From NCBI GenBank assembly GCA_017542245.1, contig JAFXXN010000037.1, positions 24,377 through 88,376 of the forward strand: a stretch of 64,000 nt of DNA. The letters are read 5' to 3'. Position 1 is the first letter of the stretch, and each line of letters opens with the position of its first letter. The notes beneath the pieces were generated by a model. That model searched no databases. It saw nothing but the letters and a program-made list of their open reading frames with translations, and was not told the DNA's origin. Below, piece after piece: positions 1 to 64,000 of this stretch. This DNA comes from Lachnospiraceae bacterium (lineage in GTDB: Bacteria > Bacillota > Clostridia > Lachnospirales > Lachnospiraceae). Made by a program: the position numbers and the translations under genes.

Positions 1-594
1 GGAAATGTTACTGTGATCGATCATATAATCCAGAAGCTTTCCGATAGAATAAATATCAGAACGTTCAGTTAGCAAACCTCCTTCAGATTGCTCCGGGGAA
101 GCATATGAACGTGTTCCGAAGTTTCTGTCCGAAGTATTGTCCTTACTCCTTGCACTTCCGAAATCAATCAGATAGCAGGTATCTCCTGAAATAATTATGT
201 TTTCGGGTTTGATATCAAGATACAATATGATATGGGTAAGTGAATGAAGATAAACTATTATATTGCTTAACTGGATTATGAAATGAAAAATTTCTTTCTC
301 GGAAAGAAGCCGCCCGTTACAAAGGCTTTTCAAAGAATCACCCTCTATATACTGTTCGATGATATAAGTAAATTCATCGTCTTCCTCGAGATCAAAAATC
401 TCAGGAATGGAAGGGTGCTTAAGATTTTTCAAAAGATGGGCTTCGTTTAAAAGATAAATATAATTAGGAGAAGTTTTTCGAATGCCCTTAATGATACGCT
501 TTACATTTAATGATTTGTGTTCTGCCAGCCATACAGTACTGTCCTGATGAACACTTAAGACCTTAATAATCCTGTATTTGGATGTTTGTGCCGT
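1..594 (-). CDS. Serine/threonine protein kinase, C-terminal part outside the window
   Basis: A eukaryotic-type protein kinase read leftward and cut by the window edge. The reverse frame shows the lobes in order: a beta-rich N-lobe beginning YRIIKVL, a candidate ATP lysine in VKRIIKG, the catalytic loop YLDIKPENI (HRD replaced by YLD), the DFG motif in LIDFGSA, and the activation end GTRSYASPEQ followed by SDIYSIG. Such Hanks-type kinases phosphorylate Ser/Thr and often carry C-terminal sensor or membrane parts, not visible here. The start is unresolved: a strong AAAGGAGG lies at 606..599, but no ATG, GTG or TTG follows it in frame; the frame is open to a stop at 678..676 and the only in-frame TTG is at 672. 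I place the 5' end at the first codon after the ribosome site as a convention. Family is sure, boundaries are not. Confidence 0.8.
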
Positions 595-679
595 TCTTCC
601 TCCTTTCTGCTTTTCAGATAAACCTCTGTTATTATAGAGCAGATTGAGAAAAAAATCAAGATTTTTTATCAACTTTTAA

Positions 680-708
680 TTGACTTACAGAAACAAAATG
701 GTTATACT
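680..708 (+). promoter_or_regulatory. Sigma-A type promoter for mecA
   Basis: TTGACT at 680-685, a 17-bp spacer, then TATACT at 703-708. It points at mecA (start 816). The roughly 105-base leader holds no feature I recognise apart from a strong ribosome site (GGAAGGAGGGG) before the start codon. Confidence 0.6.
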
Positions 709-815
709 TCAAGTACTATCACAAAGAAGGTTATTTTTTTCCTGTTTTATTCCGATATATATTAAAGAGAGAAGGATATTGTCAAAAGAGTTGGTTACGG
801 AAGGAGGGGATTTAT

Positions 816-1559
816 ATGAAGATTGAACGCATAAGTGAAAACCAGATTAAGTGTACCCTTACAAAAGAAGATCTTTATGCCCGTCAGTTAAAGATAAGTG
901 AACTGGCATACGGAAGTGAAAAAGTTAAAGAATTGTTTGTTGAAGTATGTAGGAAAGCTTTTGTTGAGTGTGATTTTGAAGCAGATGATATGCCGCTTAT
1001 GATAGAGGCTATCCCCGTTTCGCCGGATTGTCTCATTCTTTTGATGACTAAGGTGGAAGATCCTGAGGAACTTGATGTTCGCTTTTCAAATTTTACCAGC
1101 GTATCCGATGAATCCGATCCGATTCTTTCAAACGAAGAAAGAGTCTATGCAGACGAAGTCATAGGATGTATGGAACGTCTGAATAAACTCCTTGGAAATC
1201 CGCTTGCTTCAAAATTGTTTACTCCCGGCACAGAAGGCAGCGGGGCACCGGAAGTGTCACTTAAGAACATAAGCAGGGTATATTCTTTTGACTCTCTTGA
1301 TTCTGTTATCCGCCTTGCAAAGGTTATTTACAAATATTATCATGGTGAAAATACTCTCTACAAGGATGATGAGGCAGGAAACTATTATCTCGTTGTAAAT
1401 ATGTCAGAACATACACCGGAACAGTTTAACAAGATATGCAATATCATTTCGGAATATGTTACTGTAGATAAGTATGGAACTTATGACATAGACTTCTTTA
1501 AGGAACATTACAGCGTGATAGTTAAAGATAAAGCTGTTCAGGTTCTCAGAAAGATGTGA
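816..1559 (+). CDS. mecA: Adaptor protein MecA
   Basis: MecA family adaptor, 247 residues, which in Firmicutes delivers substrates such as ComK to ClpCP. The N-terminus MKIERISENQIKCTLTKEDL is the typical MecA opening that binds targets. A variable acidic linker follows (about 80-135), then a C-terminal ClpC-binding domain (about 150-247) with the pattern FDSLDSVIRLAK and a final EYVTVDKYG region. The start is the ATG after GGAAGGAGGGG. It is monocistronic behind its own promoter, and its stop codon directly abuts the stop codon of the convergent AraC gene with no terminator between them, so the two transcripts probably overlap at their 3' ends. Competence genes are not seen nearby, so the substrate here is unknown. 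Confidence 0.9.
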   Translation: MKIERISENQIKCTLTKEDLYARQLKISELAYGSEKVKELFVEVCRKAFVECDFEADDMPLMIEAIPVSPDCLILLMTKVEDPEELDVRFSNFTSVSDESDPILSNEERVYADEVIGCMERLNKLLGNPLASKLFTPGTEGSGAPEVSLKNISRVYSFDSLDSVIRLAKVIYKYYHGENTLYKDDEAGNYYLVVNMSEHTPEQFNKICNIISEYVTVDKYGTYDIDFFKEHYSVIVKDKAVQVLRKM

Positions 1560-2402
1560 TCAGCTCTGTTTTTTAACTGAAGTCGGAGAAATGCCGAACC
1601 TCTTCTTGAAAAGTTTGCTGAAGTGATAAGCATCATCATATCCGACCTTATCGGCTATTTCCCTGACATTAAGTCCGGGAGATGTTTCTAAAAGCTGTTT
1701 TGCTTTGTCCAGACGTATGTTTATCAAGTAACGTATGGGAGTATCGCCCGTGACCATCTTAAATATTTTTGAGATGTAAAACGGACTTACATACATGTTT
1801 TCAGATATAAGTTCCAAAGATATTTTTTCTGAATAGTGTTCTTCAAAAAACAGGATGATCTCTTCGACTATCCTGTTTTTATTTATTGACTCAAAGGCTA
1901 CGTGGCCGCCGGGTTCACCGGGCAGCTGTTCATCACGCAGAACAGCAAGCATATACTGGATCAGGTAGGATTGCATCATGTAATAGCGTCCGATTTTATA
2001 AACATCGTTTTCGGCGCTCATAGAAGTACAAAGACGCATAAGTTTTTGCTTCAATTCCGGTCCGGTTCTGTATACGGGCAGCTGTTTTAATTTAAGAGTA
2101 TTGGGTGCGGTATCAGTAAGGCAAAAGTCAGATACACCTATAAAGAATTCATAGGTTGGAGTATTTTTATTCGATACAAGAGCCTGATGATAGCTTCCGG
2201 GATTAAAAACAAGAAGATCACCTTCTTCAATATCGTATATTTCTCCGTCAATCTTATATCTTCCTTTTCCGGACATTATGAATGCGAGCTCCAAATGATC
2301 ATGGCAATGATACCGTTCTTCATCTGCAGTTCTTATGCCTTTCCAAGTGTACAAAAAGGTTGGATTAAACTCATATGCTATAACACTGTCTGTTTTTTGC
2401 AT
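1560..2402 (-). CDS. AraC family transcriptional regulator (cupin sensor)
   Basis: 280 residues. The N-terminal half is a cupin-like sensing domain with the metal-binding-like pattern HCHDHLELAFI and GDLLVFNPGSYH (residues about 31-75). The C-terminal 100 residues hold two helix-turn-helix motifs: ISENMYVSPFYISKIFKMVTG and the AraC signature IADKVGYDDAYHFSKLFKKRFG. Proteins of this build usually control sugar or glycoside use in response to a small ligand. No obvious target operon sits beside it: the divergent neighbour is the T-box controlled ileS and the convergent neighbour is mecA. It may act elsewhere or only on itself. The start is the ATG preceded on the reverse strand by AGGAGAAAATGC. 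Function class is certain, ligand unknown. Confidence 0.9.
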   Translation of the reverse strand: MQKTDSVIAYEFNPTFLYTWKGIRTADEERYHCHDHLELAFIMSGKGRYKIDGEIYDIEEGDLLVFNPGSYHQALVSNKNTPTYEFFIGVSDFCLTDTAPNTLKLKQLPVYRTGPELKQKLMRLCTSMSAENDVYKIGRYYMMQSYLIQYMLAVLRDEQLPGEPGGHVAFESINKNRIVEEIILFFEEHYSEKISLELISENMYVSPFYISKIFKMVTGDTPIRYLINIRLDKAKQLLETSPGLNVREIADKVGYDDAYHFSKLFKKRFGISPTSVKKQS

Positions 2403-2487
2403 GCATTTTCTCCTGAAATTCTTTCAATTTATACAATTATAACACAAATTACGGATTTTTACAAAAGAATTTTTGAGATTTTGATAC

Positions 2488-2516
2488 TTGACATTTTTGT
2501 TAACTTGTACTAATAT
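2488..2516 (+). promoter_or_regulatory. Promoter of the ileS T-box transcript
   Basis: Consensus TTGACA at 2488-2493, 17-bp spacer, TAATAT at 2511-2516. It would start transcription near 2523, at the beginning of the T-box leader. Confidence 0.75.
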
Positions 2517-2522
2517 TCCAAT

Positions 2523-2815
2523 TATGAAAAACTATGATGGAGACAGTAGTGTATAAAGGAAGCTTACAGTGAACCCGTGGCAGTGGAAAACGGATACCAG
2601 TACTTGTACACGAATATCACTCCGGAGTTGTATGGCTGAAACTAAAGGTAGATTTCCTGTCCGAATTAAGCCATACCGTTTTCCCACGTTACAGGGATCG
2701 GCATAAAACAGTGTCAGTATCGGACATATGGTAGTCTGACGGTGGAGTGCTTACAAAATGGGTGGTTAAAATACAGCGGCTGTATTCCTGTTTTGGGATA
2801 CAGCCGCTTTCAGTT
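2523..2815 (+). promoter_or_regulatory. T-box riboswitch, isoleucine specifier
   Basis: The leader between the promoter and ileS is a T-box. Stem I ends in a specifier region with ATC at 2616-2618 (an isoleucine codon, followed by the usual A), then CACTCCGGAGT and GGCTGAA, which recur in T-box leaders. A GGGTGG core that would pair with the uncharged tRNA 3' end is at 2759-2764, directly before a terminator hairpin. Uncharged tRNA-Ile should stabilise the antiterminator and switch ileS on. Oddity: the core is GGGTGGTTAAAATACAGCGG rather than the canonical GGGTGGNACCGCGG seen in the thrS leader of this window. An open frame runs through the 3' part of the leader into ileS but is not the real start. 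Confidence 0.85.
2775..2815 (+). terminator. Attenuator terminator of the ileS T-box
   Basis: A 14-bp stem (2775-2788 with 2795-2808, beginning AGCGGCTGTAT) with a 6-base loop. The U-tract after it is weak (CTTTCAGTTT). The stem's 5' strand contains the GCGG that would take part in the competing antiterminator. Confidence 0.7.
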
Positions 2816-2839
2816 TATAGAACAAAGGAGGAAAGATGT

Positions 2840-5800
2840 ATGTTTAGTAAAGTAAACACAGATATGAATTTCGTTGAACGCGAAAAAACTGTAGAGCAGT
2901 TCTGGAAAGACAATGACATCTTCAAAAAAAGCCTAAAATTAAGAGAAGGCTGCCCTACCTACACATTTTATGATGGACCGCCTACAGCTAACGGCAAGCC
3001 GCATATCGGGCATGTACTTACACGTGTTATAAAAGACATGTTCCCCAGATATCAGACCATGAAAGGGAAAATGGTTCCCCGTAAGGCTGGCTGGGATACA
3101 CACGGACTTCCCGTTGAACTTGAAGTAGAAAAGCTTCTTGGGCTTAACGGAAAAGAGCAGATAGAACAGTATGGTATGGAACCTTTTATTAAGAAATGTA
3201 AGGAGTCTGTATGGAAATATAAGGGAATGTGGGAGAATTTCTCAGGGACTGTCGGTTTTTGGGCAGACATGGAGAACCCATATGTTACTTATGATGATAA
3301 TTTTATAGAATCAGAATGGTGGGCACTTAAAGAAATCTGGAATAAAGGCCTGCTATACAAGGGATTTAAAATTGTTCCCTATTGTCCTCGCTGTGGAACC
3401 CCTCTTTCATCGGCAGAGGTTTCACAGGGATACAAGACGGTGAAAGAACGTTCAGCTGTAGTACGTTTCAAATGTGTGGGTGAGGATGCATATTTCCTTG
3501 CATGGACAACAACCCCTTGGACACTTCCTTCGAATGTGGCACTCTGTGTAAATCCGGACGACACTTATGTAAAGGTTAAGTGCGTGGACGGATATACTTA
3601 CTACATGGCTGAGGCACTTCTTGATACCGTTCTTTCAAAGGTTAAAGCTGCTGACGGAAATGAGCTCGCAGAAGGAACTAAGCCATATGAGGTACTTGAG
3701 ACCTATAAAGGTAAGGACTTAGAACGTAAGGAATATGAGCCTTTGTTTGATTGTGCCAAGGCAGTGGCTGACAAGCAGGGAAAGAAAGGTTTCTTCGTAA
3801 CCTGTGATAATTATGTTACCATGTCAGATGGTACCGGTATAGTACATATTGCTCCGGCATTCGGTGAGGACGATGCCAATGTAGGAAGAAATTATGATCT
3901 TCCTTTTGTCCAGCTTGTAAACGGAAAGGGCGAGATGACAGAGGATGCCCCTGCTGCAGGTCTTTTTGTTAAGAAGGCAGATCCTGAGATATTAAAACTT
4001 TTGGACTCTGAAGGAAAACTTTTTGATGCACCTAAATTTGAACATGAATATCCTCATTGCTGGAGATGCGATACACCTCTTATCTATTATGCAAGAGAAT
4101 CATGGTATATAAAGGAAACAGCGGTAAAGGACGATCTTGTAAGAAATAACAATACAGTAAACTGGGTTCCCGAATCGATAGGAAAGGGACGTTTTGGAAA
4201 CTGGCTTGAAAATATACAGGATTGGGCTATATCACGTAACAGATATTGGGGTACGCCTCTTAATATCTGGGAATGCGAATGCGGTCATTTAGAGTGCATA
4301 GGTTCACGCGCCGAACTGGCTGAAAGATCCGGTAATCCTGAAAATGCCAAGGTAGAGCTTCACAGACCTTATATAGATAATGTTACCTTTACCTGTCCGG
4401 ATTGCGGTAAAGTAATGCACAGGGTTCCGGAAGTTATCGACTGCTGGTTTGATTCAGGAGCCATGCCCTTTGCACAGCATCATTATCCTTTCGAGAATAA
4501 GGAACTCTTCGAACAGCAGTTCCCCGCAGACTTTATCTCTGAGGCTGTTGATCAGACAAGAGGATGGTTCCATTCACTTATGGCTGAATCGACCCTTCTT
4601 TTCAACAAGAGTCCCTACAAGAATGTAGTTGTGCTTGGTCTCGTTCAGGATGAGAACGGGCAGAAGATGAGTAAGTCCAAAGGCAATGCCGTAGATCCTT
4701 TTGATGCTCTTGAGAAATTCGGTGCAGATGCAATCCGCTGGTATTTCTATATAAATTCTGCTCCTTGGCTGCCTAACCGTTTCCATGATAAGGCGGTTAT
4801 AGAAGGTCAGAGAAAGTTCATGGGTACTCTTTGGAATACCTATGCATTTTTCGTACTTTATGCAAACATAGATGAATTTGATCCGACTAAATATACACTT
4901 GAGTACGATAAGCTTCCGGTTATGGACAAGTGGCTTTTATCAAGGCTCAATTCTACTGTTAAGGAGACGGATGAGAATCTTTCGGGTTACCGTATTCCTG
5001 AGGCAGCAAAGTCACTTCTTTCATTTGTTGATGAAATGAGTAACTGGTATGTACGCCGCTGTCGTGAGCGTTTCTGGGCTAAGGGTATGGAGCAGGATAA
5101 GATAAACGCATATATGACACTGTATACTGCGCTTGTTACTGTTTCCAAGGCAGCAGCTCCCATGATACCTTTCATGACCGAGGATATCTATAGAAACTTG
5201 GTATGCAGTGTTGACGCTTCGGCACCTGAGAGCATACATCTTTGTGATTATCCTGTATGCAATGAGTCTATGATTGATAAACAGCTTGAAAAGGATATGG
5301 AACTTGTTCTTGAAGCAGTCATCATCGGACGCGCGCTCAGAAATGAAGCAAATACCAAGCAGCGCCAGCCTCTAGCGAAAATGTATGTTAAGTCCAGGAC
5401 TTCGCTCTCTGATTTCTATCAGGATATAATAAAGGATGAGCTTAATGTAAAAGCTATTGAGTTTACAGATGATGTTTCAAACTTCACAAATTACACATTT
5501 AAACCTCAGTTAAAGACTCTCGGACGCCGCTTTGGTTCAAGATTGAACGCATTAAAGGAAGTACTTGCAGGGCTTGACGGTCCTAAAGCATATGCCGAAC
5601 TTAACGAAAAAGGCTGCCTTACCTTGGAGGTAACCGGAGAGCAGGAAGTACTTGAGAAGGATGATCTGCTTATAGAGTCTGCTAAGCGTGAGGGATTCGT
5701 TACCGGAGAGGATAACGGCATAACCGTGGTTCTTGATACAAACCTTACTCCTGAGCTTATTGAAGAAGGATTTGTAAGAGAAGTTATCAGTAAGATCCAG

Positions 5801-6016
5801 ACCATGCGTAAGGAAGCAGGTTTTGAAGTAATGGACCGCATCAATGTATACTTAACAGGTAATGAGAAACTAAAAGGTATCTGCGGGAAAAATGCCGATG
5901 CAATAAAGAAAGTAGTTCTTGCTGATGAGATTGTCTTTGACAGTACCGATGGGTTTGCGAAAGAATGGGATCTTAACGGTGAAAATGTGACATTGGCCGT
6001 AAAGAAAAATTCTTGA
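2840..6016 (+). CDS. ileS: Isoleucyl-tRNA synthetase
   Basis: Charges tRNA-Ile with isoleucine in the cytoplasm. 1058 residues from the ATG at 2840, which follows AAAGGAGG; a longer in-frame reading from 2747 runs through the T-box terminator and is not the start. The HIGH motif is HIGH at residues 55-58 in PTANGKPHIGHV and KMSKS is at 609-613. The editing domain insertion lies between them, with the WTTTPWTLPSN segment. Cys pairs (CPRCG, CWRCD, CECG, CPDCG) suggest bound zinc. The length and zinc pattern fit the longer, eukaryote-like class of bacterial IleRS, which in some species is linked with mupirocin resistance (not tested here). Expression is set by the upstream T-box. Confidence 0.97.
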   Translation: MFSKVNTDMNFVEREKTVEQFWKDNDIFKKSLKLREGCPTYTFYDGPPTANGKPHIGHVLTRVIKDMFPRYQTMKGKMVPRKAGWDTHGLPVELEVEKLLGLNGKEQIEQYGMEPFIKKCKESVWKYKGMWENFSGTVGFWADMENPYVTYDDNFIESEWWALKEIWNKGLLYKGFKIVPYCPRCGTPLSSAEVSQGYKTVKERSAVVRFKCVGEDAYFLAWTTTPWTLPSNVALCVNPDDTYVKVKCVDGYTYYMAEALLDTVLSKVKAADGNELAEGTKPYEVLETYKGKDLERKEYEPLFDCAKAVADKQGKKGFFVTCDNYVTMSDGTGIVHIAPAFGEDDANVGRNYDLPFVQLVNGKGEMTEDAPAAGLFVKKADPEILKLLDSEGKLFDAPKFEHEYPHCWRCDTPLIYYARESWYIKETAVKDDLVRNNNTVNWVPESIGKGRFGNWLENIQDWAISRNRYWGTPLNIWECECGHLECIGSRAELAERSGNPENAKVELHRPYIDNVTFTCPDCGKVMHRVPEVIDCWFDSGAMPFAQHHYPFENKELFEQQFPADFISEAVDQTRGWFHSLMAESTLLFNKSPYKNVVVLGLVQDENGQKMSKSKGNAVDPFDALEKFGADAIRWYFYINSAPWLPNRFHDKAVIEGQRKFMGTLWNTYAFFVLYANIDEFDPTKYTLEYDKLPVMDKWLLSRLNSTVKETDENLSGYRIPEAAKSLLSFVDEMSNWYVRRCRERFWAKGMEQDKINAYMTLYTALVTVSKAAAPMIPFMTEDIYRNLVCSVDASAPESIHLCDYPVCNESMIDKQLEKDMELVLEAVIIGRALRNEANTKQRQPLAKMYVKSRTSLSDFYQDIIKDELNVKAIEFTDDVSNFTNYTFKPQLKTLGRRFGSRLNALKEVLAGLDGPKAYAELNEKGCLTLEVTGEQEVLEKDDLLIESAKREGFVTGEDNGITVVLDTNLTPELIEEGFVREVISKIQTMRKEAGFEVMDRINVYLTGNEKLKGICGKNADAIKKVVLADEIVFDSTDGFAKEWDLNGENVTLAVKKNS

Positions 6017-6041
6017 TTATTTTGCTGTAAAGAAGTATATT
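6013..6041 (+). promoter_or_regulatory. Possible promoter for glgP
   Basis: TTGATT at 6013-6018, 17-bp spacer, TATATT at 6036-6041. The -35 overlaps the ileS stop codon. No terminator was seen between ileS and glgP, so read-through is also possible. Confidence 0.4.
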
Positions 6042-6100
6042 TATAGATATATTATACAGAGAACAATTATGGTTAAAAATGATGATGTATATTCATTTTT

Positions 6101-6152
6101 CATCTGTGATGCCGCAGGCACGTCACAGATGTGCACCATGCCTGTGGCAAGG
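6101..6152 (+). promoter_or_regulatory. Interleaved inverted repeats (candidate pseudoknot leader) before glgP
   Basis: Two inverted repeats are interleaved. Repeat A pairs CATCTGTGA (6101-6109) with TCACAGATG (6123-6131), 9 bp perfect. Repeat B pairs GCCGCAGGCA (6111-6120) with TGCCTGTGGC (6139-6148), 10 bp with one G-U in RNA. The order A5' B5' A3' B3' is that of an H-type pseudoknot, or of two mutually exclusive hairpins. The 3' strand of B is followed at once by the AAGG ribosome site of glgP. This placement could let the structure control translation. It does not match a riboswitch class I can name. Confidence 0.55.
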
Positions 6153-6162
6153 TATATTATTG

Positions 6163-8619
6163 ATGAAGCTCAATAAAAAAGAATTCAAGGCAAGTGTGGA
6201 AAACTATCTTATGACATTGTACCGTAAGGAACCGTCAGAGGCATCCAAACAGCAGATGTTCCAGGCTGTATCATATGCCATAAAGGAATATGTTGTAGAT
6301 GACTGGTTTGAGACACACAAGGAATTCGAGAGAAAAGACGGAAAAGTAGTATACTATATGTCGATGGAGTTCCTTATGGGACGTGCTCTCGGAAACATGA
6401 TCATAAATTTAAAGGCAAATAAGGAAGTCTCAGCTGTCCTTGATGAACTTGGTTTTGATTTAAATGCAATAGAGGATGAAGAGCCGGATCCGGCTCTTGG
6501 AAACGGCGGTCTCGGAAGGCTTGCAGCATGTTTCCTTGATTCACTTGCAACTCTGGGATATCCGGCTTGCGGGTGCGGTATCCGTTACAAGTACGGAATG
6601 TTTAAACAGAAGATAGAGAACGGTTTTCAGGTTGAAGTTCCGGACAACTGGTTGAAGGACGGTTATCCTTTTGAAATGTGTGACCAGGATAATTCACAGA
6701 TTGTAAAGTTTGGCGGATATGTCCGTATGGCAAGAAAAGAGGACGGAAGAGAGTGCTTCATACAGGAAGGTTACAGTTCTGTAGAGGCAGTACCTTATGA
6801 TATTCCTGTTGTCGGATATAATAATCATTTTGTAAACACATTGCGTATTTGGGATGCAAGAGCTATAGATACATTCCAGCTTGATTCTTTTGATAAGGGT
6901 GATTATCATAAAGCTGTTGAACAGCAGAATCTGGCTAATACGATTGTAGAGGTTCTTTATCCTAATGACAACCATTACGCAGGAAAAGAACTTCGTTTAA
7001 AGCAGCAGTATTTCTTTGTTTCCGCAAGTGTTCAGCTTGCTGTAAAGAAATATCTTGAACATCATGATGACATAAGGAAATTACCTGAGAAAGTATGTTT
7101 CCAGCTGAATGATACGCATCCTTCGGTAACTGTTGCAGAGCTTATGCGTATTCTGATGGATGAACATTTCTTAAGCTGGGATGAAGCATGGGATATTACA
7201 ACAAGGGCATGTGCTTACACAAACCACACCATAATGAGCGAGGCTCTTGAAAAATGGCCGTTAGAGCTCTTCTCAAGACTGCTTCCCAGAATTTACCAGA
7301 TAGTTGAAGAGATAAACAGACGTTTTATAAGAGAAATACAGATAAAATATCCGGGAGACTATAAGAAGATTGAGAAGATGGCCATAGTATATGACGGACA
7401 GGTACGTATGGCTAATCTGGCCATTGTAGGCGGTTTCTCAGTAAACGGTGTGGCACGTCTGCATACCGAGATTCTTAAGAATCAGAGTCTTAAGGAGTTT
7501 GCCGACTATTATCCCGGCAAGTTCAATAACAAGACAAACGGTATTACTCAGAGACGTTTCCTTCTTCACGGAAATCCTCTTCTTGCAGAATGGGTTAGTG
7601 AGAAAATCGGTGATGACTGGATTACCGATCTTTCCAAGATGGATAAACTTACACTTTATACTGATGATGAAAAGTGTCTCCATGAATTCATGAATATCAA
7701 ATACAAGAATAAGGTACGTCTTGCAAAGTATATTCTTGAACATAACGGAATCGAAGTCGATCCCAGGTCGATATTTGATGTTCAGGTTAAGCGTTTGCAT
7801 GAGTATAAGCGTCAGCTTTTAAACATCATGCATATCATGTACCTTTACAACGAATTAAAGGCTAATCCCGAGATGGACTTTTATCCGAGAACTTTCATTT
7901 TTGGCGCAAAGGCATCTGCAGGCTACAGAAGGGCAAAAGCTATTATTAAGCTTATCAACAGCGTTGCAGCAGTAATAAATCATGACCCGACCATACGTGG
8001 AAGAATAAAGGTTGTATTTATTGAGAACTATCGTGTATCTAACGCTGAGATAATTTTTGCTGCATCAGATGTTTCTGAACAGATATCTACTGCATCAAAG
8101 GAAGCTTCCGGAACAGGAAACATGAAGTTTATGCTTAACGGAGCTATAACTTTGGGAACCATGGACGGCGCAAATGTTGAAATAGTTCAGGAAGTTGGCG
8201 AAGAGAATGCAGTCATCTTTGGCCTTTCTGCCGATGAAGTAATTAATTATGAAAACAACGGCGGTTATAACCCTAAGGAGATTTACAATGTTGATACTGA
8301 GATCCGCATGGTTATGACCCAGATGATCAATGGTTATTATTCACCTCAGAATACAGAACTTTTCAGAGAGCTTTATAATTCACTGCTTGAGACAAATGGC
8401 GGTGAAAGGGCTGACCAGTACTTTATCCTTAAGGATTTCCGTTCCTATGCTGAAGCACAGAAACGTATAGAAGCTATGTACAGGGATGAGAAACGTTGGG
8501 CAAAGGCTGCAATGATGAATGTTGCAAAATGCGGTAAGTTCTCTTCTGACAGAACTATTGAAGAGTACGTAAAAGATATTTGGCATCTTGAAAAAATAAC
8601 TGTGGGAAAGAAACAGTAA
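6163..8619 (+). CDS. glgP: Glycogen/maltodextrin phosphorylase
   Basis: Releases glucose-1-phosphate from alpha-1,4-glucan with phosphate, using pyridoxal phosphate. About 818 residues from the ATG at 6163 (MKLNKKEFK). The PLP lysine is K655 in SGTGNMKFMLNG, followed by GTMDGANVEI. The N-terminus carries YYMSMEFLMGR, and NGGLGRLAACFLDS (substrate site) is present, as is RLHEYKRQ. An alternative start at 6079 would add 28 residues, but those codons pass through the inverted repeats and look non-conserved. The ribosome site is weak (AAGG, 10-base spacing) and sits directly behind a structured leader. It ends in a good terminator. No other glycogen genes lie beside it. Confidence 0.95.
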   Translation: MKLNKKEFKASVENYLMTLYRKEPSEASKQQMFQAVSYAIKEYVVDDWFETHKEFERKDGKVVYYMSMEFLMGRALGNMIINLKANKEVSAVLDELGFDLNAIEDEEPDPALGNGGLGRLAACFLDSLATLGYPACGCGIRYKYGMFKQKIENGFQVEVPDNWLKDGYPFEMCDQDNSQIVKFGGYVRMARKEDGRECFIQEGYSSVEAVPYDIPVVGYNNHFVNTLRIWDARAIDTFQLDSFDKGDYHKAVEQQNLANTIVEVLYPNDNHYAGKELRLKQQYFFVSASVQLAVKKYLEHHDDIRKLPEKVCFQLNDTHPSVTVAELMRILMDEHFLSWDEAWDITTRACAYTNHTIMSEALEKWPLELFSRLLPRIYQIVEEINRRFIREIQIKYPGDYKKIEKMAIVYDGQVRMANLAIVGGFSVNGVARLHTEILKNQSLKEFADYYPGKFNNKTNGITQRRFLLHGNPLLAEWVSEKIGDDWITDLSKMDKLTLYTDDEKCLHEFMNIKYKNKVRLAKYILEHNGIEVDPRSIFDVQVKRLHEYKRQLLNIMHIMYLYNELKANPEMDFYPRTFIFGAKASAGYRRAKAIIKLINSVAAVINHDPTIRGRIKVVFIENYRVSNAEIIFAASDVSEQISTASKEASGTGNMKFMLNGAITLGTMDGANVEIVQEVGEENAVIFGLSADEVINYENNGGYNPKEIYNVDTEIRMVMTQMINGYYSPQNTELFRELYNSLLETNGGERADQYFILKDFRSYAEAQKRIEAMYRDEKRWAKAAMMNVAKCGKFSSDRTIEEYVKDIWHLEKITVGKKQ

Positions 8620-8632
8620 TATCGATCATGAG

Positions 8633-8668
8633 AAACAGGAATGGTTTTTTGACCGGTCCTGTTTTTTT
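8633..8668 (+). terminator. Rho-independent terminator after glgP
   Basis: AAACAGGA (8633-8640) pairs with TCCTGTTT (8657-8664) and is followed by a run of T. Confidence 0.75.
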
Positions 8669-8681
8669 ATTTTGTTTTATA

Positions 8682-8710
8682 TTGTAGAATAGATAAAAAT
8701 ATGTTAAAAT
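8682..8710 (+). promoter_or_regulatory. Promoter before the lipoprotein metallopeptidase
   Basis: TTGTAG at 8682-8687, 17-bp spacer, TAAAAT at 8705-8710, 34 bases upstream of the start codon, so the leader is very short. Confidence 0.5.
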
Positions 8711-8743
8711 AATTCTGACTATGCAAAAAAGGAGACTTGTAAT

Positions 8744-10924
8744 GTGAAAAAGTCTGTATATGTGATCGTTATCAGCTTATTCTTGGGTTTATTGCTTACA
8801 GCATGCAGTTCGGGATCAAACCCGATTGAAAGTAATACAGTTACGCCTTCAGGGACAGTAAATCAGGATGATGTTTCTAATACGCCGTCGGTGACTCCAT
8901 CGCCGTCCCCGTCACCATCCCCGTCTCCCACGCCCACCCCTACACCGATACCGGTTATTGAGGACAGGATGAGCGAGACGGATGAGCCTGGAGTGTACAG
9001 CCTTTCGACTCTTGATCTGAACGGTTATTATCTTAATGTATATCGCTTGAAAAATAAAATACTGTATTTCTTTAATCAGGGAGTTACAACTGCGCCCCAA
9101 ATAATTGCATATGATATTTCTACGGGAGAAACAGTCGAAAGAGTATTTGAAGAGATCAGATCCGTAGATTACAAGTTTAAAGTTATAGAGGATGAGTTTA
9201 TAGTAATAAGCAAAAATAGAAAAGAACTGTTGTTTATTGACGAAAACCTTGAAGATATTTACAGTTTTACGATTCCTATCGATACTGTCTATCCTGAGTT
9301 TACTGCTAATTCCGATTACAGCAAGGTTTATTTTATCAAAAACAAGAACCTGATAGAATGCGATACTAAAACAGGCGAGGAAAAAAGTATCTGCAAGAAT
9401 TCCATATTGGCGGATGCTTATCCTATCGGGATAACGGGGGACGGAAGATATCTGAAGATATTTGCTTATACCAGAAGCGCCGGATATTATGATATGCATC
9501 TTCTGAATTTTGAATCCGGAAAACTGACGTTGCAGGATCCTGCCCTATATGAATATAAATACTTTATTTCACCTGACGGCAGCGAAATATTGGCATTTAG
9601 CGATTTGCCGGTAAGTGCATTCCTGTGCAGGGCTGATGAAGATATACTTGAAATTCTTGATATGGGTAAGGAGGTTCCGAACGCAAAAGTAAAAACTACC
9701 ATTGAAATATTGCCTAAAGAGGGAAATATAGTTGAGAAAGTAGACTGGGAAAGAAGAAGTATTATTATTAAGAACATAGATTTTAAAGATGATACGACCA
9801 TTCTTAATTTAACCTGTTATGATATTGATTCCGGAAAGGCATTTTCAAATTATGTAACCGAATTTGAAAGGATTATACGTCCAAATTACTGTTTGTCTAC
9901 AGATTATGAAGGAGGCTATCTGCTTTTTTCCGGAACAGACTTAAAAGAACCGTTCTGCTATGCATGGGATTATAAAAAAGATACTTATGAAGACCCAAGC
10001 AAGAATTATGTCAGAACAAATTATATCCCGGAATATCTTGAGGAAAAAAGAAAAGAACTTGAGGAAAAATACAAAACTTATATATATCTTGGAAGTGAGA
10101 TCTTTTCGGGAGAACACGCTTATACTTTGGAATACTGTCCCGATTCATATCAGATGTACAGATCTCTCTGTATGTTAGATGAAGTATTTTCCATGTATCC
10201 TGAAGATTTCTTTGATCAGATTAAGTTTGACGATGTAAAAACCACAGGCATATATCTGTGTAACGGTTTTATCAAGAAGGCTTCTTATGGGATCGAAGAC
10301 GCAGTGGCACTTGCCGGAACCGACAGATATGAACGGTTTTTGGCGCTGGATGTTTCTTACTGGGGAGATATGAGAAGCAATATTATCCATGAGCTGTCTC
10401 ACTGGATAGATAATCGTATAAATCAGCAGGGAAAAGCTACGGGAGAATTTGACTTTGAGGCGGAATGGAGTAAGTTAAATCCTGAGGATTATCATTACAT
10501 GGATGATTACAACGTAACCAGTCCTTTTAGCAGATATACCTACCCGTATGCCGGTGAAGATGCATATTTTATAGATACTTATTCGCTTACAAAAGCAACG
10601 GAGGACAGAGCACGGTTATTTGAGAATCTTATGCGATATGATCCAGAACGGGGCACATGTTATTTTGAAAGTGAAGCGATAAGGGCAAAAATGCACCTGT
10701 ATTTCGAATATATAAGAAAGAGTTTTGACACTTCAGACTGGCCTGAAGAAACTATATGGGAACACAGGCTTAAGCTTCTTGACAGGATGTACTCGGGAGA
10801 TGAAAGCGTAACTTTTGAGACTATATATCCGGAAGCATTTAACGGGGATCCGGCATATTCGTTTACGGATGAAGATTACGGTTATATAGATGCATACTAC
10901 GGATCATTTGATAGCGTAGGGTAA
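8744..10924 (+). CDS. Lipoprotein with beta-propeller-like region and zinc metallopeptidase motif
   Basis: 726 residues. The N-terminus is a lipoprotein signal (KKSVYVIVISLFLGLLLTAC; lipobox LTAC), then a Ser/Thr/Asn stretch and a Pro-Ser/Pro-Thr repeat linker at about 47-70. Residues about 80-420 consist of short beta-strand segments that look like a propeller (for example DISTGETVERVF). The C-terminal part has H549-E-L-S-H553, the HExxH zinc motif of gluzincin peptidases, and E620 in KATEDRA as a plausible third ligand. It is probably anchored outside the cell membrane and cleaves or binds an unknown protein. The start codon is GTG after GGAG. Promoter and flanking terminator suggest a single-gene transcript. 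The precise peptidase family is not recognised. Confidence 0.75.
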   Translation: MKKSVYVIVISLFLGLLLTACSSGSNPIESNTVTPSGTVNQDDVSNTPSVTPSPSPSPSPSPTPTPTPIPVIEDRMSETDEPGVYSLSTLDLNGYYLNVYRLKNKILYFFNQGVTTAPQIIAYDISTGETVERVFEEIRSVDYKFKVIEDEFIVISKNRKELLFIDENLEDIYSFTIPIDTVYPEFTANSDYSKVYFIKNKNLIECDTKTGEEKSICKNSILADAYPIGITGDGRYLKIFAYTRSAGYYDMHLLNFESGKLTLQDPALYEYKYFISPDGSEILAFSDLPVSAFLCRADEDILEILDMGKEVPNAKVKTTIEILPKEGNIVEKVDWERRSIIIKNIDFKDDTTILNLTCYDIDSGKAFSNYVTEFERIIRPNYCLSTDYEGGYLLFSGTDLKEPFCYAWDYKKDTYEDPSKNYVRTNYIPEYLEEKRKELEEKYKTYIYLGSEIFSGEHAYTLEYCPDSYQMYRSLCMLDEVFSMYPEDFFDQIKFDDVKTTGIYLCNGFIKKASYGIEDAVALAGTDRYERFLALDVSYWGDMRSNIIHELSHWIDNRINQQGKATGEFDFEAEWSKLNPEDYHYMDDYNVTSPFSRYTYPYAGEDAYFIDTYSLTKATEDRARLFENLMRYDPERGTCYFESEAIRAKMHLYFEYIRKSFDTSDWPEETIWEHRLKLLDRMYSGDESVTFETIYPEAFNGDPAYSFTDEDYGYIDAYYGSFDSVG

Positions 10925-11002
10925 TTGCGGACAATAAAGCTTTTGACTTGAAATCTTAGTTGTGATAAAATTGTCACATAAAAAAAGCATTTGGGGTGTG
11001 CT

Positions 11003-12082
11003 ATGAAACAGACAGTATCAATTATCATTCCTATATTTAATGCGATGCCGTATTTAGAGGAATGTCTTCAAAGTATCTGCTGTCAGAAGAGCGCAGATTT
11101 GGAGGTTTTGCTGATAAATAACGGATCTACCGATGACAGTTTTGACTGCTGCAGGTCTTATGCTGACAGGTATCCTTTTATCAGAGCTTATGACATTGAT
11201 TCGGCATCGATCGGAGAGGCAAGAAATTACGGATTGAAGGTTGCAACAGGTGAATATATCATGTTCATAGATGCAGACGATCTTCTTCCGGATGCGTTTG
11301 TTGTTAAAGACATATTGAAGAAGCTTTCTTCGAAGGCCGGTGATATATGTGTAGGAAATTTCAGCAGACTTTGGGGAAAAAGATTACTGCATGCGACTTC
11401 ACACAGATCTTTCAGCAGATATCCTCAGGATAGCGGGAAGTTCCTTTTTACGGGATTTTTCTCAGTGGATATATTGTCTTATGTATGGGCTAAATTATAT
11501 AAAAAGAGTTTTTTGACCGATAATGGGATTGTGTTTACGAATAGCAGATATGCCGAAGATAAGCTGTTTAACCTTCAGTGCAGTGCTGCCGGAGCAAAAT
11601 ATGCTTTCCTTAATCGTGAAGTTTATGTTCACAGGAATACGCCATATTCCGTATCCAACAGCTACAGGGTTCATTCGCACATGATCTGGATAGATATTGC
11701 AAAAAAACTGGAAAGTTTTTTGGAGGCACGGGGAGAGATTCCGCGTACGTGGCAAAATATTATTGCCTACACGATTTTTTTCGGCTGTTTCTTTGACTGC
11801 AAAATGGAATACAGACATTGCAATAATGAAACCGGTGGAATGATAAGGCTGCTCAAGGATTATGCAGAAGATCCTATGACAAAGAAGAACTTTGATCTTT
11901 TGTCGAAACATAAAAATGTTAATCTTATACCTTCTGTTCTATACCGGATAATGATTTCAGGATTTGCAAAGTGTATGAGGTACAGGATGTATCGTGTCAT
12001 CAGTCTTGGGATAAAGATTCTTGTGGATTTTAAGATAGATGAGAGACTGTCCGATACAGGTAAGAAGCCGAAAAAACTGTGA
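11003..12082 (+). CDS. Family 2 glycosyltransferase
   Basis: GT-A fold inverting transferase, about 359 residues from the ATG at 11003 (MKQTVSIIIPIFNAMPYL). An upstream TTG at 10991 would add four residues, but GGGGTG just before the ATG serves it as ribosome site. The nucleotide-sugar region shows VLLINNGSTDDS and the metal site is the DADD of FIDADDLLP. The C-terminal half, with YVWAKLYKKSF and AEDKLFN, closely resembles the GT2 gene at 18175, suggesting local duplication. No membrane anchor is obvious, so it probably works at the membrane face on a lipid-linked glycan. It opens a run of surface-polysaccharide genes that reads to 19236. Sugar specificity cannot be told. Confidence 0.88.
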   Translation: MKQTVSIIIPIFNAMPYLEECLQSICCQKSADLEVLLINNGSTDDSFDCCRSYADRYPFIRAYDIDSASIGEARNYGLKVATGEYIMFIDADDLLPDAFVVKDILKKLSSKAGDICVGNFSRLWGKRLLHATSHRSFSRYPQDSGKFLFTGFFSVDILSYVWAKLYKKSFLTDNGIVFTNSRYAEDKLFNLQCSAAGAKYAFLNREVYVHRNTPYSVSNSYRVHSHMIWIDIAKKLESFLEARGEIPRTWQNIIAYTIFFGCFFDCKMEYRHCNNETGGMIRLLKDYAEDPMTKKNFDLLSKHKNVNLIPSVLYRIMISGFAKCMRYRMYRVISLGIKILVDFKIDERLSDTGKKPKKL

Positions 12083-12124
12083 TTTTTATTATGAACAGAC
12101 TGTTTTATTTGCAGAAAGGGAAAT

Positions 12125-13864
12125 ATGTATTTATTAAGTTATACCAGGCAACCCATAGATAATATTTATTATGATCCGAGACTGGCATATAGCATGCATT
12201 TGGCTGTTAGTACGGATATGAAGCATTTTAAGGCTCTGAATCATAATTCGGGCATATTATTCGGAAAGGCTACCGAAAATCATGATGGGTCGCTTAATCC
12301 TAAAGCATTAAGAAAACCTTATATTTTGAATAAGGGAAAGCATTTTGAGATAATTGTTTTAAGAACCGGTGGGGATGGTGAGTCCGATCCGGAAATAGAT
12401 GATAACATAAAAGCCATTCTCGAAGATGGAGACGTTGGAAACACAGAGTCTGCATATACTCCGATAAAGTATTATACTGAAGATTTTCTTGTGTTTTCGG
12501 AGCCGGAAATTATTTCACCTGAGGAATATGTTGAGGCGATGTCGAAGGTTAGTCTTTCATGTATCTGGACTGAACTGTCGGAGCAGAGATTTTCAGGATG
12601 CGATGAGATAGAAGGAGCTGTTCCCTGCTGTGTTATTGAGATAGATGATGAAATCGGTGACAGGCTGATCAAGAAACTTACAACTCCTGTGAATACGGGA
12701 ATCAGCTTTCCTGAAATCATATCTGTAAGTAATTACGAAGAACTGAAAGAATACCGTGCGGTTGCTTCATACAGTGACGGTACAACAGCCTTAAAAAGTA
12801 TTGATTGGAATATTGAAAGGGTAGATTTTGAAAAGAAGGGTGAATACATTCTTTCAGGGAGAATACATCAGGAACATTTTGATTTTCCGGTAGCTTTAAA
12901 CCGCGCCGATCCGTGCGTTACATTCTGGAACGGAAAGTACTATTTTATAGCAACTAATGATGCGGACGGGAATCATACTCTTTATATAAGAGAAAGCGAT
13001 ACCCTTTCGGGACTGGTTGATGCGGATGAAAAGCTTATTCTTGATTCTTCGACTTATGAAGAAATCGGCGGACTATTGTGGGCACCTGAGTTTCATGAAA
13101 TAAAAGGCAGATTATATATATTCCATGCATGTACGCCCGGTGAGTTTTTCAGAGAAGAAAGCCATGTTATGGTGTTGAAAGAAAATGGGAATCCTATAGA
13201 AAAGGCAGATTGGTCAGAACCCCGAAGGGTGAAATTAAAAGATGGGTCGGATATCTGCGAGGCGGGAAAAGAGATCACTCTTGATATGACAGTCTTTGAA
13301 TGGCAGGATGAGTTCTATGCCGTATGGTCTCAGCGCCAATTTCTGCCAAAGGATCTGGGAGCTTGGCTGTATATTGCAAAGATCGATCCGGACAAGCCGT
13401 GGACACTGGCAAGTGATCCGGTGATTTTGTCAAAACCCGATTATGGATGGGCAAATAATCATACATTTGTTGACGAAGGTCCGTTTGCATTACCTGCTGA
13501 AGACAGACTGTTTCTTACTTTTTCGAGTGCTGCTGTTGATACATCATATGTTGTAGGATTACTTCAGATAGAAAAAGGCAGGGATCTTCTTGACAGAAAG
13601 AATTGGAGAAAAACAGCATACCCAATCCTTACATCGAGAAGCATTCCCGGAGAATTTGGAACCGGGCACAATGCATATTTTAAGGATGTTGATGGGACTA
13701 TTTGGAATACTTATCATGCCCGTCCGGGTGCAGATGCACCAAGAAGCAGTGGTATAAGACGAGTTCATTTTGATATAGACGGAGAGCCGGTTTTGGATAT
13801 GACTGAGGATATGGATGTAAACCCGGTATTGAGTATAGTGAAGACTAAGTTAACGGTGGTGTAA
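12125..13864 (+). CDS. Family 43 glycoside hydrolase, cytoplasmic
   Basis: 579 residues with no signal peptide, so intracellular. The catalytic half is a five-bladed propeller of GH43 type: base D262 in NRADPCV, pKa-tuning D387 in TLDMTVF, and acid E451 in VDEGPFAL. The N-terminal 190 residues (YYDPRLAYSMHLAVSTDMKHF) look like a propeller-type partial domain, followed by a small Ig-like segment around SYSDGTTALKSIDW. GH43 members cleave arabinose, xylose or galactose side units. It sits between two glycosyltransferase genes, an unusual place for a hydrolase; it may trim or recycle a glycan built by this locus, or may simply be a sugar-use gene captured there. Substrate is not predictable from the motifs. 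Confidence 0.85.
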   Translation: MYLLSYTRQPIDNIYYDPRLAYSMHLAVSTDMKHFKALNHNSGILFGKATENHDGSLNPKALRKPYILNKGKHFEIIVLRTGGDGESDPEIDDNIKAILEDGDVGNTESAYTPIKYYTEDFLVFSEPEIISPEEYVEAMSKVSLSCIWTELSEQRFSGCDEIEGAVPCCVIEIDDEIGDRLIKKLTTPVNTGISFPEIISVSNYEELKEYRAVASYSDGTTALKSIDWNIERVDFEKKGEYILSGRIHQEHFDFPVALNRADPCVTFWNGKYYFIATNDADGNHTLYIRESDTLSGLVDADEKLILDSSTYEEIGGLLWAPEFHEIKGRLYIFHACTPGEFFREESHVMVLKENGNPIEKADWSEPRRVKLKDGSDICEAGKEITLDMTVFEWQDEFYAVWSQRQFLPKDLGAWLYIAKIDPDKPWTLASDPVILSKPDYGWANNHTFVDEGPFALPAEDRLFLTFSSAAVDTSYVVGLLQIEKGRDLLDRKNWRKTAYPILTSRSIPGEFGTGHNAYFKDVDGTIWNTYHARPGADAPRSSGIRRVHFDIDGEPVLDMTEDMDVNPVLSIVKTKLTVV

Positions 13865-13896
13865 CAAAAAGAAAAAATGATTATCAGAGGAGAAAA

Positions 13897-14478
13897 ATGA
13901 AAGCATATATATTTTTGGCAGACGGATTTGAAGAGGTAGAAGCGCTGACAACGGCAGACATCCTGATCAGGGCAGGTGTTGAAGTTAAACTGGTAAAAAT
14001 TCCCGGTGGGACCGAGGATAGCACACATAAGTGCAAAGCTGTAAGAGGATCACATAATATTAAAGTAAAACCTGATCTTACGCTGAACATGGATACTACT
14101 GAGGAAGAACTTATGGATGCAGAATGCGTCATCCTTCCGGGAGGCATGCCGGGAACGGTAAATCTTGCCTCAAACAGTGCAGTAGTTAATATAATAAAGG
14201 AATATGACAAGGCAGGCAAAGTAGTTGCTGCAATATGCGCGGCTCCGTCAATTCTTGGAGAGAACAACTTACTTGTTGGAAAGAAAGCTACCTGCTTCCC
14301 GGGTAATGAACCCAAATTGAAAGGCGCAGAACTTGTAAAAGAAGGTGCTGTTATAGATGGAAATATAGTTACCGGAAAATCAATGGGTTCAGCGGTAACA
14401 TTTGGTCTGAAAGTTGTTGAGCGGCTGCTTGGAAAAGAAGCATCTGAAAAAGTGGAATCTTCAATTTACCGTGGGTGA
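13897..14478 (+). CDS. DJ-1/PfpI family protein
   Basis: 193 residues of the DJ-1 class (ThiJ/PfpI). The N-terminus KAYIFLADGFEEVEA gives the conserved Glu of the family, and the nucleophile elbow is the Cys of AAICAAPSIL. Family members act as glyoxalase-like deglycases or chaperones against reactive carbonyl damage, but assignments are often uncertain. It follows the GH43 gene by 32 bases with its own AGAGGAG ribosome site and is probably cotranscribed. Its role in a polysaccharide locus is unclear; it may simply share the promoter. Length is normal for the family. Confidence 0.88.
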   Translation: MKAYIFLADGFEEVEALTTADILIRAGVEVKLVKIPGGTEDSTHKCKAVRGSHNIKVKPDLTLNMDTTEEELMDAECVILPGGMPGTVNLASNSAVVNIIKEYDKAGKVVAAICAAPSILGENNLLVGKKATCFPGNEPKLKGAELVKEGAVIDGNIVTGKSMGSAVTFGLKVVERLLGKEASEKVESSIYRG

Positions 14479-14507
14479 TTTATTAGATTTTTAGTGTGGA
14501 GAATAAT

Positions 14508-15581
14508 ATGAAGATAGTATTTTTTAGTGGGAATATAACTAAAAGCGGTGGAACGGAAAGAGTTCTTTCGATTATCGCAAACGGATTGGTTAAACGTGGT
14601 TATGAAATTGTGATTTTCAGCCTTACGGGTAACGGTGTACCGTTTTATGATTTTGATGAGAGTATCAGGATCAGACCCGTTGGCTCCAGGGGACTTGAAA
14701 CAGACATACTGTCAAATATCAAAACTTTATGCAGGTTCATGAAAGAGGAAAAGCCTGATTTTATTATTGATGTTGACATAATCCTTTGTTTTTATACCGG
14801 ATTGTTGAAATTCAGATTCCCGAAAACGCACTGGATTTCATGGGAACATTTTAACTATTATTACAGATTCCCGGTAAACCATAACTTAAGAAAAATTGCC
14901 CGTTTTATAGTAAGTCGTTTCTCTGAATGTCTTGTAGTTCTTTCTGATGAGGATAAGGGATATTATCAAAGCAATCTTCGCTTAAAGTGCCGCATAAAGA
15001 GGATTTATAATCCGACTCCGTTTGAAGAAGATTTTGCTAAGACTGAAGAAAAAAAGGTGGTGTTGGCAGCAGGAAGACTTGTACGGATCAAAGGATTTGA
15101 CATGTTGCTTAAGAGCTGGAAGCCTGTAGAAAAGAAACACCCGGATTGGATATTGAAAATTGCGGGCGATGGAGAGGAACGGGAAAACCTTGAGAAAGAA
15201 AAGGAGAGATTAGGGTTAAAGAATGTTGAATTCCTTGGGATGGTTGAAGATATGAGACCCTACTATAAAGAAGCTGCTTTCTTTGTACTCCCGTCCCGTG
15301 ATGAAGGTTTTGTTATGGTATTGCTTGAAGCCATGAAATACAGTTTGCCGGCAGTAGCTTTTATGTGTAAAACAGGTGTAAAAGAAGTTGTACAAGAGGG
15401 CATTAACGGATATGTTGCAAAGCTTGGGGATATGAAAACTTTGGCAAGAAAAATGGATCTTATGATCGGTGATGACGATAAAAGACACGCCATGGGTCTC
15501 AAAGCAAAAGAACTTATAAGCCGGTTTAACCAAGAAGGTATACTTGATGAATGGGAGAAACTGTTAATCTCGTTTGATTGA
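14508..15581 (+). CDS. Family 4 glycosyltransferase
   Basis: GT-B fold retaining transferase, 357 residues from the ATG at 14508, which has GTGGAG six bases before it; reading from the GTG at 14496 would consume that ribosome site. The N-terminal Rossmann domain starts KIVFFSGNITKSGGTERV (donor loop with GGTE). The C-terminal domain has LAAGRLVRIKGFD, GDGEERENLE, and the E-x7-E motif in SRDEGFVMVLLEAM that binds the nucleotide sugar. Such enzymes add a sugar to a lipid-linked or growing polysaccharide. It lies 29 bases after the DJ-1 gene and 32 before the next GT2. Confidence 0.92.
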   Translation: MKIVFFSGNITKSGGTERVLSIIANGLVKRGYEIVIFSLTGNGVPFYDFDESIRIRPVGSRGLETDILSNIKTLCRFMKEEKPDFIIDVDIILCFYTGLLKFRFPKTHWISWEHFNYYYRFPVNHNLRKIARFIVSRFSECLVVLSDEDKGYYQSNLRLKCRIKRIYNPTPFEEDFAKTEEKKVVLAAGRLVRIKGFDMLLKSWKPVEKKHPDWILKIAGDGEERENLEKEKERLGLKNVEFLGMVEDMRPYYKEAAFFVLPSRDEGFVMVLLEAMKYSLPAVAFMCKTGVKEVVQEGINGYVAKLGDMKTLARKMDLMIGDDDKRHAMGLKAKELISRFNQEGILDEWEKLLISFD

Positions 15582-15613
15582 AGAAAAAAACAGGAAAGGA
15601 TTGGATCTGACTA

Positions 15614-16561
15614 ATGGGTATCATTAAAAATCAAGATGAACTTATCAGTGTGATTGTTCCGTGTTATAATGTTGAAAAATATTTAAATAAGTGTCTGGAC
15701 AGCATTGTGAATCAGACATATAGGAATTTGGATATTGTTCTTGTTGATGACGGAGCTACAGATAATACCGGAAATATATGCGACAGTTATGCAGAAAAAG
15801 ATGAAAGAATAAGGGTTATCCATCAAGAAAACAAAGGTATTTCGGCAGCCAGAAATATTGGTTTGGATAATGCTAAAGGAAAGTTTGTTGTTTTTATTGA
15901 CAGCGATGACTTTATGGCAAGGCATGCTGTTGAATATTTTGTTTATCTGCAAAAAAAATACAATGCAGATGTTGTTAATGGGCGAACATGCGACTTAATC
16001 GACACTGAAGACGGATTGAAATATAAATTAGAAAAAATAATTGTTCCCGATAGAACGGCAACTTCTGAAGAAGCTTTAAAAAGTATTGTTCAAAATGGAT
16101 GTTTTGTAAACTGTAAGCTTTACAAAAAAGAAATATTTGATGATATCCGATTTCCTGTAGGAGTAATAAATGAAGACGAGGAAGTAATGTTAAAGATTTA
16201 TGACAGATACAGTAATATTGTGCTTGGTGGAAGAACTGCTTATTATTACAGAGTAAGACCCGGCAGTCTTACAACTTCTAAATTTTCCTTTAAAAAACTT
16301 GATTTATATTATAATTCAATCAAAAATCTTGAGTTTATTAAAGAAAGACATCCAAATCTTTATGAATATGCTTATGCCAGACATATGAAGGCAGCAATTT
16401 TCTGCTCTGCAAATCTTCATATACACAGATTTGGTGCCGAGGGGAAAATGCATCGTAAAATCATAAGAGATGAATTGAGAAAGGATATCTTTAAGATATT
16501 AAAGAGCCCATATCTCCCCATAAAATTTAAACTGATAGGACTGGTTTGTGCAATAATATAA
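15614..16561 (+). CDS. Family 2 glycosyltransferase
   Basis: 315 residues. GT2 core: LISVIVPCYNVEKYLNKCLD, IVLVDDGATDNTG, and a DSDD metal motif in FIDSDDF. The conserved NEDEEV segment near residue 190 matches the catalytic ED region of related capsule transferases. The ribosome site (AGGAAAGGA) is about 14 bases from the ATG, longer than normal. Codon use is A/T-rich like the flippase that follows. Part of the polysaccharide operon; product unknown. Confidence 0.88.
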   Translation: MGIIKNQDELISVIVPCYNVEKYLNKCLDSIVNQTYRNLDIVLVDDGATDNTGNICDSYAEKDERIRVIHQENKGISAARNIGLDNAKGKFVVFIDSDDFMARHAVEYFVYLQKKYNADVVNGRTCDLIDTEDGLKYKLEKIIVPDRTATSEEALKSIVQNGCFVNCKLYKKEIFDDIRFPVGVINEDEEVMLKIYDRYSNIVLGGRTAYYYRVRPGSLTTSKFSFKKLDLYYNSIKNLEFIKERHPNLYEYAYARHMKAAIFCSANLHIHRFGAEGKMHRKIIRDELRKDIFKILKSPYLPIKFKLIGLVCAII

Positions 16562-16607
16562 CAAAATTGACTAAACATATTAATTTTTGGAAAGATAGAT
16601 TGGAAAA

Positions 16608-18134
16608 ATGGATGACGGCAGAATAAAAAATTCAACAAGAAATATGCTGGCTGCGATAATATATCGTATTATCAACCTTCTGTTTCCGTTTGTCATAAAT
16701 ACCATAATTATAAAGACTCTGGGAGTAGAATACCTTGGACTGAATATGATCTTTGCCTCCATACTGCAGATTTTGAGCATAACTGAACTTGGGTTCGGTA
16801 GTGCTTTGGTTTTCAGTATGTATGAACCGATAGCAAAAGGGGACACTGCTAAAGTTTCGGCACTCTTACGTCTGTATCGGAATGTGTATATGGTAATCGG
16901 AGGTATAGTATTCGCGGGAGGAATGTTATGCCTGCCCTTGCTTCCTAAAATAGTGAATGGGGAAGTACCGAATGGTATCAGCATATATATACTTTTTGTG
17001 ATAAGCCTTGTAAATTCTGTCATCGGATATTTTTTGTTTGCTTACAGGTCTTCGGTTATTATTGCCCATCAACGTAAGGATATTACCGAAAAAATTAATA
17101 TTCTGATAGAAATAGCTCTTAATTGTTCAAAAGTGTTAATTCTCTTGGTTACAAAGAATTATTATCTTTTCTGTATACTTCAACCTGTATATACAATTAT
17201 TAACTGCTTATTGGTGGCCGGAGCTTCAAAACGTTTTTTCCCTCAGTATAAGTGTGAAGGAACTATATCAAAGAAAGAAAAAAAATCTATATTTACGAGA
17301 GTTATAGGTCTGGCTATTCACAAATTCTGTAATGTTGTCAGCAGATCTTTTGATAATGTTATTATTTCCTGGTTCCTTGGAATATATATTTTGGGAAAAT
17401 ATAATAATTATTTTGTTATAACCAATGCGGTAGGTCTGTTCATTTATATTATTACGGTAAGTGTTTCTTCAAGTGTCGGAAATTCACTGGTCTGTGAGAC
17501 AAAAGAAAAAAATTTCAGGGACTTTAATATTATTCAGTTGGGCTTTGATATGTGTCTTGGTTGGGCTTCGATCTGCTTAGTATGTCTTACACAGCCTTTT
17601 GTTAAAATATGGATTGGTGAAGAGCTCATGTTTGAAGACAGGACAGTGATTATATTTGCGGTATATCTGTATGCGGTAGTCTCAAGTGAAGTATTTATGA
17701 CATACAGAGAAGCAGCCGGTATATGGAAGCATGACAGGGTTAGACCTTTTGTAGAAGCAGGCTTAAATCTTTTGTTAAACATAGTACTGGTTAAGATAAT
17801 TGGTGTAGATGGTGTACTTATCTCTACGATAATCACAATGGGTATTATCAGGGTTATCTGGGGATCTTATTATCTGTTTAAGGAACTCTTTACAGGTTAC
17901 AGCCATGTAAAGTATCTTTTAAAACAGTTATTATACTTGGTTATTACTGTTATTATTGGTGTAATCACGTATATCATATGCAGTTACATAAATATTGAAG
18001 GAATTCCGGGACTTCTTGTTAAAGGAGTAGTGTGTTCATTTATATCAATAGGATTGTATCTGGCGGTCTTTTTCAAAACAGATGAGTTTAAAAGTTTGTT
18101 AAATCTTGCCAAAGGAATATTAAAACGAAAATAA
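16608..18134 (+). CDS. Polysaccharide flippase (Wzx/MATE-like)
   Basis: 508 residues, almost entirely hydrophobic with about 12-14 membrane spans. The opening RIKNSTRNMLAAIIYRIINL, then LGVEYLGLNMIFASILQILS and ELGFGSALVFSMYEPIAKGD, is the N-terminus seen in RfbX/Wzx-type oligosaccharide exporters. It should move lipid-linked repeat units across the membrane. No Wzy polymerase or priming phosphotransferase gene is visible in the window, so those functions must lie elsewhere or the product may be a short glycan. The ribosome site is weak (TTGGAAAA). Confidence 0.88.
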   Translation: MDDGRIKNSTRNMLAAIIYRIINLLFPFVINTIIIKTLGVEYLGLNMIFASILQILSITELGFGSALVFSMYEPIAKGDTAKVSALLRLYRNVYMVIGGIVFAGGMLCLPLLPKIVNGEVPNGISIYILFVISLVNSVIGYFLFAYRSSVIIAHQRKDITEKINILIEIALNCSKVLILLVTKNYYLFCILQPVYTIINCLLVAGASKRFFPQYKCEGTISKKEKKSIFTRVIGLAIHKFCNVVSRSFDNVIISWFLGIYILGKYNNYFVITNAVGLFIYIITVSVSSSVGNSLVCETKEKNFRDFNIIQLGFDMCLGWASICLVCLTQPFVKIWIGEELMFEDRTVIIFAVYLYAVVSSEVFMTYREAAGIWKHDRVRPFVEAGLNLLLNIVLVKIIGVDGVLISTIITMGIIRVIWGSYYLFKELFTGYSHVKYLLKQLLYLVITVIIGVITYIICSYINIEGIPGLLVKGVVCSFISIGLYLAVFFKTDEFKSLLNLAKGILKRK

Positions 18135-18174
18135 GTGCTGAATAACAGAGATTTTATTAATAGAAGGTAGAGCT

Positions 18175-19236
18175 ATGGAACCGAAAGTGAGCATAATAAT
18201 TCCGGTATATAATACTCAGATGTATATTAAAGAGTGTCTGGAAAATGTGAGAAATCAGAAATATGATAACATTGAGATTATTCTTGTAGATGATGGTTCA
18301 ACGGATGAATCTCCACGGATATGTGATGAATATGCTCGTGAGGATTCAAGGATAAAAGTTATACATAAGCAGAATGAAGGTCCGGGACTAACGAAAAATG
18401 TCGGACTTAATGTTTCAGAAGGAGAGTATATTGCTTTTGTAGATTCTGATGACAAGCTTGACGGAGATACGGCTATAAGCAATATGGTAAATGCTGCCTT
18501 GAAAAATGATGCTGATGTTGTAGCGGGTTCTTTCAGAAGATTTAATGAAAAAGGAGAACTTGGAATTAATGTGATCCAACTGAAAAACGGAGAGGATGTT
18601 ATGACTCCCGATTTCAGATTCAGGGGGTTCTATCAATTTAATCATCTTGCTTATGAATGGGGAAAATTATATAAGAAGGCATTTATTATACAGAACGGGA
18701 TACAGCACGGTTCTTATTCACTTGCTGAAGATAAAGCCTTTAATATGAGGGTTTATGCGTTAAGACCTAAATATGTTTTTATAGATAAGAGCGTGTATTG
18801 TTACCGGGTAAATGAAGACTCACTGACATCTAAGTACAGAAAAGACTTAAGGGATGTCTGGGTTGCAAGTGCCGTCGATTTTTCAAAGTTTCTGAAGGAA
18901 AGAAAGATAAAACTGAATATCGGTGACCTTTCGGCTTTCCATATCTGGCTGGGTTCATTCTTTATAATCAAACAGGAACTGCAAGCGGGAAAGAATATAT
19001 TTTATACTACCGGAAAACTTAAAAAATATGCAGCAGTTCCCTATGTAAGAAAAGCCATGAAAAGTATCATAGCGAAGGACTATACCAAAGGGATAAAGGC
19101 TAAGATCTGGAGATGGTTGATCTGGGGGACGACTATGATATTCAATTTGCATCTTTATCTTGTATTTACTATGGGAATCGCACTTTTCATGAAACTGAGC
19201 GGTGATGCAAAAGTGACAAAACGAAGATATAAATAA
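18175..19236 (+). CDS. Family 2 glycosyltransferase
   Basis: 353 residues. Motifs are KVSIIIPVYNTQMYIKECLE, IILVDDGSTDESPRICDEYA and the DSDD of FVDSDDKLD. The segment YEWGKLYKKAFIIQNGI and AEDKAFNMRV parallels the first GT2 of the locus, so the two are probably paralogs. A hydrophobic stretch near the C-terminus (IFNLHLYLVFTMGIALFM) could anchor it in the membrane. It is the last plus-strand gene of the polysaccharide locus and ends before a two-way terminator. Ribosome site AGAAGGTAGAG. Confidence 0.88.
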   Translation: MEPKVSIIIPVYNTQMYIKECLENVRNQKYDNIEIILVDDGSTDESPRICDEYAREDSRIKVIHKQNEGPGLTKNVGLNVSEGEYIAFVDSDDKLDGDTAISNMVNAALKNDADVVAGSFRRFNEKGELGINVIQLKNGEDVMTPDFRFRGFYQFNHLAYEWGKLYKKAFIIQNGIQHGSYSLAEDKAFNMRVYALRPKYVFIDKSVYCYRVNEDSLTSKYRKDLRDVWVASAVDFSKFLKERKIKLNIGDLSAFHIWLGSFFIIKQELQAGKNIFYTTGKLKKYAAVPYVRKAMKSIIAKDYTKGIKAKIWRWLIWGTTMIFNLHLYLVFTMGIALFMKLSGDAKVTKRRYK

Positions 19237-19262
19237 TAGAAGATTTATTATCAGAAAAAAAG

Positions 19263-19310
19263 CACCGGATAAAGCTATGATATTTAAAAGCATTTATCCG
19301 GTGAATTGTT
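19263..19310. terminator. Terminator between convergent glycosyltransferase genes
   Basis: CACCGGATAAA (19263-19273) pairs with TTTATCCGGTG (19293-19303), 11 bp. A-rich on the left and T-rich on the right, so it can serve both strands. Confidence 0.75.
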
Positions 19311-20027
19311 TTATTGGCTTTGCTTCATGTCTTTTTTCAATCGCCTGAAATCTCCGAGGGCTTTCCAGCCTATCTTAAAGATTTTAGGAATATTTATTGA
19401 GTTTTTTCCGGCTTTTCTGGATTTAAAACTGATTTCTTTAAAGGTAAGCCTTTCTCCGTAATAAGAAAAGTAGGTGGTCATCATTATGTTTGGAAGATTG
19501 TAGTCTTTATCAAGTTTGTACAGATATTTTTTTACAACAGATGTTTTCATAAGCCTGAATGGGGCATTGGCATCGGGAACGCGTACTTTAAAATACAGCT
19601 TTAACAGGAAACAGACTACCTTTTCCACAAATGCCCGTGACTTACCGTCTCCGCGCACGGTCCTGTTTCCGAATATTCCGTCGTAATCATTTCTTAATTC
19701 CCAGAAAGCGGCAAATTCTTTTGGATTGGTCTGACCGTCGGAATCTGTCTGAAAGATATAATCGGCATTATTCTGAATAGCATAATCGTATAAAGCTATT
19801 ACTTTGGGGCCGTGCTGTTTTTCGGTTTTCTCGAGAATTTCCAGCTGTGGGTGTTTGGACTTATATTTTAATAGGATATTGTGGGTTGCATCTTCACTTC
19901 CACTGTCTGCCACAACCAACCGGGAATCGGGACTCATTCCTTCCAAAACGGAATACCAGGAATCAATAACCCCGAAAATATTGGCCTCTTCATTATAAGC
20001 CGGCATAACTATATATAAACTGTCCAT
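19311..20027 (-). CDS. Family 2 glycosyltransferase (dolichol-phosphate mannose synthase-like)
   Basis: 238 residues from the ATG at 20027, which has AGGAGGACG just before it; a reading from 20081 would add 18 residues ahead of that ribosome site. The start DSLYIVMPAYNEEANIFGVI and the metal motif DSDG in FQTDSDGQTNPKEF are those of DPM1-like GT2 enzymes, which transfer a sugar to a polyprenyl phosphate or work on lipid carriers. It lacks the C-terminal membrane domain found in longer relatives. It reads against the polysaccharide operon and may serve it. Confidence 0.88.
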   Translation of the reverse strand: MDSLYIVMPAYNEEANIFGVIDSWYSVLEGMSPDSRLVVADSGSEDATHNILLKYKSKHPQLEILEKTEKQHGPKVIALYDYAIQNNADYIFQTDSDGQTNPKEFAAFWELRNDYDGIFGNRTVRGDGKSRAFVEKVVCFLLKLYFKVRVPDANAPFRLMKTSVVKKYLYKLDKDYNLPNIMMTTYFSYYGERLTFKEISFKSRKAGKNSINIPKIFKIGWKALGDFRRLKKDMKQSQ

Positions 20028-20134
20028 AAATCGTCCTCCTGAAACAGAATCCGGTACAGAACCGTATCTGAATACACCCATAATTATACTATAGGGAAGG
20101 GATAAAGTAAAGCAAATTTTGATATATGATTTTA

Positions 20135-20163
20135 TTGAAAGTCAAGACTGTTTATGATAAAAT
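20135..20163 (+). promoter_or_regulatory. Promoter of the PqqD/HprK-S26-two-component operon
   Basis: TTGAAA at 20135-20140, 17-bp spacer, TAAAAT at 20158-20163. Transcription would begin near 20170, just before the repeated element at 20178, making that element the 5' end of the RNA. Confidence 0.6.
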
Positions 20164-20177
20164 ATAACAAAATAGGA

Positions 20178-20239
20178 GATGCTGAGCATCGTTTTGCTAC
20201 TGGAGGAAACGTTGAAAGCGTTTTCGATGTGACATTGAC
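20178..20239 (+). repeat. Structured dispersed repeat, copy 1
   Basis: 62 bases, nearly identical to 31242-31302. Hairpin 1 is GATGC-TGA-GCATC. A constant linker GTTTTGCTAC follows. Hairpin 2 pairs GGAAACG with CGTTTTC around a 7-base loop TTGAAAG. The end box is GTGACATTGAC. Between the copies the stems are kept while loop sequences change, which points to selection on RNA structure or a palindromic repeat family. Here it forms the 5' leader of an operon. Confidence 0.75.
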
Positions 20240-20317
20240 TGGTTTTAGCAGAGAAACATAATTATTATCAGGAGGACGGATCACTGGTTTTATGAACCGG
20301 GAGCCGATTTAAAATAT

Positions 20318-21607
20318 ATGAAACGCAGTGATTTATATATTCTAAAAAATCTGGCAGGAGCAGATTATTTACTGCCGGTCGGACAAAAAGCAGCCATGTT
20401 TCCGAAGAGCATCAGGCTTAATGAAACCGGAAGATTCCTCTGGGAACAGCTTAGGACGGAAAAAAGTGAAGAGGAATTGGCTAAAACCTGCGCAGAACAT
20501 TTTGAGGTGCCGGATGGACAATATGAACAGGTAAAAAACGATGTTCACGTGTTTACGGAAGCTTTATGGGCAAGGGGGATGCTTAAAGCCGATAGTGAAA
20601 TTTCCGGATCAGGAAACAGTGATAAGGATATAAAAAAAGATTTATATGAATGCAGATTTGACAGTAAAGACGGCAGTATTAAAGAATTGTCGGAAGAGCT
20701 TCCTCACTATGCAGATCTTTTGATCGGAGGCCGGATCATATCATTCTGGGGCGACGAAAAATACTTTTCAAAAGAATTCGATATATTTAAAACAGAGGAA
20801 AACAAATGCGGTATGAGGATAGAAATCATACCGGTAAAGGTGGATGGCAAGACAGATAGCGGACACAGAATGATAGGCTTGGGCAATTGTTCTGAAAATG
20901 TTTATAGGGATTATCCTAAATCGGTTCTGAGGCATCCGGATCTGAATGTTCAGGAATACGAAAACAAGTATGTTCTTTTTCTTTGGTGTATGAAGGATAT
21001 ATATGAGATACACATGAAAAAAGACGGCTCGCTGGCCAGGTTTTACTGTAAGGATATCTCCGGATTGGAAGAGGATATATTTTATGCCATAAGACTGGTA
21101 TTCCTTGTATATGCCTTAAAGCAAGATCTTATAATGCTCCATTCCGTATCGATATTATATAATGACAAAGCATGGCTTTTTTCTGCTTCATCCGGGACAG
21201 GAAAATCAACTCATGCAGAGATCTGGAAAAAGATATACGGAACTCCTGTTATAAACGGGGATCTGAATTTGATCGGAATAAAAGACGGAACACCTGTTAT
21301 TTACGGAACACCATGGTGTGGGACTTCGGGAGTTTGTGATAATCTTATACATAACCTTGGAGGTATTGTTTTACTGAAACGAGGGGATAATATCATAGAA
21401 GAGTTATCGGAAGAACAGAAAATGCTTTATTTGCAAAAGCGGTTGACATCTCCGGTATGGAATGAAGAAATGCTTGACAAAGAATTAGAAATCTTAAAAG
21501 AGATCATTCCCAAAGTATATATTAAAAGATATTATTGTAATATGAAAGATGAGACGGTGAAACATATCCGTGAGGACATAGATATCTGGGAGAAAAAAAT
21601 TGAGTGA
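20318..21607 (+). CDS. PqqD-type RRE fused to an HPr-kinase-like P-loop domain
   Basis: 429 residues. Residues 1-95 resemble the PqqD/RRE fold that binds leader peptides of ribosomally made peptides (RLNETGRFLWEQL, then ELAKTCAEHFEV). Residues about 110-280 are beta-rich. Residues about 275-429 are an HPr-kinase-like ATPase: LHSVSIL, P-loop SSGTGKST with K296, an acidic motif in VINGDLNLIG, and YGTPWCG. In lasso-peptide clusters RRE and HprK-like kinase are normally separate proteins that recognise and phosphorylate the precursor; the fusion suggests recognition plus phosphorylation of one peptide. No precursor is visible in this operon. A six-codon reading frame (20292-20312) precedes the gene; its value is unclear. 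The ribosome site GGGAG is 14 bases from the ATG. Confidence 0.8.
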   Translation: MKRSDLYILKNLAGADYLLPVGQKAAMFPKSIRLNETGRFLWEQLRTEKSEEELAKTCAEHFEVPDGQYEQVKNDVHVFTEALWARGMLKADSEISGSGNSDKDIKKDLYECRFDSKDGSIKELSEELPHYADLLIGGRIISFWGDEKYFSKEFDIFKTEENKCGMRIEIIPVKVDGKTDSGHRMIGLGNCSENVYRDYPKSVLRHPDLNVQEYENKYVLFLWCMKDIYEIHMKKDGSLARFYCKDISGLEEDIFYAIRLVFLVYALKQDLIMLHSVSILYNDKAWLFSASSGTGKSTHAEIWKKIYGTPVINGDLNLIGIKDGTPVIYGTPWCGTSGVCDNLIHNLGGIVLLKRGDNIIEELSEEQKMLYLQKRLTSPVWNEEMLDKELEILKEIIPKVYIKRYYCNMKDETVKHIREDIDIWEKKIE

Positions 21608-22034
21608 GAAAACAGATATAGAACAATTATTAAGAAGCGGAACACCTGTTGGTTTCAAACCACAGGGAAACAGCATGCATCCTACTATTGTTAACGGAAG
21701 AGACAGCGTAATAATTGAACCGCTCGGAAACAGAAAGCTGAAAAGAGGGGATGTGGCACTCTTCAGACGTTCAAAAGATGCTCCCAAATATGGAGGAATG
21801 CTGGTTCTGCATAGGGTTCACAGTGTAAAAAAAGACGGCATTTATATGGTGGGAGATAATGAGAAAGAAATCGAAGGGCCTCTGGCCGATGAACAGTTTA
21901 TAGGTATTATGACAGAGCTGATAAGAAAAGGTAAACATATCAGTGAGAAAAATCTGTTTTATAGATTTCTGACCCGTTCATGGCTGTTTGTCAGACCATT
22001 CAGATTTATTTTTACCGGAAAGAACAGGAAGTGA
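21600..22034 (+). CDS. S24/S26-family (signal-peptidase-like) peptidase
   Basis: 144 residues. The catalytic serine is in GNSMHPT; the second strand motif KRGDVALFR and the closing VLHRV...MVGDNEKE follow the signal peptidase I order. The usual lysine position reads His/Arg in LHRV, as in SipW/archaeal-type S26 enzymes that use histidine. There is no clear N-terminal membrane anchor, so it may act in the cytoplasm; the C-terminus is basic and aromatic. The start is a TTG overlapping the upstream stop by eight bases (GGGAG ahead), so the two genes are translationally coupled. Given the RRE/HprK fusion before it, a leader-peptide protease is a reasonable guess. Substrate unknown. Confidence 0.75.
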   Translation: MSEKTDIEQLLRSGTPVGFKPQGNSMHPTIVNGRDSVIIEPLGNRKLKRGDVALFRRSKDAPKYGGMLVLHRVHSVKKDGIYMVGDNEKEIEGPLADEQFIGIMTELIRKGKHISEKNLFYRFLTRSWLFVRPFRFIFTGKNRK

Positions 22035-22038
22035 ATAC

Positions 22039-22776
22039 ATGGCAAGAATATATATGATAGATGATGACCGTGAGGTTCTGGATATAAATATGAAATATTT
22101 GCAAGGCTGTGGATATGAAGTGTCCGGAACAGATAACCCAAAGAGCGGATTACAGGCGCTTAAGAAAAATGGAGCGGATATAGTTATTCTGGATGTTATG
22201 ATGCCCGGGATGGACGGATTTGAACTTTGCAGACAATTAAGAGAGTTTTCTGATGTACCTGTAATTTTTCTTACAGGGAAAAGCAATGAAGATGATAAAA
22301 TAAATGCTCTCATGCTTGGGGGAGACGATTATATTCTTAAACCCTACAGCTTAAAAGAACTGAGGGTAAGGATAGATGTAATACTAAGAAGGATTATGAA
22401 CATAGCGCAAAAGGATACTTCACAGAAAGTATCCCAGACTGCGGATTCTTCTTTAAACGGCAGATCCGGTGACAGTATATTATGTATAGGAAAATTAAAG
22501 ATTGACAGGATTGGTCATAAGGTATATTTTGACGGCGAAGAGATAATTTTTACCAACCGGGAGTATGATGTATTTGTATATATGGCCGAGAATCCAGACA
22601 GAACAATAACATTTAAGGAACTGGGCGAGAAGGTTTTTGGAACATATCTGGACTCGGACCGTCAGGGAATTATGGTCATAGTCAGTCGATTCAGGAAGAA
22701 AATGAAGGATAATATAGAATTTTCAAATATGATAGAAACGGTATGGTCTAAAGGCTATAAGTTTATATCAAAATAA
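22039..22776 (+). CDS. OmpR-family response regulator
   Basis: 245 residues from the ATG at 22039 (GGAAGTG ahead). The receiver domain carries the acidic pocket IDDD and phospho-acceptor D52 in VILDVMMPGMDG, then LTGKS and the Lys of LKPYS. The C-terminal winged helix (TNREYDVFVYMAENPDRTIT, ending VWSKGYKFI) is OmpR/PhoB type. A linker of about 30 residues is Ser/Gln-rich. It starts four bases after the S26 peptidase gene, and the kinase follows, so the operon makes its own two-component system. The likely targets are this operon or a peptide locus. Confidence 0.93.
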   Translation: MARIYMIDDDREVLDINMKYLQGCGYEVSGTDNPKSGLQALKKNGADIVILDVMMPGMDGFELCRQLREFSDVPVIFLTGKSNEDDKINALMLGGDDYILKPYSLKELRVRIDVILRRIMNIAQKDTSQKVSQTADSSLNGRSGDSILCIGKLKIDRIGHKVYFDGEEIIFTNREYDVFVYMAENPDRTITFKELGEKVFGTYLDSDRQGIMVIVSRFRKKMKDNIEFSNMIETVWSKGYKFISK

Positions 22777-22808
22777 AACGGAAGGGTTTGGCATCGGGTG
22801 GATAAGAG

Positions 22809-23606
22809 ATGAATTCAAAAATATTTGTATCACCTGAAATAGAACACAGCACTATAGAGGAATTGTCCAGGCAGCTGCTAAAGGCAAACAATGAGTTGTA
22901 TCAGTTACAGCAGGAGAGAGAAATAATATTTGCCAATATTTCCCATGATTTACGGGCTCCCATGACAGCTATCAGGAGTGCACTGGATCTGGTTCTAAGT
23001 GAAGAGAATGCGTCAGCTGACGATATGCGGAAAACTCTGGAATTGATCGATCGCAGAGCCAAGACTTTGGAGTCTCTCGTAAATGATATGTATTATCTGT
23101 ATAAGGTAAGCTCAGGAACGAAAGAAAGCAGCTATGAAGAGATTGAGGCCATACCATTTTTGGAAGAGTATTATTTTGATCTGCAGATAAATTCAAAATA
23201 TGAAAAATTTAAGCTGGAGCTGGAGATAGACCCGGATAGTGAATGTCGTTTCAAAATTAATGTACAGGAGATGGTACGTGTACTTGACAATCTGTTTTCA
23301 AATGCTGCCCGGTATTCCGGAGAAGGATCTGTTATTACCCTGAAAGCCGGGAAAAGCAATGACGGAAAAAAAATCAATATTATTATCATGGATAACGGAC
23401 GCGGTATTCCCAAGGAGAAGCTTCCCTATATTTTCATGAGAACTTATACGGTATCCGATTCGAGAACGCCGCTTTCAAATGACTCCGGTTCGGGACTTGG
23501 ACTTGCAATTGTTAAGTCTATAATAGAAAAACATGGAGGCACAATTTCCTGTGAGAGTAAAATAGGTGAGGGAACTGAGTTCTTCATATGTCTTCCGATA
23601 TTATGA
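22809..23606 (+). CDS. Soluble sensor histidine kinase
   Basis: 265 residues without any membrane segment. Residues 10-40 form a coiled coil (LSRQLLKANNELYQLQQERE). HisKA holds H46 in ANISHDLRAPMTAIRSAL. The HATPase part has the N box (LDNLFSNAARYS), G1 (DNGRGIP) and G2 (GSGLGLAIVKSI). Lacking transmembrane and sensory domains, it must sense a cytoplasmic cue or a partner protein, for instance the RRE/HprK fusion encoded in the same operon. It pairs with the response regulator 32 bases upstream. It ends three bases from the convergent AraC gene, with no terminator visible. Confidence 0.92.
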   Translation: MNSKIFVSPEIEHSTIEELSRQLLKANNELYQLQQEREIIFANISHDLRAPMTAIRSALDLVLSEENASADDMRKTLELIDRRAKTLESLVNDMYYLYKVSSGTKESSYEEIEAIPFLEEYYFDLQINSKYEKFKLELEIDPDSECRFKINVQEMVRVLDNLFSNAARYSGEGSVITLKAGKSNDGKKINIIIMDNGRGIPKEKLPYIFMRTYTVSDSRTPLSNDSGSGLGLAIVKSIIEKHGGTISCESKIGEGTEFFICLPIL

Positions 23607-23609
23607 CTT

Positions 23610-24464
23610 TTATACTTTCCTCTTGTATGAAGAAGGCGTTATATGGAAGTAATTTTTGAAAGCATTTGTAAAATGCTCTGAAGAGGAATAGCCAATATTA
23701 TATGCAACGGAGGCTATGCTTTGTCCGGCATTTTTCAGAAGTATGCAGGCTGCGGACATACGAGCCTCCTTCTTTTTTTGCAAAAATGTTTTGTTATAAT
23801 GTTTCAGAAGAAGACGCTCTGTTTGTCTGCAACTTAAGCCAAGCATTTCGGAGAGCTTTTCTAAAGTTATGTCCCGGTAGTTGTACAGAAATGCTTCTTC
23901 TATGATAAGATAAGTCTGATCTTCATGATTGTTTGGAAGATTTGCATTGGCTCCTGAAATATTTTCGTTTTCTGTTTTTTGGTATTGTCTTGATATTTGA
24001 AGAATGAGCTGCTGGAGAATAGCCGAGCTCATTAACCGATATCCGAAGGGCCTTTGTTCAAGCTCGTTTATCAAAGATTTCATAAGTTCATATATTTCCA
24101 TATCTGCCGGTCCAAGAAAAAACTTTCGATCCAGAAAGGCTTTGAGAGTTTCATCTTTTATCCCATCCTGTGAAAGGCTGACTTTCAGATAAACGCCGTA
24201 TTCTCGCATCGGGTCATTTGGATCGGAAATCTGCTCATGGAAAATGCCGGGACCTGTCATAAAAAAAGTTCCGGGAATAATATCATATTTAATTTCATCT
24301 GCTATAAGTGTTCCATATCCATATGAAATGTAATGTATCTCATAACTGTTCCGACTGTGGCTGTGCCGCGGTATAGGATTTAACATCTGTTCATTGCTTA
24401 TACTGAGTACTGTAAAAGCAACATCTCCAATGGTAAAAGCCAGATTTAGGTTTCTGTATTTCAT
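23610..24464 (-). CDS. AraC family regulator, probable regulator of the L-galactose operon
   Basis: 284 residues. The N-terminal cupin has HSHSRNSYEIHYIS and GTFFMTGPGIFHEQ (about 34-80). The C-terminal region carries the first HTH LEKLSEMLGLSCRQTERLLLKHYNK and the signature IASVAYNIGYSSSEHFTNAFKNYF. It is divergent from the sugar dehydrogenase operon with a 242-base gap holding that operon's promoter, the usual layout for a local activator. Two copies of ATGTCA-GAAT type sequence (24521 and 24571, about 50 bp apart) lie in the gap and may be binding sites. Ribosome site GGGAGA. Ligand inferred, not shown. Confidence 0.9.
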   Translation of the reverse strand: MKYRNLNLAFTIGDVAFTVLSISNEQMLNPIPRHSHSRNSYEIHYISYGYGTLIADEIKYDIIPGTFFMTGPGIFHEQISDPNDPMREYGVYLKVSLSQDGIKDETLKAFLDRKFFLGPADMEIYELMKSLINELEQRPFGYRLMSSAILQQLILQISRQYQKTENENISGANANLPNNHEDQTYLIIEEAFLYNYRDITLEKLSEMLGLSCRQTERLLLKHYNKTFLQKKKEARMSAACILLKNAGQSIASVAYNIGYSSSEHFTNAFKNYFHITPSSYKRKV

Positions 24465-24581
24465 AATGTCTCCCGATTTTTAAGTATTGCTTTTTGTATC
24501 ATAATATAAAAAATGCGGGTATGTCAAGAATAAAACTGCGAAAATACGACACAAAATAAAATTTTTCGTCATGTCAGAATC

Positions 24582-24609
24582 TTGTATATTTCTACTGTGA
24601 TGATATACT
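24582..24609 (+). promoter_or_regulatory. Promoter of the sugar operon
   Basis: TTGTAT at 24582-24587, 16-bp spacer, TATACT at 24604-24609. The imperfect -35 fits an activator-dependent promoter. The direct repeat half ATGTCAGAAT at 24571-24580 touches its upstream edge. Confidence 0.55.
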
Positions 24610-24706
24610 GTTATATATAGACTGAAGTAATACCGGATCTGAGTATTCCGGAGGATTTGTTGCCGGACGGGAAGACTTGGTAGCATATAATGTCAGGGAG
24701 GAAAAG

Positions 24707-25909
24707 ATGATAGTTAAGGGTACATATTTTCAAAACGATGCCCAAAAACCATTGGTATATGGGGATGTTGAGATAACGAATGTGAAAAGACGGAGACTCC
24801 GCGGGGAAGAATTAAAAGAAGGAATTCTTTGTGAGCCGGTAATGGTAGGTTTCTGCGGAACCGATAATGAGTTGATGCATATGGGAAGTGAGCAAAGACT
24901 CGGCGAGAAATTTCCGGAAGGGACAAAAAGGCTCATTAACGGACATGAAGGAATAGTCTGGGTGCCGGACGAGAACAGATTTGCAATCGTCCTTATAAGA
25001 GGCGGGGACAGTTATGATCCTACCCGATATACAGAAGATGAGACATATTTTGAGTACGGATGCGACAGAGCTGACGGTTTATTTGCAGATAAACAGTATT
25101 TTAATCCGGATATGTTGTTAAAGATTCCCGACGGATATGTGAAGGATGGTAAGTTGGATATAGAATTTACCAAGAAGATGGTATTTCCCGATCCTTTTGC
25201 ATGTATGCTGTTCCAGCTCGAGAGAATGGAGGACTTGGGAAGTGCTCATAATTTCCGTGTGGCAATGAAAAAATATAAATGTGACGAGCAAACAGCGAGA
25301 GCAAAGGCTAAAGAGGAAGTATTTGACAGGACTGTAATATTTGGCCTTGGCACTACCGGAATGTTTATCGGTGACCTGATCTTAAGAAATCATAAAAATG
25401 CAAAGGTTTTATTTGTAGCGAGAAGCCCTGAAGATTCACCTAAGGTTTCTTTTGCGCTCCGGCAGGCAAAAGGAGCTGAATATCTTCAAAACTGTTTTGA
25501 TTCTGAAGAAGAGTTGGCAAAGGCTATAATTGAAAAGATGGAAGGCAGAGCTACGTTATTCATCGGCGTAAGCGGAAGCAATGTAGAACATCGCATAGCC
25601 TTTGAACATAAAGTGCTTGGATGCAATGGTGTGTATAACAGTTTTTCATTGGGACCGCAGATTACATTTGATACAATGCCGTTTGGATTTGAAAATCATC
25701 TGATCATGGCTTCTATCAATTTCAGACAGGACCATATGGAAAAGGCTATACAGCTTCTTGCCGAGAGTCATTATAACGAGATCGTCGAATTGATAGATAA
25801 AGAAGAGTTTATTGCAGATCCTATCGGGGCCTATAAGAATAAGATATACAGTAAGAGTGCACCTATGAAGACAGCGGTAATCTGGAACCCGAAATATGTG
25901 AACGTTTAA
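24707..25909 (+). CDS. Zinc-dependent sugar 1-dehydrogenase (glucose-dehydrogenase-like MDR)
   Basis: 400 residues from the ATG at 24707 (GGGAGGAAAAG ahead). The family is the medium-chain dehydrogenase group near archaeal glucose dehydrogenase: the catalytic zinc site is the Cys of VGFCGTDNEL and the HE of NGHEGIVW, and the cofactor motif is FGLGTTGMFIG around residues 215-225. Long insertions around DSYDPTRYTEDET are unlike common alcohol dehydrogenases. In this operon the natural role is oxidation of an aldose at C1 to its lactone, most simply L-galactose (or L-fucose). First gene after the promoter. Substrate is inferred from neighbours only. Confidence 0.75.
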   Translation: MIVKGTYFQNDAQKPLVYGDVEITNVKRRRLRGEELKEGILCEPVMVGFCGTDNELMHMGSEQRLGEKFPEGTKRLINGHEGIVWVPDENRFAIVLIRGGDSYDPTRYTEDETYFEYGCDRADGLFADKQYFNPDMLLKIPDGYVKDGKLDIEFTKKMVFPDPFACMLFQLERMEDLGSAHNFRVAMKKYKCDEQTARAKAKEEVFDRTVIFGLGTTGMFIGDLILRNHKNAKVLFVARSPEDSPKVSFALRQAKGAEYLQNCFDSEEELAKAIIEKMEGRATLFIGVSGSNVEHRIAFEHKVLGCNGVYNSFSLGPQITFDTMPFGFENHLIMASINFRQDHMEKAIQLLAESHYNEIVELIDKEEFIADPIGAYKNKIYSKSAPMKTAVIWNPKYVNV

Positions 25910-26010
25910 TTAGTATTTAATACAAAACTTTTTAAATTATTACCGGATTCTTTTTGATGAAAGAAGAAGTGGTATGGAAAGAATGAAAATGAAAGGATGT
26001 CTTAGATTAT

Positions 26011-27024
26011 ATGAAAACTGTTTTGATCAACAAACCGTTTGAAATCGGTCTTACGGATACTGAAATGCCTGTACCTGGAGAAGGCGAGGCTTTACTTAAA
26101 GTTCTTTATTGCGGTATATGCGGAGCTGATGTGGCGAGTTACACCGGTAATCAGCCGTTTACTACATATCCGAGAATCCCGGGACATGAATTCAGCGCTC
26201 AGATAGTTTCTATTCCCGAGAATGACAAGGGACTTAAGGCAGGGGACATAATTACGGCAAATCCATATTTTAATTGCGGCAAATGCTATTCATGTCAGCG
26301 TGGTTATGTAAATTGCTGTACCGATAACCAGACTATGGGTGTCCAGAGAGACGGAAGTTTCAGGGAATATATTGTTATGCCTATTGAGAGAATATATGAT
26401 GGAAAAGGGCTTTCGGCAAAGGAACTTGCTTTAGTTGAGCCGTTTACGATAAGCTATCATGCACTTCACAGAGCAAAGGTAAATGAAGGGGATAAAGTGC
26501 TGGTTATAGGTGCCGGTCCTATAGGTTTATTTGCTCTTATAGCTGCAAAAGCACAGGGAGCAGAGGTTTATGTAGCTGATGTGCTTGATGGGAGACTTGA
26601 GAAAGCTCTTCATTTTGGCGCTGCCGGAGTTATAAATTCGAAGAAGACCGATATAAAGGAAGAAGCCATGAAGATAACAGGCGGAAACGGCTTTGATGTT
26701 TGTGTTGAGGCTTGCGGGCAGTCGGTTACTTTCCTTAACTGTATTGATTGTGCGGCATTCGCGGCTAATATTATCCTTATCGGAAACGGAAAGAAGGAGA
26801 CTACATTCCTGCATTCGATTCTTCTTAAGAAAGAACTTAATGTATTCGGAAGCCGTAATTCGTATGCAGGAGATTTTAAGGCAGTCATCGATCTTATCGC
26901 ATCCGGAAAGGTGAAAGTTCTTGATATGGTAAGCGCAGTTTATTCTGTAGATGACGCAGCAGAAGCATTTAAGGCACTTGCAGAAAACGACGGATCGTTA
27001 GCAAAGGTGCTCATTGAATTTTAA
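26011..27024 (+). CDS. Zinc-dependent dehydrogenase, probable L-galactonate 5-dehydrogenase
   Basis: 337 residues, medium-chain dehydrogenase. The catalytic zinc site shows GICGADVAS and PGHEFSAQI; the structural zinc cysteines are in CGKCYSCQRGYVNCC. The NAD motif is VIGAGPIGLFALIAA. Members near this type include threonine, sorbitol and L-galactonate (LgoD/YjjN-like) dehydrogenases. Because tagaturonate reductase follows 62 bases downstream, oxidation of L-galactonate to D-tagaturonate is the most economical role. Ribosome site AAAGGATG at 11 bases. I am sure of the family, moderately of the substrate. Confidence 0.8.
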   Translation: MKTVLINKPFEIGLTDTEMPVPGEGEALLKVLYCGICGADVASYTGNQPFTTYPRIPGHEFSAQIVSIPENDKGLKAGDIITANPYFNCGKCYSCQRGYVNCCTDNQTMGVQRDGSFREYIVMPIERIYDGKGLSAKELALVEPFTISYHALHRAKVNEGDKVLVIGAGPIGLFALIAAKAQGAEVYVADVLDGRLEKALHFGAAGVINSKKTDIKEEAMKITGGNGFDVCVEACGQSVTFLNCIDCAAFAANIILIGNGKKETTFLHSILLKKELNVFGSRNSYAGDFKAVIDLIASGKVKVLDMVSAVYSVDDAAEAFKALAENDGSLAKVLIEF

Positions 27025-27086
27025 AAATCAATCAGAAAATCAATCGGAGAACCGTCCCGGTGATTGAAAAAGAAAGGCATTATAAT

Positions 27087-28412
27087 ATGAAAGAGAAAGT
27101 TATTCAGTTTGGAGAAGGCGGATTTTTAAGAAGTTTCGTAGATGTATTCATTCATAAAATGAATGAGCAGGGGCTGTTCGGTGGAAAAGTTGTGGTGGTA
27201 CAGCCTATTGCTAAGGGGCTGATACCTGTGATAAATGAACAGAAGGGTGTATATCATCAGTTTTTGCGTGGCGTGGATAACGGAAAGGTAGTTGATGAAT
27301 GTATTAAAGTTACATCCATCTCAAGAGGCGTTGACCCTTATACCGATTATGCGGAATATCTGAAGCTTGCCCATAATCCTGATATGAGAGTAATTATTTC
27401 AAACACGACGGAAGCAGGTATTGAATATCTTGGAACCGAGTCAATTAATGATGCTCCGCCAAAATCTTTCCCGGCTAAACTGACCGCACTTTTGTATGAG
27501 AGATTTAAAGAGGGGCTTCCGGGATTTATAATTCTTTCCTGTGAACTTATAGATAATAACGGTAAAGAACTATTGAATTGCGTATTAAAGTATGCCGAAC
27601 TTTGGAAACTTCCGGATGAATTTATCTCATGGGTTAAGGAAGAAAATGACTTTTGCAATACATTGGTGGACAGAATATGTACCGGATATCCGAAAGATGA
27701 GGTCGAAACTTTGACAAAACGTCTCGGAGAAGAAGATAAGCTGATGAATACGGCTGAGATTTTTCATCTTTGGGTAATCGAGGGTAACCATGAGGATGAA
27801 TTCCCCCTTCAGAAAGCGGGTATAAACGTAATCTGGACTCAGGATGTAAAGCCTTATAAGAAGAGAAAGGTAAGGATTCTTAACGGCGGACATACATCCA
27901 TGGTGCTTGCAGCACGTCTTTATGGTTTGTCGACTGTGAAGGAATGTCTTGATGATGAACTTATCAATAAGTATCTGAACAAAGTTATCTTTGATGAGAT
28001 AATTCCCACATTGGGTAACGAAAAAGAAGACATACCTTTTGGAAAGGCCGTACTTGAAAGATTTTCAAATCCTTTCGTAAAACATCAGTTGCTGAGTATT
28101 GCGCTTAATTCGGTCAGCAAGTTTAAGGCAAGAGTTCTTCCGACAATAATTGAATATAATGAACAAAGGGGCTGCCTTCCAAAATGTCTCACGTTCTCAC
28201 TGGCAGCACTTATAGCTTTTTACAGAACGGATGAAACTAACGATAATGAAGAAATCATGGCATTCATGAAAACGGCAAGCGTTGCTGATATTTTAAAGAA
28301 AGAAGAGTACTGGGGCAGGGATCTTTCGTTTATGGAAAAAGAAGTTGAAGGTTATTATGAATCCATAATGAAGGACGGAGTCGGAAAGACAATAGAAGGA
28401 TTGTTATCCTAA
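27087..28412 (+). CDS. uxaB: Tagaturonate reductase (altronate oxidoreductase)
   Basis: 441 residues from the ATG at 27087; a GTG at 27060 would add nine. The polyol/mannitol dehydrogenase fold is seen in the N-terminus KVIQFGEGGFLRSFVDVFIH, TSISRGVDPY, and ISNTTEAGI, with the catalytic Lys/Asn/His region KKRKVRILNGGHTSM. UxaB reduces D-tagaturonate to D-altronate with NADH. No uronate isomerase (uxaC) is present in this operon, so the tagaturonate is likely made by the preceding dehydrogenase rather than from galacturonate. The dehydratase for the product follows 31 bases downstream. Confidence 0.9.
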   Translation: MKEKVIQFGEGGFLRSFVDVFIHKMNEQGLFGGKVVVVQPIAKGLIPVINEQKGVYHQFLRGVDNGKVVDECIKVTSISRGVDPYTDYAEYLKLAHNPDMRVIISNTTEAGIEYLGTESINDAPPKSFPAKLTALLYERFKEGLPGFIILSCELIDNNGKELLNCVLKYAELWKLPDEFISWVKEENDFCNTLVDRICTGYPKDEVETLTKRLGEEDKLMNTAEIFHLWVIEGNHEDEFPLQKAGINVIWTQDVKPYKKRKVRILNGGHTSMVLAARLYGLSTVKECLDDELINKYLNKVIFDEIIPTLGNEKEDIPFGKAVLERFSNPFVKHQLLSIALNSVSKFKARVLPTIIEYNEQRGCLPKCLTFSLAALIAFYRTDETNDNEEIMAFMKTASVADILKKEEYWGRDLSFMEKEVEGYYESIMKDGVGKTIEGLLS

Positions 28413-28443
28413 AAGAATCAGTTTATATTATCCGGAGTTATTT

Positions 28444-29826
28444 ATGGGCATTAAAATAATTAAAATTCATCCTGACGACAATGTGGGTGTAAATGTTGAA
28501 ACAGGACATAAAACAGCGCTTAGAGATATTGCGGAAGGTGAGGATATAATAAAATACGGCTTTCCGATAGGACATGCTACGAAAAATATTTCCGAAGGTG
28601 AACATGTTCATACACAAAATTTAAAAACAAATTTAAAAGAAAAGCTGGACTATGTATACAGTCATAAGGTTTTTGAAACGGAAAAGCCTATGGGCAGGAC
28701 CATCCGGGCATATTTACGTCCGGATGGGAACATAGGCATAAGAAATGATATATGGATCATTAATACGGTTGGTTGTGTCAACAAGGTGGCTGAAGCTATA
28801 AGTAAAAGAACAGGGGCACTTTTTTTCCCGCATCCTTATGGATGTTCGCAGTTGGGCGATGACCATCAGCTTACTCAAAAGATACTGAAAGGATTGATTA
28901 AACATCCGAATGCAGGTGGCGTTTTAGTTCTGGGACTTGGGTGCGAAAACAATAACATCGGAGTATTTAAGGATATACTGGGACCTGTAGATGAAAGAAG
29001 AGTAAGATTTTTAAATGCTCAGGATACGCAGGATGAGATTGAAGAAGGGGTCAGGATTGTTGAAGAATTAAAAGAAATCGCGTCGCAAGATACAAGGCAG
29101 AACGTATCTGTTTCAAAGCTAAAGGTCGGACTAAAGTGTGGAGGATCCGACGGATTTTCCGGTCTGACCGCAAATCCTCTTATAGGACAGTTTTCAGATT
29201 ACCTGATAGCTGAGGGTGGAAGCACTGTACTTACAGAGGTACCCGAAATGTTTGGTGCTGAAACAATTCTGATGGACAGATGTATTGATGAACATGTGTT
29301 TAATAAAACAGTTACCCTGATAAATGACTTTAAGGATTACTTTACAAGACATGGGCAGACCATATATGAAAATCCATCACCCGGAAATAAAGCTGGTGGG
29401 ATAACCACTTTAGAAGAAAAATCACTCGGGTGCACCCAGAAGGGCGGAAGAGCTCAGGTTACGGACGTGCTTACATATGGGGATACAGTAAAAGTTCCGG
29501 GTCTCAACTTATTAAACGGTCCCGGAAATGACATGGTGGCCGTAACTAATCTGACGGCAGCAGGATGTCATCTCATCCTTTTTTCGACCGGAAGAGGAAC
29601 ACCTCTCGGAGCTCCTGTGCCCACTATAAAGGTAGGGACAAATAATTCAATATCCGACAGAAAACCTAACTGGATAGACTTTAATGCCGGGCCGCTGCTC
29701 GACGGTACAGACCTTAAGGAAAAGTTTATTGACTATGTTTTAACAGTGACAGAAGGAACCGAAACCAACAATGAGAAAAACGGATATCGTGAAATTGCAA
29801 TATTTAAGGATGGAGTAACATTATGA
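28444..29826 (+). CDS. uxaA: Altronate dehydratase
   Basis: 460 residues. The N-terminal SAF domain (IKIHPDDNVGVNVE to GEHVHTQNL, residues 1-60) precedes the large UxaA C-terminal domain with RPDGNIGIRNDIWII, PHPYGCSQLGDDH, GLKCGGSDGFSG and FSTGRGTPLGAPVPTIK. It turns D-altronate into 2-keto-3-deoxy-D-gluconate; the conserved Cys residues fit an iron-dependent dehydratase. It overlaps the lactonase gene by an ATGA junction. Some members of this family act on other sugar acids, such as galactarate, but the adjoining uxaB supports altronate. Confidence 0.92.
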   Translation: MGIKIIKIHPDDNVGVNVETGHKTALRDIAEGEDIIKYGFPIGHATKNISEGEHVHTQNLKTNLKEKLDYVYSHKVFETEKPMGRTIRAYLRPDGNIGIRNDIWIINTVGCVNKVAEAISKRTGALFFPHPYGCSQLGDDHQLTQKILKGLIKHPNAGGVLVLGLGCENNNIGVFKDILGPVDERRVRFLNAQDTQDEIEEGVRIVEELKEIASQDTRQNVSVSKLKVGLKCGGSDGFSGLTANPLIGQFSDYLIAEGGSTVLTEVPEMFGAETILMDRCIDEHVFNKTVTLINDFKDYFTRHGQTIYENPSPGNKAGGITTLEEKSLGCTQKGGRAQVTDVLTYGDTVKVPGLNLLNGPGNDMVAVTNLTAAGCHLILFSTGRGTPLGAPVPTIKVGTNNSISDRKPNWIDFNAGPLLDGTDLKEKFIDYVLTVTEGTETNNEKNGYREIAIFKDGVTL

Positions 29827-30740
29827 GCCAATATATCATAATTGATGCCCATGTACATCTCTGGGAAAAACAGGAAGGATGTGTAAACGGAGAAAGCATT
29901 TACGGCATAGGTAACGGAAAGAGTAACTTCTGCGGTGAGACGAGACAGATGATGCCGCCATATTTGGAGGATAATAAGAATACTGCTGAACGGCTGATTG
30001 CCAATATGGATTATGCGGGGGTAAATGCATGCGCTGTTACACAGGAGTACATTGACGGAAATCAAAACGAATATCTTCTTAAGGTTAAAGAAAAGTATCC
30101 GGACAGATTCAGGATAACTGCATTATTTGAGGATGAAGGATATCGTGGAAAAGGATTCAGTCCGAATGGGTTGGGAGATATAGATTTAAAAGATTTTGAT
30201 GGTATAAAAATATGTGCGGGCCGTTTAAAAAATTCTGATCTAACTGCCATAACAGATGTTTTTAAAAAGGCGCAGACGGCAGGAAAATACATATCTATTG
30301 ATCTGGCAGATGGGGATGAACAAACTGAAAGTCTCCAAAAAGTAATAGATGAATGTCCGGATCTAAAAATTGCAATAGGCCATTTTGGTATGGTAACTAC
30401 GAAAGGCTGGCAGAAGCAGATAGAACTTGCAAAAAACAAGAATGTTTTCATAGAAAGCGGAGGACTTACATGGCTTTTTCATAAGGAATTCTATCCGTAT
30501 CCATCCGCTATTGATGCAATTTTAGAGGCGAGAGATATCTGCGGAATGGAAAAGCTTATGTGGGGAAGTGACTATCCACGTACTATGACGGATATAACGT
30601 ATAAGTCGGCGATACGTTTTATACTGGAAACGCCTAAAATGACAGATGAAGAAAAGGCAGCTTTTTTAGGAAAAAATGCAGAGAAATTCTATGGATTTAA
30701 GAATCTTGTTCCGCTTCCTGAAATTGATAATATGCTATAA
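29823..30740 (+). CDS. Amidohydrolase-family sugar lactonase
   Basis: 305 residues, a TIM-barrel amidohydrolase of the COG3618-like group. The metal site begins IIDAHVHLW (HxH, His10 and His12) and ends with MWGSDYPR, whose Asp is the catalytic base. Related enzymes hydrolyse L-rhamnono-, L-fucono- and L-galactono-1,5-lactones. Here it should open the lactone made by the first dehydrogenase. It overlaps uxaA by four bases, so it belongs firmly to the operon. No signal peptide. Family firm; lactone choice inferred from context. Confidence 0.85.
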   Translation: MSQYIIIDAHVHLWEKQEGCVNGESIYGIGNGKSNFCGETRQMMPPYLEDNKNTAERLIANMDYAGVNACAVTQEYIDGNQNEYLLKVKEKYPDRFRITALFEDEGYRGKGFSPNGLGDIDLKDFDGIKICAGRLKNSDLTAITDVFKKAQTAGKYISIDLADGDEQTESLQKVIDECPDLKIAIGHFGMVTTKGWQKQIELAKNKNVFIESGGLTWLFHKEFYPYPSAIDAILEARDICGMEKLMWGSDYPRTMTDITYKSAIRFILETPKMTDEEKAAFLGKNAEKFYGFKNLVPLPEIDNML

Positions 30741-30794
30741 TATATTATAATTTTTAAGATGATTGAAAATACTTGTTAAAAACTGGGGGTAAAT

Positions 30795-31232
30795 ATGTTA
30801 AAAGGAATATCACCCATGCTTACACCGGAACTGTTAAAGGTGCTTTGTGAAATGGGACACAGTGATACTATAGTTATAGCGGACGGTAATTTCCCTGCTG
30901 AGACCATGGGGAAAAATTCGATTGTAATACGTATGGACGGACATGGAGTTCCGGAGATTTTAGAGGCAATCCTAAAAGTTTTTCCATTGGATCAGTATAT
31001 TGAAAAACCGGTAAGTCTTATGGAAAGAGTACCGGGAGATAATGCAGATGTATCTATCTGGAAAAAATACGATGAAATAGTTTCAAAAGAAGAGGCAAGA
31101 GGTGTAAAAGTTATCCAAAAACTGGAACGTTTTGCTTTTTATGAGGAAGCAAAGAAAGCATATGCGATAATTGCGACATCTGAAACCAGCCAGTATGCAA
31201 ATGTTATCCTGCAGAAGGGTTGTGTGTTATAA
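30795..31232 (+). CDS. fucU: L-fucose/L-galactose mutarotase (FucU/RbsD family)
   Basis: 145 residues. The family motif is GHSDTIVIADGNFPAE with His22 and Asp30, and the C-terminal ATSETSQYANVILQKGCVL carries the Tyr/Asn residues of the active site. FucU interconverts anomers of L-fucose and accepts other sugars of the same shape, L-galactose among them. A mutarotase is useful where a dehydrogenase uses only one anomer, which fits the operon. Own ribosome site (GGGGGT). It is the last gene before repeat copy 2 and a terminator. Confidence 0.9.
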   Translation: MLKGISPMLTPELLKVLCEMGHSDTIVIADGNFPAETMGKNSIVIRMDGHGVPEILEAILKVFPLDQYIEKPVSLMERVPGDNADVSIWKKYDEIVSKEEARGVKVIQKLERFAFYEEAKKAYAIIATSETSQYANVILQKGCVL

Positions 31233-31241
31233 CAAAAAGAA

Positions 31242-31302
31242 GATGCGGAGCATCGTTTTGCTACCGAGGAAACGCAGAAGACGTTTTCGAGGTGACATTG
31301 AC
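31242..31302 (+). repeat. Structured dispersed repeat, copy 2
   Basis: 61 bases, the partner of 20178-20239. It keeps hairpin GATGC-GGA-GCATC, linker GTTTTGCTAC, hairpin GGAAACG/CGTTTTC with a different loop (CAGAAGA), and the end box GTGACATTGAC. Here it lies after the last gene of an operon rather than before a first gene, which argues for a dispersed repeat family over a classic riboswitch. Confidence 0.75.
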
Positions 31303-31323
31303 CAAATTGACTCAAATTAAAAA

Positions 31324-31353
31324 AACGATGACAGGCGAAAACCTGTCATCGTT
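31324..31353. terminator. Two-way terminator between fucU and the lasso exporter
   Basis: A perfect 12-bp stem, AACGATGACAGG (31324-31335) with CCTGTCATCGTT (31342-31353), flanked by A and T runs. The stop codon of the minus-strand exporter gene (31346-31348) lies inside the stem. Confidence 0.85.
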
Positions 31354-33007
31354 CTATTATAATCTTTTTGTTTTCAATTTTCAGTTCAGCCGTACAATAT
31401 TTTAAAATGCTCTTTCGATGTGTAATGATGAGGCAGGACGGTCTGGGATTAAGCTGTTCTAATCCTTTGATTACCTTTTGTTCTGTTGCTTCATCAAGTG
31501 CGGAAGTCGCTTCATCAAAGATCAGCATGGGAGATTTTCTCACAAATGCACGGGCTATGGCTATACGCTGAGCCTGACCTTCTGACAATCCGAGCCCTTT
31601 TTCTCCTATTACGGTATTCATACCATCAGGAAGATTACTTATGAAATCATAAGCGGAAGCAAGCTTCAGTGCTTCTTCAAGTTCAGCATCTGTTGCGTCA
31701 TGACGGCCGGAAAGAAGATTGTCTTTTATTGTTCCGCTGAATAAAGTGTTTCCCTGGGGAACATACGCTACATACTTTCGTATACCTGCATCGGCTTTCT
31801 GCTCTTCATTTTTCTGATTGAAAAAGGTGATGGTTCCTTCATCAGGCTTTACAAAAGACATGATCAGGCGAATGAGAGTAGTTTTTCCGATACCGGATTC
31901 TCCGATAACGGCTGTTGATTCTCCGGGAGAAATAGAAAATGATACTTTATCAAGTACCTTTTCCTGATCATTGTATCCAAAGGAAAGGTTAGATGCTTTA
32001 ACTCCAAGTGTAGTCGTATCTATGGTTACTTCTGTTTTTTCTTCAGGAGGTATTTCAGAGAGTTCCATAATTCTTTCTGCAGAAGTAAAAAGGGCTACGA
32101 CGGTTGGAATCTGGTGAGCAAGGTTTATTATAGGAGTCTGTACTCTGTTTACCAGAGTAAGGAAAACTGACATTGTTCCGTAGGTGATCAAGGATTTTGA
32201 TATCTGAATAGCACCGTAAGTAAATGCAGACAGATAACCTATCTGGAAAGCGAGACCTATGGATGTTGTGCCGAGCAGGCTTGCTTTAGTCCTTCTGAAC
32301 ACCCATTTAAATCTTTCCGATCTCAGCTCGGAAAGACGTGCTGTTGAATAATCTTCGTTAGCAAATGATTTTATGATAAGCAGATTGGCAATACTTTCCT
32401 GGAGAAAAGATCTGTAGGCCGATTCTGATTCCTGTACTTTCTTCTGAAGGGTTTTAAGCCTTCTGGCAAACAGCCATGATACTACGACAGATACAGGTGC
32501 CACGATTAAAGCGAGAAGAGCCAGAAAATGCGAATAAAAGAAAAGAGTAAAAAAAACAAGTACCAGCTCTATGAAAAGCTGTATGATCCCGGGAATTGTA
32601 TTTATTACACCGTCAGCAATATGACCGGCGTCGGTTGAAAGCCTTGTTACGATATCTCCGGAATGATACTTGGAAACAGTATGCCAGGAAGCCCGTATAA
32701 TTTTATCATAGACATTTTTCCGGATACCGAAGGAGATTTTCTCATTTAACAGCGTAGAAAGAAGTGAAGCTATCGCAGTGATAATCTGTATTCCGAGCAT
32801 AACGATTATATATAATATTATAATACCTGTAAGGCTCAGACCTTCAGCTGCACCATCGATAATATCCTTGGAAAGTATAACGGTATATAATGATGCGCCC
32901 GATATGCCCAGACTGAGAGCCAGCATAAGGACGATCTTTATTCGATGACCTTTAGCATATCCCAATATCCATTTAATACAATTCAGATACTTTTTAATTC
33001 TATCCAT
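31346..33007 (-). CDS. ABC exporter of the lasso-peptide cluster
   Basis: 553 residues, a half-transporter with six predicted membrane spans (residues 1-300) fused to an ATPase. Walker A is GESGIGKTT, the signature LSEGQAQRIAIARA, Walker B LIFDEATSALDE, and the H-loop ITHRK. There is no N-terminal C39 peptidase domain, so it exports an already cleaved peptide and would give self-protection. It starts directly after the PqqD-type gene stop (no gap), the last gene of the minus-strand operon. In lasso clusters this position is the D (exporter) gene. Confidence 0.92.
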   Translation of the reverse strand: MDRIKKYLNCIKWILGYAKGHRIKIVLMLALSLGISGASLYTVILSKDIIDGAAEGLSLTGIIILYIIVMLGIQIITAIASLLSTLLNEKISFGIRKNVYDKIIRASWHTVSKYHSGDIVTRLSTDAGHIADGVINTIPGIIQLFIELVLVFFTLFFYSHFLALLALIVAPVSVVVSWLFARRLKTLQKKVQESESAYRSFLQESIANLLIIKSFANEDYSTARLSELRSERFKWVFRRTKASLLGTTSIGLAFQIGYLSAFTYGAIQISKSLITYGTMSVFLTLVNRVQTPIINLAHQIPTVVALFTSAERIMELSEIPPEEKTEVTIDTTTLGVKASNLSFGYNDQEKVLDKVSFSISPGESTAVIGESGIGKTTLIRLIMSFVKPDEGTITFFNQKNEEQKADAGIRKYVAYVPQGNTLFSGTIKDNLLSGRHDATDAELEEALKLASAYDFISNLPDGMNTVIGEKGLGLSEGQAQRIAIARAFVRKSPMLIFDEATSALDEATEQKVIKGLEQLNPRPSCLIITHRKSILKYCTAELKIENKKIIIER

Positions 33008-33271
33008 TTAGATGAAGTCCGCCTTTTCCAACTTTTCAAGAAATTCCATAACGGATTTTTCACATTCCTGAGGAGATACTTCGTATTCTTTGAGAAGCCT
33101 GTTTATTATTTCTTCAACAGAAATCTCATCCTTTAACATATCCCAGATAACGTTGCCGACTCCTTTAATAATATAGTAATTTCCTGTATTAAAATCTATC
33201 ATGGCTTTTTCGCCGTTCAGTACGGTTACATCAATATCTCTTTTGAATTTCACAATTCTTTTTTTATCCAT
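33008..33271 (-). CDS. PqqD-like RiPP recognition element (lasso B1)
   Basis: 87 residues, a stand-alone RRE. The three-strand plus helices pattern is VKFKRDIDVTVLNGEKAMIDF, then YYIIKGVGNVIWDMLKDEISVEEIINRLLKEY. It should grip the leader of the precursor peptide and present it to the protease and the cyclase. It overlaps the cyclase gene by 22 bases, indicating coupled translation. Small size is normal for the family. Confidence 0.88.
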   Translation of the reverse strand: MDKKRIVKFKRDIDVTVLNGEKAMIDFNTGNYYIIKGVGNVIWDMLKDEISVEEIINRLLKEYEVSPQECEKSVMEFLEKLEKADFI

Positions 33272-35235
33272 TTGTCTACCCCGATAAATTGTTTATAGTT
33301 TTCAAGGAAACAACCGAGTGCAGAAGCTACAGAACCTTCAGCGACAAGCTGTTTGTCTAAATTATATTCTTTTTCCGTCAATTCTTCAATAAGAAAATCA
33401 ATTTTTTTTCGGTCGAGGTATTTATCCAGCTCGTGTGATTTGAGATAACGGAAAAGAGTGCCTTTGGTGTCATCCCAATAGGTATTTGCTCTGAACAGAT
33501 AATCGGATGCCTGGTTTCCGCGGCGGATCAGATTATTTAATATATCATCGCTGACAATACCTTTCAGGTAATCTCTTACAGCTCTTCTTTCTTTACCGTT
33601 TCTGACAAAGCAATCTATAGGAAGCGCCATACAGAGTTCGAGGACATCTTTTGACATTGTCGGATCAAGATAAATGGCACCGGTGAATAAACTCTGACAG
33701 GTTTCGAAATAGCATGTATGCTGTGTTACCAGAGGATGAAAAATATATCCTTTCCATTGCTTAAAGGAATCAATCGCGTTACAGCCTAAAGAATTACTGT
33801 GCTTACGCTCCTGCTTTTTCAAATTATGCTTTTTTATAAGATCTTTTCTTACGTAACTGGAAAAGCTTTTTCGGCACATCTTGTTTATTCTTACTTTAAA
33901 ATAATACTGTAAAAGTCTGGGTCTGTTGACATGATACAAACGGCAGAAAGCAGCTGCTTCCTTTAATGAACTAATAAAATGAAAGCCATGATTTTTCTGG
34001 TAAATATATGTGGTTATATTCCCGTACGATATGGTCGCATTTCCTGCTTCGCCGGTAAATACGATTGAAATACCGTCTTTTTTTACTTCTTCGTCCATTG
34101 AATAAATATAAGGTGCGTTTAAGACAGGTTTTACAGGCTGTGCAAAACGACGCATATACTTTTCGGGTTCACTGAAGGATGTCAGATCTTTGGTTGTGAT
34201 GAAACGACACTCGATATTAGGATGTCTTTTTTTATTTTTTAAGACATCTATAGCTTCGTTTTCAACCTCCAGACCTGACGTATCACACTTATATTCGGGA
34301 CACGGAATCTGAGTATAACTGTATAAGGACTGACCTGATTTGGCGAGTTCTTCAGCAGCTACAGATGCAACAGAGGACGAATCCAGTCCGCCGCTTAAAA
34401 AAACTCCGTGTTTGTTTCTGGCTCTCAGCATTTTTTTACAAGATTTAATGAATGTTTCGCGGAATAATTTTCCGTATTCTTCATCGGAAGACAGTTTAAG
34501 AGGTTTTACGGATTTGAGAGGATTCCAGTATTCTATGTTTTTTAACGAAAACTCAGGATGTTCCAAGTCTGTTTTATTTGGATCGATCTGTACATAATGT
34601 CCCGGTTCAACACGAAAAACGTTTTTATATACTGTACGTCCGTTAATCTTCTCTGTATCGGGAGTTAAATCCATATATGCTGAACATATCCATTCTTCAT
34701 CAAGTTGAGGTTCTTTTAAAAGTGCGGATATTACATGAAGCGTAGAGGAATAATACAGCTTTCGATTTACAACCGTATAAGCCAGGTGGCGGCCGGAGAT
34801 ATGATCGGTAATAAGATATACACAACCTGTATTTTTGTCGGATATTACTATGGAATATGCGCCTTCCAGCATATAAACAAAAGAAATACCGTAATTGGTA
34901 TATGTTAAGAATGCAAGCTCTGCGTCACCTTTTTGTGAAAGGACTGAGCCGGAGAAATTTTTTTCTTTAACCAGTCTGTCTATCAGTTCCTGCCTGTTAT
35001 ACAGGAAAATGTCTGCATTAAAGATAATGTTTCTGTTATCAGTTGTTATCGGAGATATATCGTTTACTGCTTCAGGTGTAAAATACTGGTGAGAACATGA
35101 GAAAAAAAGCCCGGGGTCACTAAAGGAATCTGTTCTGTCGGTAACGAAGGCAGAGGATACCTGATTGATAATATTTATTTCATCTGTAGATATTTCATTA
35201 TGATCGAAATCAATTATTCCTGCTATTGCTGCCAT
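33250..35235 (-). CDS. Asparagine-synthetase-like lasso cyclase
   Basis: 661 residues. The N-terminal 200 residues keep the glutamine-amidotransferase fold, but it opens MAAIAGIIDF: the catalytic Cys2 is replaced by Ala, so no glutaminase activity. Residues 281-287 are SGGLDSS, the ATP-pyrophosphatase loop that adenylates a carboxylate. In lasso pathways this enzyme activates an Asp/Glu side chain and closes the ring onto the new N-terminus. Its start overlaps the HPr-kinase-like gene stop by one base. The RRE, kinase, exporter and B2 protease around it make the lasso role much more likely than asparagine synthesis. Confidence 0.88.
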   Translation of the reverse strand: MAAIAGIIDFDHNEISTDEINIINQVSSAFVTDRTDSFSDPGLFFSCSHQYFTPEAVNDISPITTDNRNIIFNADIFLYNRQELIDRLVKEKNFSGSVLSQKGDAELAFLTYTNYGISFVYMLEGAYSIVISDKNTGCVYLITDHISGRHLAYTVVNRKLYYSSTLHVISALLKEPQLDEEWICSAYMDLTPDTEKINGRTVYKNVFRVEPGHYVQIDPNKTDLEHPEFSLKNIEYWNPLKSVKPLKLSSDEEYGKLFRETFIKSCKKMLRARNKHGVFLSGGLDSSSVASVAAEELAKSGQSLYSYTQIPCPEYKCDTSGLEVENEAIDVLKNKKRHPNIECRFITTKDLTSFSEPEKYMRRFAQPVKPVLNAPYIYSMDEEVKKDGISIVFTGEAGNATISYGNITTYIYQKNHGFHFISSLKEAAAFCRLYHVNRPRLLQYYFKVRINKMCRKSFSSYVRKDLIKKHNLKKQERKHSNSLGCNAIDSFKQWKGYIFHPLVTQHTCYFETCQSLFTGAIYLDPTMSKDVLELCMALPIDCFVRNGKERRAVRDYLKGIVSDDILNNLIRRGNQASDYLFRANTYWDDTKGTLFRYLKSHELDKYLDRKKIDFLIEELTEKEYNLDKQLVAEGSVASALGCFLENYKQFIGVDKWIKKEL

Positions 35236-36125
35236 TATTCCTCCAGATAATTTCTGATGATATTACAGATTTCAACTGCTGTTTGTTTACCGGACGGACG
35301 TTTTATACGGATCATTTCTATTTCTCCGGCGAGTTTCAGACATTCGTTTTTAATATATACGGGATATTCCGATGCCCGGAATAGGGATGCCATAAAGAGT
35401 GAATTTAACAGAACGGAAACCTTTTCAAAACCGGAAACTACGCCGTATTCAACGGAATCTGAATCGGTAATTTCCAATTTAAAAAATTTAGAAAGCTTTC
35501 TGGGATATGGATCAAAACTTTCTGTGTCTATAGATGCAAATTTGTCCTTTAATTCATCGATATAGACCAGGTTATTTCCGGTGCAGAATGAATCTGCGAT
35601 ATCCCTGCACATCTTTTGCAGAGGCAGCCCGGGATAGACCATAAAACCGTCTTTAACAGAAGTAAATGCAATATCATCCGAAAGAAGCTTATAACCGTTT
35701 TTGATGAGTGATATCGCAGTAGTTGATTTGCCGGCGCCGCTGTGACCGGAAATGAGAAAAGCACGATTACCGTGAGAGAGTGCTGAACAGTGAATTCCGA
35801 GACAGCCTCTCTGAAACATCAAAAAATTAATACACCATCCCAAAAGATATGCCGACAGTAGGTTGTTGGAAGTATCATTCTTTGGAGCAGCATATATACT
35901 GTTTCCGTTTTCAATCAGAAAACTGCCGGCATCGGTACTGAACCATATCCTGTTTTCGGAGAATGAGTAATTAGAGTTTGAGGATCCGGTTTCGGGTAAA
36001 AAATGATAGCTTGTTTTTATCGTTACATCCGAGTTTACAGGAGAATTATATAATAGTTTTTCTGATTCATATAACTGTATGTCAGATTCAAAATATAAGC
36101 CGTAAATGTAATAATGATACAACAT
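35235..36125 (-). CDS. HPr-kinase-like protein of the lasso cluster
   Basis: About 296 residues from the ATG at 36125; an earlier ATG at 36140 lies inside the AAAGGA ribosome site that serves the later one. The P-loop is GHSGAGKST with K133, followed by LLSDDIAF and YPGLP, the HprK/P-loop signature order. The N-terminal 100 residues are beta-rich and not recognisable. In paeninodin-type lasso clusters such a kinase phosphorylates the precursor, there on a C-terminal serine. The precursor here ends in ...GELK and has no terminal Ser, so its target would have to be another residue. First gene of the minus-strand operon. Confidence 0.85.
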   Translation of the reverse strand: MLYHYYIYGLYFESDIQLYESEKLLYNSPVNSDVTIKTSYHFLPETGSSNSNYSFSENRIWFSTDAGSFLIENGNSIYAAPKNDTSNNLLSAYLLGWCINFLMFQRGCLGIHCSALSHGNRAFLISGHSGAGKSTTAISLIKNGYKLLSDDIAFTSVKDGFMVYPGLPLQKMCRDIADSFCTGNNLVYIDELKDKFASIDTESFDPYPRKLSKFFKLEITDSDSVEYGVVSGFEKVSVLLNSLFMASLFRASEYPVYIKNECLKLAGEIEMIRIKRPSGKQTAVEICNIIRNYLEE

Positions 36126-36154
36126 AAAAAATCCTTTCATTTTTGATAGAAATG

Positions 36155-36183
36155 TTGCAGATATACATATAGTATGTTAGAAT
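36155..36183 (+). promoter_or_regulatory. Promoter of the precursor peptide gene
   Basis: TTGCAG at 36155-36160, 17-bp spacer, TAGAAT at 36178-36183, 39 bases before the precursor start. The minus-strand operon must start in the same 96-base gap, so regulation of the two may be linked. Confidence 0.6.
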
Positions 36184-36221
36184 GACTTCAGTTTTTAAAA
36201 AATATATTGGAGGTAATAATC

Positions 36222-36428
36222 ATGAAGAAATGGGAAACACCTGATATGCTTGTCCTTGATGTTAAGGAAACTGCCAGTGGCGGTAAGAAATATAATAAAG
36301 TTGACGGTAACCGTTGGGATGAGTTAAAGATGGAACATACTTTCACTTTTTGGCCCAGTGGAGATTACGAGGCAGATCCTGAATCAGAGGAACTTTATCA
36401 GAAGTACTTAAACGGAGAGCTTAAGTAA
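36222..36428 (+). CDS. Lasso-type precursor peptide
   Basis: 68 residues from the ATG at 36222, with GGAGG eight bases ahead; reading from the TTG at 36207 would swallow that site. The first 18 residues (MKKWETPDMLVLDVKETA) match the leader of paeninodin-like precursors: aromatic then PxxL, LDV, and a Thr (T17) at the expected penultimate position. If cleaved after A18 the core starts SGGKKYNKVDG and has Asn, Lys, Val at ring positions 7-9, with Asp only at position 10. Cleavage one residue later gives G1-D9. The tail, about 50 residues with many acidic and aromatic positions, is far longer than usual. It is encoded opposite to all the modifying genes. Confidence 0.8.
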   Translation: MKKWETPDMLVLDVKETASGGKKYNKVDGNRWDELKMEHTFTFWPSGDYEADPESEELYQKYLNGELK

Positions 36429-36447
36429 TACTTAGGTAATTCATTAC

Positions 36448-36480
36448 AAGGCGGATTCTTTTGAGTCTGCCTTTATTTTT
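36448..36480 (+). terminator. Terminator after the precursor gene
   Basis: AAGGCGGATTC (36448-36458) pairs with GAGTCTGCCTT (36463-36473), 11 bp with two G-U pairs, loop TTTT, then T-rich. Confidence 0.75.
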
Positions 36481-36495
36481 TGTGATTTTTACCGT

Positions 36496-36963
36496 TTAAT
36501 TTCTGAAGGTACTTACAACAGCATATCTGTCCAGGCCATCTATCTTTCCGGTGACTATAAATTTACCCCATCTAAGCCACGCATGAGCGGCCATTTCACC
36601 GGAATCTTCCTGGCAAACTCCCAGATATAATGTATAGTGGAGTTTCTTTTTCCTTAAAAGCTTTCCGGCGGTCAATGCTCTTACCAGACACTTGCTTTCC
36701 CATTTTGTATAGTTACATACACAGAGGACGGCTCGGGCAACTTTCTGCACATAATCGAATCCATCCATGGATTCTTCCTCAGAGGATTCCTCTTTTTCTG
36801 TACCCCAGTTTTTTTTCATTCGTTTAGGTTTGAAAATGAGCAGTCCCAATCTGTAAAAAGCAGAGTAGAAGAAAGCACGCACTATCATGAAAAAGCATTT
36901 ATTATCATGAGCGAACCGGATTGCTCTTAATGGAAGACATCCCTGTTTTTTGTCTTGGGACAT
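36496..36963 (-). CDS. Lasso peptide B2 protein (transglutaminase-like leader protease)
   Basis: 155 residues. The C-terminal half has the cysteine-protease pattern of lasso B2 proteins: C92 in WESKCLVRALTAG and H127 in AAHAWLRWG. Residues about 1-40 are hydrophobic and basic, with FFMIVRAFFYSAFYRLGLLIF, a possible membrane-facing helix. B2 cleaves the leader bound to the PqqD-like B1. It is transcribed toward the precursor gene and ends 16 bases past its terminator; it therefore has its own promoter, separate from the four-gene minus-strand operon beyond the precursor. An insertion of acidic residues (EKEESSEEES) lies at about 57-66. Confidence 0.85.
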   Translation of the reverse strand: MSQDKKQGCLPLRAIRFAHDNKCFFMIVRAFFYSAFYRLGLLIFKPKRMKKNWGTEKEESSEEESMDGFDYVQKVARAVLCVCNYTKWESKCLVRALTAGKLLRKKKLHYTLYLGVCQEDSGEMAAHAWLRWGKFIVTGKIDGLDRYAVVSTFRN

Positions 36964-37130
36964 TTGAATATATCTCCCTTCTCAAAATTAATACAACTCG
37001 GGATTCGAGCAATATTATGACAGTTTTACCAATATACCGGCATTATACCATATTGAAAAGGAACGTGCAATAGATGGGCTGTAATTTGTTGTCGTGGACA
37101 TCATCTGTTAAGAATATAGCAACAAAAGAC

Positions 37131-37159
37131 TTGCCGAAAAATGATTTTAATGATATAAT
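37131..37159 (+). promoter_or_regulatory. Promoter of hpf
   Basis: TTGCCG at 37131-37136, 17-bp spacer, TATAAT at 37154-37159. A hairpin (AAAGCCT 37174-37180 with AGGCTTT 37198-37204) lies between it and the start codon and could attenuate or protect the message. Confidence 0.65.
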
Positions 37160-37226
37160 TAATTTTATCAGAGAAAGCCTTGAAAACCACAGATCACAGG
37201 CTTTTGAATTGCAAGGAGGAAAGCTT

Positions 37227-37751
37227 ATGCGTTATATTATCACAGGAAAGAATATTGATGTGACGGAAGGCTTAAAAAATGCCATTTATGAGAAAATCGG
37301 GAAGCTGGAAAAGTATTTTAAACCTGACACAGAGGTGCATGCGACTTTCAGCGTTCAGAAAGACAGACATAAGATAGAAATAACTATTCCGATAAAGGGG
37401 ACTGTTATCCGTGCAGAAGAAGAAAGTACGGATATGTATGTATCAATAGATCTGGTGGAAGAGATTATAGAAAGACAGATTAAGAAATATAAGAGCAAGA
37501 TTGTTGATGCAAAACAGAACGGAACCGGATTGAGCGAAGCATTTGCTTCCGAACCCGGGGATGAAGAAGAAATAATAATTACCAGAACAAAGAAATTTGC
37601 CATGAAACCCATGGATCCTGAGGAGGCATGTATCGAGATGGAACTCAGCGGTCATAATTTCTTTGTATTCAGAAATTCAGAAACCGGCGAGGTAAATGTA
37701 GTATACAAAAGAAAGGGGAATACCTACGGGCTTATCGAACCGGAGTTTTGA
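37227..37751 (+). CDS. hpf: Long-form ribosome hibernation promoting factor
   Basis: 174 residues from the ATG at 37227, with AAGGAGGA seven bases ahead; a reading from 37074 would run through the promoter and is discarded. The N-terminal S30AE domain starts RYIITGKNIDVTEGLKNAIY and continues to about residue 100. A variable linker (about 105-120) precedes the C-terminal dimerisation domain FAMKPMDPEEACIEMELSGH. The protein joins 70S ribosomes into inactive 100S dimers in slow growth or stress. Long form is standard in Firmicutes. Confidence 0.95.
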   Translation: MRYIITGKNIDVTEGLKNAIYEKIGKLEKYFKPDTEVHATFSVQKDRHKIEITIPIKGTVIRAEEESTDMYVSIDLVEEIIERQIKKYKSKIVDAKQNGTGLSEAFASEPGDEEEIIITRTKKFAMKPMDPEEACIEMELSGHNFFVFRNSETGEVNVVYKRKGNTYGLIEPEF

Positions 37752-37811
37752 TCCGGAACAGGAAAGGTATAAAAGTCTTTCCTTCGAAAAAGCAGAGTAG
37801 GAGAATCATTC

Positions 37812-39557
37812 ATGGTTCTAAGCATACTTTTAGCTATAACCGTGATCGTGGTCATGATTGATGTCCTTGTCGGCATACACAGAGGCGTTAAATTCGGACT
37901 TGTCCGTCTTGGCCTTTGGGTCGTGGGAACCGTAATATGCGTATTTATTGCCGAGGGAGTTACATCATGGCTGCTGCTTAAGATAGCCAAAGTCCCTGAT
38001 ATGAAACTGTTTACCTTCGATGTTTTCGGAGGCTGGATGGGAGAATATACGGGAACTATAGGAAATCATATGACGGCACTTACCGTTTCCTTGTCTGTGC
38101 CGGTCGTATTTGTTGCTTTATTCTTGGCAGCAAAGTTTATCACATGGTTACTTTATCTTATTGTAAAACAAATAATAAAAAAGGCCGCGAAACGCGCCAC
38201 TGCACATAATGCAGCTGTGGATGCCGTAACGGCTGTTAAAAAGGCTGAGATGCCGGATGCGGAATCTACCGGACTGGATCAGCCATACGAAGCTACTCTT
38301 CCGCAGTCAGTCTTAAATTCGGAAAACGGAGACGACTTCGGTACTTTCGGTATATATCCCAAAGAATCTAAAACAGTTGAAGCGTATGAGCCTGAAAAAG
38401 AAACTGATATGGATACAGCTGTTACAGAAGATGGTTTTGATATCTTAAGTAATGATGACTTTTCAGGTTCGGACGGATTTGAGGCTATAGCCAATTCGGA
38501 TCCGGAAATTGAAGTCGAAGAAAGCGAAGAGGAGCCTGAAGCAGGAGATGAACCGGCAGGTAGTGACGAACCGGATGATCTTGAAGCGGATGGTGAATCA
38601 TTAGATGGTTTTGAGAGTCTGGCAAGAGCATCTGTTGAGGAAGAATCAAAGAAAGAGGCAGAAGAAAAGAAGGTTAAGGTTAAACCTGTAAAGGTAAAAC
38701 CGGTTAAAGTAAAGGCTGTTAAAGAAAAGAAGCTTAAGAAAAGACATTCGCTTTCTTTGTTTATTATGGAAAAGACTACTGCATCAAGTGTTTTGGGCGG
38801 TGTCTTGGGAATGTTTATAGGTCTGTTCACCTGCGCTATCATTGCGTCACCCGTAAAAGGACTTGTAAAAGTTATCGCGGATAAGGAAATGGCAGAGCCT
38901 ACTGTAAATCTTGTAGCGGCTCTTGCCAATCTTGATATGAAGCAGGTTGTAGACGGAGCGTTTGATGAAGACGACAAAAAAATTGCAATTATATCCAAAA
39001 ACCTTGATCTTGTCGGAGATTTCAGCATAAGATCGGAAGATTTTGTTGAAGTATTTACAGATCTTGAGGATTCAGTCCTTCATCAGGTATATAAGTATTC
39101 GGGTGCTGATTTTACCGCATCTGCCATATATGACAGCTTAGTGGATATAAAACCTGAAGACATAAAGATTGAAAACAGAGGGATAAGTAAGTATAACATG
39201 GCGGAAACATTAGGATGTTATGCTCCCCTTATTCCTGACCTTAATGATATACTTACAGAGATTAACGAGAGAAAAGGTCTTAATTTTGAACTGCTTGACA
39301 TATTGGAGCGTGGCATAAAACATTTGTTCGACAGTGACGGAAAAGGTGCTATACTTACTGAAGCCGATAAACTCCAGATAGCAAATGGAATAGTAGACCG
39401 CTTTAATGAAATTTTAGCGGACCACTTTGTTCATTATTATACGAATACCGAATCACCGGTAATTGAGCATTTTGAAAGATTCAGTGAAGCCAGAAAAGGG
39501 TTTGAAACCAGTTTTGACCTTATGAGAAGGCTTTTGCGGGCCGGAATGATAGAGTAA
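37812..39557 (+). CDS. CvpA-like membrane protein with acidic insertion
   Basis: 581 residues. Three hydrophobic segments at the N-terminus (about 3-20, 30-50, 95-120, the first with GIHRGVKFGLVRLG) and one at about 325-345 (SSVLGGVLGMFIGLFTC) follow the CvpA order. Between the third and fourth lies an insertion of about 190 residues, first strongly acidic (EVEESEEEPEAGDEPAG) then lysine/valine-rich with KVKPVKVKPVKVK repeats. The C-terminal 220 residues are soluble and unknown. CvpA proteins are linked with colicin V production, solute stress and sporulation-era membrane events, but the function is not settled. Ends in a terminator. Confidence 0.6.
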   Translation: MVLSILLAITVIVVMIDVLVGIHRGVKFGLVRLGLWVVGTVICVFIAEGVTSWLLLKIAKVPDMKLFTFDVFGGWMGEYTGTIGNHMTALTVSLSVPVVFVALFLAAKFITWLLYLIVKQIIKKAAKRATAHNAAVDAVTAVKKAEMPDAESTGLDQPYEATLPQSVLNSENGDDFGTFGIYPKESKTVEAYEPEKETDMDTAVTEDGFDILSNDDFSGSDGFEAIANSDPEIEVEESEEEPEAGDEPAGSDEPDDLEADGESLDGFESLARASVEEESKKEAEEKKVKVKPVKVKPVKVKAVKEKKLKKRHSLSLFIMEKTTASSVLGGVLGMFIGLFTCAIIASPVKGLVKVIADKEMAEPTVNLVAALANLDMKQVVDGAFDEDDKKIAIISKNLDLVGDFSIRSEDFVEVFTDLEDSVLHQVYKYSGADFTASAIYDSLVDIKPEDIKIENRGISKYNMAETLGCYAPLIPDLNDILTEINERKGLNFELLDILERGIKHLFDSDGKGAILTEADKLQIANGIVDRFNEILADHFVHYYTNTESPVIEHFERFSEARKGFETSFDLMRRLLRAGMIE

Positions 39558-39561
39558 AAAA

Positions 39562-39600
39562 GAAACCGAAACAATCTGTAGACTGTTTCGGTTTCTTTGT
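39562..39600. terminator. Two-way terminator
   Basis: GAAACCGAAACA (39562-39573) pairs with TGTTTCGGTTTC (39584-39595), 12 bp perfect, with A before and T after, between convergent genes. Confidence 0.8.
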
Positions 39601-39616
39601 ATTTGGGGATTAAGTA

Positions 39617-40654
39617 TCAATCATCTTCTGATATACCGCATCCGATCTTAAGAGTACTTCCGTCATATTCAAGATGACATTCAAAACGTTCTTCATTAAG
39701 TGCTATAAACCAGGTGGATCCGGTTTCATAACTTTCATCTATTGCATAGATGTATCCTGCATCCTTAAGTTTCCCTATATATGAGGATACAGTGTCTGAA
39801 GATACATTACTGTATAATGCATAGGTATACATACTGCTGTCATTTTTTGTTTCGGAACCGATAAATGTTCCGTTTTCGAATTTAGGGATATACTGAAGCA
39901 TTGTTGTTGAATAAAGCTTATTCAGGGTTTCGTCACCATCGCTGTCTTTGTCACTAAATCCCGATCCTATTTCAAGAGAAGAATCTGTGAATACAATGGT
40001 CACATTCCAGGAATTGGAATTATATGCTGAGAAATAAATGCTTCCGCCGCTTCTTTTATCGGAAATGTCGGTTGTATATCCTGATTTCTTTAAAGATTCG
40101 ATATAAAAAGCCACATCACTTTCACTTACTTCGGAGAACAAGGCAAAGTCATATGTTCCTTCGGACTTCTGTCCGGAAAAGACACCCTGCTCGAAATAAG
40201 GAACCCATACGAGGAATGACATCTGCCAGTATTCTTTTCGGTTAAACGAATCTCTCAGGCTCTGATCGCTTGTCGGTGAAGGAGAATCGGTAGGAGATAC
40301 CTCTTCAGAAGTGGGTTCAGGCGTAATATCGGACTCAGGTTCGGTAGGAGCAGTGGTAGGTTCGGAAGCTTCAGTCGGGTTTTCATCGCTGTCCGGGTCC
40401 TGCTTGGTATCACCGGTGCCAGGACTTGAAGTAGCGGCAGGATCGGATGTGGGATCTGAAGATGTTTTTCCACTGTCATCCTTGCCGGTGTCCGGATTTG
40501 AATTGCTGCCGGGATCCTGGCCTTCAGTAGGAGCAACGGTGCCGGTGGTTCCGCTGCCGGAAGTGTTATTGGTTTTATTTTTGTCACAGGCAGAAAAGAT
40601 CAAGGCAATTGCCAGTATACATAATGGAGCTGCAATATATTTTTTAAATTTCAT
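39617..40654 (-). CDS. Lipoprotein with two copies of a small domain
   Basis: 345 residues. Signal KKYIAAPLCILAIALIFSAC gives the lipobox FSAC. A Ser/Thr/Pro/Glu/Asp-rich linker of about 110 residues follows. The rest is a tandem duplication: YFEQGVFSG...DFALFSEVS...YIESLKKSGY (about residues 150-240) and YIPKFENGTFIG...TYALYSNVS...YIGKLKDAGY (about 250-345), each ending in a hydrophobic strand (LEIGSGF and LKIGCGI). I do not recognise the domain. It would be displayed outside the membrane on a flexible tether. Terminator shared with the gene to its left. Confidence 0.75.
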   Translation of the reverse strand: MKFKKYIAAPLCILAIALIFSACDKNKTNNTSGSGTTGTVAPTEGQDPGSNSNPDTGKDDSGKTSSDPTSDPAATSSPGTGDTKQDPDSDENPTEASEPTTAPTEPESDITPEPTSEEVSPTDSPSPTSDQSLRDSFNRKEYWQMSFLVWVPYFEQGVFSGQKSEGTYDFALFSEVSESDVAFYIESLKKSGYTTDISDKRSGGSIYFSAYNSNSWNVTIVFTDSSLEIGSGFSDKDSDGDETLNKLYSTTMLQYIPKFENGTFIGSETKNDSSMYTYALYSNVSSDTVSSYIGKLKDAGYIYAIDESYETGSTWFIALNEERFECHLEYDGSTLKIGCGISEDD

Positions 40655-40772
40655 TTTTCCTCCTTATTGGGTTTCCCGGATAAATCATAAATGGGAAATC
40701 AGTACCTTATAAACCATACATTATCATTATAAAGCCCGGCTGTCAAGAGAAAGAATTTTTGTAAGTAGTTTA

Positions 40773-40801
40773 TTGCTTTTTTTTAAAGGATAGGTTATAA
40801 T
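40773..40801 (+). promoter_or_regulatory. Promoter of parE-parC
   Basis: TTGCTT at 40773-40778, 17-bp spacer, consensus TATAAT at 40796-40801, 59 bases before the parE start. Confidence 0.6.
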
Positions 40802-40859
40802 TGTACAATATGTTGTATTATGCACAAAAAAAGACTCTGTATTTTGATAGGAGAGAGTA

Positions 40860-42797
40860 ATGACACCAAAGTATGACGGAAGTGAAATAGTAGTTCTTAA
40901 AGGACTTGAAGCGGTAAGAAAACGTCCGGGTATGTATATAGGAAGTGTTGGCAGCAGAGGACTTCATCACCTTATCTGGGAGATTTTAGATAACGGAATA
41001 GATGAGCATCTTGCCGGATTCTGTAATGAGATAGAGATAACCCTTCAAAAGGACGGAGCTGTAGCCATAACAGACCATGGACGGGGAGTTCCTGTTGATA
41101 TGCATCCGACAGAGCATATTCCTACGGCCAGAGTTGTATATACAGTTCTTCATGCGGGAGGAAAATTCGGAAATACGGTATACAAAGTATCAGGAGGCCT
41201 TCACGGTGTGGGAGCATCTGTTGTAAATGCGCTTTCTGAACATATGATAGTTGAGATAAAAAGAGACGGGAAAATATATCGGGACGAATATAAAAACGGC
41301 GGAATGCCTGTAACTGAGCTTGACAGAAGCGGATTGCTTCCCGCTGTTGGGAAATGTACAAAGACCGATACGGGCACAAAAGTTGTATTCTATCCGGACA
41401 GGACTATTTTTGAATCTGTTGAGTTTAAACCCGATGTCATAGTAAAAAAGTTAAAAGAGACTGCATATTTGAACAAAGGACTCACCCTTACATTTTCAGA
41501 CATGCATACCGGCTTTAAACAGACATTCTGCGAAACCGAGGGTATAAAGAGTTTTGTCGGATACCTGTCAAGAGAAGAAAACGTCATACACAAGGAACCG
41601 GTATATCTTGAGGGCAAGAGCGGGGATATAGAGGTTGAAATAGCTTTTCAGTACAACAGCGGCTTTTCCGAACAGATAAATGCATTTTGTAACTGTATTA
41701 ATGTTGTGGACGGCGGTACATTGGTCACCGGTTTTAAATCGGGTCTTACCAGGGTTATGAACCAGTACGCCAGAGAACTTGGAGTTCTTAAGGAAAAAGA
41801 TGAAAACTTTGACGGAAAGGATATAAGAAACGGTCTTATAGCAATTGTTTCGATAAAGCATCCTGATCCGCAGTTTGAAGGCCAGACAAAGACTAAGCTC
41901 GGAAACAATGACGCAAAAGCAGCTGTAGAGGATGTATTCATTCAGGAGGCAACAGTCTTTTTTGACAAAAATGTTGAAATACTTAAAGCCATACTGGACA
42001 ATTCCTTAAGGTCATATCAGGCAAGGAAAGCCGGAGATAAAGCGCGTACTGCAGTGCTGAAGCAGTTAAGTGACGTTGATACCAAAAGTAAACTTGCTGC
42101 CTGTTCTTCAAAGAAAGCCGAGGAATGTGAGATTTACATCGTTGAGGGTGATTCTGCAGGAGGTACGGTTAAGACCGCCAGAAACAGACGGACTCAGGCA
42201 GTACTTCCTCTGCGAGGCAAGATATTGAACGTTGAGAAAGCCACCTTAGAAAAAATATTGGTAAATAATGAAATAAAATCAATGATAGCTGCATTTGGGT
42301 GCGGAATCGGAGATGATTTCGACCTGTCAAAGCTTAGATACGGAAAGATTATAATACTTACCGATGCGGATGTTGACGGGGCACATATCAGCACATTGCT
42401 TCTGACGTTCTTCTATCGCTTTATGCCTGAATTGATTATGGAAGGAAAAGTATACCGTGGTCTCCCGCCGCTTTACAGGGTGGAGTATGAAACAACGGAA
42501 CGCGGAAAGAAGAAAAATAAGACAGAATATATATTTGACGATCATGCACTGGAAAAATTCAGAAAAACAGGGCAGAAGATACTTACGCTTCAAAGATATA
42601 AGGGACTTGGAGAAATGGATGCCGAACAGCTTTGGGAAACAACACTTGATCCGGAACAGAGAATACTGGCACAGGTTCAGATCAGTGATGGAGTTGAGGC
42701 TGATGAGATTACATCCATGCTGATGGGGACAAATGTACCTCCCAGACGTGATTTTATAATGAGTGAAGCACAGAATGCAAACCTTGACTTAGCATAA
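40860..42797 (+). CDS. parE: DNA topoisomerase IV / gyrase-like subunit B
   Basis: 645 residues. GHKL ATPase: EILDNGIDEH, DHGRGVPVD, and GGLHGVGASVVNALS. Transducer domain about 230-390. TOPRIM region with EGDSAGGTVK and DADVDGAH. C-terminus has KGLGEMDAEQLWETT. With the A subunit it passes DNA duplexes to unlink chromosomes. It is shorter than 650 and the pair lies away from any dnaA or recF genes, which favours ParE over GyrB, but I cannot exclude the gyrase name. Ribosome site AGGAGAGAG. Followed 57 bases later by parC. Confidence 0.88.
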   Translation: MTPKYDGSEIVVLKGLEAVRKRPGMYIGSVGSRGLHHLIWEILDNGIDEHLAGFCNEIEITLQKDGAVAITDHGRGVPVDMHPTEHIPTARVVYTVLHAGGKFGNTVYKVSGGLHGVGASVVNALSEHMIVEIKRDGKIYRDEYKNGGMPVTELDRSGLLPAVGKCTKTDTGTKVVFYPDRTIFESVEFKPDVIVKKLKETAYLNKGLTLTFSDMHTGFKQTFCETEGIKSFVGYLSREENVIHKEPVYLEGKSGDIEVEIAFQYNSGFSEQINAFCNCINVVDGGTLVTGFKSGLTRVMNQYARELGVLKEKDENFDGKDIRNGLIAIVSIKHPDPQFEGQTKTKLGNNDAKAAVEDVFIQEATVFFDKNVEILKAILDNSLRSYQARKAGDKARTAVLKQLSDVDTKSKLAACSSKKAEECEIYIVEGDSAGGTVKTARNRRTQAVLPLRGKILNVEKATLEKILVNNEIKSMIAAFGCGIGDDFDLSKLRYGKIIILTDADVDGAHISTLLLTFFYRFMPELIMEGKVYRGLPPLYRVEYETTERGKKKNKTEYIFDDHALEKFRKTGQKILTLQRYKGLGEMDAEQLWETTLDPEQRILAQVQISDGVEADEITSMLMGTNVPPRRDFIMSEAQNANLDLA

Positions 42798-42854
42798 TAC
42801 AGGGACATTCTATTTTTGCAAAAACAGTACTGAAATTTGGAGGAAACAGATAAA

Positions 42855-45101
42855 ATGGCTTTAGAACAGGATCAGCTGGTTCAGCTTGATTTTTCGGAGG
42901 AAATGAAGACATCATTTAGGGATTATGCCTTGAGTGTTATTTTGGCAAGAGCTTTACCCGATGTCAGGGACGGATTAAAACCGGTACAGCGTCGTATACT
43001 GTATGCGATGAATGAACTTGGGCTTGACCCCAAAAAGCCGCATAGAAAAAGTGCACGTATAGTAGGAGATACGATGGGTAAATACCATCCTCACGGGGAC
43101 AGCTCGATATATGATGCACTGGTTCATATGGCTGAAGATTTTTCATTATCACTTCCCCTTGTTGACGGACACGGGAATTTCGGTTCCATAGACGGAGACG
43201 GCGCAGCAGCCATGCGTTATACTGAAGCCCGTCTTTCCGAAGCAGCCATGACTATGCTGGAAAATCTTGATAAAGGGCTTGTTGAGTTCATGCCAAATTT
43301 CGATGAAAGCGAGAAAGAACCCAAAGTCCTTCCTTCTATGCTTCCCAACCTGCTTATAAACGGTACTACCGGTATAGCCGTAGGTATGGCAACCAATATT
43401 CCCCCGCATAATGCCGGAGAGGTTATAGATGGTGCAGTTGCATACTTAGACAATCCGTCCATAACCGATGAAAAGCTAATGAAGTACATTCCGGGGCCGG
43501 ATTTTCCGACCGGCGGTATTATAACAAATGCCGATGCCCTTGGAGAAATATATAAGACGGGTGAAGGAAAACTCAGAGTCAGAACTAAAACAGTCATAGA
43601 AAACGGAGAAGCCGGAAGAAAAAATATCGTAGTTACAGAGATACCGTACACCATAGCGGGAAATAAACTTAAGCTGGTCGAAAATCTGGTTTCACTGATG
43701 AAAGACAAGTCTTTTGAAGAGATATACGATGTTCGGGACGAATCTTCAAAAGAAGGCATACGTATAGTTATAGAAGTAAAAAAAGACCGTGACCCGGAAA
43801 ACCTGCTGAACGGATTGCTTAAGAAAACATGTATGGAAGATACTTATACTGTAAACCTTTTGGCGGTTAAGGATAAGCAGCCCATAGTTTTCAGTCTCTT
43901 AAGCATGGTAAAAGAGTTTATTGAGTTTCAGGAGGTCCTGTATACAAAAGAGTATGAATATCTTCTGAATAAGGCAGAGCAGAGACAGGAAATAGTAGAA
44001 GGTCTGTTAAGGGCTACCGATGTTATAGACCTAATCATAGAAATCTTAAGGGGAAGTACTTCTGTAAAACAGGCCAAAGGCTGCCTGATAAACGGAGAGA
44101 CCAAGGATATAAAATTTAAATCTGCCGAGTCTGAGAAAGAAGCAGCAAAATTAAATTTTACCGAGCGCCAGGCTGATGCTATTCTTGCCATGCCGCTTTC
44201 AAAACTTATAGGACTTGAAATTCTTAAACTTCAGGAAGAAGGAAAAGAACTTGCTGAAAAAATAGCCGGTTATAAAGAGGTATTAGGAGACAGGGATAAG
44301 CTTCATCTCGTAATCAAGGGAAGATTAAAGGAATATAAAAAGAAATTTGCCCGTCCGAGAAGAACAGAACTGTTGAATGTAGAAACAGTAGGATATGTTG
44401 AAGAATTCAAGGTAGAAGACATCTACGTACTTGTAGATAAATTCGGATATACAAAATCAGTTGATCAAACAGCATTTACCAAAGCAGGCGAGGACGTACT
44501 GAAGGAATTTAATTATATAATACCTATGAGAAACACTGACAGACTGTGCGTTTTTACGGCTGAAGGAAATATGATGCAGGTAAAGGCTGAAAAAATACCT
44601 CGCTGCAGGATAAAGGAGAAAGGCATACTGATCCATAATCTTTGCAAGGTTGAGCAACAGGATGTAATATTTTATTCTGCGTATGAGACACTGTATGATT
44701 CGATGCTGCTGTTTACTACCAAAAACGGCTACATAAAGCTGGTATCGGGTATAGAATTTGAAACAAACAGGAATTTTATGCTTGCCACAAAACTTGAGGA
44801 CAATGATACGGTAATAAGCATTATACGTCTTAATGCCGGCGATATTCTTGCTGAGAACAGAAAAGTTGTAACAATTACCAAAAACGGATATTCTCTGGGA
44901 TTCCCGCTCAAAGAGGTCAGCGAACTCAAGAAAACGGGCCGTGGAGTAAAGGCTATGACGCTGGATAAGAAAGACGCGGTTGATTTTGTTGAAGTCTTAT
45001 CACCGGAAAGAGAAAGTTTTGAATATAAAGGGAAAACCGTACAATCTAAGAAGATCAAGCTTAGGGCAAGAGGAGGAAAAGGGCAGAAAGTCACTTTGTA
45101 G
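42855..45101 (+). CDS. parC: DNA topoisomerase IV / gyrase-like subunit A
   Basis: 748 residues from the ATG at 42855; a TTG at 42837 is inside the GGAGG site. The 5Y-CAP domain has [19 protein letters not shown] and the catalytic Y122 in [11 protein letters not shown], plus the quinolone-region context [15 protein letters not shown]. The C-terminal domain shows several blade-like repeats ([18 protein letters not shown]). The GyrA-box QRRGGKG is not seen intact (ending [12 protein letters not shown]), in line with a ParC or divergent enzyme. Operon partner of parE. Confidence 0.88.
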
Positions 45102-45128
45102 AAATTTAGTTTAAAAGATATGTTATTC

Positions 45129-45157
45129 TTGACATTTTTACATTTGTGGGGTATATT
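45129..45157 (+). promoter_or_regulatory. Promoter of the cheY-like gene
   Basis: Consensus TTGACA at 45129-45134, 17-bp spacer, TATATT at 45152-45157, 28 bases after the parC stop. Confidence 0.75.
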
Positions 45158-45168
45158 ATTAATATATC

Positions 45169-45193
45169 GACAGAAAAAAGGGATTTTTCTGTC
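45169..45193 (+). promoter_or_regulatory. Hairpin at the start of the cheY leader
   Basis: GACAGAAAAA (45169-45178) pairs with TTTTTCTGTC (45184-45193), 10 bp, loop AGGGA. It would form at the extreme 5' end of the predicted transcript. It may stabilise the RNA or act as a weak parC terminator on read-through; not enough to decide. Confidence 0.5.
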
Positions 45194-45223
45194 CCAATAC
45201 ACGTTGAAACAGGAGAAGACGTA

Positions 45224-45586
45224 ATGGCAAAAAGAATTCTTGTATGTGATGATGCTGCATTCATGCGCATGATGATTAAAGATATTTTAACAAAAAACGG
45301 ATACGAGATTGCTGGTGAAGCAGAAAACGGAGCAGTAGCTGTTACAAAATATGCTGAAACTAAGCCTGATCTGGTAATGCTTGATATTACCATGCCTGAG
45401 ATGGATGGCATACAGGCATTAAAGAAGATAAAGGAACAGGATCCGTCGGCAATGGCTATTATGTGTTCAGCTATGGGACAACAGGCTATGGTTATTGAGT
45501 CGATCCAGTCCGGGGCTAGGGATTTTATAGTAAAACCCTTCCAGCAGGACAGAGTTATAGAAGCCATTAAAAAGGTTATCGGATAA
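45224..45586 (+). CDS. cheY: CheY-like single-domain response regulator
   Basis: 120 residues from the ATG at 45224 (AGGAG ahead). The receiver has the acidic pair CDDAAFM, phospho-acceptor D54 in VMLDITMPEMDG, the Ser/Thr position in MCSAMGQ, and K104 in IVKPFQ. It has no output domain, so it acts by binding a partner, typically the flagellar switch FliM. No other chemotaxis or flagellar genes are in the window. It has its own promoter and terminator. Confidence 0.85.
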   Translation: MAKRILVCDDAAFMRMMIKDILTKNGYEIAGEAENGAVAVTKYAETKPDLVMLDITMPEMDGIQALKKIKEQDPSAMAIMCSAMGQQAMVIESIQSGARDFIVKPFQQDRVIEAIKKVIG

Positions 45587-45593
45587 GATTAAG

Positions 45594-45622
45594 AACCTGT
45601 CCTTATAGGGCAGGTTTTTTAA
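45594..45622 (+). terminator. Terminator after cheY
   Basis: AACCTGTCC (45594-45602) pairs with GGGCAGGTT (45608-45616), followed by TTTT. Confidence 0.75.
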
Positions 45623-45683
45623 GTAGTACAGTACTTACAAAAAGTATTCTTGGAAGTATATATTTTTAGGAGGATTAAACAGG

Positions 45684-47087
45684 ATGGCAGAAAAAGCTAA
45701 AAACCAGAAGAAGGATAAAAAAGAAATTACTAACGCATGGCTCAAATATAATGCTAAACAGCTGAAGGAAGTAGATCAGCTCAGTGATGAATATATTGAT
45801 TTCATCTCTGAGTGTAAGACAGAAAGAGAATGTGTTGATAAGATAGTATCGATGGCTGAAAAACTTGGATACAAAGATCTGGCAAAAGTAAAGAAGGCTA
45901 AAGCAGGAGACCGGCTGTATGCTATAAATAAAGGTAAAGCCATAGTACTGTTTGTTGTAGGAACCGAACCGCTCGAAAAGGGTATGAAAATACTTGGGGC
46001 CCATATAGACTCCCCCAGGCTTGACATAAAACAGAATCCTTTATATGAGGATACAGAACTTGCACTAATGGAGACGCACTATTACGGAGGTATAAAAAAG
46101 TATCAGTGGGTTGCAACTCCTATGGCTATACACGGTGTATTCTGCAAAAAGGACGGGACAACAGTGAAGGTTGTTATAGGAGAAGATCCTTCCGATCCTG
46201 TAGTGGGAATTTCCGATCTGCTTATTCATTTAGCTCAGGATCAGATGGAAAAAAAGGCTTCCAAGGTAATAGAAGGTGAGGACTTAAATGTACTCGTAGG
46301 AAGCATACCTTTAAAAGATACGGAAAAGGATGCCGTTAAGGCTAACGTAATGAAGCTTATTGCTGATAAGTACGGAATTGAAGAAAAGGACTTTTTGTCG
46401 GCAGAACTTGAAGTGGTACCTGCGGGACGTGCAAGACACTACGGTATAGATAAGAGCATGGTAATGGGCTACGGACAGGATGACAGAATCTGCGCATTTA
46501 CATCTGCAAAGGCACTGTTTAACTGTACTTCTACAGACAGAACAGCCGTATGCATCCTGGTAGATAAAGAAGAGATAGGAAGTGTCGGAGCTACCGGTAT
46601 GACATCTGTATTTTTTGAAAATATGGTGGCCGAACTTATGGATAAATGTGGTGACTATAGTGAACTTAAACTTCGCCGCGCCCTTCAGAACTCACATATG
46701 CTCTCTTCGGACGTAAATGCGGCATACGATCCCAATTATCCTTCGGTGATGGAAAAAAAGAACTGTTCATATTTAGGAAAAGGAATGGCTTTCAGCAAGT
46801 TTACGGGTTCGCGTGGAAAATCCGGGTCAAATGATGCAAATCCTGAATTTATCGCAAAGCTACGGGCAGCTTTTGACAAGCATAATGTTTTTTATCAAAT
46901 GGCTGAACTTGGAAAGGTTGATCAGGGTGGTGGAGGAACAATCGCTTATATAATGGCTAAGTACAATATGGAAGTCATTGACAGCGGTGTTGCACTCCAT
47001 AACATGCATGCTCCATGGGAAGTTTCCAGCAAGGCAGATATCTATGAAGCAGTAAATGGTTATGAAGCATTCTTAAAGGAAATCTGA
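45684..47087 (+). CDS. M18 family aminopeptidase
   Basis: 467 residues. The aspartyl-aminopeptidase (M18) dinuclear zinc site appears as GAHIDSPRLD, YGQDDRICAF and DKEEIGSVGATG, and the closing HNMHAPWEVSSKAD. It trims N-terminal residues from peptides in the cytoplasm. An early Lys-rich segment (KAKNQKKDKKE) precedes the core. The next gene starts one base after its stop. Ribosome site AGGAGG. Confidence 0.93.
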   Translation: MAEKAKNQKKDKKEITNAWLKYNAKQLKEVDQLSDEYIDFISECKTERECVDKIVSMAEKLGYKDLAKVKKAKAGDRLYAINKGKAIVLFVVGTEPLEKGMKILGAHIDSPRLDIKQNPLYEDTELALMETHYYGGIKKYQWVATPMAIHGVFCKKDGTTVKVVIGEDPSDPVVGISDLLIHLAQDQMEKKASKVIEGEDLNVLVGSIPLKDTEKDAVKANVMKLIADKYGIEEKDFLSAELEVVPAGRARHYGIDKSMVMGYGQDDRICAFTSAKALFNCTSTDRTAVCILVDKEEIGSVGATGMTSVFFENMVAELMDKCGDYSELKLRRALQNSHMLSSDVNAAYDPNYPSVMEKKNCSYLGKGMAFSKFTGSRGKSGSNDANPEFIAKLRAAFDKHNVFYQMAELGKVDQGGGGTIAYIMAKYNMEVIDSGVALHNMHAPWEVSSKADIYEAVNGYEAFLKEI

Positions 47088-47088
47088 T

Positions 47089-48162
47089 ATGAATAAATTC
47101 GGAAGACGGCTGGTAGAAAAACTGTGCCAGAAAAACATCAGGAGTCAGCTATATACAATATATTTTGCAGCCATATTCCTGCCAATGATAATTATCGGTG
47201 GAGTACTAACCGTATACGTATATTTCTATTCCGGAAAAGTTACAAGAATTTTGGTACTTTGTATATTGATAGTAGTTACGGGAGCTTTAATCTCATACCT
47301 GGTTATTTCTTTCTTTGCCAGTCATTTTTCAGGGCGGATAAACAAGCTGAGAGCTTCCATGCACAGTGTAAGTAATGAAGATTATGAAATGTCAGATTCC
47401 TTAAGGGGAAATGATGAAATAGCAATTGCTTACGAGGAATTAAAGAAAACAGCTCAGCTTATAAAAGAAAAGGATACCGAAGTATTCCAGACAAAACTTG
47501 ATGCGGAAAGATTTGCCACCGAGCAGCAGATGATGGAATACAAAATGTTATCAAGTCAGATAAATCCGCATTTTCTTTATAATACTCTTGAAGCACTTAG
47601 AATGAGAGCTATCGCTGAAAAAGACAGAGATGTGGCTACCGGTATCAAGCTTTTGGGAAAATCCTTGAGATACGTCCTGGATAATACAGGAACTGTTTCC
47701 GTGCCTTTACAACAGGAACTTGATTATATTGAAAATTACATAAAAATCATCAGATTCCGTTTTGCTGAAAGAATCAGCTATGAACTGAAAGTTGAAGACG
47801 ATATAGATACTAAGGCATACAGCATACTTCCCCTTTTGCTTCAGCCGATCGTTGAAAACTCTGTGGGCCACGGTCTAGAGATGGTAGAAAACGGAAAATT
47901 AACTATAACGGTGCGTGAAGGCATAGATGAAACCATTCAGGTGCTCATAGAAGACGACGGTATAGGAATGAACCCCGGAACCTTAAGAAGCGTAAGATTA
48001 AAGATTGAACGTCTTGAACAGGTTCCCGCGCACAGTATAGGATTGTTCAATATCAATAAACGTATAAAACTGTTCTATGGGGACAGATACGGTATTGAAA
48101 TAGACAGCGAGGAAAATGTCGGAACAAAAGTTGTGGTAACACTTCCCATGAGACCCATTTGA
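47089..48162 (+). CDS. Orphan sensor histidine kinase (LytS/YesM type)
   Basis: 357 residues. Two membrane spans at about 22-45 and 55-77 with only a short loop between, then a HAMP-like segment (SFFASHFSGRINKLRASM), coiled coil and the HisKA-like motif SSQINPHFLYNTLEALRMR with H161. The ATPase N box is PIVENSVGHGLE and G1 is EDDGIGM. YesM-type kinases normally have a large extracellular sensor; here it is missing, so it senses in the membrane or by a partner. No AraC-type response regulator lies next to it. Confidence 0.9.
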   Translation: MNKFGRRLVEKLCQKNIRSQLYTIYFAAIFLPMIIIGGVLTVYVYFYSGKVTRILVLCILIVVTGALISYLVISFFASHFSGRINKLRASMHSVSNEDYEMSDSLRGNDEIAIAYEELKKTAQLIKEKDTEVFQTKLDAERFATEQQMMEYKMLSSQINPHFLYNTLEALRMRAIAEKDRDVATGIKLLGKSLRYVLDNTGTVSVPLQQELDYIENYIKIIRFRFAERISYELKVEDDIDTKAYSILPLLLQPIVENSVGHGLEMVENGKLTITVREGIDETIQVLIEDDGIGMNPGTLRSVRLKIERLEQVPAHSIGLFNINKRIKLFYGDRYGIEIDSEENVGTKVVVTLPMRPI

Positions 48163-48180
48163 TACTAAGGTAAAAAATCA

Positions 48181-48218
48181 AAAAGCCTTTCAAGCTTGCT
48201 TGAAAAGGCTTTTTTAAT
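48181..48218. terminator. Two-way terminator
   Basis: AAAAGCCTTTCAAG (48181-48194) pairs with CTTGAAAAGGCTTTT (48199-48213), one bulged base, loop CTTG, then T-run; between convergent genes. Confidence 0.8.
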
Positions 48219-48224
48219 TTGTTT

Positions 48225-50588
48225 TTATCTTATTTCATCGCCGAATATAAGTCCTCTTGTTCCTGTACCCAGGTAGAAACGTCCGAATACACGCTTATCA
48301 CCGTCTATGGAATTAATATCACCAAACATCTGTTTGTCGGTATTTATCCGTTCCCAGGTAGTTCCGTCATTGAAACTGCGGTAGAAACCATATTCGCCTC
48401 CTATGATGGCAGAAACAAATATGGCCTTATTTTCACTCAGATAATCAACGCCGGGATGGATAAGCCCTAAGCCGATCCTGAAACAGGTATCTCCGTCCAT
48501 GGTAAGACGGTTTAAATCCAGGGTTCCGGTATATTTATTATATTGAAGTTTCCACAGACCCGCATGGTTCATGGCGAGATATATGATACCGCGTTTACCG
48601 GATTCGCATCGGATCTCAGTCTTATCGAAACAGTCTATCTGAGAAAAATCGGTTCTCGGAAAATAATTTGGTATGGGAAGCTCCCTAAAAGTTTTACCGA
48701 AATCCTTACTGATATATATCTGAGATCTGTCGCCAAAGCCATACATGATGTGCGCATCACATCTGTCGGAAAATACCTTTATATAACCTTCGGTGATAGG
48801 CATGTCGTTAAGTCCTAAAACCTGAGATTTTTCCCAGGTCTTTCCACCGTCCCTGCTGCATACCACTGCATTTATGGGTAACCTGGCACGGTCAGCCACA
48901 CACCAGCAGAGAGCCTTGCCCTCGCAGTTTACCGCAATCCATCCTGAATTTACATTAGGCTGTTCGATCCTGGTCAAAAGCTTATCTATAAAGGGAGATA
49001 GACCGTAAGGCATATCTAGTCTTTCGAAAGTTTTTCCGAAATCATCACTGCGGATAATGCCGCCCTTAGTCAATCCTCTCCAGTTTCCGCGGACTGCCGC
49101 GCATATTATCTCGGGCTTATCGTCAGGAGAATCAATATTCATACAGGTAATATATCTGTTTCCGTCTTTATCGGCAAAAGAATTTTTACACTGCCTGAAA
49201 ATGTCTGTAAAGGCAAAAGCACCTAAATCTCCGAGTGCGTCAAGTACCTGATTCGGACCGGACACCGGGGAATATACATTAAGATGGACCGTATTTTCAA
49301 GACCGTAATTAAAATCTTCGAAACAGACATCTGAGTCAGAAAGAAGATTATGAGTTCTGAATACTCCCATACCTGTATTAAACCATGCTTCACGGGGATC
49401 CAAAGGATTTATCTTTATATCGCTCATCCAGTGAATGCAGGAGATATTACCGTTATATTCCGGCTTCATATATGAGGTATCCAGTTTAAGCTGCCCGACT
49501 TTTGTATCGAAAAGAATGACATTCCAACTGTCGCCGTAATTTCTTGACAGAAGAACGCAATCGCCTGCAGTCCTGCACACCGTTGTCGTAACAACCAATC
49601 CGGGCTCAAGCTGGGATGCTGATATACCGCCAAATGCAAAATTAAAATTCTTAAAGAAATTATCTTCGGTAATATTTTTTGTGCCAGGATCAACAGATTT
49701 AAAAATACTGTCGCCGGGAGTGATATCCTTATAGCCTTCGACACGTCCGTTTTTGAAATAATATCTCAAGACACGTCCGCCTACAACATGGCCCGAGTCG
49801 CAGCCATAACCATTCTCTGTAAGAAAAGAATTAGGTCCGTTTTCGGAAAGGGTGACGTAAAAATATTTTCCGTCGTAAGCACATCTGACAGGAACATAAC
49901 CTGAAAAATTACTAAACGGATACTCAACATTTTCAGGCATGGGAAGCTTTTGGAAAGATGCACCACGATCGTATGAAATATAAAGCCCGTGACCTCTCAT
50001 GGTTTCAGACTGCCTGGTAGTTACACCGGCACTGCCGACTATAAGCATGTCATTTACGGGAGATATCCAAACAAAAGTAAGCCAGTCTTCGCCGCAAACA
50101 TCAAGCTTTTCCCACGTCTGTCCCATATTATGGGTAACCAAAAGACCGCCTCTCTGGCTTGCAAAGAAAAGAGTATTTGAATCCTGAGGATCTACAATAA
50201 GCCTGCTCCCGGAGCTTCGGCCTCCCCAGTTACCGTCAACCATGGTTGGAATTTCTTTATAGATAAAAGTATTACCCCTGTCTGTAGAAGAACAAAGGAT
50301 ACCGTTATGATTTCGCTCAATCCCGCAGACAACGTATAGCCTGCTGGAAATCTTTTCATCGAGAGCCAAAGCTATGGGGAATGACTCTGTAAGATTTGTC
50401 TGTTTGATATGGTCGGCAAGACTTTCAAAAATATCTATCTTACTGTTATAACGATAAACACCGCCTATATCTGTTCTTATATACATACAGCCGCGTTCCT
50501 TGGAATGAAATACCAAGCCGGTAACATAGCCGCCGCCATATATGGGGATGTTATTATATTTATATGAAATGGTTTTAATATCTCCCAT
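48225..50588 (-). CDS. GH74-like xyloglucan hydrolase, cytoplasmic
   Basis: 787 residues without a signal peptide. Two tandem seven-bladed BNR/Asp-box propellers are expected for GH74: GGGYVTGLVFH and RTDIGGVYR near the start, with repeated Asp-box strands (STDRGNTF, SYDRGASF, SRDGGKTW). Candidate catalytic residues are D40 in RTDIGGVYR and D390 in WMSDIKINP, the positions seen in family 74 xyloglucanases. Most GH74 enzymes are secreted; this one seems intracellular, so it may act on imported oligosaccharides. It starts after GAAAGGAGC. Divergent from the dUTPase gene by 217 bases. Substrate inferred. Confidence 0.85.
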   Translation of the reverse strand: MGDIKTISYKYNNIPIYGGGYVTGLVFHSKERGCMYIRTDIGGVYRYNSKIDIFESLADHIKQTNLTESFPIALALDEKISSRLYVVCGIERNHNGILCSSTDRGNTFIYKEIPTMVDGNWGGRSSGSRLIVDPQDSNTLFFASQRGGLLVTHNMGQTWEKLDVCGEDWLTFVWISPVNDMLIVGSAGVTTRQSETMRGHGLYISYDRGASFQKLPMPENVEYPFSNFSGYVPVRCAYDGKYFYVTLSENGPNSFLTENGYGCDSGHVVGGRVLRYYFKNGRVEGYKDITPGDSIFKSVDPGTKNITEDNFFKNFNFAFGGISASQLEPGLVVTTTVCRTAGDCVLLSRNYGDSWNVILFDTKVGQLKLDTSYMKPEYNGNISCIHWMSDIKINPLDPREAWFNTGMGVFRTHNLLSDSDVCFEDFNYGLENTVHLNVYSPVSGPNQVLDALGDLGAFAFTDIFRQCKNSFADKDGNRYITCMNIDSPDDKPEIICAAVRGNWRGLTKGGIIRSDDFGKTFERLDMPYGLSPFIDKLLTRIEQPNVNSGWIAVNCEGKALCWCVADRARLPINAVVCSRDGGKTWEKSQVLGLNDMPITEGYIKVFSDRCDAHIMYGFGDRSQIYISKDFGKTFRELPIPNYFPRTDFSQIDCFDKTEIRCESGKRGIIYLAMNHAGLWKLQYNKYTGTLDLNRLTMDGDTCFRIGLGLIHPGVDYLSENKAIFVSAIIGGEYGFYRSFNDGTTWERINTDKQMFGDINSIDGDKRVFGRFYLGTGTRGLIFGDEIR

Positions 50589-50723
50589 GGGGCTCCTTTC
50601 CGATTGGCTGCAACTTTTTAGTAAAAAATGAAAAATAACGAACTGATATTGGTATTTTTATGCACATTTTACATTATACTATAAAAAGAAATAATTTTTA
50701 CTGGTTTAATTTGAGAAAAAAAG

Positions 50724-50752
50724 TTGACTTATTAGACAAAAAAATGTATTGT
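50724..50752 (+). promoter_or_regulatory. Promoter of dut-ddh
   Basis: TTGACT at 50724-50729, 17-bp spacer, TATTGT at 50747-50752. On the other strand a TATAAT-like hexamer in TAGTATAATG near 50680 could serve the GH74 gene, without a clear -35. Confidence 0.55.
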
Positions 50753-50805
50753 TATCACTGGATTGTTTTTTATTTATGTTTTTGTCGGGAAAAAGGAAGG
50801 TAAGC

Positions 50806-51333
50806 ATGGAAAGAATAGCAGAATTTACAAAGGTAGATTCAAATCTCTTTACAGACGAAGCAATAAATTGCTTTGGAATAGACAGGAGAACGGCTGAAGA
50901 AGCCTATAATGATATCATACTTCCCAAGAGAGCAACAAAAGGCTCTGCAGGTTATGATTTCTTTATTGCTGTAGATCTTACGATAAAACCCGGCGAGACG
51001 GTAAAAATACCGACAGGAATACGTTCAAGAATGGAAGACGGCTGGGTTCTGATGATATTTCCGAGAAGCGGACTGGGCTTTAAATACAGGATGATGCTGG
51101 ATAATACCGTGGGTGTGATCGACAGCGATTACTATTATTCAGATAATGAAGGACATATCATGATAAAAGTAACAAACTGTTCGGGAATCGGAAATTCGGA
51201 AGGAAAAACTATAGAACTGAAAAAAGGACAGGGCTTTGCACAGGGAGTTTTCCTGCCTTTTGGGATAACGGCCGATGATGAAGCTGAAGGTATTAGAAAC
51301 GGTGGATTTGGAAGTACTACAGAAAAAAATTAA
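50806..51333 (+). CDS. dut: dUTP diphosphatase
   Basis: 175 residues from the ATG at 50806 (GGAAGG ahead). The five dUTPase motifs are seen: GSAGYDFF, PRSGLGFKYRM, NTVGVIDSDYY, GQGFAQGVF and the C-terminal arm NGGFGST. It destroys dUTP to keep uracil out of DNA. About 30 residues precede the first motif and do not match the core. Shares a transcript with ddh downstream (21 bases). Confidence 0.93.
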   Translation: MERIAEFTKVDSNLFTDEAINCFGIDRRTAEEAYNDIILPKRATKGSAGYDFFIAVDLTIKPGETVKIPTGIRSRMEDGWVLMIFPRSGLGFKYRMMLDNTVGVIDSDYYYSDNEGHIMIKVTNCSGIGNSEGKTIELKKGQGFAQGVFLPFGITADDEAEGIRNGGFGSTTEKN

Positions 51334-51354
51334 AAATAGAAAAGGAGAACAAAG

Positions 51355-52335
51355 ATGATCAGACTTGGTATTTTAGGTTACGGAAATTTAGGACGCGGAG
51401 TAGAATGTGCTGTAAAGCATAATCCTGACACAGAACTCGTAGCAGTGTTTACAAGAAGAGACCCTTCTACGGTAAAGATTCAGAGTAATGCAAAAATATA
51501 TAGAGCTTCGGAACTGGCAGAGCATAAGGACGAAATAGATGTACTTATCATCTGCGGAGGAAGTGCTACAGACCTTCCGGTACAAACACCCGAAGCTGTA
51601 AAGTATTACAATGTAATTGACAGTTTCGATACACATGCAAACATTCCCACTCATTTTGCAAATGTTGATAAGGCAGCAAAGGATGCAGGACACATCGGAT
51701 TTATTTCAGTTGGCTGGGATCCCGGAATGTTCTCACTTGCGAGACTTTATTCAAATGTGATCCTTACAGACGGTAACGACTATACTTTCTGGGGAAGAGG
51801 AGTTTCACAGGGACATTCGGATGCAATCAGAAGAATAGAAGGCGTAAAGGATGCAAGACAGTATACAGTTCCGGTACCTGCTGCATTGGAGGCAGTACGT
51901 TCAGGAAAATGTCCCGAGCTTACCACACGTCAGAAGCATACCCGTGAATGCTATGTAGTTGCTGAAGACGGAGCAGACTTAAATAAAATTGAGAACGAAA
52001 TTAAGACAATGCCCAATTACTTTGCTGATTATGATACAACAGTAACTTTTATCACAGAAGAAGAGATGAAGAAAAATCATTCAGGACTTCCTCATGGCGG
52101 ACAAGTTATCCGTACCGGAAAAACAGGAATGGATAATGAGCATACACACACTATCGAGTACAGCTTAAAACTTGATTCAAATCCGGAATTTACGGCTTCA
52201 GTACTTGTAGCATTTGCAAGAGCTGCTTACAGGATGAATAAAGACGGCCAGACGGGCTGCAAGACAGTATTTGATGTACCGCCCGCACTTTTATCTGCTG
52301 AAACACCTGAATATTTACGTGCACATCTGTTATAA
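51355..52335 (+). CDS. ddh: meso-Diaminopimelate dehydrogenase
   Basis: 326 residues. The N-terminal Rossmann motif is LGILGYGNLGRGVE; the substrate region has SVGWDPGMFS, GRGVSQGHSDAIRRI and GLPHGGQVIRTG, the signatures of Ddh. It aminates tetrahydrodipicolinate in one NADPH-dependent step, giving meso-DAP for lysine and peptidoglycan. Strong ribosome site AAAGGAG. Followed by a perfect terminator. Confidence 0.96.
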   Translation: MIRLGILGYGNLGRGVECAVKHNPDTELVAVFTRRDPSTVKIQSNAKIYRASELAEHKDEIDVLIICGGSATDLPVQTPEAVKYYNVIDSFDTHANIPTHFANVDKAAKDAGHIGFISVGWDPGMFSLARLYSNVILTDGNDYTFWGRGVSQGHSDAIRRIEGVKDARQYTVPVPAALEAVRSGKCPELTTRQKHTRECYVVAEDGADLNKIENEIKTMPNYFADYDTTVTFITEEEMKKNHSGLPHGGQVIRTGKTGMDNEHTHTIEYSLKLDSNPEFTASVLVAFARAAYRMNKDGQTGCKTVFDVPPALLSAETPEYLRAHLL

Positions 52336-52379
52336 TCTTTAAAAATCCGTTTATCATTGACTATTTTGTCGGATAAAGT

Positions 52380-52411
52380 AAAAACGCGTATGGAAAACCG
52401 TACGCGTTTTT
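52380..52411. terminator. Two-way terminator
   Basis: AAAAACGCGTATGG (52380-52393) pairs with CCGTACGCGTTTTT (52398-52411), 14 bp with one G-U, loop AAAA, between convergent ddh and the amidase. Confidence 0.85.
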
Positions 52412-52415
52412 ATGT

Positions 52416-53360
52416 TTATTCAGAAACTTTGCTTGATAATTCAAGAAATTTTGCAATGCCTTTAGCATCTGCTTCCGCAAGTGCCTTAAGCTTTTCATCG
52501 GAATCGATAAAGGCCTGATCTATTGTGTTATCCATAAAGCAGTGTTCTACAATGATCGCCGGGATATCCCTTGCAGCATTGTGCCTGAGAACTGCATAAT
52601 AGTCAAGAGGGGAGCCATCGGTGTCGAAGTGGTCGGAACTTGCTTTTAAGCCTATACCGTTATCCCTCAAGCCTATTTTTACCAGCTCTGTCAAAACACT
52701 TTTGGCCAAAGCATAACTGGTTTCGGTAACATTGGATCTTCTGGATGCATATATGGAAGCACCGTTTTGAGTGTGCTCATCGCAGGCATTAAAGTGCAGG
52801 CTGACAAAATAATCAGCATTATATTCCTTTGCTACGATGGCTCGCATTTCCAGTTCTTTGACAAGGTCCTCATCGAGGGCAATATCGGAATCTCTTGTCA
52901 AATAAACTTCAATTCCTTCATAATTATTCAGAAGATAATCTTTTATGCAATTTGCGACATAGAAAGTCATATCTTTTTCAACGCGTCCCGAATACATAGC
53001 TCCTGTAAACTTTCCCCCATGTCCGGGATCCAGAACCAGTATTACGGGTTTATCTGTATCATCCGGTTCAGGGTCGGAACTTAAAGGGTTACTTTCTGAT
53101 TCACTTGAATCAGCAGTGGTATCGGTAGTTCCTGAAGTATTATCAGTGACTTGACTTTCATCATCAACTTGACTTTCATTATCAATTGCAACGGTTTCAT
53201 TATTATAATTTTGCTCCGGCTCTTTTTCAGAGGGGGAGATATCGTTTGCGACGGGAACTATTGTTGGCAAATCGGATGATTTATTTTCTTTACTACAGCC
53301 GGCAAATATAAAAAGGACTGCGATTACCAAAATAGAAAACCGGATTCTGCTAAATTTCAT
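52416..53360 (-). CDS. Lipoprotein N-acetylmuramoyl-L-alanine amidase
   Basis: About 314 residues from the ATG at 53360, which gives a clean lipoprotein signal (RIRFSILVIAVLFIFAGC; lipobox FAGC). An earlier ATG at 53414 would add 18 residues ahead of it. A Ser/Asp/Thr/Glu-rich linker of about 90 residues follows. The Amidase_3 domain has the zinc ligands in LDPGHGGKF, SLHFNACDE and VEHCFMDN. It cuts the bond between MurNAc and the stem peptide at the cell surface. The ribosome site is poor for either start. Confidence 0.9.
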   Translation of the reverse strand: MKFSRIRFSILVIAVLFIFAGCSKENKSSDLPTIVPVANDISPSEKEPEQNYNNETVAIDNESQVDDESQVTDNTSGTTDTTADSSESESNPLSSDPEPDDTDKPVILVLDPGHGGKFTGAMYSGRVEKDMTFYVANCIKDYLLNNYEGIEVYLTRDSDIALDEDLVKELEMRAIVAKEYNADYFVSLHFNACDEHTQNGASIYASRRSNVTETSYALAKSVLTELVKIGLRDNGIGLKASSDHFDTDGSPLDYYAVLRHNAARDIPAIIVEHCFMDNTIDQAFIDSDEKLKALAEADAKGIAKFLELSSKVSE

Positions 53361-53491
53361 AAAAATACATACCGCGTAAGAACGGTTCCTTTCAAAAATA
53401 TGTATAATCGGCATATCACGATTACATTACTATCTTTTTCAAAAAAAAGCAAGTAAATTTTAAAAAAAGTGCTTAAAAACTCAACTTTTGC

Positions 53492-53519
53492 TTGACATAT
53501 TTTGAAATGGTGATAAAAT
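53492..53519 (+). promoter_or_regulatory. Promoter of the thrS T-box transcript
   Basis: Consensus TTGACA at 53492-53497, 16-bp spacer, TAAAAT at 53514-53519. Start of RNA near 53525. Confidence 0.7.
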
Positions 53520-53524
53520 ATTTG

Positions 53525-53770
53525 CAATACGTTGAAGGGAAGAGTAGGTATATTTGCTACCATTACAGAGAGAAGCCGGCAGCTGAAAAGGCTTTGGAAA
53601 AGAATATACTGAAGACCATCTCTGAGTGGCTCTTAACCGGGTCCGGTGATTCCGTTATAATCTAATGAAGAATGCAGGAATTTACTGCAGGGGGTTATCC
53701 AACAAGGGTGGAACCGCGGATATTATATATTCGTCCCTTTCGGAACATATGTTTCGGAGGGGCTTTTTAC
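53525..53770 (+). promoter_or_regulatory. T-box riboswitch, threonine specifier
   Basis: Leader of thrS. The specifier is ACC at 53615-53617, a threonine codon followed by A, then ATCTCTGAGTGGC as in stem I of T-boxes. The canonical T-box AAGGGTGGAACCGCGG is at 53704-53719. It precedes a terminator hairpin; uncharged tRNA-Thr favours the antiterminator. Confidence 0.92.
53734..53769 (+). terminator. Attenuator terminator of the thrS T-box
   Basis: About 12 bp, from TCCC at 53734 to GGGG ending 53762, with a TTCGGAAC/GTTTCGGA upper stem and loop ATAT, followed by CTTTTT. Confidence 0.75.
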
Positions 53771-53814
53771 ATATCGACCCCTCCCTTTCAAATTATTACC
53801 AGGAGGCATACATA

Positions 53815-55791
53815 ATGAAAATTACTCTTAAAGACGGAAGTATTAAAGAATACGGAAGTGCAATGTCAGTTATTGACATAGCAAATGACATTAGTGAAGG
53901 TCTTGCAAGAAACGCTTGTGCAGGTGAAGTAAACGGAAAAGTAGTCGATCTGAGAACAGTAATAGATTCTGACTGTGAACTCAGCATCCTTACCTTTAAT
54001 GATGAAGAAGGCAAAAAGGCTTATCGCCATACAGCATCCCACGTATTGGCAGAAGCTGTAAAACGTCTTTATCCTGATGCAAAATGTGCTATCGGACCTG
54101 CTATAGACGAAGGCTTTTATTATGATTTTGATACACCTCCTTTCACAAGGGATGACCTTGATAAACTTGAAGCAGAGATAAAGAAGATAATAAAGGAAGG
54201 ACATGAACTCACAAGATTTACCCTTCCGAGAGATGAAGCTATAAAGTTCATGGAAGAAAAAGGCGAGCCTTATAAGGTAGAACTTATACAAGACCTTCCC
54301 GAGGGAGCTGAAATATCATTCTATGATCAGGGTGGATTTGTAGACTTATGTGCAGGCCCCCATCTTATGAGCACAAAATACTTAAAGGCAGTTAAGCTTA
54401 TTTCTTCATCAGGTGCTTACTGGAGAGGAAACGAGAAGAACAAGATGTTTACCCGTATCTATGGTACTGCATTTACAAAGAATGCAGACATGGATGCATA
54501 TCTTGCTCACTTAGAGGATATAAAGCTTCGTGACCACAACAGGTTAGGCCGTGAGATGAAGCTGTTTACTACTGTAGATGTTATCGGTCAGGGACTTCCG
54601 CTCTTTACACCCAAGGGAACCAAGATGATCCAGATATTACAGCGCTGGATAGAAGACCTTGAGGATAATGAGTGGGGATATGTCCGCACCAGAACACCTC
54701 TTATGGCTAAATCAGATCTGTATAAGATTTCAGGACACTGGGATCACTACATGGACGGTATGTTCATATTAAATAAAGAAAGCGAAGGCACAAAGGATGG
54801 TAAGGAAGTTATGGCACTCCGTCCTATGACCTGTCCTTTCCAGTACTATGTATACATGAATGAGCAGCGTTCATACAGAGATCTTCCTTACAGAATGAGC
54901 GAAACATCAACACTTTTCCGTAACGAGGACTCAGGCGAGATGCACGGACTTACCCGTGTAAGACAGTTTACCATTACGGAAGGACACATCGTACTTCGCC
55001 CCGATCAGGCAGAAGAAGAGCTCACCAGATGCGTTGAGCTTGCAAACTATGTAATGACTACTCTTGGTGTACAGAATGATGTTACCTACAGACTTTCAAA
55101 GTGGGATCCGGAGAATAAGGATAAGTACGAGGGTGACGAGGAATACTGGAACAGCACACAGGGCTTCTTAAGAAACGTCATGATAAAGAATGGCATCAAG
55201 TTCACAGAGGCAGACGGAGAGGCAGCTTTCTACGGACCCAAGATCGATATCCAGGCCAAGAACGTATACGGCAAGGAAGATACAATGGTAACCATCCAGC
55301 TTGACTGCTCAAGTGCAGCTAAGTTCGGTATGTACTATATAGATGAAAACGGTAACAAGGCTCTTCCGTGGATCATCCACAGAACATCTATGGGATGTTT
55401 CGAAAGAACACTTGCTTGGCTCATCGAGCATTATGCAGGACAGTTCCCTACATGGATGTGCGCAGAGCAGGTTAGGGTGCTTCCGATATCTGATAAATAT
55501 CTTGACTATGCTAATGAAGTTGCAGGAAAGCTTAAAGCAGCAGGCATAAGAAATACTGTTGACGCTCGTTCAGAGAAGATTGGATTTAAGATCCGTGAAG
55601 CAAGACTTGACCGACTTCCGTACATGCTCGTTGTCGGACAGAAGGAACAGGAAGAAGGACTTGTATCAGTCAGAAGCCGTTTCAAGGGCGATGAAGGCCA
55701 GAAGAAGCTTGATGACTTTATAAAAGATATATTGGTAGAAATCAATACCAAAGAGATCAAAAAGATAGAAGTTACTGAAGAAACGAAGTAA
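53815..55791 (+). CDS. thrS: Threonyl-tRNA synthetase
   Basis: 658 residues from the ATG at 53815 (AGGAGG ahead); a reading from 53665 crosses the T-box and is discarded. The order is TGS domain (residues 1-62), the editing domain with HTASHVLAEAVKRL, zinc and catalytic core with RPMTCPFQYYVY and GLTRVRQFT, then the anticodon-binding domain from about 550 (EQVRVLPISDKY). Charges tRNA-Thr with editing of mischarged serine. Controlled by the T-box. Confidence 0.97.
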   Translation: MKITLKDGSIKEYGSAMSVIDIANDISEGLARNACAGEVNGKVVDLRTVIDSDCELSILTFNDEEGKKAYRHTASHVLAEAVKRLYPDAKCAIGPAIDEGFYYDFDTPPFTRDDLDKLEAEIKKIIKEGHELTRFTLPRDEAIKFMEEKGEPYKVELIQDLPEGAEISFYDQGGFVDLCAGPHLMSTKYLKAVKLISSSGAYWRGNEKNKMFTRIYGTAFTKNADMDAYLAHLEDIKLRDHNRLGREMKLFTTVDVIGQGLPLFTPKGTKMIQILQRWIEDLEDNEWGYVRTRTPLMAKSDLYKISGHWDHYMDGMFILNKESEGTKDGKEVMALRPMTCPFQYYVYMNEQRSYRDLPYRMSETSTLFRNEDSGEMHGLTRVRQFTITEGHIVLRPDQAEEELTRCVELANYVMTTLGVQNDVTYRLSKWDPENKDKYEGDEEYWNSTQGFLRNVMIKNGIKFTEADGEAAFYGPKIDIQAKNVYGKEDTMVTIQLDCSSAAKFGMYYIDENGNKALPWIIHRTSMGCFERTLAWLIEHYAGQFPTWMCAEQVRVLPISDKYLDYANEVAGKLKAAGIRNTVDARSEKIGFKIREARLDRLPYMLVVGQKEQEEGLVSVRSRFKGDEGQKKLDDFIKDILVEINTKEIKKIEVTEETK

Positions 55792-55795
55792 TTGA

Positions 55796-55851
55796 GATGC
55801 TTCACCGGTGAAGTGAAGGAGAACCGCGAAGCGGTGGCTGAGGTGTAAAAC
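55796..55851 (+). repeat. Possible divergent copy of the structured repeat
   Basis: Starts GATGC as the two clear copies do, then hairpin CTTCAC-CG-GTGAAG, GAAGGAG, hairpin AACCGC-GAA-GCGGT and an end box GAGGTGT similar to GAGGTGA. The primary sequence is only partly alike but the two-hairpin order and box positions match. Lies between thrS and greA. Confidence 0.4.
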
Positions 55852-55873
55852 AAATATAAGGGAGAAGAACAAG

Positions 55874-56359
55874 ATGAAAACAGAGATAACAAAGAATAAG
55901 ATGACCTATGACGGTGTTAAAGCTTTAGAGGAAGAACTTGATCACCTTAAGGTGGTCAGCCGTAAAGAAATCGCACAGAAAATAAAGGAAGCAAGAGAAC
56001 AGGGCGATTTAAGTGAAAATGCAGAATATGATGCTGCACTTGAAGAACAGCGTGAGATAGAAGCACGTATTGAAGAAATAGATAAGATACTTAAGAATGT
56101 TGTAGTAATAGATCCTACAGACAGTGCACATGATAACAGCATTGGAATAGGATGTGTTGTAACAATATACGATGAAGAATTCGAAGAGGAAGTAGAATAT
56201 AAGATCGTAGGTTCGAAGGAAGCTAAGATTGAAGAAAACAAGATATCCGATGAGTCCCCTGTAGGAAAAGCACTCATAGGTAAAAAAGAGGGCGATGAGG
56301 TTTTAGTGGAGACGAATTCCGGAGAATTAAAATTTAAAGTATTATCGATAAAGAGATGA
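55874..56359 (+). CDS. greA: Transcript cleavage factor GreA
   Basis: 161 residues. The N-terminal coiled coil holds the acidic tip in [20 protein letters not shown], which enters the polymerase channel and triggers cleavage of backtracked RNA. The C-terminal globular domain has the [12 protein letters not shown] and [16 protein letters not shown] signatures. Length is normal. Ribosome site GGGAGA. It lies between thrS and lysS and may be cotranscribed with either. Confidence 0.95.
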
Positions 56360-56443
56360 TTCGGTATCTTTTATAATACGTTATCCCTGTCAGTAAATAT
56401 GAAATGCCGGATGACAATCATTAACTAATATTGGAGAAAACAC

Positions 56444-58066
56444 ATGGCAGAAAATAACAACCAGAACAATAATCAGGCTCAGGCACAGTCTGTGGATTTA
56501 AACCAGCTCTTGAAGGTACGTCGTGAGAAACTTGCAGCACTTCAGGAAGCAGGCAAGGATCCATTCGTTATCACAAAATATGATCAGACACATCATTCAG
56601 ACGAAGTAAAGGCACTCTATGAAGAGCATGAAGCAAAGCTTCTTGCAGGCAGACCTGAAGTAGATGTAACAGGACTTGACGAGCAGGCAGCAAGAGAAGC
56701 AAAGAAAAAAGATTACAATGAGCGCCGTGAAATAATGGATGCTAATCCTATAAACGTTAGCATTGCAGGCCGTATGATGTTCAAGCGTGTAATGGGCAAG
56801 GCTTCATTTTGCAACATCCGTGATTTAAAAGGTGATATCCAGGTATATGCTTCAAAGGATGCTCTTGGAGAAGACGCATATGCGGAATTCAAAAAGTCTG
56901 ATATAGGAGATATCTACGGTGTAAAGGGTTTTATCTTCAGAACTATGACCGGAGAGATATCCATCCATGCAACAGATATGATACTCCTTACAAAGAGCCT
57001 TCAGGTACTTCCCGAGAAGTTCCACGGACTTACCGATACCGACACCAGATATCGTCAGAGATATGTTGATCTTACCATGAATATGGACAGCCGTGAAGTT
57101 TTCATCAAGCGTTCAAAGATCATCAGCAAGATAAGAAGTTTCCTGGCAGACCGTAACTTCATGGAAGTAGAAACGCCTACACTTGTATCAAATGCAGGCG
57201 GGGCAGCAGCACGTCCTTTTGAGACACACTACAACGCACTTGATGAAGATGTAAAGCTTCGTATATCACTTGAGCTTTACTTAAAGAGACTTATAGTCGG
57301 TGGTTTGGAGAGGGTATACGAAATCGGCCGTGTATATCGTAACGAGGGTGTAGACGCACGTCACAACCCTGAGTTCACACTTATGGAGCTTTACCAGGCA
57401 TATACCGACTACTATGGCATGATGGAGCTTACCGAGAGCATGTTCAGGTTCCTTGCACAGGAAGTTTGCGGAACTACAAAAATCAACTATCAGGGAAATG
57501 AAATAGACCTTGGAAAACCTTTCAGACGTCTCACTATGATAGACGCCATCAAGGAATATGCAGGAGTAGACTTTGATCAGGTAGCAACCGATGAAGAAGC
57601 AAAGGCACTGGCAAAGGAGAGACATATAGAGTACGAAGAGCGCCATACCAAAGGTGACATCGTAAACCTCTTCTTTGAGGAATTCTGTGAGAAAGAACTT
57701 GTACAGCCCACCTTTATTATGGATCATCCGATAGCTATTTCCCCGCTTACCAAGAAAAAGCCTACAGATCCTTCAAAGGTTGAGCGTTTCGAACTTTTTA
57801 TCAATACATGGGAAATGTGCAATGCATATTCAGAGCTGAACGATCCTATCGATCAGCGTGAGCGTTTCAAGGCTCAGGATGCTTTAGCAGATGCTGGCGA
57901 CGAGGAAGCAAACCACACAGATGAAGACTTCCTTAATGCTCTTGAGATCGGTATGCCTCCTACAGGCGGTATCGGATATGGTATCGACCGTTTGGTAATG
58001 TTGCTTACCGACAGCCCTAGTATCAGGGATGTATTATTATTCCCGACACTCAAAAGTTTGAGCTAA
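56444..58066 (+). CDS. lysS: Lysyl-tRNA synthetase, class II
   Basis: 540 residues. The OB-fold anticodon domain comes first ([21 protein letters not shown]), after a Gln/Asn-rich start. Motif 2 has [29 protein letters not shown]; motif 3 is [26 protein letters not shown]. The C-terminus is TLKSLS, where relatives often continue further. An integrated element appears to begin beyond the stop codon, so the last codons may have been changed by insertion. Function is certain. Ribosome site TTGGAG. Confidence 0.95.
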
Positions 58067-58214
58067 AGGAACCCAGTATTTTCAAGGATTTGAGCTTTTT
58101 GGGTACGCAAAAGTCATTCATTTAGTACAACAATTTTTCCAATCGATTTGCAGTGCATTTAAGTGTATTGCAATTTTGATTGATTCCGAGCCAACTAAAT
58201 AATCAAGACCATAG

Positions 58215-58258
58215 GACACTTTCTAAGAAAGAAATTTTTTAGAAGGTGTCTTTTTTTA
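58215..58258 (+). terminator. Terminator after lysS or at the element edge
   Basis: GACACTTTCTAA (58215-58226) pairs with TTAGAAGGTGTC (58239-58250), 12 bp with one G-U, then TTTTTTT. The 148 bases between lysS and the stem hold no gene; a TTTGAGCT repeat (58057 and 58089) is the only pattern I see. Confidence 0.8.
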
Positions 58259-58298
58259 TCTGTGTTATGGTGAAAAAATACGAAAGGAGGACTTAGCG

Positions 58299-58367
58299 AT
58301 GTTGTATACGGCGGAAGTGCATGATAAGAAACACATAAGCTATGAATATTACAACACAGGAGGATAA
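58299..58367 (+). CDS. Very short reading frame leading the element operon
   Basis: 22 residues (MLYTAEVHDKKHISYEYYNTGG) with a strong GAAAGGAGG eight bases ahead of the ATG. Its last codons, GGA GGA TAA, double as the ribosome site of the next gene, whose ATG is two bases after the stop. It may be a translated leader peptide or the remnant of a longer gene. The product is unknown. Confidence 0.4.
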   Translation: MLYTAEVHDKKHISYEYYNTGG

Positions 58368-58369
58368 CG

Positions 58370-58636
58370 ATGAGTTATGTAAAGGAAAAAGGCTGGGAGA
58401 CAAAATTCCCAAACAATCTTATAAGAGTCCGGGTACAGGCAAATTCATCATACCAGATGGGAAGAATTTTTAGAAAAATCGGTGAAGAGAAGGGACTTGA
58501 AGAAGTGGACAGGTCGGAAGTTATGAAAAATGTTGGAGAAGGACCTAAACTTAGACAGTTTGGAACTTTCCGTGACAGAAAAGCCGATAAACCTGCCAGG
58601 CAGAAAAAGAAAAAATTCAGATACAAACCAGAATAG
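58370..58636 (+). CDS. Small basic protein of unknown function
   Basis: 88 residues, basic, with a C-terminus ending in RQKKKKFRYKPE. The middle part, ANSSYQMGRIFRKIGEEKGLEEVDRSEV, could be helical. No family is recognised. It is translationally coupled to the 22-residue frame upstream and leads into the parA gene 42 bases later, so it is probably part of the element's maintenance operon; a DNA-binding role is only a guess from charge. Confidence 0.6.
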   Translation: MSYVKEKGWETKFPNNLIRVRVQANSSYQMGRIFRKIGEEKGLEEVDRSEVMKNVGEGPKLRQFGTFRDRKADKPARQKKKKFRYKPE

Positions 58637-58678
58637 ATTAAGAGCAACTACTAAACTTGAACATCGGAGGAATAGCTT

Positions 58679-59482
58679 ATGTGTAAAGTGATTGCAGTAT
58701 GTAATCAGAAAGGCGGGGTGGCAAAGACCACAACGACAGTAAATTTAGGAATAGGACTTGCAAGGCATGGTCAGAGGGTGCTCCTTGTTGATAATGATGC
58801 CCAAGGTTCGCTTACTTCAAGCCTTGGTTTCCAGGAGCCTGATTTGATAGAATATACGCTTTCAACGGTTATGGGCAAGATAATAAAAGAAGAAACGATT
58901 GATCCGGAGAAAGGTATACTGCATCATCAGGAAGGCGTGGATTTAATGCCGGGAAATATTGAGCTTTCAGGTATGGAGCTTACATTGGTGAGCGTTATGA
59001 GTAGGGAATATGTTCTGACAGAATACATAGAAAAGGTAAAAGAAAAATATGACTGGATTCTCATTGACTGCGGACCTTCGTTAGGTATGGTAACCATAAA
59101 TGCCCTTGCTGCAGCTGATAGTGTTCTGGTACCTGTACAGGTCGGATATCTACCGGCAAAAGGATTGGAACAGCTGATAAAAACCATAAGAAAGGTCATT
59201 AAGCAGAAAATAAATCACGACCTTAAGATAGAAGGGATCCTGCTTACGATGGTTGACGGAAGGACAAATTATTCAAAGGAAATAATCGGACTTATCGAAG
59301 AAGCCTATGAAAATAATGTAAGGATATTTGATAAACAGATACCTATGTCAGTTCGTGTTGCTGAGTGCTCAGCATTAGGAATGAGTATTTATAAGAATGA
59401 TCCCAAGGGCAAAGCAGCGTTAGGTTATGAATCACTTACCAAGGAGATAATGGCGAATTCCATGAATGGGGGTGAGCATTGA
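58679..59482 (+). CDS. parA: ParA partition ATPase
   Basis: 267 residues. The deviant Walker A is KGGVAKTTTT, the A' motif LLVDNDAQGSLT and Walker B DWILIDCGPSLG. Non-specific DNA binding and ATP turnover move ParB-bound elements to daughter cells. The start is ATG after GGAGGA. The stop overlaps the parB ATG (TGATG). Confidence 0.93.
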   Translation: MCKVIAVCNQKGGVAKTTTTVNLGIGLARHGQRVLLVDNDAQGSLTSSLGFQEPDLIEYTLSTVMGKIIKEETIDPEKGILHHQEGVDLMPGNIELSGMELTLVSVMSREYVLTEYIEKVKEKYDWILIDCGPSLGMVTINALAAADSVLVPVQVGYLPAKGLEQLIKTIRKVIKQKINHDLKIEGILLTMVDGRTNYSKEIIGLIEEAYENNVRIFDKQIPMSVRVAECSALGMSIYKNDPKGKAALGYESLTKEIMANSMNGGEH

Positions 59483-60387
59483 TGGGCGGCGGAAGGTCGA
59501 TAGCAGGAAAGATAAAGATAAATTCGTATGGGGATCTTTTTGGTGGCGAAGAAAATGAAGTAAGCGAGGTAGATCTTACGGAACTTCATAGTTTTAAAAA
59601 CCATCCGTTCAAGGTGCTTGAAGATGAGAAAATGCAGGAACTGGTAGACAGCATTAAGGTTCGGGGAGTTGTTGTACCGGGAGTGGTTAGAGCAATCCCT
59701 GAAGGGGGTTATGAGATAATTTCAGGGCATAGGCGTAAAAGAGCCTGTGAACTGGCAGGATTAAAAACGATGCCGGTCATAATAAAGCAGTGTTCCAATG
59801 ATGAAGCAATCTTGGCAATGGTAGATTCAAATCTTCAGAGAGAAGAGATATTACCAAGCGAAAGAGCTTTCTCTTATAAAATGAAATTTGAAGCCCTTTC
59901 GCATCAGGGAAAGCAATCAGAAGGAGTAACTTCCACCCAAGTTGGGTGGAAGTTGGAAACCGCTTCATTAGTTGGTGAGGCTATGGGTGACAGTAAAAAC
60001 CAGGTAAGACGATATATAAGGCTTACGGAACTTCTTACTGACTTTTTGGATATGGTGGACGACAAACGGTTGAAATTTAACCCTGCTGTTGAGATCTCGT
60101 ATCTTACCAACAACCAACAGGAAATTCTTTTAAAAGTCATGAATGAAGAAAACGTAGTACCGTCACTTGCTCAGGCACAGCAGTTAAAAAAGCTCAGCCA
60201 GGAGCAGACATACACAAAGGATGCAGTTTGTGAGATTCTTTCAAGTTCAACAGATAAAGAAAGAAAATTCATAATAAAACATAAAATTATCAGCAGATAC
60301 TTCCCACCCGACACAACGGATGAAGAAATAGAAAGTATCATATGCACTCTTCTTGATGAATGGCAGAGGAACGGAGGTAAGTCATGA
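59482..60387 (+). CDS. parB: ParB partition protein
   Basis: 301 residues from the ATG at 59482. The ParB/Spo0J nuclease-fold domain has HPFKVLEDEKMQELVDSI, and GYEIISGHRRKRACELAGL with the CTP-binding GHRR motif; the helix-turn-helix region follows at about 150-200 (TSTQVGWKLETASLVGEAMG). It binds parS sites and pairs with ParA. A 27-bp perfect palindrome lies in its coding sequence (59928-59954). Ends in an ATGA overlap with repA. Confidence 0.93.
   Translation: MGGGRSIAGKIKINSYGDLFGGEENEVSEVDLTELHSFKNHPFKVLEDEKMQELVDSIKVRGVVVPGVVRAIPEGGYEIISGHRRKRACELAGLKTMPVIIKQCSNDEAILAMVDSNLQREEILPSERAFSYKMKFEALSHQGKQSEGVTSTQVGWKLETASLVGEAMGDSKNQVRRYIRLTELLTDFLDMVDDKRLKFNPAVEISYLTNNQQEILLKVMNEENVVPSLAQAQQLKKLSQEQTYTKDAVCEILSSSTDKERKFIIKHKIISRYFPPDTTDEEIESIICTLLDEWQRNGGKS
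59928..59954. repeat. 27-bp perfect palindrome inside parB
   Basis: AACTTCCACCCAA (59928-59940), a central G, and its exact reverse complement (59942-59954). It encodes TSTQVGWKL of the ParB helix region. A parS-like or operator site, or an RNA hairpin, are possible. Confidence 0.7.
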
Positions 60388-61622
60388 GCGAATTATTACA
60401 GATTGATTATTACTACGGAGACGAACCAGACCGGTTATGTTTCTACCGAATACCTAAAGCATTATTTACGAAAGCTTGTTTTTCAGATGTTTCAACCGAT
60501 GCAAAGGTGCTGTACGGCCTTCTTCTGGATCAGATGTCGCTGTCAATAGAAAATCGCTGGATAGACGGAAATAACAGGGTCTACATCATATATACGGTGC
60601 AGAGGGTATGCGCTTACCTGGGATGTAAAAAGGATAAGGCTTTGAAATTACTGGCGGAACTCGATGTGGAAACTGGCATAGGGCTGATAGAGAGAGTTAA
60701 GCGTGGACAAGGTAAGTCAGATATTATCTATGTGAAGAACTTTGAGGTTGCAGCTGATGCGGCAGATAAGGATGAAATAAAAAAACTTAAAAAGATAACC
60801 GGCAGTGTTAAGGAAAATGAGATTAATCCATCTGAGAATCATGAAGAAGATTATGATATGAAGATAGTCGGAAAAACCTACCAGTCGGAAAAACCCACCA
60901 CTTTATATTGTGAACAAGAGGTAGAAAATATCGACCGCTCTGAAAAAACTACCACTTTATATGAGAAAACAGTGGTCGGAAAAACCGACCGGTCGGAAAT
61001 ATCGACTTCTTGCGGTCGGAAAAACCGAGTTCTAGAAGTCGGAAATTCCGACCCTAATAATACTGAATATAATGATACTGAAAATATTAATAGCAATCCT
61101 ATCAATCTATCCTATGGGAGCCGGTCAAGCGTAAGAAAGAAAATCCAGGATTATAATGATCAGAGAAAGTCAGATGGATTGATTGATGAATACAGCACAT
61201 ATGATCCCCAGTATCTCAAAATTCTTGAAAGAAATCTTGAATATGAGAATCACATGAAATATGACAGCTGGGATGATAAGGAAATGTACAAAGAGTTGTT
61301 CAAGATTATCGTTCAGACCGTATGTATCAAACGAGACAGCATAAATATAAACGGGACATCTTACCCTTATGAAGTCGTTAAATCACGATTCTTGAAGCTA
61401 AACTCGAATCATCTTGAGTACGTTATGGACTGTATGAGGAAAACTACAACAAAGATCACAAATATCAGGGCATATATGTTAACGGCACTGTACAATTCAA
61501 CTGATACCATGAACCACTATTATCAGCAGGAAGTACAGCATGATATGCGCAGAGACAGGGATTTCGTATCTGATACGGAGTATCTTGAGAAGATGAAGGA
61601 GAAATACGGAGGAGCCATATGA
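60384..61622 (+). CDS. repA: RepA_N-type replication initiator
   Basis: 412 residues. The N-terminal winged-helix part (YYGDEPDRLCFYRIPKALF, then SDVSTDAKVLYGLLLDQMSLS) is that of RepA_N plasmid initiators, and the C-terminal region (residues about 240-412) holds a second domain. The centre (about 155-225) is a low-complexity hinge with SEKPTTL and VGKTDRSE repeats, encoded by DNA iterons. In RepA_N replicons the origin lies inside the gene, so the element may replicate as a circle after excision. ATGA overlap with parB and with the next gene. Confidence 0.88.
   Translation: MSELLQIDYYYGDEPDRLCFYRIPKALFTKACFSDVSTDAKVLYGLLLDQMSLSIENRWIDGNNRVYIIYTVQRVCAYLGCKKDKALKLLAELDVETGIGLIERVKRGQGKSDIIYVKNFEVAADAADKDEIKKLKKITGSVKENEINPSENHEEDYDMKIVGKTYQSEKPTTLYCEQEVENIDRSEKTTTLYEKTVVGKTDRSEISTSCGRKNRVLEVGNSDPNNTEYNDTENINSNPINLSYGSRSSVRKKIQDYNDQRKSDGLIDEYSTYDPQYLKILERNLEYENHMKYDSWDDKEMYKELFKIIVQTVCIKRDSININGTSYPYEVVKSRFLKLNSNHLEYVMDCMRKTTTKITNIRAYMLTALYNSTDTMNHYYQQEVQHDMRRDRDFVSDTEYLEKMKEKYGGAI
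60867..61052. repeat. Iterons of a probable internal replication origin
   Basis: Six copies near the consensus GTCGGAAAAACCGAC (at 60867, 60884, 60975, 60992, 61015 and 61038), several palindromic, such as GTCGGAAATTCCGAC, plus one worn copy near 60933. They lie in the hinge region of repA, where RepA_N plasmids carry their origins. Confidence 0.75.
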
Positions 61623-62953
61623 TAAGCTTGGCAGAAAAACACCCTGAGCTTGAAGCTGAATGGGATGACTCCAATGCCCCTCTTACTCCATGGAATGTTT
61701 CATATGGCTCTAACAAAAAGGTCAGATGGAAAGGAATGTGCGGTCATACATGGGTGGCAATCATCAAGAACCGGGCTAATGGTCATGGTTGCCCCGTATG
61801 TACAGGAAACACGATTGAGGCCGGCATAAATGATTTTGCTTCACTAAGTCCTGAGATAGCTGCAGAGTGGTCAGAGAAGAACCATGACAAACCATCAAAC
61901 TTTACTAACCATTCCCCGCATTTTGCCTGGTGGAAGTGCCGGAAATGCGGATATGAATGGCAGGCAAAGATAGCTGACCGTGTTAAGAGAGGCTGTGGCT
62001 GTTCAAACTGTCTGGGCAGGGTATTTAAGCCCGGAGTAAATGATTTTGCTACCGAACATCCGGATATAGCGAAAGAATGGTCAAAAAGGAACGGAAAGTT
62101 GAAACCCAGTATGGTATGGTCTAAATCGAGGCTGAAAGTTTGGTGGAAGTGTAAAATCTGTGGTTATGAATGGGAGGCTGTCATAGACAGTAGGATAAAA
62201 GGACACAATCCCTGCCCTTCGTGCGCAGATTTGGCCGTAAATCCTGGTTTCAATGATCTGGAAACAGTTTGTCCGGAACTTGCATCAGAATGGGATTATG
62301 AGCGAAATAAAGGGCTTACACCGGATAAGATACTTGCATCATCCATGAGGCCGGTATTCTGGAAAGACTATTACGGACACAGTTGGTGGACAAAGATATC
62401 CAGCAGGATGGCAGGAGAAGGCTGTCCCTATTGCTTACGCGATAATTATTATCTCTTCAAACTGAAAAGCATAGCATACTATGCTAATAAGGCGGGTTTA
62501 AGAGTATGGTTTCGTGATCAAAGTGAGATAGGGATACCGCTCGAACTGTATATCCCGAAAAAGAAGGTAGCCATAGAGTTTTATGGTACGAAATTTGAAA
62601 ACGGAGAAATACGGCAGTTTGAAAATGGGAAGAACTGGGCCTGCCTGAATGCAGGTATAAAACTGATAAGGGTAATCCCGCCGGGACAGAAGGAGTTTGA
62701 TAACTGTATATGTATTACGTTGATGGAGGACACGATACACAGTTATAAATACGCTCTAAGGCATATCCTGAGGATAATAGGCATAAAAGCAGAAGTTGAC
62801 ATCGAGAGAGATACAGAGGCCATAAACGGCACTGTATTGACGGAAGGAGTACATGATGAAGAATCTTATGACAAAGATATTACTACCGGCACTTGGAATA
62901 CTACTTTGGCTGGCAATATGCTACCCCATAAGCAAAAGACCCGAAGGATTTAA
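61619..62953 (+). CDS. Zinc-ribbon array with a PD-(D/E)xK nuclease-like C-terminus
   Basis: 444 residues as read. Four repeats of about 62 residues (1-62, 63-124, 125-187, 188-253), each with W..C..CG..W, an R, and a closing CP.C zinc pair; repeat 4 has lost its first pair (KDYYGH). Residues about 270-370 show LELYIPKKKVAIEFYG, the layout of PD-(D/E)xK nucleases of the Vsr kind, but with Glu where Asp is usual. The last 34 residues (after TEGVHD) are in a frame that overlaps the next gene and may not be conserved. DNA binding with nuclease or decoy function is suggested. It directly follows repA (ATGA overlap). Confidence 0.75.
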   Translation: MISLAEKHPELEAEWDDSNAPLTPWNVSYGSNKKVRWKGMCGHTWVAIIKNRANGHGCPVCTGNTIEAGINDFASLSPEIAAEWSEKNHDKPSNFTNHSPHFAWWKCRKCGYEWQAKIADRVKRGCGCSNCLGRVFKPGVNDFATEHPDIAKEWSKRNGKLKPSMVWSKSRLKVWWKCKICGYEWEAVIDSRIKGHNPCPSCADLAVNPGFNDLETVCPELASEWDYERNKGLTPDKILASSMRPVFWKDYYGHSWWTKISSRMAGEGCPYCLRDNYYLFKLKSIAYYANKAGLRVWFRDQSEIGIPLELYIPKKKVAIEFYGTKFENGEIRQFENGKNWACLNAGIKLIRVIPPGQKEFDNCICITLMEDTIHSYKYALRHILRIIGIKAEVDIERDTEAINGTVLTEGVHDEESYDKDITTGTWNTTLAGNMLPHKQKTRRI

Positions 62954-63170
62954 CTACTTCCTGTTCTGGATCCTTGCAGGATTCCCATTCGGAATACGGT
63001 TCATGTGTCTAAAGCTTGTACCAAAGAGCTATGGGCTTACAGGTGCAGTCGGAGTATTTGCCCTTAACGTTGTTATTGGAGCACTTGCAGGTGGAGTATT
63101 CCTACTTATGAGAGTGGTAAGGATAGTTGTAGATACCGTAAGAATTATATCTGGAAAAGAGGTGATATAG
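62853..63170 (+). CDS. Small membrane protein of the conjugative element
   Basis: 105 residues with three to four hydrophobic segments (ILLPALGILLWLAICYPIS, FNYFLFWILAGFPFGI, GVFALNVVIGALAGGVFLL). Its start has GGAAGGAG and lies 101 bases inside the preceding gene in another frame; the clear membrane pattern from the first residue makes this the real gene and the preceding C-terminus doubtful. Resembles small hydrophobic ICE proteins; no named family can be given with certainty. Confidence 0.7.
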   Translation: MMKNLMTKILLPALGILLWLAICYPISKRPEGFNYFLFWILAGFPFGIRFMCLKLVPKSYGLTGAVGVFALNVVIGALAGGVFLLMRVVRIVVDTVRIISGKEVI

Positions 63171-63502
63171 TGAACGGATACGATATTATGGGTGATGCAT
63201 GCAGAAAGCTGCTTTATGGAACCAGGGAACTGCCTGAAGATGAGAAGATAGAATTGGAAGCTAAGATAAAAGCATATGATTTTCTTAAAGAGGCGGATGA
63301 AAGGGTTATATGTGCTACATTTGAAAGTACAGCGTTCAATGACATGATGAAAGGTTATGTATGTGCTGTTATGGCAGAATACAACCTTTCACATGAAATT
63401 CAGGCGGATATATTAGAAAAGTTTCAGGATAGTCTTGAAAAGCTGAGACCGAAGGATGCTTTGGCTGAGTGGGATCGGCATAAATCGAGATGGTTATCAT
63501 AG
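63170..63502 (+). CDS. Hypothetical protein of the conjugative element
   Basis: 110 residues, starting with GTG (GAGGTGAT ahead), overlapping the preceding stop by one base. Predicted mostly helical, acidic, without motifs; KLLYGTRELPEDEKIELEAKIKAYDFLKEA is typical. No family recognised. The terminator follows. Confidence 0.65.
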   Translation: MNGYDIMGDACRKLLYGTRELPEDEKIELEAKIKAYDFLKEADERVICATFESTAFNDMMKGYVCAVMAEYNLSHEIQADILEKFQDSLEKLRPKDALAEWDRHKSRWLS

Positions 63503-63512
63503 TGAGATCTGT

Positions 63513-63556
63513 AAGGCACAGGCTTAAGAATAGATGCTTATCCCTGTGCCTTTTTT
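63513..63556 (+). terminator. Terminator inside the element
   Basis: AAGGCACAGG (63513-63522) pairs with CCTGTGCCTT (63543-63552), 10 bp, then T-rich. Confidence 0.75.
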
Positions 63557-63581
63557 ATTTGCAGAGAAAGGGGCAGAAAGA

Positions 63582-64000
63582 ATGGAAGAAGAAGTTAACC
63601 AGCGAGTAGTATCGCTATCGGTGAATACCAGCAAGATGACAGCCGGAGTCCTTGTAAATACGATGAAAAATTTCCTCGTGAGAGAGCATCAGGCTCTTAA
63701 CCAACACGCTGTCGAAAGGCAGGCTGAAAAGAAAGCACATGAGCATGGAAAAATGACCTTGAAAGACCTTATGGCACAGAATGCCGGGGCCGAAAGTGTT
63801 GTGATAAGTGATGATAACATAAAGTCGTTTGACAGGGTAGCCCGGAAATATAACATAGATTATTCCTTGAAGAGGGATAAGACACAGGATCCTCCGAAAT
63901 ACCTTCTTTTCTTTAAGGCACGTGACCGGGATACCATGATGACTGCGTTCAGGGAATATGTTCAGAAGAACGAGCAATACAAACAGAAACACCCAATGAA
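63582..64000 (+). CDS. pcfB: PcfB-like conjugation protein, partial
   Basis: At least 139 residues, cut by the window end. The N-terminus MEEEVNQRVVSLSVNTSKMT and the segment VARKYNIDYSLKRDKTQDPP with YLLFFKARD are those of PcfB (DUF3801) proteins, which in Gram-positive conjugation bridge the relaxase and the coupling ATPase. The coupling protein gene would be expected next, beyond the window. Ribosome site AAAGGGG. Confidence 0.85.
   Translation, partial: MEEEVNQRVVSLSVNTSKMTAGVLVNTMKNFLVREHQALNQHAVERQAEKKAHEHGKMTLKDLMAQNAGAESVVISDDNIKSFDRVARKYNIDYSLKRDKTQDPPKYLLFFKARDRDTMMTAFREYVQKNEQYKQKHPM

Follow-up and report, generated by a model that had tools for sequence, protein, structure and literature searches.

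The six-gene cluster at positions 31346..36963 of the window (the whole 64,000-nucleotide stretch of DNA analysed here, from a gut-type Lachnospiraceae bacterium) is, in our judgement, probably a phosphorylating lasso peptide cluster of a clostridial paeninodin-like group, whose precursors carry one extra residue between the leader threonine and the core. An initial annotation had observed that the precursor offers no ring acceptor at the place its leader predicts, and had proposed a shifted cleavage site, a new ring size, or a non-lasso use of lasso enzymes. The residue positions behind that observation are right, but the apparent lack of an acceptor is a trait of the clostridial cluster group, not of this gene alone. 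The lasso gene set looks normal, and a broken or exotic system is probably a less likely explanation than a cut shifted across the group; judged by its sequence, the cluster belongs to a clostridial lasso group that has already been predicted. One gene's apparent defect becomes a testable, group-wide question: either the rule that places Thr at position -2 of the leader does not hold for clostridial paeninodin-like peptides, or these peptides have ten-residue rings. Precursor mining that takes for granted both Thr(-2) and rings of 7–9 residues would misparse the clostridial precursors.

The enzymes and the exporter, five genes in all, are encoded on the minus strand, whereas the precursor gene, which lies between those for the kinase and B2, runs on the plus strand, an orientation that had gone unremarked. 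The earlier identification of an exporter, an RRE, a cyclase, an HprK-like kinase, B2 and a precursor was confirmed for all six:

31346–33007, minus strand: ABC exporter (ABC_membrane plus ABC_tran domains)
33008–33271, minus strand: RRE (B1, PqqD-like; NF033536 3e-21, 75.4 bits against a cut-off of 80; Pfam PqqD 1.5e-16)
33250–35235, minus strand: asparagine-synthetase-like lasso cyclase (NF033535 162 bits, below the cut-off of 525; PF00733 Asn_synthase 8.1e-17)
35235–36140, minus strand: HprK-like kinase (HprK-type family matches, all below their cut-offs)
36222..36428, plus strand: lasso precursor, 68 residues with an ATG start, stop included (ribosome-binding site, NF033524 match, conserved position)
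36448–36473, plus strand: hairpin of the precursor gene resembling a terminator (stem of 11 pairs followed by a run of T), 3' of the stop
36496–36963, minus strand: transglutaminase-like B2 leader peptidase (NF033537 78.5 bits against a cut-off of 33, 5.5e-22; PF13471 4.2e-21)

The locus has the gene content of a lasso cluster: B2, RRE, an AsnB-like cyclase and a short precursor. The RRE has relatives of solved structure (9x90, 2.1e-13; TbiB1 5v1u, 1.1e-6), Cys92 and His127 of B2 are invariant among 16 aligned sequences, and an NF033537 search found a single B2 in this genome. The change of cyclase Cys2 to Ala, listed in the initial annotation, is real, but Cys2 is missing from all 11 aligned cyclases, which rules it out as a mark of unusual chemistry. 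Two genomes of the same genus (G006, locus L020; G017, locus L021) have an identical arrangement, with the precursor on the opposite strand between the kinase and B2. Neighbouring genes are shared with L020 on both sides and with L021 on one, and these matches rule out a contaminating or degenerate cluster. No known RNA family reached its gathering threshold within 30000–38500.

The precursor, MKKWETPDMLVLDVKETASGGKKYNKVDGNRWDELKMEHTFTFWPSGDYEADPESEELYQKYLNGELK, is a real gene, because a ribosome-binding site (GGAGG, 36209–36213) lies just 5' of its ATG at 36222, a terminator-like hairpin follows, and its position is conserved in the two same-genus genomes. It scores 20.2 bits against the paeninodin family model NF033524, below the cut-off of 27. 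Read from the leader threonine, the L020 and L021 precursors are TAQGGNEFTVID and TAESGPISANTD. We denote residues by their distance from this threonine. In the window precursor it is T17, followed by A18, with V27 at T+10 and the first core acid, D28, at T+11, where the L020 and L021 precursors also have their acid. Counted from S19, positions 7–9 are N, K and V and D28 is position 10, as had been calculated. A missed second precursor can be ruled out in the window, since only one open reading frame in the whole 64 kb (36222–36425) matches the leader rule; across the genome, a search with the precursor gave a single confident match, the next one having an E-value of 0.9.

To place this precursor among its relatives, we collected loci by NF033537 searches. 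Genomes with a match numbered 12/397 in the family set, 8/391 in the class set, 13/398 in the phylum set, 21/206 in the family f43, 3/22 and 1/1 in two other genera, and 6/24 in the window's own genus, its own genome (and so its own B2) included; the sets overlap. The label 'Clostridiaceae' for f43 and the description of the phylum-level sequences as Bacilli-like both come from sequence likeness and kinship tags. Named loci from other searches were added: a contig scan with the cyclase alignment kept 80 loci from many phyla, a few of which were used (L035–L038 and L040, plus some checked without result). To count as a precursor, a sequence needed the pattern [WYF]xx[PAS] with Lys or Arg ahead of its aromatic residue, together with hydrophobic residues at +8 and +10 and a Thr at +13. 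The rule matched 89 sequences with near-copies retained, of which 66 lay within 1500 bp of a cyclase; one of the 89 (L140 744) is plainly noise and was counted among those not near a cyclase. Several B2 loci contributed no rule-matching precursor, among them L024, L027, L029, L032, L040, L124, L129, L130, L183, L184, L185, L189 and L202. From the published Table 3 of PMC7533575 we entered 21 of 35 rows, omitting ten near-duplicates, the C. beijerinckii row (identical to L204), and three Ruminococcus rows with another leader type and the acid at T+10.

Within this sample, most clostridial precursors linked to a cyclase carry their acid at T+11. With near-copies included, this was so in 22 of 30 Lachnospiraceae precursors (T+10 in four, neither in four) and in 18 of 21 from Clostridiaceae (T+10 in two, neither in one), whereas 14 of the 15 non-Clostridia precursors had the acid at T+10 and one at T+11. 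After removal of near-copies the T+11 counts were 15/22, 10/13 and 1/9, respectively, with 8/9 non-Clostridia precursors at T+10. The eight Lachnospiraceae exceptions comprise five precursors of a second type, two Cys-containing precursors and one from L186. All 20 Lachnospiraceae-type sequences entered from the published table have D at T+11 (PMC7533575). The window precursor lacks the T+10 acid of the collected Bacilli members of the paeninodin family and fits the clostridial group instead: it has a W leader, the threonine, a small residue at T+3, D at T+11 and a Ser in the C-terminal region.

Where no cyclase is near, T+11 alone carries the acid in 1/15 Clostridiaceae precursors, 1/3 from other Clostridia, and 2/5 from Lachnospiraceae, these two having their cluster's cyclase 6–7 kb away; one more Lachnospiraceae precursor has an acid at both positions. 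This distribution bears on a use of the enzymes outside lasso chemistry, which would leave the product linear or merely phosphorylated. Some f43 genomes do have loci with B2, RRE and a kinase but no cyclase in the fetched stretch, and a published study describes RiPPs that are linear and phosphorylated and whose leaders are related (PMC13381572). These linear polyphosphorylated peptides (LPPs), as far as they are described there, share with our locus the RRE, the HprK-like kinase, an MsbA-like exporter and a similar leader motif, but have an SpI-like peptidase, no cyclase of their own and a YxxP leader, where the window has B2, a cyclase and WxxP. That class is expected to lack a macrolactam cyclase, and the window has one at 33250–35235, which is conserved. 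Because the T+11 acid in Clostridiaceae follows the cyclase (18/21 linked precursors against 1/15 not linked), we regard a non-lasso product as extremely unlikely, and that earlier suggestion is disfavoured.

We next asked where the core begins in 41 precursors, all selected for having D at T+11; 24 came from the collected loci and 17 were published, with near-copies (at most three differences in 12) removed. The residue at T+3 is small (G, A, S, T or C) in 36 of them and G in 30, and that at T+2 is small in ten and of 12 types (Q7 Y6 G6 L5 K4 F3, others), a contrast with a Fisher p of 7.5e-9. T+4 is small in 20. Six precursors argue against a strict rule: five in which T+3 is not small (H, H, D, E, R) and one in which it is T. 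Experimentally observed first residues of lasso cores include Gly, Cys, Ser and Ala, named as examples, and Asn, new in metanodin (PMC12670498); T+3 matches one of these five in 35/41 precursors and T+2 in 12/41. A small T+3 is what would be expected if the core begins there. Conservation of Gly at T+3 alone is no proof of a first residue, because it is invariant in the non-clostridial T+10 set too (9/9), where a core beginning at T+2 would make it residue 2. The window precursor by itself would allow a start at S19, G20 or G21, making D28 position 10, 9 or 8, respectively; the choice among them rests on the group. Thr17 is at -2 with a core from S19 and at -3 with one from G20.

On this basis the most likely parse, predicted from the sequence pattern, is the following:

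36222..36278, plus strand: predicted leader M1–S19, with WxxP at W4–P7 and T17 at -3 (from the W-to-T spacing; inferred cleavage point)
36279..36305, plus strand: predicted nine-residue macrolactam ring G20–D28 (from the T+11 acid and the small T+3 of the group; predicted bond)
36357..36359, plus strand: Ser46 of WPS-G, predicted kinase target (S-G or terminal S conserved in relatives)
36360..36425, plus strand: C-terminal extension G47–K68 after the conserved Ser (variable-length extension in Lachnospiraceae relatives)

By homology, the RRE would bind the WxxP leader. The kinase would phosphorylate a serine, most likely Ser46, and the group pattern suggests that B2 with the RRE cleaves after S19, leaving Thr17 at -3. 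The cyclase would link the Gly20 amine to Asp28, closing a standard nine-residue ring, and the ABC protein would export the product. A one-residue shift of the cut across the group probably accounts for the missing ring partner. The observations behind this reading are the gene content, the T+11 acid that goes with the cyclase, the small T+3, the conserved serine and a split in the cyclase tree described below. The shifted-cleavage proposal of the initial annotation (G1 to D9) is the best supported of its options, as a property of the clostridial group.

If Thr(-2) holds in Clostridia, residue 1 lies at T+2 and the rings have ten residues: the cyclase would join S19 to D28 here, and throughout the T+11 group would accept nearly any first residue. 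The W-to-T spacing of 13, common to the window precursor and the collected precursors, equals that of Bacilli, where the paeninodin mass supports Thr(-2). Thr(-2) is the rule that has experimental support, paeninodin included. For the paeninodin core, AGPGTSTPDAFQPDPDEDVHYDS, starting at T+2, we computed an m/z of 1209.504 (2+). The value published for the core produced in vitro is 1209.50 (PMC5067487), which fits a start at T+2 with Thr at -2. The T+10 and T+11 sets both conserve the Gly at T+3, as would suit a second residue in every member, and Ser is already known as a first residue (PMC12670498). The authors of the metanodin study likewise retained the Thr(-2) rule despite the new first residue it implied (PMC12670498). 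Against a ten-residue ring, published lasso rings, in the accounts consulted, have 7–9 residues, so that such a ring would exceed them, and a one-residue change in ring size is said to lower production significantly (PMC13352647). For 31 of the 41 precursors, moreover, the first residue would come from the set Q, Y, L, K, F, E, H, D and N, and among these only Asn is one of the types reported in PMC12670498. We therefore consider the ring from S19 to D28 unlikely: the new ring size once proposed for this gene would demand, in most of its relatives, first residues outside the types named in that study.

A cut one residue further on, after G20, would give an eight-residue ring, G21–D28. The window precursor has a GG at this point, and in three Butyrivibrio precursors from the literature the Gly falls at T+4 while T+11 is D (PMC7533575), but T+4 is small in only 20/41 precursors as against 36/41 for T+3, and we judge this start highly improbable.

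The cyclases divide along the same line as the precursors. Among 47 cyclases placed on a tree, the 14 with T+10 precursors and the 28 with T+11 precursors lie on opposite sides of one branch (support 84/95). This branch appeared in 87% of 200 bootstrap trees, and none of 500 label shuffles came out as low, a test that near-copies in the tree (e.g., L171/L206, L033/L131, L178/L179) favour. We assigned the labels by hand, and the position of the root is not known. Five sequences were left uncounted: L031 and L186 with mixed precursors, and L201, L205 and L206 for which no precursor had been found, of which L201 and L206 later proved to be T+11. Two f43 loci, L199 (TKGNPGVKGND) and L195 (TKGALDGNGED, which also has E at T+9), group with the T+10 Bacilli and have Gly at T+2 and Asp at T+10 (T-K-G-x7-D), while nearby T+11 sequences such as L190 (TEYGTKITTKVD) have Gly at T+3 and Asp at T+11. 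In this comparison, with two sequences on the T+10 side, the Gly–Asp spacing is constant and the Thr–Gly spacing varies, which is how a kept nine-residue ring with the leader end moved by one residue would be expected to look. L125, a third non-Bacilli T+10 locus on the same side of the tree, has Asn rather than Gly at T+2; its precursors lie 3.3–3.5 kb from its cyclase.

The kinase raised a second puzzle: the initial annotation saw no C-terminal Ser for it, the residue that is the kinase target in the paeninodin family. This is literally so, as the precursor ends in ...NGELK, but a Ser followed by Gly, or a terminal Ser, occurs in 34/41 T+11 tails against a shuffle mean of 13.3 and maximum of 24 (2000 shuffles), and the conserved Ser46-Gly47 largely answers the objection. 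The de-duplicated Clostridiaceae precursors all end in Ser (10/10), whereas the 31 of Lachnospiraceae type have an internal S-G after the ring in 22 cases, a terminal Ser in two and neither in seven; the internal S-G lies at T+22 to T+36, mostly T+26 to T+30. The internal and terminal serines correspond, because paralogs within the L033 cluster either end at ...NLWASFES or run on as ...NLWASFPSGAEE. The kinase target is thus probably Ser46, the counterpart of the relatives' terminal serine, and the conserved internal Ser suggests the tailoring kinase's site where a terminal one seems missing. PadeK modifies a C-terminal Ser (PMC9266682) and BsfK the internal Ser3 (PMC10368454), so a terminal Ser is no general need of lasso kinases. 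H117, K138, D155 and D156 of the window kinase, each conserved in 85% or more of the 22 kinases aligned, appear to be the published His-Lys-Asp-Asp motif (PMC9266682). The unusually long tail of about 50 residues, on the parse preferred here, divides into a 27-residue core up to Ser46 and a lineage-specific extension that may be trimmed or kept and is acidic, 22 residues long and without a fixed counterpart in relatives.

Related precursors have been predicted before. Sabino et al. 2020 parsed 35 rumen precursors in silico with Thr at -3, G1 and D8 or D9, and noted a conserved Ser in the C-terminal region; they listed three Ruminococcus precursors of another leader type with the acid at T+10, and parsed a Bacillus cereus precursor as GPGLKTPD (PMC7533575), which conflicts with the Thr(-2) result for paeninodin. 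Their rumen Lachnospiraceae precursors (Table 3) resemble ours in the Thr at -3, several GG starts, D at T+11 and the Ser of the C-terminal region (compare TAK/GGKKVSEHDG with TAS/GGKKYNKVDG in the window); the window sequence differs and extends further past the Ser, and theirs are likewise predictions. A 2026 survey of rumen isolates counted 21 lasso clusters, and 12 of the core peptides showed a [GA]x7D motif, although the survey's own search rule demanded Gx7D (PMC13289728). Our literature search, with subscription papers largely outside its coverage, found no study of a product made from a clostridial precursor with a W leader. Paeninodin from Paenibacillus and its Bacilli relatives share with the window separate B1 and B2 proteins, the cyclase, the HprK-like kinase, the ABC exporter and a leader with W or Y xxP and Thr 13 residues on, but there the acid is at T+10, the core starts at T+2 and the Ser is at the very C-terminus.

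Other precursor types were seen at related loci. Four f43 loci (L126, L192, L197 and L198) have B2 but no cyclase within the 12–14 kb fetched; their precursors are long, often Cys-rich and mostly Ser-terminated, with W leaders, and L198:767-11436 also encodes an RRE, an ABC exporter and three Hpr_kinase_C-matching proteins, one above the Pfam cut-off. These loci may make linear phosphorylated RiPPs with a lasso protease. The second Lachnospiraceae type (L023:11456-13722, L030:1-1115, L035:2969-5188, L026:1720-1929 and L037:7549-7749) is Ser-terminated in 4/5 and has Asp at T+11 in 0/5; in L023, L030 and L035 it adjoins a more divergent cyclase-like gene. A third, conserved Cys-containing precursor occurs in Lachnospira-like clusters (L033:4941-5144, L131:4826-5029 and L132:4342-4548); this type has no acid at T+10 or T+11, and in L033 it reads TACDRGYSYEQP... 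from Thr and ends in GFFGKGWIW. Finally, in the two precursors encoded at L125:5285-5612 the leader end is Trp-Thr (EWTQN...); T+10 is D, and T+2 is Asn, the first residue reported for metanodin if Thr(-2) holds (PMC12670498).
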